This document shows positions 1 through 40,066 of a stretch of DNA of 40,066 nucleotides, one piece after another. The stretch comes from Chrysochromulina tobinii. Taxonomy: Eukaryota; Haptophyta; Prymnesiales; Chrysochromulinaceae. The notes under the pieces were generated by a model that saw only the letters and a list, made by a program, of their open reading frames with translations, was not told the DNA's origin and searched no databases. The first letter of the stretch is position 1. The number at the start of each line of letters is the position of its first letter. A program made the position numbers and the translations under genes. The stretch spans positions 1-40,066 of the forward strand of contig JWZX01003264.1 in assembly GCA_001275005.1 (NCBI GenBank), read 5' to 3'.

Positions 1-869
1 GACGGCGGTGATGGCGGCGGCGACGGCGGCGGCGATGGCGGCGGTGGTGATGGCGGCGGCGACGGCGGCGGCGACGGCGGCGGTGGTGATGGCGCCCGCA
101 CGAGTGCCTGGACGACGGATTGGACACTGACGCCCGTAACGCCGATGCCAAGTGCGAGAGTCAAGTCGGGTGGCGTCGCATTGACGAGTTGAGTGCGCCC
201 TGCGCTCGCCTGCGCAAGAGTGGCGTAGGTCATGCGAAGGTCAGCGCGCACGCTGGCCGACAGCACGCGCATCAGTGCCACACGATCGACGGCGAGGCCA
301 GCGTAGCTAGCAAGGCTGGTGCGCAGCGCGAGCCGCGCCGCCGCATCAAACTCGTCGAGGGAGAGGGCGAGCAGAAATGAGACGTCGAGCAGCGCCGCCA
401 CCGTGCCGCCGGGGCTCGCGGGAGGCAGTGCCGGTGGCGGTGGCAGTGGCGGCGGTGGCTTTGGAGGCCATCTGGGTGGAGGAGGGGACGGTTCAGCAGG
501 CTGTGACGGAGGTGATGGCAGTTGCGGCGGTGGCTTTGGAGGCCATGCGGGTGGAGGCGGAGGCAGCCGAGGCGATAGCGGCCGCGGCGGCGATGGCGGC
601 GGCGATGGCGGCGGCGAAGGCGGAGGAGGCGAAGGCGGAGGAGGCGATGGCGACGGCGGAGGAGGTGAAGGCGAAGGTCGAGGAGGCGACGGTGGTGGCG
701 AAGGCGGAGGAGGCGAAGGCGGAGGCGAGGGCGGCGGCGGTGGGCATGGTGGGAGACGCGGCGGCGCCGGTGGCGACTCTGGTGGCGACGGAGGCGATGG
801 TGGCGGAACGAACGGGCTTGGTGGTGGAGGAGGGGACGGTTCAGGCGATGACGGTGGGTACGGCGGCAT
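1..869 (-). CDS. Pro/Ser-rich pherophorin-like wall or surface protein (partial)
   Basis: An open frame runs on the minus strand from an ATG at 869 to the left window edge with no stop (about 290 codons). Order: a [10 protein letters not shown]-type proline/serine tract of about 150 residues, a globular stretch of about 105 residues (roughly 410 down to 95), then a second SPPPSPPP tract running off the edge. The globular part contains LDEFDAAARLALRTSLA and VLSASVRADLRMTYATLA. I recognise this pattern (F-D-x-A-A-R, x-A-S-V-R-x-x) from secreted algal proteins where it separates Pro-rich linkers. Extracellular or cell-covering location is inferred. An in-frame TAG lies just upstream of the ATG (876-878) and no signal peptide is visible, so the real N-terminus may lie in an upstream exon; an AG precedes the ATG. 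The plus strand reads as Gly-rich frames, which are shadows of this gene. Confidence 0.7.
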   Translation of the reverse strand, partial: MPPYPPSSPEPSPPPPPSPFVPPPSPPSPPESPPAPPRLPPCPPPPPSPPPSPPPPSPPPSPPRPSPSPPPPSPSPPPPSPPPPSPPPSPPPSPPRPLSPRLPPPPPAWPPKPPPQLPSPPSQPAEPSPPPPRWPPKPPPPLPPPPALPPASPGGTVAALLDVSFLLALSLDEFDAAARLALRTSLASYAGLAVDRVALMRVLSASVRADLRMTYATLAQASAGRTQLVNATPPDLTLALGIGVTGVSVQSVVQALVRAPSPPPPSPPPSPPPSPPPPSPPPSPPPSPP

Positions 870-1144
870 GGCTATCTAGCTTTTTTTTCAAGCGAGCATG
901 TAATAGCGCAAAGGGCACCAGAGCAGTCGTCCAACACGCGCGACCCGCAACAAAATCACGTCAAAACTTCGCGACGGTTTCAGAATTCCGCAGAGGCATG
1001 GTCATCGAACTGTTATGAAATTTCGTCTGTTGCTGGGCGCACCTTCGAAGGGAGCGAGTTACGGCAACCGACGAATTCTTGCAAGTTTTAATCGCGGCAC
1101 GTGGCGACCTTTGTTCGCGTCGGAGCACTTACCCGCGATCTGCG
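870..1144. promoter_or_regulatory. Intergenic region between divergent genes
   Basis: This 275-base gap separates the minus-strand Pro-rich gene from the plus-strand prolyl-tRNA synthetase and should hold both 5' regions. It is less GC-rich than its flanks and has a short T tract at 881-888. I see no clear TATA box or other motif. Confidence 0.4.
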
Positions 1145-3490
1145 ATGGGTGTTGAAGACGTCAAAGCGGCCTTCGAAGGCCTATCGATCCCGTGGGAGTG
1201 CGTCGAGCACAACCCCATCGAAAAGGTGGAGGAGGGCCTCGAGCTCGACTCGATCAAGTCGCTCGGCTGCAGCTTCGCCAAGAATTTGTTCATCAAGGAC
1301 AAGAAGGCTGGCTTCTTCCTGCTCGTGGTGACCGCGGACCGCAAGCTCGACATGAAGAAGCTGCCCGGCCTCCTCGGCAAGGGCACGAAGGAGTTCCGCT
1401 TCGCGGACGAGGCAGCGCTGAAGGAAAAGCTCGGCTGCGGCAAGGGCGCCGCCTCGCCGCTGGGCGTCATGACCGACGCCGCTGGCGAGGTGACAGTGGT
1501 GCTCGACGAGGAGCTGATGGGCGCCGCCAAGATTGGGTGCCACCCGTGCCAGAACGACCACACGCTCGCGCTCACTCCCGATCAGCTCAAGGCCTTCCTC
1601 GCCAAGTACTCGCACGAGCCGATGCTCGTCAACTTTGCGGCGGCGGCTCCTGGCGAGGCGCCGGCCGGCGGCGCCGCGGCGCCGCCGCCGAAGAAGGCGC
1701 CGGCGAAGATAGAGGAGGAGGCGAAGGTGGTGGGCAAGAAGGAGGGCGCCGATTCCAAGGGCCTCGAGTACACCAAGGCGGGCAACTTCCCCAACTGGTA
1801 CCAGCAGGTGATCCGCAAGAGTGAGATGATTGCCTCCCTCATCAGGTGATCCGCAAGAGTGAGATGATTGCCTCCCTCATCAGGTGATCCACAAGAGTGA
1901 GATGATCGAGTTTTACGACATCTCGGGCTGCTACATCCTGCGCCCGTGGTCGTTCAGCCTGTGGGAGGCGATCACCGAGTTCTTCGACGGGCGCATCAAG
2001 AAGATGGGCGTCAAGAACTGTTACTTCCCCATGTTCGTCTCCGAGGCGAAGCTGAACGCCGAGAAGGATCACGTCGAGGGCTTCGCCCCCGAGGTCGCGT
2101 GGGTGACCCGGTCGGGCGACGGCGAGCTCGAGCAGCCCATTGCGATTCGGCCCACGTCGGAGACGATCATGTACCCGGCGTACGCATGCTGGATCCGCTC
2201 GCATCGCGACCTGCCCCTGCTCCTCAACCAGTGGTGTAGCGTCGTGCGCTGGGAGTTTAAGCACCCGACGCCCTTCCTGCGCACGCGCGAGTTCCTCTGG
2301 CAGGAGGGGCACACCGCGCACGGCTCGTACGAGGAGGCGGACAAGATGGTGATGGACATCCTGGGGCACTACAAGGCCATCTACGAAGAGCTCCTCGCCG
2401 TGCCCGTCATCAAGGGCTACAAGACCGAGAAGGAGAAGTTTGCGGGTGGATTTCGGACGACGACGGTGGAGGCCTACGTGCCAGCGACGGGCCGCGCCAT
2501 CCAGGGCGCCACCTCGCACAACCTGGGCAAGAACTTTGGCAAGATGTTCAAGATCGAGTACGAGGACAAGCAGGGACAGAAGCAGATCCCCTGGCAGACG
2601 TCGTGGGGCTTCACCACGCGCTCGATCGGCGTGATGGTCATGGTCCACTCGGACGATACCGGTCTGGTCCTGCCGCCGCGTGTCGCGCCCATCCAGGTGG
2701 TCATTGTGCCGATCGTCATGAGCGGGATGAACCTGGACACGCTGAGCGGCGCGGCGAGCGATCTCGCGTCCCAGCTGCGCGCGAGCGGCGTGCGCGTCGA
2801 GCTTGACGATCGCGACAACTACAACCCCGGCTGGAAGTACAATTATTGGGAGCTCAAGGGAGTGCCGCTGCGCCTCGAGCTAGGTCCCAAGGACCTTGAG
2901 AAGCGGCAGGTGCGCTCTCCCTGGATTGCCCTTGATTACTATTGATTGCAGCTCCGCGATGTCCTCGAGAAGCGGCAGGTGCGCGTGCTGTCCAAGGTGC
3001 TCATGGGCCCTCGGCATGCAAGTGCTCATCACGGCGCCCTCGCCTCTCCCCACAGGTGCGCGTGGTGCGCCGCGATACGAATGCGAAGCTCGACGTGCCG
3101 TGGAGCGTGCTGCCACAGCAGATTGCGCTGCTGCTCGTGCAGATGCAGCACGAGATGCTCGAGCGCGCGACCGCGCTGCGCGACGCGGCGCTCAAAACGG
3201 TGGTCGAGTGGAAGGACTTCGTGCCTACGCTCCAGCTGGGGCACATGGCGCTCACGCCCTTCTGCAACGACGAGGAGGCGACGCACTTTGAGGAGCTCGT
3301 CAAAGAGAAGTCGAAGGCCGAGGCGCTCGCCGCGTCGGGCGCAGAGGCGGAGGACGCGAGGACGTCAACATCGGTCGCCGCCAAGACTCTCTGCATTCCC
3401 TTCGAGCAGCCGCCACTGCCCGAGGGCACTAAGTGCTTCATCTCGGGCAAGCTCGCCACCTGCTGGGTGCTTTGGGGACGCTCCTACTGA
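1145..3490 (+). CDS. Prolyl-tRNA synthetase, eukaryotic/archaeal type, with N-terminal YbaK-like domain
   Basis: Charges tRNA-Pro with proline; class II synthetase, presumably cytosolic. Exons 1145-1807, 1884-2909 and 3056-3490 join in phase 0 to give 707 residues. Residues 1-160 form a YbaK/ProX-like editing-type domain, followed by an Ala/Pro/Lys-rich linker. The catalytic core starts near residue 222. Motif 1 includes [14 protein letters not shown]. Motif 2 has [20 protein letters not shown] (about 342-365). Motif 3 has [18 protein letters not shown]. The C-terminal domain ends in CWVLWGRSY with a terminal tyrosine, as in archaeal/eukaryotic enzymes. A YbaK-like domain fused at the N-terminus is known in some protist enzymes. 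The start ATG (GCGATGGGT) opens the YbaK domain; an upstream in-frame ATG at 1079 would add 22 residues of non-conserved sequence. Both introns are insertion-derived (annotated separately). Confidence 0.95.
1808..1883 (+). mobile_element. Introner-like intron, family B, two tandem 38-nt units
   Basis: The 76-nt intron is two identical 38-nt units. Each begins GTGATCCGCAAG, a copy of the first ~23 nt of the following exon (GTGATCCACAAG in the exon, one mismatch). Each ends with GATTGCCTCCCTCATCAG. The exon copy supplies GT and the tail supplies AG. Removing all 76 nt restores the conserved synthetase sequence [15 protein letters not shown]; keeping one unit would shift the frame. The 18-nt tail is identical to the tail of ferrochelatase-like intron 2 about 13.5 kb away, so it is a shared element and not only a local duplication. 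Confidence 0.88.
2910..3055 (+). mobile_element. Composite introner-like intron carrying family B then family A filler
   Basis: The intron begins GTGCGC after GAGAAGCGGCAG. A short family B stretch follows (GATTGCCCTTGATTACTATT, then GATTGCAG), then a second copy of the exon junction (CTCGAGAAGCGGCAGGTGCG). It ends with a family A module at 3014-3055 (GCATGCAAGTGCTCATC to CCCCACAG). Splicing 2909 to 3056 gives the conserved [18 protein letters not shown]. The internal junction copy (CGGCAG|GTGCGCGT) is the mark of two successive insertions at one site, one from each family. Confidence 0.86.
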
Positions 3491-4350
3491 GCGCTGCCCT
3501 GCGCCCTCCCTCGCCTCCGTCGCCGGTGTGCGACGAGGCGTCGCGTGCGCAGGAGGCTTGCCGCTGTCCGTCGGCGCAGACGCACAGAGACGCGCCTGGA
3601 CGCGCCCGAGGGCGGCGGCTGCATGTGGCAATTGTGGAGGTGGGCCAGCCGAGAATAGAGGCCAGCGGGATTTCAGGGCTGGGGAGGAGCGTGTGGCAGA
3701 GGGCGCTTCGTGCCCTCCAGGTGGTGTCTTTGCGGTCTGAGGCGTTGAGCGGCTCTCACCGCCCGATCAGTTGCGCGTCCGAGATCGCACGCGACGTCGG
3801 AGGGCCCGGGAATGACACAGGTCACAGCACACAGCGTGTTGAGGGGGGGTGAAGACCCATGGTAGGTTGCATTCAAATTTCCCGAACAGGTGTAGGGTTG
3901 GGCCCTCCGACGCGTACATCCTATAGAACGTGCAACGTGGAAAAAACGGACGCGATGTCGGCGATTAGATCCGGCCCGGCCGTTGCTTCGCGGCCTTCCA
4001 AAGCACGGCATGTCCGGGCGCTTCGCGCGTCTTGCTCTCCGCACAGCGTCACCTCCGTCGCGCCTCTCGAAGCGGCGCGCGCGCGCGCGCAGCGCACTGC
4101 CTCGCGAGACGGCGAGAGATACTCTTCGTCGCAGGGTCGTCTGCCTCTCTGGTTGCGCTCTCTCTCTTCGCTTCATAAGCTACAGCTTGAGTGCGGTACT
4201 CATCAGCTTGAGTGCGGTACTGGTACGGCACCGCTCGACATTCCCGAAGCGCTCCCCCCCGTGATTATAGGCAACGCCCCCCGGCGGGCGCTTCCACCGA
4301 CCAGCCCAGCTACGAACTAGGGAGTGTGGTTGCGTCGCCACACGTCGTCG
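3491..4350. other. Convergent intergenic region
   Basis: This 860-base stretch lies between the 3' ends of the synthetase and the golgin. No reading frame here looks coding. It holds a GC dinucleotide run near 4076-4091 and a direct duplication, CAGCTTGAGTGCGGTACT, at 4183-4200 and 4204-4221 separated only by CAT. The second is another example of the duplicate-filler-duplicate pattern seen in the introns. Confidence 0.5.
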
Positions 4351-6576
4351 TTAGAGCCCAAACAATCGGCTCAATCGGCCACGCGCTGCGGCCTTGCGCT
4401 CGGCCAGGGCCTTGACCAGCCGCAAGACGTCCTTCTCGTCGAATTGGAGGACCGTGGCGATGACCTCGAAGAGTTGCTCGCTTTCGTCAGATCCCTCGAG
4501 CTCGATGAACTTGACGATGACGTGGCGCAGGTAGTCCAAGTTTTGGCTGTCGGCTTGGAGCACCGCCTGATGCCGCAGCTGCTGCAGGTCCGCTTGCGCC
4601 GCGTTCAGCTCGCCCTCGAGGGTCTGACTCCGTATGCGCTCAACCGAAAGCTCCGCGTGCAGGCGTGCCTGTGACAAGGCGAGCCGCTGGAGAGCACTGC
4701 CCTCGTCGCTGCCCTCGCCCACGCCGTCGCTGCCCTCGCCCAGGACGGCGCTGCCCTCGACCATGACGGCGCGGCCATTGCCCACGACGGCGCCGTCCTT
4801 GCCCACGATGGCGCTGCTCGCGCCGCCAACGCCAGCCCCGTCGGCGACAGCGCTCGTCGCAGCGCCGGCGCCGTCGTGGGCATGCCCACGGCAGCGCTCG
4901 TCCTTGCCCACGTCGGCGCCGCGCCGCACGCCGCCCGGGACGACGCGAGCCTGCCCCTCGGGTGGGCGAGTATGCTGTGCGGCGGCCAGCGCGGTCTGTG
5001 CGGGCGCCATGGTGGGCGCCATGGTGGGCGCCATGGTGGGCGCCATGGCGGGCGTCTCAGCAGCAGCTCTCATCGTCCATTCCAGCCCCGTCATGTCGGG
5101 CGCCATGTCGGGCGCGGGCGGCTCGGCGGCAGGGGTGGACGCGGCCGCGGGTAGCGTCCGCCGCCGCATCTCTTCCTCCTGTTGCCCAAGGAGAGCGCGC
5201 GCTTTCTGCTTCACCTGCTTCGTCATCGGAGGGAGCAATCAAGAGCAATCAAGAGCGATCAAGAGCAATCAAGAGCAATCAATCAAGGAGAGCGTGTGCT
5301 TTCTGCTTCACCTGCTTCGTCATCGGAGGGAGCAATCAAAAGCGATCAAGAGCGATCAAGAGCAATCAAGAGCAATCAATCAAGGAGAGCGTGTGCTTTC
5401 TGCTTCACCTGCTTCGCCTCCGCCTTGGCCTCTCGCGCCTCAGCGGCCGCCTCCTCGCGCGCGGCCTCCGCCGTCGCGAGCGCCTGCCGTGCCTCGACCA
5501 AGGCGGCCTCCGCCTCCTCCGCACGCCGCAATTCTTTCGCCGCCGCCGCCGCCGCCGCCTTCCACGACGCCGCCAGCTGAGCCCTCGCCGCCTCAGCCGC
5601 CTCGACGCGCGCCTCGAGTCCGCGAGCCCCATGGCCTGTGGAAGGCGTCTGGGGCACCTGCATGCAATGAGGGATGCAATCAGCGGCAATCAGCGGCAAT
5701 CAGCGGCAATCAGCCTGTGGACGGCGCCTGGGGCACCTGGGAGTGAGCCGGCGTCTGGGGCGCCCGACGCAGCGAGCGAGCCTCCGCGGCCTCGCGCTCG
5801 GCCGCCGCACGCGCCGTCGCGAGCGCCTCGCGGAGCTCGGCGGCGACCTCTTCGGCCGCGGCGCTCGCTTTCTCGGCCGCCGTTCGCAAGGATCGCTCGC
5901 GATGCAACTCGGCGGCTTGCTCCGTCACTTTCACCATCAGCATCTTCACACGTGCGCCCGAGGCATCGGACGCCGCGCCGCCAGCGCCGTTGGCGGCGAC
6001 GGTGCCAGCCGCCGCCGCCGCCGCGCCCTCCTCAACCAATGGTGCGACCGCCACGGGCTCCTGTGCCTTGGCATCTCCCGACGTGCGCAGACGAGCGATC
6101 TCAAGCTGCATCGCCGACTCCTTGGCGTGTGCCGTCTTCAGCGCCGCTTCGAGGCTCGCGATCTGCTCGTCCTTCTCACGCATCCGCTTGAGCGCCTTGA
6201 GCTTCGTGCTGTTGAGCTCCTCCACCAGCGCACGGATGCGCTGCTCACCCGCCTCAAGGGCCCGGCGCTGCTGCGCACACAAGACGTCGAGCGCTGGCTT
6301 GCCAGGAGTGGCAGGGACTGGTGCTGCCGCGCTCGGTGCCGGCGCCGGCTCGTCAAGATCGAACTTGATCGTACCAGCATAGGGCTCGTCAGATGAGGGA
6401 GCTGCCTCGGGCGGAGCACCATCCTCTGGGAAGAATTGTAATGACGACGTTGCGATCGAGAGCCGCGACGTGGCTTCGGACAGGGACAGGCTTGAAGCCT
6501 GCTCAGCCGCCTGTGCTGCCGCTGCCGCCGCATGCTCCGCTGCGGCGGCCGCTTGCTCGCGGAGCGCTGCGAACAT
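4351..6576 (-). CDS. Golgin with C-terminal GRIP domain
   Basis: Golgi-associated coiled-coil tether; GRIP domains bind Arl1-type GTPases at the trans-Golgi. Minus-strand exons 6576-5737, 5657-5409 and 5214-4351, all phase 0, give about 650 residues. Most of the protein is Ala/Glu/Lys/Arg-rich coiled coil (for example EEVAAELREALATARAA). A disordered part follows with MAPT repeats and GEGSD repeats. The GRIP domain occupies about the last 60 residues: NLDYLRHVIVKFIELEGSDE, then LFEVIATVLQFDEKDV, with the conserved tyrosine. The chosen start (ATG at 6574-6576, MFAALREQ) follows an ACTTG repeat. An ATG 30 bases upstream only adds repeat-encoded residues, and TTCGCAG within the start region could instead be a splice acceptor. 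Two introns are insertion-derived. Confidence 0.88.
5215..5408 (-). mobile_element. Introner-like intron, family B, two tandem 97-nt units
   Basis: Reading the minus strand, the intron is two nearly identical 97-nt units (5408-5312 and 5311-5215) differing at about three positions. Each starts GTGAAGCAGAAAGC, a copy of the next exon's start (VKQKARALL). An array of TTGATTGCTC-type units follows, and each unit ends GATGACGAAGCAG, resembling the end of the upstream exon. Removing both joins AEAKQ|VKQKARALL. The TGAT motifs offer many possible branch points. Confidence 0.88.
5658..5736 (-). mobile_element. Introner-like intron, family B, 79 nt
   Basis: On the minus strand the intron starts GTGCCCCAGGCGCC, copying the first 24 nt of the next exon (GTGCCCCAGACGCC, two mismatches over the 24). 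Four CTGATTGCC-type units follow, then CATCCCTCATTGCATGCAG. Removal joins AHSQ|VPQTPSTG in frame. The exon copy gives the 5' splice site; the filler gives the branch-point-like CTGAT repeats and the AG. Confidence 0.9.
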
Positions 6577-6583
6577 GAAGACC

Positions 6584-6618
6584 CAAGTCAAGTCAAGTCG
6601 AGTCAAGTCAAGTCAAAT
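6584..6618. repeat. (CAAGT)n pentanucleotide microsatellite
   Basis: About seven CAAGT units, one variant CGAGT, lie just upstream of the golgin start. Read on the golgin strand they are (ACTTG)n. The same pentamer in the same relative orientation precedes the methyltransferase gene at 25756-25789. It may be only a microsatellite. Confidence 0.85.
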
Positions 6619-6726
6619 CCCACAGGAGACGACGAATCCCAATAGAGAAGGGACCTAGATGCCCTATAGGCCTAATTCTATTCCCGCCAACCCGATTGCG
6701 CGCGGTGGCGGGCGAAAAAACAAAAC

Positions 6727-7512
6727 ATGGCGTTCCAGTATGCTGAACCAGGTGCGCTGGGCGACCTGGGCGCCGCGACCGTCGCGCTGCTGGTGTGGTA
6801 CTATGTGGCGTTGTTTACGCAGAGCTACGCCAAGATTGCGCTGGTGCAGCGGCAGCGGCGAGCCTCGTTCGGGCTGCTGAGTTACAGGACCTGCTCTTAC
6901 ACGGACCCGGCCGTCGCGCGTTTAAAGTACGGGGTTCCGCACGACTCGCCTATCGCGCTGACTGCTGATCGCACGGCCGGCAATCTGAGCGAGCAGCTGG
7001 TGCCGTTCTTGGCGTCAGCGTGGCTCCGCGCGCTCCTAGTGCCGGGCGCAGCTGCATCGAGCGGCCGTCTGTGCTATGCGTATCTCGTCTCGAGAATGGT
7101 GTACCCCTTTGCCTTCTACGCCGGCCACCCATTGCTCCAGCTCTCAACACAGCCGGGGTACTTGATTGTGTGGGGACAGCTCGCAGACCTGTATATGTTT
7201 CACGCCGGGGATCCGCCAACCTGGTGGTCTGCCGCGCGCACTGAGGTTGCTATTCTTACGCTGGCCGCTGCTTGTGAAGTCCTCATCCTTGGCCAATGGG
7301 CTGCCGCAAGGTTGTCGAAGGGCGACGCTAGCAAGGACCAGTCCGATGCGAGCACGCAGCCGCCATCTCCGCCGGGGAGTTCGCGGCGCAAGGCGCAAGG
7401 GAACAGGCGTGACGCGCCTTCTCGCTCCCCGAGTCGCCACGAGACAGATTGCGCGTTGCGCCGGAGCACTGTTGCGTCGCCGTCGGTGGAGGTGGTGAGA
7501 AGGCACACGTGA
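6727..7512 (+). CDS. MAPEG-like integral membrane protein
   Basis: Single-exon frame of 261 residues. Hydrophobic segments lie near 14-31, 92-108, 118-135 and 168-190. Residues 78-130 hold the MAPEG pattern LTADRTAGNLSEQLVPFLAS followed by YAYLVSRMVYPFAFYAG, with the N-x-x-E core (N86, E89). MAPEG proteins include microsomal glutathione transferases and leukotriene C4 synthase, which act on lipid or electrophile substrates in ER or plastid membranes. The substrate here is unknown. The C-terminal ~60 residues are a Ser/Arg/Pro-rich disordered tail unusual for the family. The start ATG follows AAAAC and begins the first membrane segment. It is divergent from the golgin with a 150-base gap. Confidence 0.7.
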   Translation: MAFQYAEPGALGDLGAATVALLVWYYVALFTQSYAKIALVQRQRRASFGLLSYRTCSYTDPAVARLKYGVPHDSPIALTADRTAGNLSEQLVPFLASAWLRALLVPGAAASSGRLCYAYLVSRMVYPFAFYAGHPLLQLSTQPGYLIVWGQLADLYMFHAGDPPTWWSAARTEVAILTLAAACEVLILGQWAAARLSKGDASKDQSDASTQPPSPPGSSRRKAQGNRRDAPSRSPSRHETDCALRRSTVASPSVEVVRRHT

Positions 7513-7695
7513 TCGTGGACTGAGACTGTGTTTGAGAATACTCTAGAAATACGCGGGTCCTTGCCTCGCTCTGAACCGTTGCATCCCAGGGCAACACAGG
7601 TCGCACAGCGATCGGCCCGCACACGACCTCACACCGACGTCACGCGAGGCGCAGCGCCCGGGGGCCGGCATGTGTGGATTATATACACAGAGAAG
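7513..7695. other. Convergent gap, expected selenoprotein 3' UTR
   Basis: This holds the 3' ends of the MAPEG-like gene and the minus-strand selenoprotein. A SECIS element should lie here on the minus strand. A GGTCG/CGACC hairpin exists near 7585-7625, but I could not fit the TGA/GA quartet and apical AA needed to call it a SECIS. Confidence 0.35.
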
Positions 7696-8322
7696 TCATA
7701 GCACGTGGCTCAAGGGCGTGCCGCTTCCATCGGCGGCTGCGGCCGCCTTGAGTCGCGCGTTGCGTTGCTTTCGCTGGCCGAGCGCGTCGAGCCCGCAGCG
7801 CACGAGCATGACCAGACTCACGAGGATGATGACGACCTTCATCATCGGCAACATCCATTGGCCTAACAAGACGTCACCAGCGTCCAGTTCCTGAGCGTTG
7901 TCCGCAGGCTGCCCCCCATGCACAGCATGGGGATTCGGCAAGCCTGCATCATATTTCAGGAGCGGAGTGGCAGCAATCGCCGATTCCCTATGCCATCTGG
8001 TCGCATTGTTCACAGGGACCACGGAGGTGGGAGGCTTGAACTCGGCCTGGAAGAGCGCGTGAAGCTGCTTGTAGCTGTACATGGAAAGGTCGAGGGTCCT
8101 CTTGCGGCCGTCGTCGTCCTCCACCACTAGATCGGGATTGTGATGACGAATCCACTCAATCTTGACCATTGAGTACTGGTCGACACCGCCCGGCTCCTTC
8201 AGAAAGCGCTTTACCTGAGGCAAGCTATTGAGCTTTCAGGCGGGGCACGATATGACAGTGCCACGCTTGGCGACAGATGACGGCAACTGCATCACGAGAA
8301 CAGCAACCCCGAATCGGCGCAT
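7696..8322 (-). CDS. SEP15/SELENOM-like selenoprotein with C-terminal membrane anchor
   Basis: Thioredoxin-fold selenoprotein, family of ER-lumen redox factors SELENOF and SELENOM. On the minus strand an ATG at 8322 opens 208 residues if the in-frame TGA at 8236-8238 is read as selenocysteine. The local sequence is ISCPAUKLNSLPQVKRF, matching the CxxU(K)L...PQV(K/Q)xF pattern of the family. The downstream fold (VKIEWIRHHNPDLVVEDDDG, then LSMYSYKQLHALFQAEF) also fits. Residues 1-18 look like a signal peptide. Unlike usual SELENOM, a C-terminal extension carries a hydrophobic segment near residues 154-175 (MKVVIILVSLVMLV). A TATA box lies 62 bases upstream. The frame begins again just after the TGA, so a naive caller would lose the redox motif. 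A decayed copy at 9777-10221 keeps the TGC...TGA codons. The SECIS was not located. Confidence 0.82.
8236..8238 (-). other. Selenocysteine codon (TGA), residue 29
   Basis: Minus-strand TGA in the CxxU motif C26-P27-A28-U29, three codons after TGC. It sits where SEP15 and SELENOM carry selenocysteine, and conserved family sequence continues directly after it. Confidence 0.82.
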
Positions 8323-8383
8323 GTTGCTGCGCTTTCTTGTGCCCCTCGAGCAAAAACAGGGCGCAGTACGAGAGAGAGTAGCC

Positions 8384-8391
8384 TATTTATA
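8384..8391 (-). promoter_or_regulatory. TATA box of the selenoprotein gene
   Basis: TATAAATA on the minus strand, 62 bases upstream of the selenoprotein ATG. In the duplicate copy the same position reads TATGAATA, so the promoter of the pseudogene has also decayed. Confidence 0.65.
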
Positions 8392-8577
8392 GAACGGGGT
8401 GTGAAGGAGGTACGGCGCCGGAAAAGAAGTGCGGGGACATGTTTCGTCAAGCCATCATCGTACTTCCTCTTTTGGGAGTTGACGAGACGCGCGTGCGAAC
8501 CGCCACCACATGGAATACGGGTAGCGCTCATCCTCTCATCCGAGGCTCTTATTCACCCCCAACTCCCCACCCCCTCC

Positions 8578-9660
8578 ATGAGCGCCGACGACGGTACAAC
8601 CACCAGGAGTTCCTACAAGGCCCCGACTTCTTTCGATGCTCTCCTCTCGGAGCCCAAGGGGAAGACTGTGTACTTTGCCGGCGAGGCATTTATGCTTCAC
8701 GTCTTTTGGGAGACTCCTTCGCGCGAGGCTGCCACAGAACTCTTGAGAGGTCTCTCCTTGTGCGCTGCGGCGACCCACCGCAACACTCCATGCGTGCCAG
8801 TCTACTTCTTCAGATTATCCAGCTGTGACGACGACCTCTGCCCACCGCCCCCAACAACGGTGGGGAACTTTCCCGCGCTGATGGATGCCTCCCGCAAACT
8901 CTCCAGAGGCGTCCCCGCGCCCGCTGTTCACGCTGAGCTAAAGAAGAAGGGTGTTGACGTGGCGCTCCTTTCCTTGCCCACCGACGCTCCCCTTCCACCA
9001 GAACTGCTGAACCGCCAAGCGTGCATCATCGAGCTTACCGAGGTGTACCTTGACGAGCGCGCGTTTGTGGAGCACGCCGGGAGTCGCGACTACCTCGACG
9101 GGCACGCGGCCGTCATGAGTCCTGCGTTGCAGAGTATCAGGCGGCCACGGTCTCTGCAGCTAGGAACTCCGAACGCGGGATTGGTGGAGCGCATTTTGGA
9201 GCCTGTGCTGCAGGCTACTGAAGTCCCACTCGGCGGCGGGAACTGCTTCGTTTGGCGTCCCTTGCCATCCCCGTCACCGAACAATGAGGAAGAAGGCGGA
9301 GGCGCTTCTATGTTCCTCTCTCTCGACACAGAACGGCTTCCCCCCGACCGCGCATCCGCAGCTCTACCCTCGGCGTTCGTCGAATTGTGCTGTACCCTAA
9401 CAGTCTTCGAGCACCCTCTTCGCGACGGAGCAACTCGTGTCATGGCTGTGCTCTACGAGTGGCCGACTGCCGCCCTCCTTGAGGAAGTTGACCGCGCTCT
9501 GCTGCACGTCGCGCGAGGACAGGCCCATGTGCTTGACGCCGAGAGAGCGGCATCGCTCCCGCAACTCTTTGAGGCTGCTGGCCTTCATGGGCGTGTGATT
9601 CTCAACACCAACTCTGCGGGCTACGTCCTTCACTCCAAGGCGGCACACCTGACGACGTAA
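8578..9660 (+). CDS. Unrecognised 360-residue protein
   Basis: Single-exon frame; the chosen ATG (CTCCATGAG) follows a pyrimidine-rich leader, while the frame stays open upstream to 8401 through sequence that belongs to the duplicated selenoprotein promoter. No family is recognised. The protein looks globular and soluble, with no signal peptide or membrane segment. Notable stretches: KTVYFAGEAFMLHVFWETPS, VPVYFFRLSSCDDDLCPPPP, a Glu/Gly-rich loop (NNEEEGGGA) and GRVILNTNSAGYVLHSK at the C-terminus. It lies between the intact and decayed selenoprotein copies, so it may have been captured by that duplication. Confidence 0.7.
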   Translation: MSADDGTTTRSSYKAPTSFDALLSEPKGKTVYFAGEAFMLHVFWETPSREAATELLRGLSLCAAATHRNTPCVPVYFFRLSSCDDDLCPPPPTTVGNFPALMDASRKLSRGVPAPAVHAELKKKGVDVALLSLPTDAPLPPELLNRQACIIELTEVYLDERAFVEHAGSRDYLDGHAAVMSPALQSIRRPRSLQLGTPNAGLVERILEPVLQATEVPLGGGNCFVWRPLPSPSPNNEEEGGGASMFLSLDTERLPPDRASAALPSAFVELCCTLTVFEHPLRDGATRVMAVLYEWPTAALLEEVDRALLHVARGQAHVLDAERAASLPQLFEAAGLHGRVILNTNSAGYVLHSKAAHLTT

Positions 9661-9776
9661 GTCGGCACCAAAAGAACTGCCATTATCCCCCGAAGAACTG
9701 CGACGGAATCGCTCGAGCTCTCTGCGCTCCCAACCCCAACCCGAACAGCTTTCATAACAATAATTGCAAATCTCCG

Positions 9777-10221
9777 CAGCATGGGGATTCGGCAAGCCTG
9801 CATCATATTTCAGGAGCGGAGTGGCAGCAATCGCCGATTCCCTATGCCATCTGGTCGCATTGTTCACACTCAGGGACCACGGACGAGGTGGGAGGCTTGA
9901 ACTCGGCCTGGAAGAGCGCGTGAAGTTGCTTGTAGCTGTACATGGAAAGGTCGAGGGTCCTTTTGCGGCCGTCGTCGTCCTCCGGACCACTTCCACTAGA
10001 TCGGGGGGGTTGTGATGACGAATCCACTCAATCTTGACCATAGAGTACTTGTCGACACCGCCCGGCTCCTTCAGAAAGCGCTTTACCTGAGCGCTGAGGC
10101 AAGCTATTGCGTTGAGCTTTCACGGTTTCAGGCGGGGCACGATATGATAGTGGTTAGTGCCACGCTTGCCGACAGATGACGGCAGCTGCATCACGAGAAC
10201 AGCAACCTCGAATCGGCGCAT
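9777..10221 (-). pseudogene. Decayed copy of the selenoprotein gene
   Basis: Direct duplicate of 7923-8322. It keeps the ATG (10219-10221), the leader, TGCCCCGCC-TGA and most of the sequence, but carries at least eight small insertions that break the frame, and it lacks the C-terminal part. Most insertions are short duplicates around a filler: TGAG-CGC-TGAG, TTG-CG-TTG, TTTCA-CGG-TTTCA, TAGTG-GT-TAGTG, CCAC-TT-CCAC. I saw no clear deletions relative to the intact copy. The TATA box is mutated. The homology extends to about 10321. Confidence 0.87.
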
Positions 10222-10476
10222 GTTGCTGCGCTTTGTTTGTGCGACTCGAGCAAAAACAGGGCAAGTATAATGTGAGAGTACTGTACCGGTAGCCTATTCA
10301 TAGAACGGGGTGTGAAGGAGGCACATGTTTCGCGGGAAAAGACAGGCGGGGTACATGTATCGGGAAAAGACATGTATCGTCACCCTTCCACATAATGGAG
10401 CTGTGAAGACAAGTAGTGGGGGGCCGTTTACGTGAAGTGTGTGTTCATACAAGTAGAAGACGAGCGAGCGATCACC
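10222..10476. repeat. Decayed promoter copy and antiporter upstream region
   Basis: 10222-10321 is the degenerate copy of the selenoprotein promoter; it again shows GTA-CT-GTA-CCG-GTA where copy 1 has a single GTA. From 10322 to 10476 a GGGAAAAGACA motif appears twice, near 10334 and 10365. The antiporter start follows. Confidence 0.5.
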
Positions 10477-12141
10477 ATGTCACTGGATTCAGTCGCGCCC
10501 ATCGCAGGATTCGGGGTCGCGTTGCTGCTCGCGCCGCCTCTGAGCCGGTGGTCGGGACAGCCAGTCATCACGATGCACCTGCTGATCGGGCTGCTCACGC
10601 AGTTGCTCTCAGGCACGCGCATGCCGTCCATCTTTGCGCCCGCGCACAATGCGGCTTTAGCTTGCATCACGCTTGCAGCGGGTTCCGAGCTCGTCGTGGC
10701 GGAGCTTCGACGTAACGCGCGCTCCATTGCGTACATATCGTGCATGATCACGCTCTTCACCATCGCATGCGTCTTCACAGCGTTCGTACTTGTCGGTGAT
10801 ACCCTGGCGAGCCAGGCGGGCAGCGGCAACTCGGTCGCCGATGCCAATCTGCGGCGCGTGCAGGCGATGCTCGCCGCGGTTGTGGCCGTCGGCCGGTCGC
10901 CCTCGTCGGCGATGGCCATTGTGAGCGAGCTGCAGGCCGAGGGGCCCTTGACGACGACCATGCTCTCGGTAACGATGGTGTCGGACGTGCTCGTGATCTT
11001 GCTCTTCACTGCGGCTTGCGAGCTCGCGCACGTGCTTTACAGCGGACACGTCCTTCAATCGACACGTGCTGTCATGACGCTCGAGGGCACGATCATCTCC
11101 TTCTGCTCGACGGTCGCCATCCAAATCGGGCTGTCGGTGGTGCACGGCATCGCGCTCGCCTACCTCTGCCTCCCGATCCTCGACCTCGACGAGCTCCGCA
11201 GCCACGGCCGAGCCCAACATGGCGCCACGCGGGCCCCTGTTGCTGCTGTCTGGGCGGAGGAGTACGACGCGCCTTCGCCCCCGCCGAGCACGAGAGCGAG
11301 CGAAGGCGAGGAGGAGGACGAGGAGAAGGTCGAGAGCGTGTCAGGGTGGGTGCGCTCGGCGGCGCAGCCGGCGTTGCTGCTTGTGCTGGGTGGCTACGCT
11401 TTCGGCGCCGAGGCGCTTCTCAAGCGGCTGGCGACCATGCTCAGCCTGTGGCTCTACCACGCGCCGTGGCCGAACGTGGACAGCTTGCGCCTCGAGCCCA
11501 TGCTTGCATGCATGGTGGGGGGCTTTTGGTTGTGCAATGTGCTCCGGCGGCGCACCCAACTCCGACGGCTTCTGAACACTTGCCTGCCCCCACTGATCGC
11601 CTTCTTCTTCTTCACGACGGGCACCGCCATGCGCGTGCACCAGCTCCGGCTCGCGTGGCCGTTCGCGGTCACCGTCTTCTACTCGCGCGCGCTCGGCATC
11701 TTTGTGGGAAACTACACGGGCGTGGCGCTCGCGGCCCGGCATGCAGTGTGCGTGGGCGAACGTACGGACGAGGAGCGCCGTCGCGGGCACAGCGGGCCGG
11801 CAGAGTCCACGTGCGCGGGCGTGCAGTGCTATGGCTGGGCGGCCTACGTGACGCAGGCGGGCATCACCCTCGGGTTGACAGATGAGCTCGCCGCCGTCTT
11901 CCCCACATGGGGGCCCGCTCTCCAGGCGCCCCTGATCTCGTCAGTCCTCCTGACCCAGATCGTCGGGCCGCCGCTGCTCAAGGCGGCGCTCACGTACGCT
12001 GGCGAGGCGCACGCGTTGAGTCCCTTTGCGCGCCGCCCGGCACACCGCCCGTTGCTTGGCAGTCGCGACTCGATGGTGGAATTTGCGGACGTGGCGGACT
12101 CGCCTGACATCCGGCGAGCCTCCGATGCCGATAGCGGATGA
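10477..12141 (+). CDS. Cation/proton antiporter (CPA/Na+-H+ exchanger type)
   Basis: Predicted secondary transporter exchanging a monovalent cation for protons; 554 residues, single exon. About ten to twelve hydrophobic segments, arranged in two halves around an Asp/Glu-rich hydrophilic loop (EGEEEDEEKVESVSG). Family-like core in the first half: AVGRSPSSAMAIVSELQAEG followed by TMVSDVLVILLFTAACE, similar to the discontinuous helix and acidic ion site of CPA2/NhaP-like exchangers. The second half has PPLIAFFFFTTGTAMRVHQL and YVTQAGITLGLTDELA. The start was chosen for its context CACCATGTC; an in-frame ATG 45 bases upstream is possible. The ion and membrane are unknown. The antisense frames here are shadows. 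Confidence 0.82.
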   Translation: MSLDSVAPIAGFGVALLLAPPLSRWSGQPVITMHLLIGLLTQLLSGTRMPSIFAPAHNAALACITLAAGSELVVAELRRNARSIAYISCMITLFTIACVFTAFVLVGDTLASQAGSGNSVADANLRRVQAMLAAVVAVGRSPSSAMAIVSELQAEGPLTTTMLSVTMVSDVLVILLFTAACELAHVLYSGHVLQSTRAVMTLEGTIISFCSTVAIQIGLSVVHGIALAYLCLPILDLDELRSHGRAQHGATRAPVAAVWAEEYDAPSPPPSTRASEGEEEDEEKVESVSGWVRSAAQPALLLVLGGYAFGAEALLKRLATMLSLWLYHAPWPNVDSLRLEPMLACMVGGFWLCNVLRRRTQLRRLLNTCLPPLIAFFFFTTGTAMRVHQLRLAWPFAVTVFYSRALGIFVGNYTGVALAARHAVCVGERTDEERRRGHSGPAESTCAGVQCYGWAAYVTQAGITLGLTDELAAVFPTWGPALQAPLISSVLLTQIVGPPLLKAALTYAGEAHALSPFARRPAHRPLLGSRDSMVEFADVADSPDIRRASDADSG

Positions 12142-12547
12142 GGGGCGCCGAGCGCTTTATTATGATCTATGATGAATCGCCGATGGTGCCGATACCAGGC
12201 CGATACGTCGTCCCTCTCGATCTTCATCGGGCGGCTCGAGATCGTCGCGCCGCTGGCGTAGCTACCGGCTAGGCGGATTACGACATAATTACGACACTGA
12301 ACCGACTCGGACGGTCACGATGACGCGCCGGGGCGGCGCGCGGCCCCGGGACCCCGATATCCGGATATGTTCTCACAGTCAGGAGTCAGCAGCGAGCAGT
12401 CACACACCTGACCCTCAGTGGGGTTTTTCATATAGAGGAGCGGAGCTCTTGAGAAAAGAGTGAACTTATTAGACCAGGCACACTAAAACGCAAGCACGCC
12501 CCGTTCTAGGGCATACTAAAAATGGAGAGCGCAGTCTTGCTTACAGC
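12142..12547. other. Convergent intergenic region
   Basis: About 400 bases between the antiporter and eL20 3' ends. AT-richer than its flanks (12400-12540). No coding frame or clear structure was seen. Confidence 0.4.
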
Positions 12548-13491
12548 TTAGCAGAAGGTGGTCGGGCGCGCCGCCTTGAAGGTCGTCCGGTACTTCTTGG
12601 CAATCTTCGCCACCCTGTGCGGCAGCGGGAAGCGGATGGACTGCGAGTGGAACTGCTTGACGTCGGCGCGCTTGCACTCCTCCGGCTTCAGCTCGGCCGT
12701 CTTGAGGATCTGGATGGCCTTCGACTTAGCGCGGCTGCGGCCTGCCATGTCCATGTACATCATGTTGATGGCAGCGGTGAGCGACATCTCGCGGATCTCC
12801 TTGTACGCGTTGTGAGTGCCCGTGCGCGAGTCATAGCGGAACCAGATGCCAAAGTTCTTGACCTTGAGCGGGCTCTTCTCATAGATCTGCGCGGCGGACG
12901 GGGCGGGGGCGCACACGCTTACGGTGAGCGCCACAAGCAAAGACAAAGGGTTGCGAGTACCGACGGCATGGCGCTGACGACCATCTGCCCGATGCGGCGG
13001 CAGCGGGCCCGATGATGGTGTCCGCACAACCTGGCACTGCCGAACGGCCTGCCATGGCGAGCTCCACGAAAGTCGCCAGAGTTCCCAACTCGTTGCGCCG
13101 CCACCACGTCCTCAGCCGCAGCATCCGCTATCGGCAGCCACGTTGCGGCGGCTGCTGTCGCACGCCGCACCCGCCGGCTGGCTGCGGCCCCATGCTGCGC
13201 GCTGGATGGAGCTCCGAGCATCTTGCTGCGGCGGCGATCGTGTTGGCAAGAGAGAGCGCGCACCTTGTTGATGGAAATGATCTGACCGTTGGCCTTCTTC
13301 ACGCGGCACAGCTTGCCCATGAAGTACCAGAAGCGGCTGCGCGCGACGACGTTGTTCCTCGCGAACAGGTTCATGCGGTACACCTTGCACATGGCCGAGT
13401 CCGCAGAGTACTTCTCATTGGGCACGAAGCGTCCCACCACCTGGTACTGCGACTGCCCAGTCGGCAGCGCACCCGAAGCCTTCTTGCCCAT
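12548..13491 (-). CDS. RPL18A: 60S ribosomal protein eL20 (L18a)
   Basis: Structural protein of the large cytosolic ribosomal subunit. Minus-strand exons 13491-13264 and 12886-12548 join phase 0 (ISINK|IYEKSPLKVKNF) to give 188 residues, close to the family's usual ~178. Recognisable family stretches: YQVVGRFVPNEK, NVVARSRFWYFMGKLCRVKK, KVKNFGIWFRYDSRTGTHN, AELKPEECKRADVKQFHS and IRFPLPHRVAK. The N-terminus MGKKASGALPTGQ matches the family start after a few extra residues. It is divergent from the Rieske-ferrochelatase gene with a 326-base gap. Confidence 0.95.
12887..13263 (-). other. Ordinary GT-AG intron of eL20
   Basis: A 377-nt intron, GTGCGCGC to GCCGCGCAG on the minus strand. It shows neither filler family and no copy of the flanking exons, so it contrasts with the insertion-derived introns elsewhere in the window. 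Confidence 0.85.
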
Positions 13492-13817
13492 TGAAGCTGA
13501 GCGACTGTGGATGCAGCAGAGGAGGGCGACCGCGTCAGACTCACGCTGCAGGCAGGCGCGCGCGGCGGTCGGGACGCACAGGGAGTGCGGGGCAGACGGG
13601 GCTCGCAGCGCTGCGTGTCCGAGCGTGGTGTGCATACGATGACGTCTCCGTCTCCAAGAGGCCGTGCTGTGGGGAAATTGGCGGATTGATTTTAAGCGCC
13701 GAATCCATTTGAGAAAGGCACCCGAGGCCGGCGCCGATCTCCAGAGAGTAAGATCAATAGAACACATTTCACAGGCGCTGCCCTGGGCGCGACCTCGAGT
13801 TGTCCTTTCCCCTCGGG

Positions 13818-15950
13818 ATGAACAGGCCATCGCGGACGGCGACGCTCATCCTGCTCTCCGCCGCGGCGGGCTTCCGCGCGGGCCCGCGCGTGCCGCCATT
13901 CGGCCACGCCGCCGCCGCTGCACGCTCTAGCGTCGCATGCTCTATTGCTGTGCCCGTGCCGCCCGCCGATAACGATAGGACCGTCGTGGACGGCCCCAAT
14001 GGACCCATCCTCGTGACCAAGGTCAAGGGCAGTTACTACGCCGTCGACGCGACCTGCCCTCACCTCGGCCTTCCGATGAAGCGTGGCAAGGTTGCCGACG
14101 GCGCGGACGGCGTGACGCTCACGTGCAGTTTCCACAACAGTTGCTGGGCGATGAAGGATGGAAGCTGCAAGAAATGGGTGACTGGTGCGCTCGGCATCGA
14201 GAATGAGGCTGCCGCCGGCGTCATGGGCAAGCTGGGTGGCCAGAAAAGGAGCATCAAGTCTTACAAGGTGGCCGTCAACCAGGACGGCTCGCTCACGCTT
14301 GAGTCGAACTCACTGATGCTGCCTGCACAGCCGCCTGCCGCCTCCGTGATCCGTACCATGGTGCCCGATTCGCCGTCGGGCTCCGAGTTCGAGACGCTCG
14401 GCGAGGCCGACCACGGGCCGGTCGGCGTGCTGCTGCTCTCGGTGGGCGCGCCCGAGACGCCCGACGACGTCGAGGAGTACTTGTACAACGTCTTCTGCGA
14501 CCCGGAGATTCGCACCCTGCCTCCCGCCATCTCTTGGGCGTTCAAACGGCCTCTCGCGTGGCTCATCGCGCGCGAACGCGCCGAGGAGGCGCGCGAGTCG
14601 ATGCGGCTCGCGGGCGGGCGCTCGCCGCAGCTAGCGACGATCCAGGCGCAGGCGAAGGCGCTCGGGACGGCGCTCGCTGACCGAGGCGTCGATGCGCGCC
14701 CCTTCATCGCGATGCGCTACTGGAAGCCGTTCACCGAAGATGCCGTCGAGGCCATGAAGGCGGAGGGCATCCAGAAGCTGGTGATCCTGCCGCTGTACCC
14801 ACAGTTCTCCCTCTCGACGTCGGGCTCGGCGCTGCGCGTGCTCGAGCGATTGCTCTACACGGACCCGGGCTTCCCCATGAAAACGTCCGTCGTGCCCGCG
14901 TGGTACAACCGGCCACTGCATGCATGCACGTGCTCACCACGGCGCCCTCCCCCTTCCCCACAGGTCCGTCGTGCCCGCGTGGTACAACCGGCCCGGCTTC
15001 CTGCAGGCGACGGCCAAGGGCATCGCCGATACGCTTGCCTCGCTGCCCCGCGATGCGCGGGGGACGGCGCACGTGCTGTACACGGCGCAGGGCCTGCCGC
15101 GCAAGTACGTCGACGACCTTGGCGACCCATACCAGGAGCAGGTCGAGCGGTGCGTGCAGCTGGTGAGTGACGAGCTCGGCGCGATGGGCATCGCTAACAA
15201 CCGCTCTCTCGCGTACCAAGGTACGATCGTCCCACTGAGGGCCACTGAGGGCCTTGAATGGCCTCGAATGGCCTTTGAATGGCCTCTTGCTTGCCCCAAT
15301 GGTCTCTGCGTGCCCTAATGGCCACTCCTCGCATCCTTCATCAGGCGCCTTCGGGCCGCAGCCTCTGATGACCGCTGATGACCGCTGATGAGCTCTGATT
15401 GCCTCCCTCATCAGGCGCCTTCGGGCCGCAGCAGCTGCGCTGGCTCGAGCCGTCGACCGCGTCTGAAATCGAGCGGCTTGCGGCCCAGGGAGTGCGCTCC
15501 TTAGTGCTCGTGCCCATCTCCTTTGTCTTCGAGCACATGGCCACCCTCAACGTGATGGACTGCGAGTTCGCCGGCGTCGCGGCGGCGTGCGGCATCCAGT
15601 CCTTTGTGCGCGTCCCTACCCTCGGCGTGGAAGAGACGTTCATCGGGGCGCTCGCCACGGTAGTCATGGAGGCCTTGCCCGACCTGTCGCGCCCTTCCTT
15701 CCAGCAGATCAACGCGGGCACGCCCGTCGCCCTCAATATGGTCAATGAGTACACACGGCTGTACACCAAGGACCAGCTGCAGCTAGTCCCGCAGGAGCAG
15801 CCGTGGGGCTTCACGCAGGAGGCGGAGATCATCAACGGGCGCATCGCGATGACCGCGATCACGCTCGCGCTCGCGCTCTCACTCGATCCATCGCTCAAGG
15901 CCATCGTGGCCGTCTACCGAGCCGCTGCCGGTGCCGCCGGCGCCATGTAA
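13818..15950 (+). CDS. Plastid Rieske + ferrochelatase-like + HLIP fusion, probable pseudo-enzyme
   Basis: Exons 13818-14884, 14964-15220 and 15415-15950 give 619 residues. N-terminus MNRPSRTATLILLSAAAGF looks like a signal peptide plus transit peptide of complex plastids. Rieske [2Fe-2S] domain about 55-165, with C80-x-H82 and C103-x2-H106 (ATCPHLG, CSFHNS). Ferrochelatase-like domain about 200-565, clearly plant/cyanobacterial-type (MRYWKPFTEDAVEAM, LPLYPQFSLSTSGSALR). A C-terminal CAB/HLIP motif follows (GFTQEAEIINGRIAM, from 572) with a membrane segment. The invariant His of the SAHG(V/L)P motif is Gln398 (TAQGLP), and the Glu of HIETL is Ala484 (EHMATL), while His482 is kept. Those two residues correspond to human H263 and E343, so heme-forming activity is doubtful. 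A role in porphyrin binding, sensing or electron transfer is inference. Both introns are insertion-derived. Confidence 0.87.
14885..14963 (+). mobile_element. Introner-like intron, family A, 79 nt
   Basis: The intron starts GTCCGTCGTGCCCGCGTGG, an exact copy of about the first 30 nt of the next exon. The family A module follows at 14917-14963 (GCATGCACGTGCTCACC to TTCCCCACAG). Splicing restores PMKT|SVVPAWYNRPGF. The exon copy gives the GT; the module gives CTCAC (branch-point-like), a pyrimidine tract and AG. Confidence 0.92.
15221..15414 (+). mobile_element. Introner-like intron, family B, with duplicated exon start
   Basis: A 194-nt intron. The first part has degenerate GAATGGCC and CCACTGAGGG repeats. 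At 15345-15361 lies an exact copy of the next exon's first 17 nt (GCGCCTTCGGGCCGCAG), itself preceded by TTCATCAG. Family B units (CTGATGACCG) then lead to the tail GATTGCCTCCCTCATCAG. Use of the inner acceptor at 15344 would add sequence ending in a stop. Correct splicing restores SLAYQ|GAFGPQQLRWLEP. Confidence 0.86.
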
Positions 15951-16529
15951 CACTGTGCCCCGGCGGCAGCGGAAGCGTCCAGCCGAACAAGGCAGCTGCC
16001 CCCCCGGGCGCGCCTTGCGGGCGCGGGCTTACCCTACTTGGTATTTGCCCGAACGAGCCACGGCTGCGGCGTGAGCGGTCCGCGGTAAACCGTAAACGCG
16101 TCGACGGCCGCGAGGGAGGCAGCTCGTCGCGCTCGTGCTCTCCTCAGCGGAGATGTCGAGACGGCGTGTGCCATAGAGCATAGTGCGCCTTTGTGTGGAG
16201 CGTGCCAACAAAGTCGCTTGGCCGTCGATCCCGACTATTCGTCTGAGGGCCGGGCAACGGGCCGTTCGAAACGGCGTCCATTCTTAACAAAGATACTCAC
16301 GTCCGACCGCGCATGCACCATTTTTCGATCCGTTTCGCTGCGCTCGACCGATCGCCCACTCCAAAAAGGGACGGGAAATGCAAGTTGCATGTCGACAGTA
16401 ATTTCAGAAATTACCCGTGTGTTCTGGTGATGTGCTTTTTTGGCATGTGCTCGGTTTCCAATTTTGGCAAGTGCTCGCATTTACTTTTTTAGATTTTGAC
16501 GAAATTTTAGTTTTCAGTTTGAGATTTGA

Positions 16530-16685
16530 TGCCACCGATGACCACTGATGACATGACCTCTGATGACCACTGAGATGACCACTGATTTCCGCGGATTACC
16601 ATGACCTCGCTCCTCTCCCCACAGGTGGAGTTATCCAACGGCCGAGCTGTGTATCTCAAGCCAGCCGAGCAGGGGGCGCCTCAGG
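16530..16685 (+). pseudogene. Orphan introner end plus exon-like relic
   Basis: Family B-like units (GATGACCACTGATGACATG) run from about 16530, followed by CTCGCTCCTCTCCCCACAG, a family A-like acceptor end, and then GTGGAG. The next ~60 nt read VELSNGRAVYLKPAEQGAPQ and look coding-like, but no gene can be built around it. It may be a relic of a lost gene or a copied gene fragment. Confidence 0.4.
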
Positions 16686-17201
16686 GTATGGATCTCGGAC
16701 GTGCGGCATGCGCGGCGCGTCGCGGCCGGTCGCTTACTCTATCGCGTTTAGGGCGGAGGCGCGGCGGCTCATCGCATAAACAACGTGTAACGTACCGTAC
16801 AAGCAGGAGGCCCGCGACCCGCGTGGTCCCTGCGTGCTGGCCGGGTTGTGCCGGGTAATATCAATGAATCTCCGATACGCATGAATGCAGGATACATACC
16901 ATAAGTAACCCTGACTCAACCCCCCAGTCCGTACAGTTCGGCCGTCCGTGGAAAGCGAACGGACAACGCAAAGGGGGGCCGCGTCGCCGTCGGCCGTCGC
17001 CTGTCTTCTTGTCGCGCTAGTGTCACGCGGCGGACGCGCCTGTGTCATGTGTGAGGTTAGTGTGAGGTCGCCCCGCGCAGAGCGGAGATAGCGGCTATCT
17101 CCCGCTCCCGGCTCACCCGCCACGCCCGGCGAGGCGGCGTGAGTTTGTTATGTGTCTATTGTGAGTCGACAGTCGTGCCCCTCCGCCTCCATCCCGGACC
17201 C

Positions 17202-17270
17202 TAGTCGCTGTCTAGACTAGGACGCAGAGCCCGGGCCCTCGCGAAGCTGGCCCTAGCGCCTAGGCCAGCT
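17202..17270. repeat. Two short inverted repeats
   Basis: CCTAGTC...GACTAGG (8-nt loop) and AGCTGGCC...GGCCAGCT (10-nt centre) follow each other. Either could fold as a hairpin; no function is apparent. Confidence 0.5.
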
Positions 17271-17738
17271 CTCGGGGCTGTTTGTTCATTCTTCATAAGA
17301 CATTCAGGTCCATCCTGTGCGATCTGCGATGCAACCGATACGGTCGTGCGTTACTTTGCTTGCCCCAGAAGACAACCATTCTAGCGCCTTTGGCGCTAGA
17401 ACTCAGCATGTCCCGCGACTCGCCCTGCACGCTCCAGTCATCCCACCACCCACGGGTCAACAGGCACGACAACACACTGTGAGTGTGTGACGACACTCTG
17501 TCTCGACACTCGAGTCTCGATGGACACGAACAAGTCACAACCATCCACCCCCCCCACAAACCGCAGCGACGATGGTCGATGCACCGCAACACCCGCGGTG
17601 GCGACAACGTACGTGCACACTCAGGAGGCAAGGGCGAGAGCGATGACGAGTACGAGCAAGCGAGCAGGGCAATCGACTCGTACACGCGCCGGGCGTGCCG
17701 CGACTCCCTTGCGGCGCATCACTCACTGCAGGGCAGCA

Positions 17739-18833
17739 TCACCAGTTATAATGTCGACCGATCTGATCAAGGCCACTGTAAGCATACATTCCGGTTGAGA
17801 ACCAGAAGTCGCGACGTTCACTTCCCCACGTCACGAATCCTGCTCTGCTTGCCTCCTCGAAGGAGAAGCCCGCCACCTTGCACTGGTATGGTCGATAGCC
17901 AGCAGCCTTCATCTGCTCGATCGTGAAGCCTGCCGCCTTAGCTTCCTGCGCTGTATGAGTTCCGGGTCCCAGGTGCCCTGCACTGGTGAGCTCCTCAATC
18001 GAGAAGCCAAACACGTTGCACTGGCGTGAAGTATAGCCAGCAGCCTTCATCTGCTCGATCGTGAAGCCCGCCGCCTTCGCTTCCAGCGTTGTATGAGTTT
18101 TGGGTCCCAGGTGCCCTGCACTGGTGAGCTCTTCAATCGAGAAGCCCGCCACGTTGCACTGGTACGAATCATAGCCAGCAGCCTTCATCTGCTCGATCGT
18201 GAAGCCCGCCGCCTTGGCTTCCTGCGCGCTATGAGTTTGCTTTGCTTTCATGGGATTTACATGCACCCAGCGCTGCCGCGTGGTGAGAGAGATTGGCAGA
18301 GCATTGCTACGGGTATAGCGATTGAACTCGTCGGCAGAAAGCTTGGTCAGCTGCCAGGTTGGATCATGTGCAGCAGCGCGAGCGGCAACGCTCCAATCAT
18401 TGCACACGAAAAGCAACCGGCCCAGGTGACTCAGATCCAGAAAGTAGCAAACGGCCATAAGAACGTCCAAAGTTAGATCAGTTGTACAATCCGCCGATTT
18501 TGCTCGGGCCGCAGCATCTCTAACCTCGAAGAATCTTGCTTCAGTAAGTAGGCGTCGCCGGTCGGCCTCATCTTCAATCTGTCGGCGTCGCCGCTCGGCG
18601 TGGTCGGCATCTTCACGCTCCAGAGATTCACGCCGCCGCTTCCGGCACTCAGGTGTCTCCCCAACAGACCACTGCACGCACTCTGCCTCCGCGGACGGTG
18701 CAACGCCGAGGAGGTCCAGCGGATCGGCGCTGGAGCTGGCCGTACAACAACTTGCATCCAACGTTCGGTTCGGCCAGGAGTACGGCGGCGGCATCAAAAG
18801 GTGCAAGCCCCAACCCTGGCAGTCTCGCTGCAC
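17739..18833 (-). CDS. F-box-like protein with three A-G-F/Y repeats
   Basis: Minus-strand frame of up to 364 residues, single exon. After a variable N-terminus comes a charged helix (KRRRESLEREDADHAERRRR). An F-box-like stretch around residues 118-160 follows (LTLDVLMAVCYFLDLSHLGR, LLFVCNDWSVAAR). The C-terminal half has nearly three 46-residue repeats of EAKAAGFTIEQMKAAGY, QCNVAGFSIEELTSAGHLG and THT. Such Ala-Gly-Phe repeats are frequent in algal and protist proteins and probably bind other proteins. If the F-box is real, the protein may select targets for an SCF ubiquitin ligase, with the repeats as substrate arm; this is inference. The start is uncertain: the first ATG is at 18833, with another 13 codons later. 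Confidence 0.6.
   Translation of the reverse strand: MQRDCQGWGLHLLMPPPYSWPNRTLDASCCTASSSADPLDLLGVAPSAEAECVQWSVGETPECRKRRRESLEREDADHAERRRRQIEDEADRRRLLTEARFFEVRDAAARAKSADCTTDLTLDVLMAVCYFLDLSHLGRLLFVCNDWSVAARAAAHDPTWQLTKLSADEFNRYTRSNALPISLTTRQRWVHVNPMKAKQTHSAQEAKAAGFTIEQMKAAGYDSYQCNVAGFSIEELTSAGHLGPKTHTTLEAKAAGFTIEQMKAAGYTSRQCNVFGFSIEELTSAGHLGPGTHTAQEAKAAGFTIEQMKAAGYRPYQCKVAGFSFEEASRAGFVTWGSERRDFWFSTGMYAYSGLDQIGRHYNW
17848..18222 (-). repeat. Tandem 138-bp coding repeat (2.7 copies)
   Basis: A 46-codon unit repeated inside the F-box-like gene. Phase markers CACTGG occur at 17881, 18019 and 18157, exactly 138 bases apart. Copies are highly similar at the DNA level, which suggests recent expansion or gene conversion. 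Confidence 0.85.
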
Positions 18834-19481
18834 ACCAGGTCTCGCTCAATAACCATCATGTACGGATACCTCGAGGAGGAAAACGAAAGGCTTGCTTTCT
18901 TCCCGTTCCACACCGGACACGAGACATATTTTTCCTTCGTTCGTTCGTTCGTTTTATCATGAATCGAAACAGTTCTCGAATGAATTCGTGCATCGCAGCC
19001 GATTCGGCGCTACACGCCGCGCTGCCTCCGGTCCGCGAACGGACTCGCTCACTCCGCGCTGGTGCACTCTCTCCTCGTCCTCTCGATCTAGGACTAGGTT
19101 CGGAGATCCTCTGTTCATTGCCTCTGTTCCTCTCTCTCTCGCTCGAGTCGACTCTCTCCTGAAGTCTCTCCACACTCTGTCTCTCTGATAATCGGATCTC
19201 TCAGTCTGATGATCGCTCTCGCCCGCGCGGCTCCGCACATCGACCGTTACGATGCAGTCTCAGCCCGCCAGCCACGCCGCCTCTGATGACTCTCTCAATC
19301 TCTCTCAATGGACCCATGCGATTTGATTCGTGTCATTCGAGTGCCCGGTCCTACCGGGCCGCCGCCACGCTGTGCACTCGCGTCCCCGCACGCGTCCGAT
19401 GACCTCCGCGCATCTCCATCTCCATCTCTCGCTGCGCGTCCACGTGTCAGGTCCGTCCGAAGACGAGCTTCGTCAGCTCCG
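18834..19481. other. Intergenic region with simple repeats
   Basis: About 650 bases between two minus-strand genes. It contains a TTCG tetranucleotide run (18936-18953), CT-rich stretches and a CTCTCTCAAT duplication near 19290-19310. Near the downstream gene's stop, GAAGACGAGCTTC occurs twice about 26 bases apart. No gene is apparent. Confidence 0.45.
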
Positions 19482-20483
19482 TCAGAAGACGAGCTTCTGC
19501 GTCAGGTGATCGTACCCTCCGCGGGTGTGGTCCAGCGCCCGTGCAGTCATCACCGTGTGCGGTGAGCGGCCGCGCTCAGGCGAGCTCGCTCCCCATTTGC
19601 GTGCCGTGCGAGACGATGCGTGTCGAAGCGGCGAGCCCAGCCGCATCGGCGAGCCCAGCATGCCACCGGCAATCTCGGGCGTACCTGTACCGGGGCGTGC
19701 GAAGCCGAGCGGCATGCCCAGCGGTGACGTGAGCGGCCGCAGGGGCGTGAGCGGCCGATCGGGCTGCAGTCCGAACGGCGAGTTGGGACTCGTACCGGCC
19801 CCAGGCGGAGATGGCACGCGCCCAGCCGAGTCACCCAGCGACGGCAGAGAGCCGCGCGAGGGGCTGCGCAGCGAGCCCGAGGCAGTGTGCAGCGTGCGCC
19901 GGAGCAGACGCTCCTCGGCTGCAAGCGAGGTGGCAAACGTGGACGCGCCCATGTCCCCAGGCCCGCGCTGATCCTGAGCTCTCTCCGCCTCGATCTTGTG
20001 ATCCATCTTGCTGATGAGCGCACGCTCACGGAAGAAGTCGAGCATGCGCACGCCCGGAGACGCCGATGGCAGGTGGGGCACACCATACTTGCGCAGGATC
20101 GCCTCGACTTGCGCCCGCAGAACGGTCGTGTTCTTCACCCAGACTGGGCTGGTGCCCACTCGGCGCACTGCAAAGTGCTGAAAGCTGTTGATGCTTTCGT
20201 CGGTGGACGAACCGGTGCCATAGCGGCCGTACTTATTCTCCTGGCTGCGCAGCATGAAGAGCAGGTCGCGCTCTTCGACGGAGAACATCCGGTCCTGCGC
20301 CAACAGCGGGTCGCCCAGCTGGCACAGGGGCCAGAAGGTGCGATAGTTCTTCGCGAAGACCTTGGCACACAGGGGGAGTGGCAAGCCCTTTGTGACAGCC
20401 CACTCCCAGAGGACGGCCGTTTGTACGTCGCGAAGGTCGGCGGGGTTCGCGACTTGTTTGAAATACGCTGTGCCCTGGCTCAT
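19482..20483 (-). CDS. Unrecognised 333-residue protein
   Basis: Single-exon minus-strand frame with ATG at 20483. The first ~165 residues look folded (QTAVLWEWAVTKGLPLPLCA, NYRTFWPLCQLGDPLLAQD, MFSVEERDLLFMLRSQENK). The rest is Ser/Pro/Gly/Arg-rich and probably disordered, ending DHLTQKLVF. No family is recognised and no signal or membrane segment is seen. It is divergent from the coiled-coil gene at 20695 with a 211-base gap, so the two may share regulation. Confidence 0.7.
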   Translation of the reverse strand: MSQGTAYFKQVANPADLRDVQTAVLWEWAVTKGLPLPLCAKVFAKNYRTFWPLCQLGDPLLAQDRMFSVEERDLLFMLRSQENKYGRYGTGSSTDESINSFQHFAVRRVGTSPVWVKNTTVLRAQVEAILRKYGVPHLPSASPGVRMLDFFRERALISKMDHKIEAERAQDQRGPGDMGASTFATSLAAEERLLRRTLHTASGSLRSPSRGSLPSLGDSAGRVPSPPGAGTSPNSPFGLQPDRPLTPLRPLTSPLGMPLGFARPGTGTPEIAGGMLGSPMRLGSPLRHASSRTARKWGASSPERGRSPHTVMTARALDHTRGGYDHLTQKLVF

Positions 20484-20694
20484 GTCGTGAGCCCTCTACG
20501 CGCGCAGCGCAAGCGCGAAGTCTGAGTGAGTGAGTGATTGAGTCATCGTCTCGCAGTTCCGCAAATTTCTAGGTTCGAACATGTAGAATGAAAGAGACCG
20601 TGATTCTCTACCGAGCTTACTTTCGGGTTCGACGAAATTCAAAACGCATGTCTAATTCCGCATGATGGCTGCTTCTGAGTAGCGCGCCGCCATC

Positions 20695-23600
20695 ATGGCC
20701 ACCGTGCGGGACGCGCACCTCCTCGAGGAGAGCCTCATGGAGAGCCTCCAGGTCGCCCACGTGGAGGCTCGCCAACGAGTCGTCATCCCTCCGTCTAGCT
20801 CTTCATCGCCGCGCGTCCATTCGTCGCCGCGGCTGCTGCGCCCGGGCACCGCTCCCTCCAACGGGCGCCCAGTGCCACACGTGCTACACAGCGTATCCAG
20901 CAGTCACGACGCGGCGACCGTGCAGCGTTGGACGGGCGAGCCTGGAGTAGACGACGAGAGCCTGCCCTCCGAGCGCGAGAACAAATCGTACCTCGAGACG
21001 CTCGCCGCCCGCGCCGCCGACCTGGCCAGCGAGCTGTACCGACTCAAGCTGGTAGGCGGCATGGACCTCACCGGCAAGGTGTCGTCGCCCAGGATGTATG
21101 CAGGCAGGATGGGCTCGTCGCCCAAGATTGCGCCCCACAAAAAGTCCGTCTCGGGCCGAACCGCGGCCGCTTCCGGCCGCTCGAAGAAGAGCGGCAGCGC
21201 CCGGGCGCACCAGAGTGTGGCCGCCGCTGAGCCTACCACGTGTGCGCCGGCGGAGGCGACTGCAAGGGCCGTCTCATACGAGGAGCCGAGCAATCCTTTC
21301 TTCCTCTCCGGACGGCACGTTGCTGCGGCGGACCTGCCGATTACCGGTCAGGAGCACAGCAGCACGCCGAGTGACCCTACCGGCTACGGGCAAGGGCTGG
21401 TGCATGCGATGACCCTGGAGCTCGAAGTCGAACAGGAGAAGCGCGTCGCACACCTGCAGCAGCTGGGTGTGAAGCGGCTGCGCAGCCAGGCTATCGCGCG
21501 TGCCTGGTCGGCGTGGCACAGCACGTGGTTTGAGATGACCAAGGCGCGGCAGGTGATGATTGCCACTGATTGCCTCTGATTGCCACTGAGTGCCTCTGAG
21601 TGCCTCTGACTGCCTCTGATAACATCTGAGATGACCATGGCGCGGCAGGAGGCTGCCCTCGAGGAGTCGAGATCCGAGCTCGCGAACGCGACCCATCTGT
21701 GCGAGCGCCAGCGGCTCGAGCTCGAGTCCCTGCGCGGGCGCGGTGCGGCGGTCAAGGTGGCCTCAGCGTACGCGGTGCATACCGGCACGCCTTGGAGTAA
21801 AGAGGACGAGCTGCGGTTCCATGCGCTTGCGAAGATGGGGGACGACGGCAAGTACAGCGATGGGCTGCGCGAGCTACTCGACCTCGCGGTAGTCGCCACT
21901 ACGGCGCGCGTGTCGGACGCGCTGCGTGAGGCTGCGCATGCACGCGCCGTGTCGGAGCGAGCGGATCGAGAGAGCCTCCAGGTGATGATTGCCACTGATT
22001 ACATCTGATTACATCTGATTACATCTGATTGCATCTGATTGCATCTGATTGCATCTGATTGTCTGATTGGCTCGAGAGCCTCCAGTTGATGATTTCACTG
22101 ATTGTCATCTCTCTGCTGGCCTCTCTGCTGGCCTCTCTGAGGACCACCGATGGCAACTGATGGCTTCTCTCGATCGACTCGCCGCACGCTGCCTGCGCCC
22201 AGCACCTCGAGGCCGCGTTCAACGGGAACGACCCGGCGAAGCTCGTCGCGCGCCGCGCTGCTCGTACAGACGCAACGGACCGCCTCGCGGCTGCGCGCGG
22301 TCGTGGGACGTCTCGAGCATGAGTCAAGCCTCGCGCAGTCGACCCACGTGGCCGATGTACGCAGCCTCTCCGATAGGCTCGTCGCTAGGCACGATGCCCA
22401 TCAGGCGCTACTCCTTGTGGAGCTCGAGCGTGCCGACAGCGCTTGGGCCACTTCGGTCAGCGCCCTCGAGGCACGCATCACCGACATCCGACGCTCTTGG
22501 GCGAGTGAGGTGCATGCGCGTGGCCTCGAGGGCACCCCTGCCCTGCATGCAAGTGCTCACCACGGCGCCCTCCCTTCCCCACAGGTGCATGCGCGTGACC
22601 TCGAGCTCCACCGGCTGCATGCAAGTGCTCACCACGGCGCCCTTCCCCCTTCCCCACAGGTGCATGCGCGTGACCTCGAGCTCCACCGGCGGCAGTCGCA
22701 GCTCGATGCGCTCACCACCAAGCTCGAGGAGGCCGAGGAAAGGCACACCTTTGAGAGTCGCATTGCCGCCACCGATGGGCGCACGCTCAAGGCCGAGGTC
22801 GTGCGGCTCGAGACGGCGCTCGAGGCGGCGCGTTTGGAGCACGGCAGGTTGGAGAAGGAGAAGCAGAAGTTGATCGTGCAGTGCGTGAACCAGTCGGCCG
22901 ATGCGGGCTCGGCGAGTGAGGGGCTGCAGCAGCTGCTGCGGCAGGAGCAGCAGGCGCGCGCCGAGATGCAGGAGAGGGCGACGGGCTGCTTGCGATCGAG
23001 AAGGAGCAGCGGCGCGCGCGTGAGATCGAGCTGCAGCACGAGATCGCGAGGGAGCGCAAGGCGAGCGAGGTGCGCGAGGCTCTGATTGCCTTGATTGCAT
23101 CTGATTAGCCAGGATTGCATCTGATTAGCCATGATTGCGGGCCAGATGCTCAAGGCTGTTGACACCCGATGACTTGATTGCATCTGATGAGCCATGATTG
23201 CGTCCTTGCTTAGGTGCGCGAGGCCGCGATGCTCAAGGCGTACACGGCGCTGCAGGAGGACAAGGCAGCGATGGAACTGACTCTCCACACGAGGCTCAAG
23301 CGCCTCGAGACAGTCCACGAGCAAGAGAAGGCTGTGCTGCGCGCGCGCGTCGACAGACTCTCGAGGCTGCAGGAGGAGGCCATCAATGCGGGCGGCGCGC
23401 AGAAGACGCGTGCGCTGCTCTGGCACGCGGCGCTCAAGTCGAAGACGCAAGCCGAGGATAGCATCTCGTGGCGCGGCGAGAACAGCCCAGCCCTCAATGA
23501 GGCACCCCGGTGGAAGGCGCAGCAGTGGGCGGAGCAGCAGTGGGCGGAGAGTGCCTCCGGCACTGCACCACATCTCGCCTCTTCCTCGACTTCGTACGAC

Positions 23601-23738
23601 CCCGAGGATGCTCCGGCGGCAGCAGCAGCAGCGGCAGCAGCAGCAGCAGCGGTCATGCTGCCGGGGAGGCGCAGCGAGGTGTCGGGCGTTAACGCGGGAG
23701 ACTCAGGACGTCAGGAGCGAGGTGTCGGGAGATTGTAG
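20695..23738 (+). CDS. Coiled-coil protein with four insertion-derived introns; frame breaks
   Basis: Proposed exons 20695-21552, 21649-21981, about 22203-22509, 22660-23069 and 23214-23738. The N-terminal part is Ser/Pro/Ala-rich. A helix with RAWSAWHSTWFEM resembles SFI1-type repeats of centrin-binding proteins. Long Glu/Arg/Leu coiled coils follow (LCERQRLELESLRGRG, SQLDALTTKLEEAEE, REIELQHEIARER) up to a poly-Ala tail. A cytoskeletal or flagellar-base role is only a guess. Two frame changes cannot be explained by introns: one near 22260 (QHLEAAFNGNDPAKLVARR to LLVQTQRTASRLRAV) and one near 22980 (AEMQER to LLAIEKEQRRAR). They compensate each other, so they may be small real indels, assembly errors or missed micro-introns. 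Start context CATCATGGCC is good. Confidence 0.65.
21553..21648 (+). mobile_element. Introner-like intron, family B, 96 nt
   Basis: It starts GTGATGATTGCC with about eight TGATTGCC/TGAGTGCC-type units. It ends with a 21-nt copy of the upstream exon's end (TGAGATGACCATGGCGCGGCA, one mismatch). Here the filler supplies GT and the exon copy supplies AG, the mirror of the usual arrangement. Length divides by three, but the intron contains stops in frame. Removal joins MTKARQ|EAALEESR. Confidence 0.88.
21982..22202 (+). mobile_element. Introner-like intron, family B, with repeated insertion (3' end uncertain)
   Basis: It starts GTGATGATTGCC and has about seven 10-nt CATCTGATTG units. A copy of the exon end follows (CGAGAGCCTCCAG, at 22073-22085), then a second degenerate filler beginning TTGATGATTTCACTGATTG. 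Ending at 22085 leads to an in-frame stop, so the intron must continue. CTGCGCCCAG ending at 22202 is the best acceptor I found, giving HLEAAFNGND. Its 3' end is uncertain. Confidence 0.6.
22510..22659 (+). mobile_element. Introner-like intron, family A, two tandem 75-nt units
   Basis: Two adjacent units, 22510-22584 and 22585-22659. Each starts GTGCATGCGCGTG, copying the next exon (VHARDLELHR). Each ends with the family A module (GCATGCAAGTGCTCACC to TTCCCCACAG). In the second unit the exon copy is about 31 nt and nearly exact; in the first it has diverged after 21 nt, so the first unit is probably older. Removing 150 nt joins WASE|VHARDLELHRRQ. Confidence 0.92.
23070..23213 (+). mobile_element. 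Introner-like intron, family B, 144 nt
   Basis: It starts GTGCGCGAGGC, identical to the next exon's start. Units such as TTGATTGCATCTGATTAGCC follow. GATGCTCAAGGC, from 8 nt further into the exon, recurs inside the intron (around 23147), so the original duplicate has been interrupted. It ends CTTGCTTAG. Removal joins RKASE|VREAAMLKAY. Confidence 0.85.
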
Positions 23739-23770
23739 CGAGGTGTCGGGAGACTCAGGACGTCAGGAGG
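23673..23770 (+). repeat. Interleaved short direct repeats
   Basis: AGCGAGGTGTCGGG occurs three times (23673, 23716, 23737) and GGGAGACTCAGGACGTCAGG twice, interleaved. The array overlaps the last codons of the coiled-coil gene and runs past its stop. It fits nested duplicate-filler-duplicate events. Confidence 0.8.
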
Positions 23771-24452
23771 AGGAGCGTTGGAGAGCTTTTGGAGAGCGTT
23801 CCAACGAGAGGTAAGAGACCTTAATTAGACTTTAGAGACTAAGAGCGCGTCCAAACACCAAAGGTCCAATGGGAGGTTCCAGTGGAGGTGGAGCGGACGC
23901 CGCGGAGAAATCGCCGCTAGCCAAAGTACGCCGCCGATTCTCGATAGCCATTATACTTAGCGAAGAGACGCGCCGGATCGGATCACAATCGTCTCAGTAC
24001 ACAGATAGACGTCAGAGTCGGGGTCGAAGACGGTTACAGTTAGACGACTAAGAGAGCGTGCCGACGCGCCGCGCTCGAGCGACCCCCCGGTACGCGGGAG
24101 GCGCGCGACCGGCCGCCGACACCCGGGCGCGTTCGTTGTTTCGTTTTTCGTACGCGCCGGCGTCGACCGTCGTGTTAGTACGATACTAATGCGTGGACGC
24201 GGAATGCGTAAAGCGGCGCGCCGACTGCCAATGACGTCAAGTATAATTATAAGTCAAGTAGATAGTAGTTGAGCATCCAAGCAGCAGCGGTTTACACCAG
24301 GTACTAGCTGACAAGTAGCTGTGGTACCACGGCGACGCCTGTCACAGCCGGGGTAGACACGTCTCGAGACTCTCTGCTGTCCCGGTCGGCTAAACTAAGG
24401 GCTACGCTCTAGTCAGGCTATACGCGGGCAACACGATCCTAGTACCCCTGAA
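23771..24452. other. Convergent intergenic region
   Basis: About 680 bases between the coiled-coil gene and the glycosyltransferase. The base composition is mixed, with several CG-rich patches. I see no gene or clear structure. Confidence 0.4.
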
Positions 24453-25643
24453 TCACAGAATTGAACCACGTGCAACGAGGTGCTCGAGCAGTCGATAGAT
24501 GCCGGCCTCTTTGAAAAGATGTCGTGGTTCGAAGCGCTCTCGGAAGACCTCGTGCGCTCGGCGCGCCTCTGCTCGCCATTCGTCCTCCGAGTGGCACAAG
24601 CGGTCGAACGCTGTGGGGATGGCCTCCTGCGGCATGAAGCGGACGGTGCCATTGAACTCGGCCTCGTCAAAGGGGTGGCAACGCTCCGAGAGGACAATGC
24701 GGCCGCCGGGCATCGAAAGGATGCGTGGCACTCGGAATGTCACTGGCGAGCGGCCGGCCGCCTCGCATCCCTTGTGCAAGTTCAGGTAGAAGTGGTCGGT
24801 ACGCAAGATCTCGGCGAGGGGCTCGTCTTCCCACGCATCGTAGGTCTGCACGAGTCGATCGTGGAGCACAGCACGCAACTTATCGAAGCAGAGAGTACGG
24901 GCCTGGCCGGGCTGCAGCCGGTCCCTCTGATCAATGGCTCCAAGAAAACGGAGGCGCGCGCATGCACTGCCGGTACCGACGGCAAGGCGGGTGGTGTGAA
25001 CGGCCGTTGGGGCTGGTCCGGGAGGTGGTGGCAGGTAGCCAGGTGGGATGAAGCGCAGGGTCAGCATGGGGGAATCTCGTTGGACACCTCCGATGCATTC
25101 GAACGTTGCATGCCGCGTGCCGTTGAAAGGCAGTGGAAAGCGCTGCTGGCAAGAAGTCATACAGCCTTCGAGGCCAGCCCATCCAAAGTCCCACACCTCA
25201 TCCACAAGCTTCGTGCGGTAAGGACACCACCTTCTCGGTTCGGTGGAATAGAGCACCGTGCGCACGCCTCTTGCGCGAAGTCGACGGAAGGGCATGTTGG
25301 GTCGCGTTGCCAAAGTGAAGGGGCCAACCCAGATGAACAGATCGCCACTCCGCAGCTCAGATAGCTCATGACTGAGCCGCATCGAACGGCCAACGCCAGC
25401 CCGTATCTGCCACCCCAAAGCATTGCGAAATCCTGCGACGAGTGTCGCCACGACCGGGTACAGCATGAAGGAAAGGTGGCCATCCATCCTCTCATCATGC
25501 CAGATCAGGACGCGATGAGTACCGATGTGGCTCACGTTGCTGGTGTTCAGCCCCAAGTGGGTGTTCAACCACCGATCGCGAGCTGCGCCTGCCTTTAGCT
25601 CTGCACGAGAGATGCTGTCTGATGGCTTGAAGGCCCCTTCCAT
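24453..25643 (-). CDS. Glycosyltransferase-like protein (CgeB / spore-protein type)
   Basis: Predicted sugar transferase of the GT-B type; substrate unknown. The minus-strand frame is open from 25820, but the first ~59 codons translate the ACTTG microsatellite, so I chose ATG at 25643 (MEGAFKPSDS), giving 396 residues. Middle part: GDLFIWVGPFTLATRPNMPF and VRTVLYSTEPRRWC. Second domain: LRFLGAIDQRDR, FYLNLHKGCEAAGRSPVTFR, then RILSMPGGRIVLSERCHPFD and YRLLEHLVARG at the end. The LNLHK ... R-IL-S-GG-VLSE pattern is that of CgeB-like glycosyltransferases. No obvious signal peptide with this start. Divergent from the methyltransferase gene. Confidence 0.65.
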   Translation of the reverse strand: MEGAFKPSDSISRAELKAGAARDRWLNTHLGLNTSNVSHIGTHRVLIWHDERMDGHLSFMLYPVVATLVAGFRNALGWQIRAGVGRSMRLSHELSELRSGDLFIWVGPFTLATRPNMPFRRLRARGVRTVLYSTEPRRWCPYRTKLVDEVWDFGWAGLEGCMTSCQQRFPLPFNGTRHATFECIGGVQRDSPMLTLRFIPPGYLPPPPGPAPTAVHTTRLAVGTGSACARLRFLGAIDQRDRLQPGQARTLCFDKLRAVLHDRLVQTYDAWEDEPLAEILRTDHFYLNLHKGCEAAGRSPVTFRVPRILSMPGGRIVLSERCHPFDEAEFNGTVRFMPQEAIPTAFDRLCHSEDEWRAEARRAHEVFRERFEPRHLFKEAGIYRLLEHLVARGSIL

Positions 25644-25755
25644 GAAAGGCGCCAACACCGTGAATAGTTCACGTGAATATGCCAACTGCAAGCAATTCTG
25701 GTGGACCACATTCAATTTTTGGATTATTGGTGGTATACATGTGACAGTTGAATGC

Positions 25756-25789
25756 GACTTGACTTGACTTGACTTGACTTGACTTGACT
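25756..25789. repeat. (GACTT)n pentanucleotide microsatellite
   Basis: Nearly seven perfect GACTT units in the divergent gap between the glycosyltransferase and the methyltransferase. The same unit, in the same orientation relative to its gene, precedes the golgin at 6584-6618. Confidence 0.88.
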
Positions 25790-25867
25790 GCCGACCCACA
25801 TGAACTCGCAAGAAATGCAATCACGCATCACTCGGCCGTGCCCCTCGTTCTGGAGCTCATCCGGGAA

Positions 25868-26947
25868 ATGATGGACCACGCTGAGCTCCAGAAGCTCCTG
25901 GTCAGTGGTGACGTGGACGCTCTGCGCCGTTTGCTCAAGCGAGAATCGTATGAAGAAGCAGCCACGGTTGCTGCTCCGCCGTCCTCGAATCAGCTGCTGC
26001 TGCAGTCGGCTGACCGCCTGCTCCAGCCATCCACACTCTTCGCTTCCCGGCCATCGGTGCGGCTTCCCATCGGCGCGTTCGAGGTTCTGATTTGCAACCA
26101 TCGTTCGATGAGCAAGCTGCTCTGGCCCGCCGGTCAGGCCATCGCAGAGATGCTTTCCGGTGTGGCACCCGCGGCCGCTGCGTCCTCGCTCGCCGTCTTG
26201 GAAATTGGTGCGGGAGCGGGCGTGCCCGCGCTCATCGCCGCACAAGTCGGAGCACGAGTGGCCATCGCCACCGACTTCACCGAGGAATCTGTCGAGCTGC
26301 TCCGCTACAATGACGGCCTCAACGGTCAGAGACTCACGGGCTGTTCGCGGCTCGATGTGGGCGAGCCCTCTTGCATGCTGGAGTGCGTACGGCAGCACGG
26401 ACTCGCCGAAGCGGACCCGGTGCTCATCGTCGCGTGCGAGTGCTCTTACGACCCGACGACGGTGACCAAGCTCTTTGCCTCGGCAGGTCAGTTGCTCTTG
26501 CGACCGGGAGCGGCCAGCCCTCTGATCTGCTTCGCGCGCTCAGACGTCTTTGCTCATCTCGACGAGCACACCTTCGCGGCGGCGCACGCCGGTGGCTTCG
26601 CACTGTGCCGGCGCGAGCACCGCCGCGCCGCCGGGGTGCTCGACGCCACGCTGTCGTATCTGACCCCCTGTGCCGAGGATGCTGTGGAATGCTTCTTTTT
26701 TGTTCGAGAGGCGGACGCGGCACTGCCGCATCCGATACTCGACCTGCTCCCAAGGTCACACGCGCCGCAGGCTGACGCCGCGGCTGCGCCCGCTGCCGCG
26801 GCCACCGCCTCCGAGCTCGCGAGTGCATGGGCTCTCCCTACTTTTTCTTACACTTGGGCACTCCCTAATTTGGAACACCGAGCACACCCCGTCGAGGAGC
26901 GGCGTCTCCACTTCGATCCGCCAACCCCAGTCGTTCCACAAGAATAG
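25868..26947 (+). CDS. METTL21/Methyltransf_16-type protein methyltransferase
   Basis: S-adenosylmethionine-dependent methyltransferase, probably modifying a lysine on another protein. 359 residues, single exon. SAM-binding motif I is LEIGAGAGVPAL (about 111-122), followed by the acidic position in VAIATDFTEESVELLRYN. The post-motif ACECSYDPTTVTKLF corresponds to the D/E-x-x-Y-x-P region of the METTL21 family. The Ala/Pro-rich C-terminus is not family-like. The start at 25868 is the first ATG in frame with an acceptable context. A short upstream reading frame (25800-25871, 23 codons) begins at CCACATGAA, and its TGA overlaps this ATG (ATGA), which could dampen translation. The frame is open upstream without ATG, so a further 5' exon is possible. 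Confidence 0.72.
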   Translation: MMDHAELQKLLVSGDVDALRRLLKRESYEEAATVAAPPSSNQLLLQSADRLLQPSTLFASRPSVRLPIGAFEVLICNHRSMSKLLWPAGQAIAEMLSGVAPAAAASSLAVLEIGAGAGVPALIAAQVGARVAIATDFTEESVELLRYNDGLNGQRLTGCSRLDVGEPSCMLECVRQHGLAEADPVLIVACECSYDPTTVTKLFASAGQLLLRPGAASPLICFARSDVFAHLDEHTFAAAHAGGFALCRREHRRAAGVLDATLSYLTPCAEDAVECFFFVREADAALPHPILDLLPRSHAPQADAAAAPAAAATASELASAWALPTFSYTWALPNLEHRAHPVEERRLHFDPPTPVVPQE

Positions 26948-27090
26948 CTGTTGACCGTGAAGGGAGGTTTGGGGGTGTGCTGTGCGACAAGTCTCATGAG
27001 TTCACCAAAAACGCTCACGAACCGAGAGTGAATCTGGGGGGGGGACCGAATCTCCGAGAAAACGCTCGACACCGTGGAGGTCATCAAATA
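26948..27090. promoter_or_regulatory. Short intergenic region
   Basis: 143 bases between tandem plus-strand genes. An upstream in-frame ATG at 26977 would extend the next protein, but with sequence unlike a leader. No clear promoter motif. Confidence 0.35.
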
Positions 27091-27870
27091 ATGTTGACCA
27101 TCTGCGCTATTGTAGCCCTTGGCTACCAGCTGCCGTCCCATGCGAGCTATTCTGCGCCAACGCGCGCCGCCTCTGCAAAGATGATGGGTGGATCACCGCT
27201 CGCCGCGAGCCTCGACAAATCCAAGTCGGTGCTTGTCCAGGGCAACACACTCAAAACTTGGGATGTAGGAGAGGAGACTGTGGAGCGTGTTCAGCTCCAG
27301 ATCACGTCGGGCGGTCGCCCCGTGCACAGCCGCGTGGAGCTATGGTACACGCCCGCGTACGTTCCATCCAAGATTTCAGTATATACCGAGGACGGCAAGT
27401 ACCGCCCAGTTGACATCATCATCGAGACGCCCAAGTCGCCCAAGACTGTGGCGGTCTACAACACTGGCTCGCTCGATTTCCCCTTCACCGCCACCGTTGC
27501 CCACACCGGCATGGACAAGGCCTACTATTCGCTGAAAGACATCACGCCCGAACACGTTCAGGGTGGCCGAATCACGTCCTACACCTTCGGGCCTGAGGTC
27601 GAAGCCGTTCAAATCCTGTTGACGAGCAAGGTGAACAACCTGAAGGCCAAGATCGAGCTTACGCAGGGACCCAACCAGGTGAAGCAGATTGTTGAGATCT
27701 ACTCATCCACCTACAAGAACCCGCTCTACCTCGTCATGCAGACGCCAGGTGCAAACAACGCCATTCGTGTCATCAACGAACACACCGTCGAGTTCCCGTT
27801 CGATGCTTGGGTGCTACCGTACAAGACCGCCGGCACGGATGCCTCCGCACCGGTGATGGGTGGGTTCTAG
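27091..27870 (+). CDS. Exported or plastid-targeted protein with two related beta-rich repeats
   Basis: 259 residues. N-terminus MLTICAIVALGYQLPSHASY resembles a signal peptide followed by a basic, Ala/Ser-rich stretch, as in complex-plastid proteins. Two related halves follow: VERVQLQITSGGRPVHSRVE then ETPKSPKTVAVYNTGSLDFP, and VEAVQILLTSKVNNLKAKIE then MQTPGANNAIRVINEHTVEFP. Each half predicts beta strands and shares the order V-x-V-Q, (K/R)-(V/I)-E-L, V/I-Y, x-T-P, F-P-F. I know similar uncharacterised proteins from haptophytes and diatoms but no function. The internal duplication is old, as the halves differ widely. The start was chosen because it begins the hydrophobic leader. Confidence 0.72.
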   Translation: MLTICAIVALGYQLPSHASYSAPTRAASAKMMGGSPLAASLDKSKSVLVQGNTLKTWDVGEETVERVQLQITSGGRPVHSRVELWYTPAYVPSKISVYTEDGKYRPVDIIIETPKSPKTVAVYNTGSLDFPFTATVAHTGMDKAYYSLKDITPEHVQGGRITSYTFGPEVEAVQILLTSKVNNLKAKIELTQGPNQVKQIVEIYSSTYKNPLYLVMQTPGANNAIRVINEHTVEFPFDAWVLPYKTAGTDASAPVMGGF

Positions 27871-28509
27871 CTCTGTGCACCTCGCGCATGTGCATGCACT
27901 ATGCGTCTCTCGGATGTCGCGTTGTACTGCTCCGACCTCTTCCCCTCCGCGCCCCCACGCTGTGGTCTGTCCAGTGGTTCGCCGGGCCGCTCGCTCCGGT
28001 GGGCGACTGTGGCGATCATGCCAACTTGAGCTCGCACCGTTCGAGGTCTAACAAGGGCGTGGAGCGGCATATAATGTGGTAACGTTCGGTGGCGAGTACA
28101 CAGTCTGTGTTCGGCGTAATTCGAACACTCAATCTTACTGCTTGTGCTTCATTCGACTTGTTCGGGCGTACCGGCGGCTCCACGGACCACACCGACGCCG
28201 CGAGCGTGCCCGGGAGCCGCCTGCGTGCGCGATCGTCCGCCGCGTGGCTGCCCCGGTGCGCGTTAACGTGCGGTCTGAAAGACTGAAACTCGTCGAGGAG
28301 GACCGAGGAGGACGTCGCACCTTAGCGCTTCCGACATGTCCAGTTCGAGCGGTGACCCTGACCGGTGTCCGGTGACGATACGAAACTGGGAAACTGAGTT
28401 ACTTTGAAACTCGACGACGTCTGACTACAGTCGCCGACCGTAAAGTATAACGCTTTCTATAGGGCTCTGGTCTGTACGCCCCGCGGGACACCTCTCCGCA
28501 TGGGCTATT
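27871..28509. other. Convergent intergenic region
   Basis: About 640 bases with no convincing gene. A GAGGAGGACC duplication lies near 28295-28315. Nothing else stands out. Confidence 0.4.
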
Positions 28510-29340
28510 TCAGTCCTCATCAGACAAGCTCTGACTACTGGCGCTGCTGCCATCCTCTTTCTCACCTTCGTACTCAAGGTCCTGTCGGAGCTTGCGTACG
28601 GTGGCCATGAGCGAGGTGTCGCGTGAAATTGCCTCATGCACCCAGGCAGGCGCAGCGAGGTTGAGCACTCTTTTTCGCAGACCAGCGACAGCGCGAGCAC
28701 CCACGGAGGCCACGTCCTTGTCGGGCAGATCAAGGAACTTGGAAAGCTGCCGCCACGCTTGCTTCTGCGGCCCGACCAGGTCCTCGAGCCGCAGCTGCAG
28801 CGAGCGTGTGCGCTGGCGTTTCGCGTGCATGTACAATCCCGGAAGCCTGTCCATGCGCAGGCGGCTGCAGAGCGTTGCCATCGTGACGTTCGGTCCATCA
28901 TGGGCAGACGTCATCGGCCACTGCGCCACGCACGCCTGCATCGGATCCCAAAGCACATGCACGAGCTGCACATCGGCGGCGTGCTCACGTAGGCTGTCGA
29001 ACGTCCGTTGCAACGCACCCGCTTCACGTTCGAGCCATACCAAGCGAGTCCTACGCTTTCGCTGAATGGATGCAAGCGACTTGAGATCGTGTATCGAGCC
29101 GCCCAGTGGTGTTTCGCAGAGCAGCTGTGTGCGCGCCCGCTGACACAGATCGCCAAAAACTTTAGAGAGCAGCTCGGAACCCAGACCAAAGTGCGAACCG
29201 ATGAGAAGCACCGATCGCGTTGCTGCCTTGCGGCTGCGACTGCGGAAGATAGAGCGACTCGAAGAGCCCACGAAGATGTCGTCCGCACCGACGCACAGCA
29301 CCACGAAAAGGCCGATGATGCTCATCGTGAAGGAAAGCAT
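28510..29340 (-). CDS. Sulfotransferase-like type II membrane protein
   Basis: 276 residues from the ATG at 29340 (MLSFTMSIIGLFVVLCVGA), which gives a short N-terminal membrane anchor typical of Golgi enzymes; the frame stays open to an earlier ATG at 29406. SVLLIGSHFGLGSELLSKVF occupies the place of the 5'-PSB loop that binds PAPS in sulfotransferases. VLWDPMQACVAQW resembles the 3'-PB region. RLEDLVGPQKQAWRQLSKFL matches the common E-D-L plus helix near the end. The catalytic residues are not clear enough to be sure it is active, and the loop lacks the usual K/R-S/T-G-T. Likely substrates would be glycans, by inference. The C-terminus is acidic (EYEGEKEDGSS). Confidence 0.6.
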   Translation of the reverse strand: MLSFTMSIIGLFVVLCVGADDIFVGSSSRSIFRSRSRKAATRSVLLIGSHFGLGSELLSKVFGDLCQRARTQLLCETPLGGSIHDLKSLASIQRKRRTRLVWLEREAGALQRTFDSLREHAADVQLVHVLWDPMQACVAQWPMTSAHDGPNVTMATLCSRLRMDRLPGLYMHAKRQRTRSLQLRLEDLVGPQKQAWRQLSKFLDLPDKDVASVGARAVAGLRKRVLNLAAPAWVHEAISRDTSLMATVRKLRQDLEYEGEKEDGSSASSQSLSDED

Positions 29341-29673
29341 ACATGAGCATACGTGTGAATTGATACACGTGTGAATTGTCTTTACGGATTTGGTATGGTA
29401 GGGCATGCAGGACTAGGTGTTGAGGAGTAGAGGAGGGGTGTGGGCCTCCATTGGGATAGATTTGGGGTTCGTTGAGGTTCCGGGTAGTCGTCGATGGAAA
29501 GAGTGTGTGATTTGAGGTCGTCTGTTCGTATCATCAGCCTGGACACTGGACCACAGCTGTTAAAAGTAAATTGAAGCGCAATAATTCAGTGGTCAATTCT
29601 CAATTTTCTTGCTACGTCGGCACGACGAAACTTTGTCGCTCAGATCAGCCGTCTCGCATTATACGCCCGCGTG
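29341..29673. other. Tandem gap between minus-strand genes
   Basis: About 330 AT-richer bases holding the sulfotransferase upstream region and the Nudix 3' end. ACACGTGTGAATTG occurs twice in close succession around 29350-29380. No gene is apparent. Confidence 0.4.
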
Positions 29674-30714
29674 TCAGTCCTCAAGCCAGCGCTCGATGAT
29701 GGTCCTCGCGAGGGAGATGGACGAGGGCACGTGGAAGGCGCCCGGCTCGGCGGGCTTGTCGAGGTCGCCCTGCCTGGCGAGCGCACCGCGCACAAACTCG
29801 CGCTCGAACCACTGCGCGTCCTCCAGCTCGTCCTCATCGACATGCAAGACTTCTTCCTTGGTCTGCACCAGGAAGCCAACCATGAGCGATCGCGGGAAGA
29901 GCCAGGGCTGCGAGCCGACGAAGCGCAGCGAGGTGCGATCGCACCGCACGCCCGCCTCCTCCATCATCTCACGCAGCACGCATTCCTCGATCGTCTCCCC
30001 AAACTCGACGAAGCCCGCGAGCGTGCTGTACCGGCCGGCGGGCCATTCCTTCTTGCGCCCGAGCAAGCACTTATCCCCGCGCGTGACGAGCACAATGACG
30101 GAGGGATCGAGCTGCGGACGGTAGCGCGTGCCGCAATCCTCGCACTTTCGGTTGCGCCCGTTTCGGAACGGCTTCGTCTTGCCACCGCATGCGCTGCAGT
30201 GCGGAATGGACCGATGCCAGAGCGCCAAGCCCCGCGCCGTGGTGAGCAGGGCCACGTCGTCGTCGCTCGTGAGTCGCACGTCGCTGCCGCCCAAGATGGC
30301 TGCTTCGCCGCCGCCCGGGCCGCGTGAGGCCCGCAAGGGCGCCCACTTGCCACCGAGGTCGGGAGCAGTCTCCAAGTGGGAGAGTTCGAGCAGCCAGAAG
30401 CCGGGCGTACTACCCTCGCCGTGCGCCGCCAGCGGTCCTTCCTTGGCGGTTCCGATCCATTGCGTGATGCAGTCCTCATGCGCCGTGAATCGGGACGCGG
30501 CCTCTGCACTCAACAACACTGGCTCGCAGTCCCGCCCTCGCTCTGCTTTCGCGGTGCACGGCGACACGCACAGCTCGCCTTTGTACACGGGCACGTACCG
30601 TGCAACAGCATCTGCGGCGGGCGCACCAGTGCGCTGCAGCCGCAAGTTGGTGTCGAAAAAGGGTACCGACGTCAGCGATGCAGAGGGCCAGGATGCCACG
30701 ACGAGCAGGAACAT
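29674..30714 (-). CDS. NADH pyrophosphatase-type Nudix hydrolase (NudC/NUDT12-13 like)
   Basis: Hydrolyses NADH or NAD(+) to NMN(H) plus AMP; related enzymes also act on NAD-capped RNA. 346 residues, single exon. Zinc ribbon with C173-x2-C176 and C191-x2-C194 (HCSACGG, CEDCG). Nudix box GFVEFGETIEECVLREMMEE then AG (234-255) has every catalytic position G-x5-E-x7-REUxEExG. SQPWLFPRS (268-276) is the signature that separates NADH pyrophosphatases from other Nudix enzymes. The N-terminal domain is divergent, and the first ~15 residues (MFLLVVASWPSASLTS) could be a targeting signal. The ATG overlaps, on opposite strands, an ATG of the neighbouring plus-strand frame within CATG. Confidence 0.93.
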   Translation of the reverse strand: MFLLVVASWPSASLTSVPFFDTNLRLQRTGAPAADAVARYVPVYKGELCVSPCTAKAERGRDCEPVLLSAEAASRFTAHEDCITQWIGTAKEGPLAAHGEGSTPGFWLLELSHLETAPDLGGKWAPLRASRGPGGGEAAILGGSDVRLTSDDDVALLTTARGLALWHRSIPHCSACGGKTKPFRNGRNRKCEDCGTRYRPQLDPSVIVLVTRGDKCLLGRKKEWPAGRYSTLAGFVEFGETIEECVLREMMEEAGVRCDRTSLRFVGSQPWLFPRSLMVGFLVQTKEEVLHVDEDELEDAQWFEREFVRGALARQGDLDKPAEPGAFHVPSSISLARTIIERWLED

Positions 30715-30883
30715 GACGATTTTGGCGTTACGTGCTGGGTTTCAAGAGATCCCAGAATCGGAGGGCTCGAGCGAGAGAGCCGCGTCTGTGGTGAGGATAC
30801 GCCCAAGAAGGCGCTCGCAGCTGCCGTACCGAAGTCCAAAGGGACTTGGGCAGTTTTGCTCTCGTTCGTGTCGCGCTTGCAGC

Positions 30884-32605
30884 ATGTACAGTCGCGAGGA
30901 GCGGTACCGCTCGATGTCTCAGGCGACGCCGTGGACGGTCGGCCCGTCGGCGAGCCGCGATTTCGAGCCGCCGGCCGCCGCCGACGATCCGATGCTCCAG
31001 ATCGCTGCTTCAGCGCACGCAAAGATCGCCGGCCACAATGGCTTGGGCAACCCGAAGATGGTCCGTGGCCAGCGCGGCCGCTTCACGGGCAGCGCCTCGG
31101 CGCCCGCGCTGCACCGCGAGTTTACCCTCAGCACCTCGGCCAACGAAGTCGTCCAAAACCGGCTCGGACCAGGCCCGTCGACCGTGACGCTGGAGGTCGG
31201 GGTGAGCGCATTGCGTGGCGCTGCTCAGTCGCAGGCCAAGGAGCTGGTCGCGTCGCGCCAACGGGCTGCTCGAGCGTCGCCACCACCGAGCGACGAGGTC
31301 GACGCGCAGGAAGGCGCAGCGGCCACAGCAGCAGGAGCGGCGGCGACGGAGACGGAGGCGACGACGGCCGCCGACGTGAGCTCTTCGCCGCTGCCGCCGC
31401 TGCCGAGCACGCCGCCAGAAGAGAGCGACCCGGGCGCGGCCACCGCGGCCGCGGCTGAGCCGTCCGCCGCGCCAGCCAGCAGTGCAGAGGACGAGAAGGA
31501 CGAGAGCCATCCCACCGGCGCGGACTCCGCGGAGGCGAAGAGCCGAGGCAGGCGCGGCGGTGGAGGCTCTAGCAGCGCGCCGATGCTGCCGGCAGAAGGG
31601 ACAGCCATGGACGCGGAGATGAGCGGAGCGCCGCGCGCTTCCGCCTTTGCCCCACATGCATCCGACGGCAGCGGCGGCGGTGGCGCCGGCAGCGGCGGCG
31701 GTGGCGCCGGCAGCGGCCGCGGCGGTAACAACCCGTTCGCGCGGCTCAAGGCTGTAGGAGTGCCGGGGGACATGGCTCTTCACGTTCACACCCCCATGGC
31801 TGCGCCTCCGCCGCAGCAGACGCCTCCCGCATGGACAGTTCCCATCAAGGGCCGCGTGCCCTCGCCCACTCCGCTGCAGCTGCCGTGGCGGCCGGAGCCC
31901 GGCCGACTACTGAACTCGCCGCCGAGCGGGCAGCCGCTGCGCCCACTGCCGCTGTATCCGGCGCCCATACAGCCGGGGTCGACGGCGACGGTGCCGCTCA
32001 CAGACGACGAGGTGCTCGTTGGCAGCGTGGCCAGCGTGGCGCAGCGGAACGCCATGGCGACCATTGGCATCCGTGAAGGGCGGTGTGAAGGGCGACCACA
32101 AGGCCGACCCCTGGGCCGTGGAGTCCGTCCTGCCACGCCGCGAATACTAATCACCTCCGCCTCCGCGCCGCTCACCTCCTCTTCGACTCACGAGGAGCCT
32201 CCCCCGAGGGCGCCCTCGTCCTCGCCGCGTGCGCCACGCACGAGCTCCACCGAAGTCGGCGCCGTCGTGAGCGCGAGCGGCGCGGGAGCTGCGGCGCTCA
32301 CGACGGCGCTCACAGCGCCGCCGCCGCCGCAGCCTCTCGGCGCTGTCGTGAGCGCGTCCATGCCGGTGCTGCCGACTGACTGGTCACCCATCGACGGTGG
32401 GACGCGCGGTGGCCCCGAGTTCCGTGCAAGCGCCTTCGGACGCACGCTCGAGTCCGTTGCCGCGCCCGTGCCCTTCGGTGGCGCCGGCCTGCCAGCATCG
32501 CTGAGCGCTGTGGCGGGCACTGCCAAGCTCAAGCAGCCTCGATCGGAGTTACAGACCGCGCCGCCGCCACCGCGCACGCAGCAGCCCGCCCGATGGCGGC
32601 GGTGA
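30884..32605 (+). CDS. Large low-complexity protein, unrecognised
   Basis: Plus-strand frame of about 573 residues from MYSREERYRSMSQATPW; the frame is also open upstream to 30713, overlapping the Nudix start. A folded-looking stretch near residues 25-120 has MLQIAASAHAKIAGHNG, MVRGQRGRFTGSASAPALH and STVTLEVGVSALRGAA. The rest is Ala/Ser/Pro/Gly-rich with GSGGGGAGSG repeats. No family is recognised. It ends 13 bases after the ATG of the next frame at 32593, so both frames may belong to one gene joined by an unrecognised intron or separated by a frameshift. Confidence 0.5.
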   Translation: MYSREERYRSMSQATPWTVGPSASRDFEPPAAADDPMLQIAASAHAKIAGHNGLGNPKMVRGQRGRFTGSASAPALHREFTLSTSANEVVQNRLGPGPSTVTLEVGVSALRGAAQSQAKELVASRQRAARASPPPSDEVDAQEGAAATAAGAAATETEATTAADVSSSPLPPLPSTPPEESDPGAATAAAAEPSAAPASSAEDEKDESHPTGADSAEAKSRGRRGGGGSSSAPMLPAEGTAMDAEMSGAPRASAFAPHASDGSGGGGAGSGGGGAGSGRGGNNPFARLKAVGVPGDMALHVHTPMAAPPPQQTPPAWTVPIKGRVPSPTPLQLPWRPEPGRLLNSPPSGQPLRPLPLYPAPIQPGSTATVPLTDDEVLVGSVASVAQRNAMATIGIREGRCEGRPQGRPLGRGVRPATPRILITSASAPLTSSSTHEEPPPRAPSSSPRAPRTSSTEVGAVVSASGAGAAALTTALTAPPPPQPLGAVVSASMPVLPTDWSPIDGGTRGGPEFRASAFGRTLESVAAPVPFGGAGLPASLSAVAGTAKLKQPRSELQTAPPPPRTQQPARWRR

Positions 32606-34761
32606 CGCACAGCGCGCAGCTCGTCGGCCGCACGAGCGCCTCGTGCGCGGAGCCGCGCGGATCACAGATGCTCCCGCTGCGCGTGTGTGGTGCGCTCACG
32701 ACGGCGCCCGCGTGGCAGGAGGGATGGGAATGGTTTGGGTGGGACGTCTCCCCCTTTGACGAGCGTGCTGCCGAGGTGGCGGCGGCCGTCGACGTTGGCG
32801 CGGAATGGGCGGAGGAGGCCGTGGATGCTGCGCCTCGCGAGGAGGCGGAGCGTCGTGGTGAGCACTTGCATGCAGCGCCTCGCGAGGACGTCGCAGCGCC
32901 GCCGCCACCCGTCGCCAAGCTCGCACTCCACTTGGAAGCAAAGTCGTCGGCACCCTCATCGTCGTTCAGCGAGGGTGGTGAGGGTGGCGGTGAGGGTGGC
33001 GGCGAGGGTGGCGGCGAGGGTGGCGGTGAGGGTGGCGAGGGCGGCGAGGGCGGCGACGCCAGCGAAGAGGCAGCGGCGACGCAAAGGGAGTCACGCGACG
33101 CAAAGAGAGGTGCTCAGCACGATGCCCTCGACCCTTCACCATCGCTGAGCGTCGTGATGAGCACCACTCCGGATGCCTCATTGGATGCGGCGGCGGCGCG
33201 TGCCCGGGTCTTCCTCAACACGAAAGGATACGCCGAGCCCGACGTCGAATCGATCCGGCCGTTGGGACGGGTTGGAGGCAAGGAGCTGCTCAAGGCCATC
33301 TATGCGCACGCGGTCCGTCTGTCGGAGAAGAGCTTCGCAGTGCCCTCGACGTCATCACGCGCAGGCCCACCGGCGCCGCTGCTGCGCCATGCGTTGGGTA
33401 AGCCGGCGGGCTGCCTCTGCCTCGAGCTCTGCGAGCCGGGAGCCTACGACGCGCTGCGTGCTGCGTACCGCCGGCTCGCGCGCATCGAGGGTCATCAAGG
33501 GTCATCCAGCATCGAGGGTCATCAAGGGTCATCCAGCATCGAGGGTCATCAAGCTGGCGGCCCCGCCGAGACGATCCGCGAGCTGCTGCCGATGCTTGAT
33601 GAGCTTCGTCATCGCATAGCCGTGGGTCGTGTGGCACTCCAACGGCTCAGTGTGCTGCTGCCACCACCGCCCGCGGGCGCCGCGCCGACAGCCTCGTTGG
33701 CCATCGGGCTGAGTCTCCTCTCAATGGCTGGCAGTAACTCCCACCCGGGTGCGGAGGCCGCTCGGCAGGCGGCGCCTGAAGTGGCCACGGCACTGGAGCT
33801 GTGGCACCGGTCCGGGCTCACCGAGGCCGCGTCGTCGCTCGCTGCCGACCTGAGCCTGCACGCGCACACGCTGGCTCACCACCTGAGCAAGTCGATGCCC
33901 AAGTCGCCTGAGGGCGAGCTGCTGCCCGGCATCACCCAGATGCCACCACACCTGGCCGTCGTTGAGCTATGCACACCCGCCCACCTCGAGTGCTTCCGAC
34001 GCATCGCCACCTGGGGGGATGTGACACCCGAGCCTTCAGGCCCAGGCACCAACCAGGTCCCCACAGGGGTGGGCCTCGGCCTCCGGAGCGGCGTCTCCAA
34101 AAACGTCCCCGCTGCAAGCGCCTCGATGAGCTCGGCGGCGCCGCCCAACACGCAATGGGCGCAGCTCCTCGCGCAGCAGCTCCTCTGCACGCTCTGGCGG
34201 CTCTACCGGTGTGGCGCACTCACGGTGCCCATGGACCCCGAGGTGCAACAGACGGCCGAGCTGCTCGAGCACCAGCACCGTCGCGCGCGCCAGGCGCAGC
34301 TCGAGCAAGAGCGACGAGAACGCATCGGGCAGCCGTCGCCGCCGCCGCCGGGCCCTGATGACATTCCCGACGAGCGCGACTCGCCTTATTACGGACGCCA
34401 CCTGCGGGCAGTGTGCGTGCTGCAAGCGCTGCATCGACAGCGCCAGCTGCAAGTGCAGAAGCAGAAGCAGCAGGCGGCGCTGCACCGGCTCGGGCACGAG
34501 CAGAAGCAGCTCGCGAAGCGTACTACCGGCGCCGCCGCACCCACCTTTACAATGGCCACGAGCAATCCCAAGCCGGCCAAACGCCCCGCGCCGCAAGGAG
34601 CGCTCCACCGGCTCGGGCAGGAGCGGCCAGCTGGGCCGAAGCTCCCGTTCCTCACCGCCCTGATCGTGCCGCCCAAGGCCCACTTCAAGGACGGCGAGGT
34701 GCCGCGCATGGAGCTCTACCACTCCGAGAACGCGCCCGGCTACGTACACTTCTCGTCGTGA
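32593..34761 (+). CDS. Large unrecognised protein with Gly/Glu tract and helical C-terminus
   Basis: Plus-strand frame of 722 residues. Order: WEWFGWDVSPFDERAAEVAA; a segment holding a reversed family A element (AAPREEAERRGEHLHAAPRE); an EGGGEGGGEGG tract; ARARVFLNTKGYAEPDVESI; a tandem IEGHQGSSS repeat; several helices (AQLLAQQLLCTLWRLYRCGA); and a basic Gln/Arg-rich coiled end (ALHRQRQLQVQKQKQQAALH). Ends MELYHSENAPGYVHFSS. No family is recognised. The compositional bias and length suggest a real gene and not a shadow. It may continue the preceding frame. Both in-frame repeats keep the frame open. Confidence 0.6.
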   Translation: MAAVTHSAQLVGRTSASCAEPRGSQMLPLRVCGALTTAPAWQEGWEWFGWDVSPFDERAAEVAAAVDVGAEWAEEAVDAAPREEAERRGEHLHAAPREDVAAPPPPVAKLALHLEAKSSAPSSSFSEGGEGGGEGGGEGGGEGGGEGGEGGEGGDASEEAAATQRESRDAKRGAQHDALDPSPSLSVVMSTTPDASLDAAAARARVFLNTKGYAEPDVESIRPLGRVGGKELLKAIYAHAVRLSEKSFAVPSTSSRAGPPAPLLRHALGKPAGCLCLELCEPGAYDALRAAYRRLARIEGHQGSSSIEGHQGSSSIEGHQAGGPAETIRELLPMLDELRHRIAVGRVALQRLSVLLPPPPAGAAPTASLAIGLSLLSMAGSNSHPGAEAARQAAPEVATALELWHRSGLTEAASSLAADLSLHAHTLAHHLSKSMPKSPEGELLPGITQMPPHLAVVELCTPAHLECFRRIATWGDVTPEPSGPGTNQVPTGVGLGLRSGVSKNVPAASASMSSAAPPNTQWAQLLAQQLLCTLWRLYRCGALTVPMDPEVQQTAELLEHQHRRARQAQLEQERRERIGQPSPPPPGPDDIPDERDSPYYGRHLRAVCVLQALHRQRQLQVQKQKQQAALHRLGHEQKQLAKRTTGAAAPTFTMATSNPKPAKRPAPQGALHRLGQERPAGPKLPFLTALIVPPKAHFKDGEVPRMELYHSENAPGYVHFSS
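32830..32888 (-). mobile_element. Reverse-oriented family A introner fragment fixed in an exon
   Basis: GCGCCTCGCGAGGA occurs at 32830-32843 and 32875-32888. Between them lie 31 nt whose reverse complement begins TGCATGCAAGTGCTCACCACG, identical to the family A module for about 21 nt and then degenerate. Insert plus one duplicate is 45 nt, a multiple of three, and the host frame stays open. In this orientation the element cannot supply an acceptor to the host gene, so it is translated. Confidence 0.8.
33484..33553 (+). repeat. In-frame 27-nt tandem repeat
   Basis: Two full 27-nt units and a 16-nt third start (ATCGAGGGTCATCAAG in each). They encode IEGHQGSSS twice, then IEGHQ. Each unit contains GAGGGTCATC and ends CATCGAG, so AG/GT pairs are present. 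Its plan is like the 2x38-nt intron of the synthetase gene. Confidence 0.88.
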
Positions 34762-35139
34762 GCCCCTACCGGTCCGGCTTGGGTGTTGAGACGGCATGGG
34801 CTCGTACGCGCGTACTGTATTCTCGAGTAGCGAGCTCTCTGCGTCAAGCTGAAGAGTGCAGACCCCACAGTGTGTGCCCCGCGAGAGCGTCAGACAGCAC
34901 AGCACACGATAAATGTATCTCACCGTGCCACCCGACGTCTGGACATGACGGGGAACTGATATAATAAGCAGCGCTTGACCACCTTCCAGTCTCGAGACTT
35001 TGGTGAACGCTGTCCACACTGGAATCAAAATGTGGAAAAAGGCGAGCACGGATTTTCGATCGTGTCGTCTGGAAATCCAACGCCGCAAATTCAGTTGTCA
35101 AGCACACCGTCTGGAATCTAGATTTTTTGAAGAGACAAC
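34762..35139. promoter_or_regulatory. Intergenic region upstream of the UBL-AN1 gene
   Basis: About 380 AT-richer bases between tandem plus-strand genes. GATATAATAAG near 34960 could be a TATA-like element but is about 180 bases from the next ATG. No gene is apparent. Confidence 0.4.
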
Positions 35140-36444
35140 ATGCCGACTCTTGTCAAGCATGGCACTCGAGAGCTTAGCTTCGCTGAAGCATTTGAAACCA
35201 TCTCCCAGGTGAAAGCCGCGCTAGCTCGCGCTCACGGCATCGCACCAGAGAGCGCGCGCTTGGTCGCCAAGGGCAAGACGCTCTCCGACGAAGAATCCGT
35301 TCCGAACTGCAAGATGATGTTGTTTATCCGCGGTGGCACATCAACGCTGTCATTGTCGCTGCGCTGCCTCGTTAGCGGCCGCGTCGTGAATCAGGTTCAG
35401 GTCGCCTCCTCGATGCGCGTGTCCGAGCTTGCAGAGCGGGCGACCGTCGCCCTCGGCCTCTCGGGCCATCGGGCCCTGTACCTGGAGGCTGGCAAGCAGC
35501 TCATGCGTCCCGAACTGTCGCTCAATGACTACACGGTTACGAACGGCACCGAGATTTTCGTCTGTCCGGTTTCGAGGACTGCGGAGGAGCTCGGTGCTGA
35601 GGCTGAGCCCAAGCTGCTGCCGCTGCCGCTGCTGCCCCCGTCAATCAAGAGCGCAGTGCCTAAGGCTCTGGAGCCCGTGCCGCCCACGCCGCCTGCGCAG
35701 GACGCCGATGGCGAGTGCAGCCAGGCGGGTGCAAGGGTACCTGCTCGAATGAGGACGGGTGTGCTCGGCGAGGCTGGGGCTGCTGCCCAAGTGCAAATGA
35801 TCCCAATCCCCATCGAGGTGCTACGTGAACTGCAGCGCTCGGAGTGCGGAGGCGGGAAGCCTGTTGACGAGCGTGCCTTGCTCGGCTTGATCGATCAGCA
35901 GATGCACGCCAACCTGGGCACCTTGGGCATCCTGGGCGAGCTGCCTCGCATTGAACAGCAGCAGGCGAGGCAAGAAGAGCATCTCGAGCTCGTATGCTCG
36001 AAGCTCGTGCACGGGCTGCAACGCGCCCAGCCTGCCGAGCAGCTCGGCAACAAGCCCAGCGACGCCAAGGAGCGCCGAAAGGAGTCCGCAGCGTGGGGTA
36101 AAGGCCTTTCAAAGGGGTTCCTCTCGCGACCCAAGAAGCAGAAGCGGCAGCCGGCTCAGCCGCCCGCGCCCGTCGTCGTCGTCAGCCAGGCTGAGAATGC
36201 CGAGTTGAGCGCTGCCGTGTGCGCAGCCAACCGTGCCAAGAAGAGGGCGGCAGCTTGCTGCTTGGTGTGCGCAACACGCCTGCCAGTGACGGCGTCGATT
36301 CAGGCGCGCTGTCGCTGCGGTGAGCTCTTCTGCGCGGCTCATATGCATGCGCACGCGTGCAAGCATGACTACAAGGCTGCTTTTGCGAACCATCTGCGAG
36401 CGGCCAACCCGAAGGTGGAGCCAACGAAACTCGAGACGCTATAA
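35140..36444 (+). CDS. Protein with two ubiquitin-like domains and a C-terminal AN1 zinc finger
   Basis: 434 residues, single exon, start context ACAACATGCCG. Residues 1-65 form a first ubiquitin-like domain (LVAKGKTLSDEESVPNCKMM matches the ubiquitin L-I-F-x-G-K-x-L-x-D region). Residues 72-145 form a second (LSLSLRCLVSGRVVNQVQVA, LYLEAGKQLMRPELSLNDYT). A Pro/Ala-rich linker and a helical region with IPIEVLRELQRSE and GILGELPRIEQQQ follow. A basic stretch (RPKKQKRQ) precedes an AN1 finger at 373-434: CCLVCATRL, CRCGELFC, HMHAHACKHDYK. UBL-AN1 proteins such as ZFAND4 act around ubiquitin and proteasome or stress responses. Here that role is inferred from domains only. The second UBL domain is unusual. 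Confidence 0.82.
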   Translation: MPTLVKHGTRELSFAEAFETISQVKAALARAHGIAPESARLVAKGKTLSDEESVPNCKMMLFIRGGTSTLSLSLRCLVSGRVVNQVQVASSMRVSELAERATVALGLSGHRALYLEAGKQLMRPELSLNDYTVTNGTEIFVCPVSRTAEELGAEAEPKLLPLPLLPPSIKSAVPKALEPVPPTPPAQDADGECSQAGARVPARMRTGVLGEAGAAAQVQMIPIPIEVLRELQRSECGGGKPVDERALLGLIDQQMHANLGTLGILGELPRIEQQQARQEEHLELVCSKLVHGLQRAQPAEQLGNKPSDAKERRKESAAWGKGLSKGFLSRPKKQKRQPAQPPAPVVVVSQAENAELSAAVCAANRAKKRAAACCLVCATRLPVTASIQARCRCGELFCAAHMHAHACKHDYKAAFANHLRAANPKVEPTKLETL

Positions 36445-37037
36445 GACGTAACTCGAGACGCTGCGAGACGGGGCAGGCAGCAAGACACATACTGGGACGC
36501 TACTACCGTTGATTGTAGATGCAATTAAGATGGATGGCCGACATGATTCTGCTCGGGATGCGCTGGGATGCGGCGTTGGCAGGGGCGAGCAGCTGGTCAT
36601 GCCGAGTCCTGAGAGCTCGCAAGTTGCGAGCCGGGCTCAAGGAATCGGTATCCGGGAATGAAGGAAACCTAACCGGAGCTAAGCTGGGAGCTGAGGCAGT
36701 GGTGCCTGGTGCGGCCCCGGCGCCTTGACGTGACATCGATTCGCGTTTTCGTTGTTAGTCGGCTCGATCCTTGACTCGCGTTCAAGGTGTACTGCTACTA
36801 ACACAGAAAAAGCCACTTTTTAGCGGGTATCTAAGCTCTCAGCAAGTAGATCACGAAGAGCCCATCACGACGCTGCCGCTATGTTCACGCGACGCGAGGA
36901 CGGATGTCCCATGTCGCCGAAACGGATACGCGCACTGCCCGTGCGCGCACGACTTTGCACAAGAAATGCACGGCCGTCCGAACAGAACGCCTCGCGCAAA
37001 AGCCAAACCAACGCGGAGGTCAGATGGCAGCAGTACG
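36445..37037. other. Intergenic region
   Basis: About 590 bases with no convincing gene. CTCGAGACGCT is duplicated around 36430-36465, just at the previous gene's stop codon. The FkbM frame is open upstream to 36771, but I see no good ATG before 37038. Confidence 0.4.
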
Positions 37038-38432
37038 ATGTCAACGCGCTTTTGTGCCGTACTGTTTCTGGCCGACTGCGAATGTCTGAGACGAACACGA
37101 TCGAATTCTTCTGATTTGCGACCCATTCTCGCAAACCATGCAAGCATGAACGCAAGCCACATGGGATTGCTGTGGACGCCAGATCTCCCGCCGATCCCCG
37201 ACAGCAGGCCAGGAATCGGTGGAAACTGCTCAATGGGGGAACTCAAGTACAACAAGGTGCCTTTGAAGAACTCGACCATGTGTTTGGCCCCGGAAGGCGA
37301 CTGGATTAGCGATAAGATACGCAAGGTTGGACATTGGTATGATTGTATGCTTCTGAGACGCCTGTGGCACGCACCTGTCGCAGACAGAAGCCGCGGAGGC
37401 ATATTCCTCGAAGTAGGTGCAAACATTGGCACTTGCACGTTGGAGTTCTTGCTCTTGACGGATGCGTACATAATTGCAGTGGAGCCGAGCCCATTCAATC
37501 TCTACCATCTCACACGCACGCTTCACATGGCAGCATTACAAAATCCCGCCCTGGCCTCTCGCGTTGCGGTGCTCACACTTGCCGCTGGAGATGCAAGTAT
37601 TCGAGGCGCAGGATTGCGCACGCCACATGGTAACGCCGGCAATTCCCAGATGGTAACGCCTCCATCCCCGCCGCTGCCGAGGCCGGCTGCCAAGGGTGCA
37701 GCCGCGACCAACGGGCGAGCTGCTTCTGCGCACCGAGGGCTTAGCCCTGGGGGCAATCCAGCAAGCCCTGGGCGTCCGCAGAAGGTGGCGGCGTGCCGGG
37801 GCTCGTGCACAGTCCAGAGCGTTGCTGTTGAACCTCTTGATAAGATCTTTCCTGGTCGAGCCCTTCGCTCTGTGCGACTCTTCAAAGTGGACACAGAAGG
37901 ATTTGAGTGCAACGTGTTGCGAGGTGCACGCCAATTACTGCGATCGGGCGAGGTGCAACGCGTGACTGCTGAAGTGAACTCAGGAATGCTGCAACGTGCA
38001 GGTTGTGACGAGACGCGCCTGCACCGCGAGCTCTGGTCTTCGGGTGCATACAATGTCTCGCTTCGCCCGACGATGACAGAATCAACCTTCATCGCACAGC
38101 GCTTTGGCGGACCTCTGGCCATGTGCAGTGGGCCCAGCGGGTGCCCAAACGTGCCATTGGATTACTCGAGTCCGGAATGGCAAACTCCTGGTACGTTGCT
38201 ACATCCTCATCCTGGGTCCAGCTCGAGCTCCACGTCTTCGTCTGCGGGTCCAGAGGGGGCACTACGTGTACATCTTCCCTGTGCATCGCATCTGCTAAAG
38301 GGCTTTGGCAAGATGAAGTATGATGCTTGCATGGCATCTGCCCTTGGTTCATGCCCGCCCGCTGTGTGCGCGTCGCTCAGTACCGGAGCGGGCGTTCTAC
38401 CGCCCCTTTTGTTGCTTGCCCCTGAACGCTGA
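37038..38432 (+). CDS. FkbM-family methyltransferase
   Basis: S-adenosylmethionine-dependent O-methyltransferase of the FkbM type, often acting on glycans or lipids. 464 residues from MSTRFCAVLFLADCECLRRT, a possible short signal or anchor; ATG at 37146 is an alternative start. SAM motif I is IFLEVGANIGTCTLEF (about 124-139), followed by IIAVEPSPFNLYHLTRTL. The C-terminal family signature RLFKVDTEGFECNVLRGARQ is present. Between them sits an extra Pro/Ala/Gly-rich insertion of about 65 residues. The protein continues about 130 residues after the domain with a Ser tract and a Cys-containing tail. Confidence 0.8.
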   Translation: MSTRFCAVLFLADCECLRRTRSNSSDLRPILANHASMNASHMGLLWTPDLPPIPDSRPGIGGNCSMGELKYNKVPLKNSTMCLAPEGDWISDKIRKVGHWYDCMLLRRLWHAPVADRSRGGIFLEVGANIGTCTLEFLLLTDAYIIAVEPSPFNLYHLTRTLHMAALQNPALASRVAVLTLAAGDASIRGAGLRTPHGNAGNSQMVTPPSPPLPRPAAKGAAATNGRAASAHRGLSPGGNPASPGRPQKVAACRGSCTVQSVAVEPLDKIFPGRALRSVRLFKVDTEGFECNVLRGARQLLRSGEVQRVTAEVNSGMLQRAGCDETRLHRELWSSGAYNVSLRPTMTESTFIAQRFGGPLAMCSGPSGCPNVPLDYSSPEWQTPGTLLHPHPGSSSSSTSSSAGPEGALRVHLPCASHLLKGFGKMKYDACMASALGSCPPAVCASLSTGAGVLPPLLLLAPER

Positions 38433-38916
38433 AGACCTCTAGCGTAGTAACTTGGTAGTACTGTAATTCTCGCGCTCGACCGCTGTACAAGCATACTAAC
38501 GCATTCGCACCCCTTTCGCGCACGGTGTCGATCATTCAACGTTATTCGCGGCGCCTTGGCCTTCGCGCTTATCCGTCGGTTATGGCGTTCCGACCTCCAC
38601 CAACAACAGTAATAGGGTACTAGACGTAACAGTGTCGACACGATACGATGAGTCACACACGCGGCGACGAGTACACACACATTCGACTTTGGCGCCAGTT
38701 GGTTCTTGGAACGACCCTCCTCGCAGCTGCCAGTCTCGCGTTCGCCGGTTCGCACTGCGTTCGCCGGTTCGCAGGGTCCGGAAGCTACGAGGAGGGAACG
38801 CGCCAGTGCTCGCGGCGGCACTCGAGTGGCTGTACACACATCGGTATGGTACTTCGTCACTGGCCGGTGCTTCGTCACTTACCTCTCGAGTGGCTGTACA
38901 CGTCGGTCTTCTCCGA
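38433..38916. repeat. Convergent intergenic region with two duplicate-filler-duplicate blocks
   Basis: GCGTTCGCCGGTTCGCA occurs at 38738-38754 and 38757-38773, separated by CT. CTCGAGTGGCTGTACAC occurs at 38821-38837 and 38885-38901, with 47 bases between, inside which CTTCGTCACT is itself duplicated. No gene is apparent. Confidence 0.65.
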
Positions 38917-40066
38917 TCATTTCTGATCTCTTCGCTGGGATCGCTCCTTCCGTCGAGCTCGCGCGTGCTCAACGGCAGATGCCATCGAGCTCTTGAGCTT
39001 TGAGACGATCATGTCTATCCTCTGGTCCATTCTTCGGGCTCGCTCTTGCTTGCGAGCCAGCGTGCGCTCAACGGCTGCCTCCATAGACTTATAGAGGGCC
39101 TTGAAGGCTTGGGGGTGGCGCAAGCCCGAGAGAGGAGCAAGCACCGGGTGCACGAGCGGCAGCGCCCACGGCAGCTTCTGACTGATGAAGCGACCCATGG
39201 TGCGCACGAGCGATCCGGCCTTATGCTCCCCCGCCTGCATGCGGCGCCGCCACGTAGCCTTATCCTCCCCCGCCTGCGGAGCCGCATGCGCTGCAGGCGG
39301 GATCGAAGAAGCTTCGGCCTCTGCGGCGGCCATCATCCACCGCCAGAGGCGGATGAGGCGCGGCGCCTGCGGGATCTCCGCCTGCGAGATCTCATCGTCC
39401 TCTGGGTCCGCCTTCTCGGCGCCCTTCTTGGCGGCCGCCGCGCGCTCTGTCTGGATACGCTCTGCTTCGTTCCGCTCGGCCTTTGCCTTCTCGGCCTTCG
39501 CCTTCTCGGCCGCCATCTTGTCAGCCTTCGCCTTCTCCGCCGCCGCCTTCGCCGCCATCTTGTCAACCTTCGCCTTCTCCTTCTTCGCCTTATCAGCCTT
39601 CGCCTTGTCAGCCTTCTCCTTCTCGGCCGCCGCCTTCTCGGCCGCCACTTTTTCGAGCGCCGCCTTCTCGAGCGCCGCCTTCTCGGCCACCGCCTTTTGG
39701 GCAGCCGCCTTCTCCTTCTCGGCTGCCGCCTTCTCCTTCTCGGCCGCCGCCTTGTCCGCCGCCGCCTTCTCGATTGCCGCCTTCTCGGCCGCCGCCACCT
39801 TCTCGGCCGCCGCCGCCTTCTCCGCCGCCGCATTCGCGTTTGGTTTCGGAGCGGCCGCCGGCGGCGGCGCGCTGTAGCCGTTGCCCGAGCTCGCCGCCCG
39901 ACCCCGGTTCATCGCGCTCGCCGCATGGGCACTCTTCGGAAAGCCACATTTGCAATCACCGAAGTTGGCGCCGGCCATGTCGACTCGGTACTCATTGCAC
40001 GCGCCGCCGGCCGCCGGCTCGTCTTCAGTCGGCGCGGCGGGCGGCGGCGGCGGCACCGCCTTCGGA
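38917..40066 (-). CDS. Ala/Lys/Glu-rich coiled-coil protein with Cys/His N-terminal motif (partial)
   Basis: The minus-strand frame is open from the right window edge to a stop at 38917-38919 (about 380 codons in the window); the N-terminus is probably outside. It begins with [20 protein letters not shown] then PKSAH. This C-x-Y ... F-G-x-C-x-C-G-x-x-K-x-x-H pattern recurs in algal and protist proteins and looks metal-binding; its function is unknown to me. About 160 residues of [11 protein letters not shown] / KADKAKADK repeats follow, a long charged helix like TolA or other stalk proteins. The C-terminal 130 residues look folded ([40 protein letters not shown]) and very basic. No transmembrane segment is clear. 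Confidence 0.7.

What the first reader, a model, noticed from the sequence alone, without database searches (positions are those of the whole stretch)
14885..22659. Introner family A: a ~42-nt mobile 3'-intron module shared by unrelated genes
The same module (GCATGCAAGTGCTCACC ... CCCCACAG) ends four intron units in three unrelated genes: 3014-3055 (synthetase), 14917-14963 (ferrochelatase-like), and 22543-22584 and 22618-22659 (coiled coil). It carries CTCAC/CTCAT (branch-point consensus), a pyrimidine tract and AG, but no 5' splice site. The GT comes from a copy of the neighbouring exon (21-31 nt in three of the units). These duplicates are longer than typical DNA-transposon target duplications. 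Introners are known from Micromonas, Aureococcus and other groups; this sequence family with long exon duplicates may be new.
Basis: partly seen in the sequence, partly recalled or inferred. Interest (0 to 1): 0.9.

Follow-up and report, generated by a model that had tools for sequence, protein, structure and literature searches.

The report
Mobile half-intron with long exon copy
In the genome of an unnamed eukaryote, a mobile sequence of about 42 letters that carries only the back half of an intron has entered many genes, and each entry copies about 30 letters of the gene itself, which serve as the missing front half, so new introns seem to arise there often and recently.

Summary
The four units are at the stated places, and the module's first 15 bases occur 1,084 times exactly in this 53-Mb genome (reversed control 0). 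A strict form, core plus CCCCACAG, occurs 474 times; 406 are followed directly by GT.
In a 283-kb sample, 73 of 99 copies with a 3' splice site have an exon duplicate; in 50 non-tandem copies it is 17-54 nt, median 30.5. The intron is one exon copy plus the module; removing it restores the pre-insertion sequence.
Splicing is supported by a database protein identical over 340 residues to the product without two of the window's introns, by coding phase and by four restored domains; no RNA reads were available.
Database relatives of the 22-kb gene show copies present or absent at four sites, so insertion is recent.
The 5' end is ragged, duplicate length varies, and there are no inverted repeats, unlike described introners with short duplications. 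An unrelated intron 3' end shows the same architecture.
I file it as a new variant of introner. The machinery is unknown; a retrotransposition-like step is my guess, not shown.

The parts
14885..14914 (+). intronic copy of the exon duplicate (30 nt) in the ferrochelatase gene; supplies the 5' splice site AAAC|GTCCGT
   Evidence: identical to 14964-14993
14915..14963 (+). module A (49 nt with filler, core from 14922) with CTCAC branch-point-like motif, pyrimidine tract and CCCCACAG 3' splice site; intron = 14885-14963
   Evidence: P0027 encodes the product without it
14964..14993 (+). exonic copy of the duplicate
22510..22584 (+). first A intron of the coiled-coil gene: exon copy 22510-22530, filler, module 22545-22584
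   Evidence: two, one or no copies here in relatives
22585..22659 (+). second, tandem A intron: exon copy 22585-22615, module 22617-22659
22660..22690 (+). exonic copy of the duplicate (31 nt)
2979..3055 (+). A intron in the prolyl-tRNA synthetase gene: degraded exon copy 2979-2990, module 3014-3055; exonic copy 3056-3067
   Evidence: gene named by Pfam and homologues
32850..32873 (-). core-only copy without 3' splice site, 45-nt unit with a 14-nt duplicate (score below the swapped-pair 99% level), inside a 793-aa open frame on the + strand (leans antisense to it)
22848..22884 (+). empty target site 4 (37 nt, begins CAG|GTTGGAG); filled in relatives P0246 and P0248
22881..22904 (+). empty target site 3 (begins GTGCGTG); filled in P0245
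22954..22979 (+). empty target site 2 (begins CAG|GCGCGC); filled in P0242, P0244 and P0248
15221..15414 (+). family-B intron of the ferrochelatase gene (GATGACC/GATTGCC repeats, 3' end CCCTCATCAG) with an internal near-copy (15334-15362) of its own end and the following exon's start
   Evidence: absent from P0027
23070..23213 (+). predicted family-B intron of the coiled-coil gene; duplicate GTGCGCGAGGC at 23070-23080 and 23214-23224

Best explanation
This is an active introner family. A short non-autonomous element inserts into DNA at a staggered break whose nicks lie roughly 17-54 bases apart, so the target (X) ends up on both sides of the insert (M): X-M-X. M is usually the 3' part of a longer element: branch-point-like CTCAC, pyrimidine tract, AG. 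When the AG end lands directly in front of a latent GT or GC donor in sense orientation, the upstream X copy supplies the 5' splice site, X+M is spliced out and the mRNA is restored exactly. Insertions that meet neither this nor an in-frame condition are probably lost. Shown: copies, duplicates, GT rule, sense orientation, presence/absence, frame restoration. Inferred: spliceosomal removal of most copies, the branch point, selection as cause of the GT rule, and a target-primed reverse-transcription-like insertion, favoured by variable duplicate length, one precise end and a ragged, 5'-truncated other end.
For: 1,084 exact 15-mers, 912 exact 16-base cores, 474 strict 3' ends of which 406 are followed by GT. 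Sample: 73 of 99 copies with a 3' splice site have a duplicate at score 12 or more (99% level of swapped pairs in a like test: 12.1); it starts right after AG in 54 of 73; boundary GT 49 and GC 7 of 73, about 12 of the other 17 being alignment-edge shifts by eye. In another scoring 49 of 78 true flank pairs exceed the 99th percentile of 1,449 swapped pairs. Length 17-54, median 30.5, n = 50 non-tandem; identical copies in 11 of 41. Sense strand 80 of 95; 130 of 146 flanks held out. Of 44 introns with length not divisible by 3 and resolved phase, 28 fit the spliced and 8 the unspliced frame. Four of four scanned spliced translations give unbroken JmjC, DSPc, SNF2 and Ion_trans domains. P0027 equals the twice-spliced ferrochelatase product over 340 of 340 residues. 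Presence/absence at four sites of one gene. 5' truncation series: 22 of 119 copies extend into TTGATTGCCACTGATGACCTGCCTT by score 3 or more, control 1.5% of 2,380; 96 genome copies of the extended form.
Against: No RNA reads. P0027 could be an intron-poor allele rather than cDNA; its first 23 residues differ from the window. The presence/absence data are predicted proteins from contigs I could not read. 26 of 99 copies lack a duplicate at the threshold, and all but 50 kb of the fetched sample was chosen by exact hits, so it favours well-kept copies. No mobilising protein is linked to the family; the 26 reverse-transcriptase matches show only that such domains exist in the assembly. The 3' end is not a poly-A or simple repeat as in typical LINE/SINE copies, and some copies without a 3' splice site seem truncated at the 3' end too. 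Near-absence of in-frame offset donors could mean GT-directed insertion instead of selection. About five of the 73 boundaries do not fit the GT/GC rule. The GT..AG unit test was not clean: 71 of 150 at the true period, but 57 at period +1 and 5-37 at the others.
Confidence: 0.88

Rival explanations
1. Non-autonomous DNA transposon (MITE-like introner) moved by a transposase with a short staggered cut, as described for Micromonas and Aureococcus.
For: In the 2022 survey 59.2% of the 130 families with both features determined have short duplications, inverted repeats or both, and one splice site borrowed from the target duplication is known (PMC9860276).
Against: No inverted repeats: 3 of 15 end positions match. 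Duplicates vary from 17 to 54 nt, whereas a transposase makes a nearly fixed length (established knowledge). The 5' end is ragged.
Confidence: 0.15
2. Templated insertion during break repair or replication template switching: polymerase copies M from elsewhere and returns about 30 bases upstream.
For: Explains variable duplicate length, ragged ends in copies without a 3' splice site and why unrelated 3' ends (families A and B) share the architecture. Repeats at new Daphnia introns are ascribed to staggered breaks (PMC4202315, passages).
Against: Gives no reason why one module should be copied over a thousand times with the same AG end; the Daphnia repeats are 4-12 bp.
Confidence: 0.3
3. Reverse splicing of an excised intron into RNA, then reverse transcription and recombination, as proposed for fungal introner-like elements.
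For: The AG end abuts a downstream exon that starts with GT in 406 of 474 strict copies.
Against: That route predicts a whole intron and no target duplication (fungal families lack duplications, PMC9860276); here half the intron is locus-specific exon copy. Copies without a 3' splice site exist.
Confidence: 0.07
4. Tandem duplication of exon segments, AG|GT within the repeat, with no mobile element.
For: Tandem arrays such as 22510-22690 and L025 7023-7285 do look like secondary duplication.
Against: M is foreign to the exon and shared by unrelated genes; empty sites carry X once and no M.
Confidence: 0.02

Closest known systems
Introners (Gozashti et al. 2022, PMC9860276; abstract and sections 4, 15 and 23 read)
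   Same: Many copies in unrelated genes, one splice site carried and the other taken from the target duplication, recent gains.
   Different: They mention 3-9 bp duplications; here the median is 30.5 nt and lengths vary. Their search needs similarity near both intron ends, which a half-intron cannot meet. No inverted repeats here; ragged 5' end; copies without a 3' splice site, mostly in units divisible by three where a duplicate is seen next to a short copy.
Amoebophrya introner elements (PMC7789003; passages read)
   Same: Repeated introns with direct repeats at the borders.
   Different: Direct repeats of 3-5 nt, 8-20 nt inverted repeats, non-canonical splice sites.
Daphnia neointrons from staggered break repair (PMC4202315; passages read)
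   Same: Direct repeat of the exon end at the far end of the new intron; gain studied in populations.
   Different: Repeats 4-12 bp; no shared mobile module in the passages I read.
Micromonas and Aureococcus introners (Huff et al. 2016; not held; recalled and as cited in PMC9860276)
   Same: Introns made genome-wide by insertion.
   Different: Recalled as DNA-transposon type with short fixed duplications and inverted repeats.
LINE/SINE-type retroposons (established knowledge)
   Same: Variable target duplication, one precise end, 5' truncation.
   Different: Only about 42 nt, ends in a 3' splice site instead of a poly-A or simple tail; no linked reverse transcriptase found.

Membership tests
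Introner | Same sequence forms introns in many unrelated genes | tested here: met
   1,084 and 474 copies genome-wide; ferrochelatase, ProRS, JmjC, DSPc, SNF2 and Ion_trans genes
Introner | Insertion creates new introns (empty sites exist) | tested here: met
   Presence/absence at four sites of one gene at protein level; DNA of the filled alleles not readable
Introner | Removed by splicing | tested here: inconclusive
   P0027, coding phase, domains; no RNA reads
Introner | Similarity reaches both splice sites (criterion of the 2022 survey) | tested here: not met
   The 5' half is locus-specific exon copy; a survey criterion, not the concept
MITE / DNA transposon | Terminal inverted repeats | tested here: not met
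   3 of 15 positions
MITE / DNA transposon | Short target duplication of fixed length | tested here: not met
   17-54 nt, sd 7.7, n = 50
Non-LTR retroposon (LINE/SINE-like) | Variable-length target duplication and 5' truncation | tested here: met
Non-LTR retroposon (LINE/SINE-like) | Poly-A or simple-repeat 3' tail | tested here: not met
   Copies end in CCCCACAG or alike
Non-LTR retroposon (LINE/SINE-like) | Mobilised by a reverse transcriptase | not testable with these tools
   26 RVT_1 matches in the assembly, none linked to the module

The most novel reading that the evidence does not exclude
A single retrotransposition-like insertion process with long staggered nicks feeds several unrelated intron-fragment modules into genes. 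Because the target duplication is long enough to hold a donor site, truncated half-introns become seamless introns, and copies that cannot be spliced survive as in-frame coding inserts. Intron gain would then be a by-product of capturing intron fragments, not of one dedicated transposon, and might be coupled to latent 5' splice sites.
Probability: 0.35. Interest if true: 0.85.

Novelty: new variant of a known kind. Interest (0 to 1): 0.75.

Why it matters
Where spliceosomal introns come from is an old open question. Here a lineage seems to be gaining introns now, with filled and empty sites among close relatives, an intact record of each target, and a simple arithmetic (remove module plus one exon copy) that explains why the new introns can be harmless. 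The long variable duplicate points to an insertion chemistry not described for introners in the papers I could search, and it makes this genome a place to test the mechanism directly. Surveys that need similarity at both splice sites would miss such half-introns, so they may be more widespread than counted.

Tried and rejected
GT..AG at the exact period over non-repetitive direct-repeat pairs: 71 of 150, but period +1 gave 57, so I do not lean on it. De novo direct-repeat scan: 278 pairs against 0 in third-order Markov sequence, but many are ordinary tandem repeats. Family B half-introns with their own 5' splice site could not be counted: too few (3 or less per pattern). Orientation of nine copies without a 3' splice site by codon model: five lean sense (one weakly), the window copy leans antisense, three undecided. 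Viral spread: one viral-collection contig bears the 23-mer near its end; the rest of it looks bacterial or phage-like to my eye (no annotation run), so I take it as a chimaera; a 19-mer gave 0. Bacterial and archaeal genomes: 0 for the 23-mer. Tandem-duplication origin: rejected, since M is foreign. The 9 of 10 divisible-by-three count was noticed after looking; two of the ten are one array, and four of the ten duplicates score below the swapped-pair 99% level (the six above it: 5 of 6). Papers whose passages I saw but do not lean on: PMC12768974, PMC9481584.
Full report
What was checked. Modules end with AG at 3055, 14963, 22584 and 22659 and begin with GCATGCAAGTGCTCA (one mismatch at 14922). 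The window is one contig of an unnamed assembly of 53,154,812 bases in 2,253 contigs; that it is a eukaryote is my inference from its introns. Exact 15-mers there: 524 forward and 560 reverse, 0 for the reversed pattern. The 16-base core GTGCTCACCACGGCGC: 912. Core plus CCCCACAG within 25 bases: 474, of which 406 are followed at once by GT. The tool warns that counts of repeats may be lower bounds.

Sample. I held 71 sequences of 283,316 bases: the window, 20 stretches chosen for listed 15-mer hits, 10 stretches of 5 kb chosen without regard to hits, and 40 short stretches around strict 3' ends. In the 50 kb not chosen for hits there are 2 core copies, both in L033. With up to 5 mismatches in 24, 126 copies were found; 7 near ends were dropped and 119 scored; 99 have a 3' splice site by a list of AG endings and 20 have none.

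Anatomy. In 73 of the 99, the sequence after AG is repeated upstream of the module with local score 12 or more; in a like test the 99% level of swapped pairs was 12.1. The repeat begins directly after AG in 54 of 73. At the matching upstream place the dinucleotide is GT in 49 and GC in 7. Of the other 17, about 12 look to me like alignment-edge shifts with a GT or GC nearby, and about five do not fit (L018 -5544, L019 -4045, L025 +2364, L067, L073). After AG stands GT in 83, GC in 9, GA in 5 and GG in 2 of 99. The upstream context is G|GT(A/G)CG, a donor-like consensus. In another scoring, 49 of 78 true flank pairs exceed the 99th percentile of 1,449 swapped pairs. In 50 non-tandem copies with score 14 or more the duplicate is 17-54 nt, median 30.5, sd 7.7; of 41 gap-free pairs 11 are identical and the median divergence is 4.4%. 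So the intron is one exon copy (X) plus the module (M), median 78 nt, and removing it restores X in single copy.

Ends. The 3' joint is sharp. The 5' joint is ragged: 0 to 22 bases lie between X and the core in the 50 non-tandem copies. Upstream of the core, 22 of 119 copies continue into TTGATTGCCACTGATGACCTGCCTT with score 3 or more (control 1.5% of 2,380 random places), in a graded series from 3 to 25; 96 genome copies match the extended form. Some extended copies carry a donor-like start themselves and lack the pyrimidine tract and AG; there X seems to supply the 3' splice site. The half-introns thus look like truncations of a longer intron-like element. There are no inverted repeats (3 of 15 end positions). 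The only yUnAy motif in the module consensus that I wrote out is CTCAC, 25 bases before the end; that it is the branch point is inference.

Splicing. (1) P0027, a 363-aa JGI protein, equals the window's ferrochelatase product over 340 of 340 residues to the stop when both the A intron 14885-14963 and the B intron 15221-15414 are left out. Its first 23 residues differ from the window, and its source is not stated, so cDNA is likely, not certain. (2) Using base frequencies by codon position from two verified genes, 44 of 73 introns have a length not divisible by three and resolved phase on both sides; 28 agree with the spliced and 8 with the unspliced frame; with stricter margins 25 and 7 of 37, and 23 and 4 of 32. 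(3) Of ten spliced translations, chosen by eye, I scanned the four that looked like known domains: all four give one domain running through the joint: JmjC, DSPc, SNF2 and Ion_trans; the other six, ferrochelatase among them, were not scanned that way. The SNF2 case uses a GC donor. (4) The modules lie in the predicted sense strand of coding sequence in 80 of 95 cases by a codon model trained on two genes only, and in 130 of 146 flanks by a model trained on the other half in assumed sense.

Recent movement. Eight database proteins match the 22-kb gene. Seven of them and the window were aligned; P0249 was left out because it diverges on both sides of the shared part. Site 1 (VHARDLELHRR) holds two copies in the window and P0242, one in P0243 and P0244, none in P0245; P0246 shows two and P0247 one module-like stretch there, read out of frame at first, and P0248 begins inside it. 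Site 2 (ARAEMQERA) is filled in P0242, P0244 and P0248 and empty in the window, P0243, P0245, P0246 and P0247. Site 3 (CVNQSADA) is filled only in P0245. Site 4 (LEKEKQKLIVQC) is filled in P0246 and P0248 only. Where the insert keeps the frame, a repeat of the target stands on both sides; in P0244 site 2 shifts the frame and the second repeat is not visible as protein. Five of the seven (P0242, P0243, P0246, P0247, P0248) end by reading into the B intron, so they probably come from DNA; P0244 ends in the window's frame-shifted way; P0245 may be cDNA or a relative. In the window the three empty targets stand once, beginning GTTGGAG, GTGCGTG and GCGCGC.

Copies without a 3' splice site. Of these 20, ten short ones have a duplicate next to the core; their units are 54, 56, 54, 51, 69, 48, 48, 60, 60 and 45 bases, nine of ten divisible by three. 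Four of the ten duplicates (L010 -7793, L014 +3089, L018 +1616, window -32873) score below the 99% level; without them it is 5 of 6. Five extended copies have units 88, 90, 76, 74 and 80, one of five divisible; the last five show no credible duplicate. One array lies in an open frame of 649 aa with a TruD domain. By eye, X begins with GT in one or two of the ten, so the GT rule of the spliced class is more simply read as survival than as targeting. Against this, in-frame offset donors are nearly absent in the spliced class although inserts of 15-23 residues seem tolerated elsewhere; I leave that open.

Not only family A. The unrelated 3' end (C/T)TCATCAG has the same duplicate in 27 of 57 cases (29 dropped as repetitive), and in 15 of 25 when followed by GT (7 dropped); two control 3' motifs, not restricted to GT, give 2 of 31 and 0 of 17 (one dropped); family A in the same test 39 of 53. 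The long duplicate therefore seems to belong to the way introns are gained here, not to one module.

Mechanism. Shown: mobile module, long variable duplicate, one sharp and one ragged end, donor borrowed from the target, recent insertion. Inferred: staggered nicks some 30 bases apart. Variable duplicates with 5' truncation are the mark of target-primed reverse transcription; templated break repair is the main rival. The assembly holds 26 reverse-transcriptase matches, none tied to the module.

What is known. Gozashti et al. 2022 (PMC9860276; abstract and sections 4, 15 and 23 read) mention 3-9 bp duplications, find introners that borrow a donor from the duplication, and require similarity near both intron ends. 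Amoebophrya introners have 3-5 nt direct repeats (PMC7789003, passages); Daphnia neointrons 4-12 bp (PMC4202315, passages). A survey of 213 introns of all classes reports border repeats of 4-30 bp, mean 11.4, found by manual inspection at 70% similarity or more (PMC11782384, passages). The listings of searches (some capped) show no paper that I recognised as describing introners with long variable duplicates; most subscription papers are not held, Huff et al. 2016 among the missing.

Noticed in passing
window 13761-15170: A Rieske [2Fe-2S] domain and ferrochelatase lie in one open frame; the relatives P0004, P0006 and P0008 list only the ferrochelatase domain. Fusion or two adjacent in-frame genes; not resolved.
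   Followed up: no
window about 22979-22985: One base seems missing relative to P0243 (ERADGLLAIEKE against ERATGCLRSRR), shifting the frame of the coiled-coil gene in this assembly; error or real mutation unknown.
   Followed up: no
window 15221-15414, 21550-22160, 23070-23213 and other loci: Family-B introns built of about 10-nt repeats (CTGATTGCC, CTGATGACC), each with a branch-point-like CTGAT; long exon duplicates here too.
   Followed up: partly
L010 6251-7810 (-): The piece GCTCACCACGGCGC appears amplified in tandem; the frame matches the Plasmodium histidine-rich protein model below its cut-off, probably by composition.
   Followed up: no
L039 4254-4554 (IMG/VR 3300027760_000958): A contig of the viral collection whose last 300 bases hold module A with a 3' splice site; likely a chimaeric contig with DNA of this or a related eukaryote.
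   Followed up: partly
L024 3169, L023 1594, L027 1939-2003: Several A introns seem to use GC instead of GT as donor (7 of 73 at the boundary).
   Followed up: partly
end of X in 50 non-tandem copies: Weak preference for C before and G after the end of the duplicate (30 of 50 and 24 of 50; no test made), perhaps a trace of the second nick.
   Followed up: no
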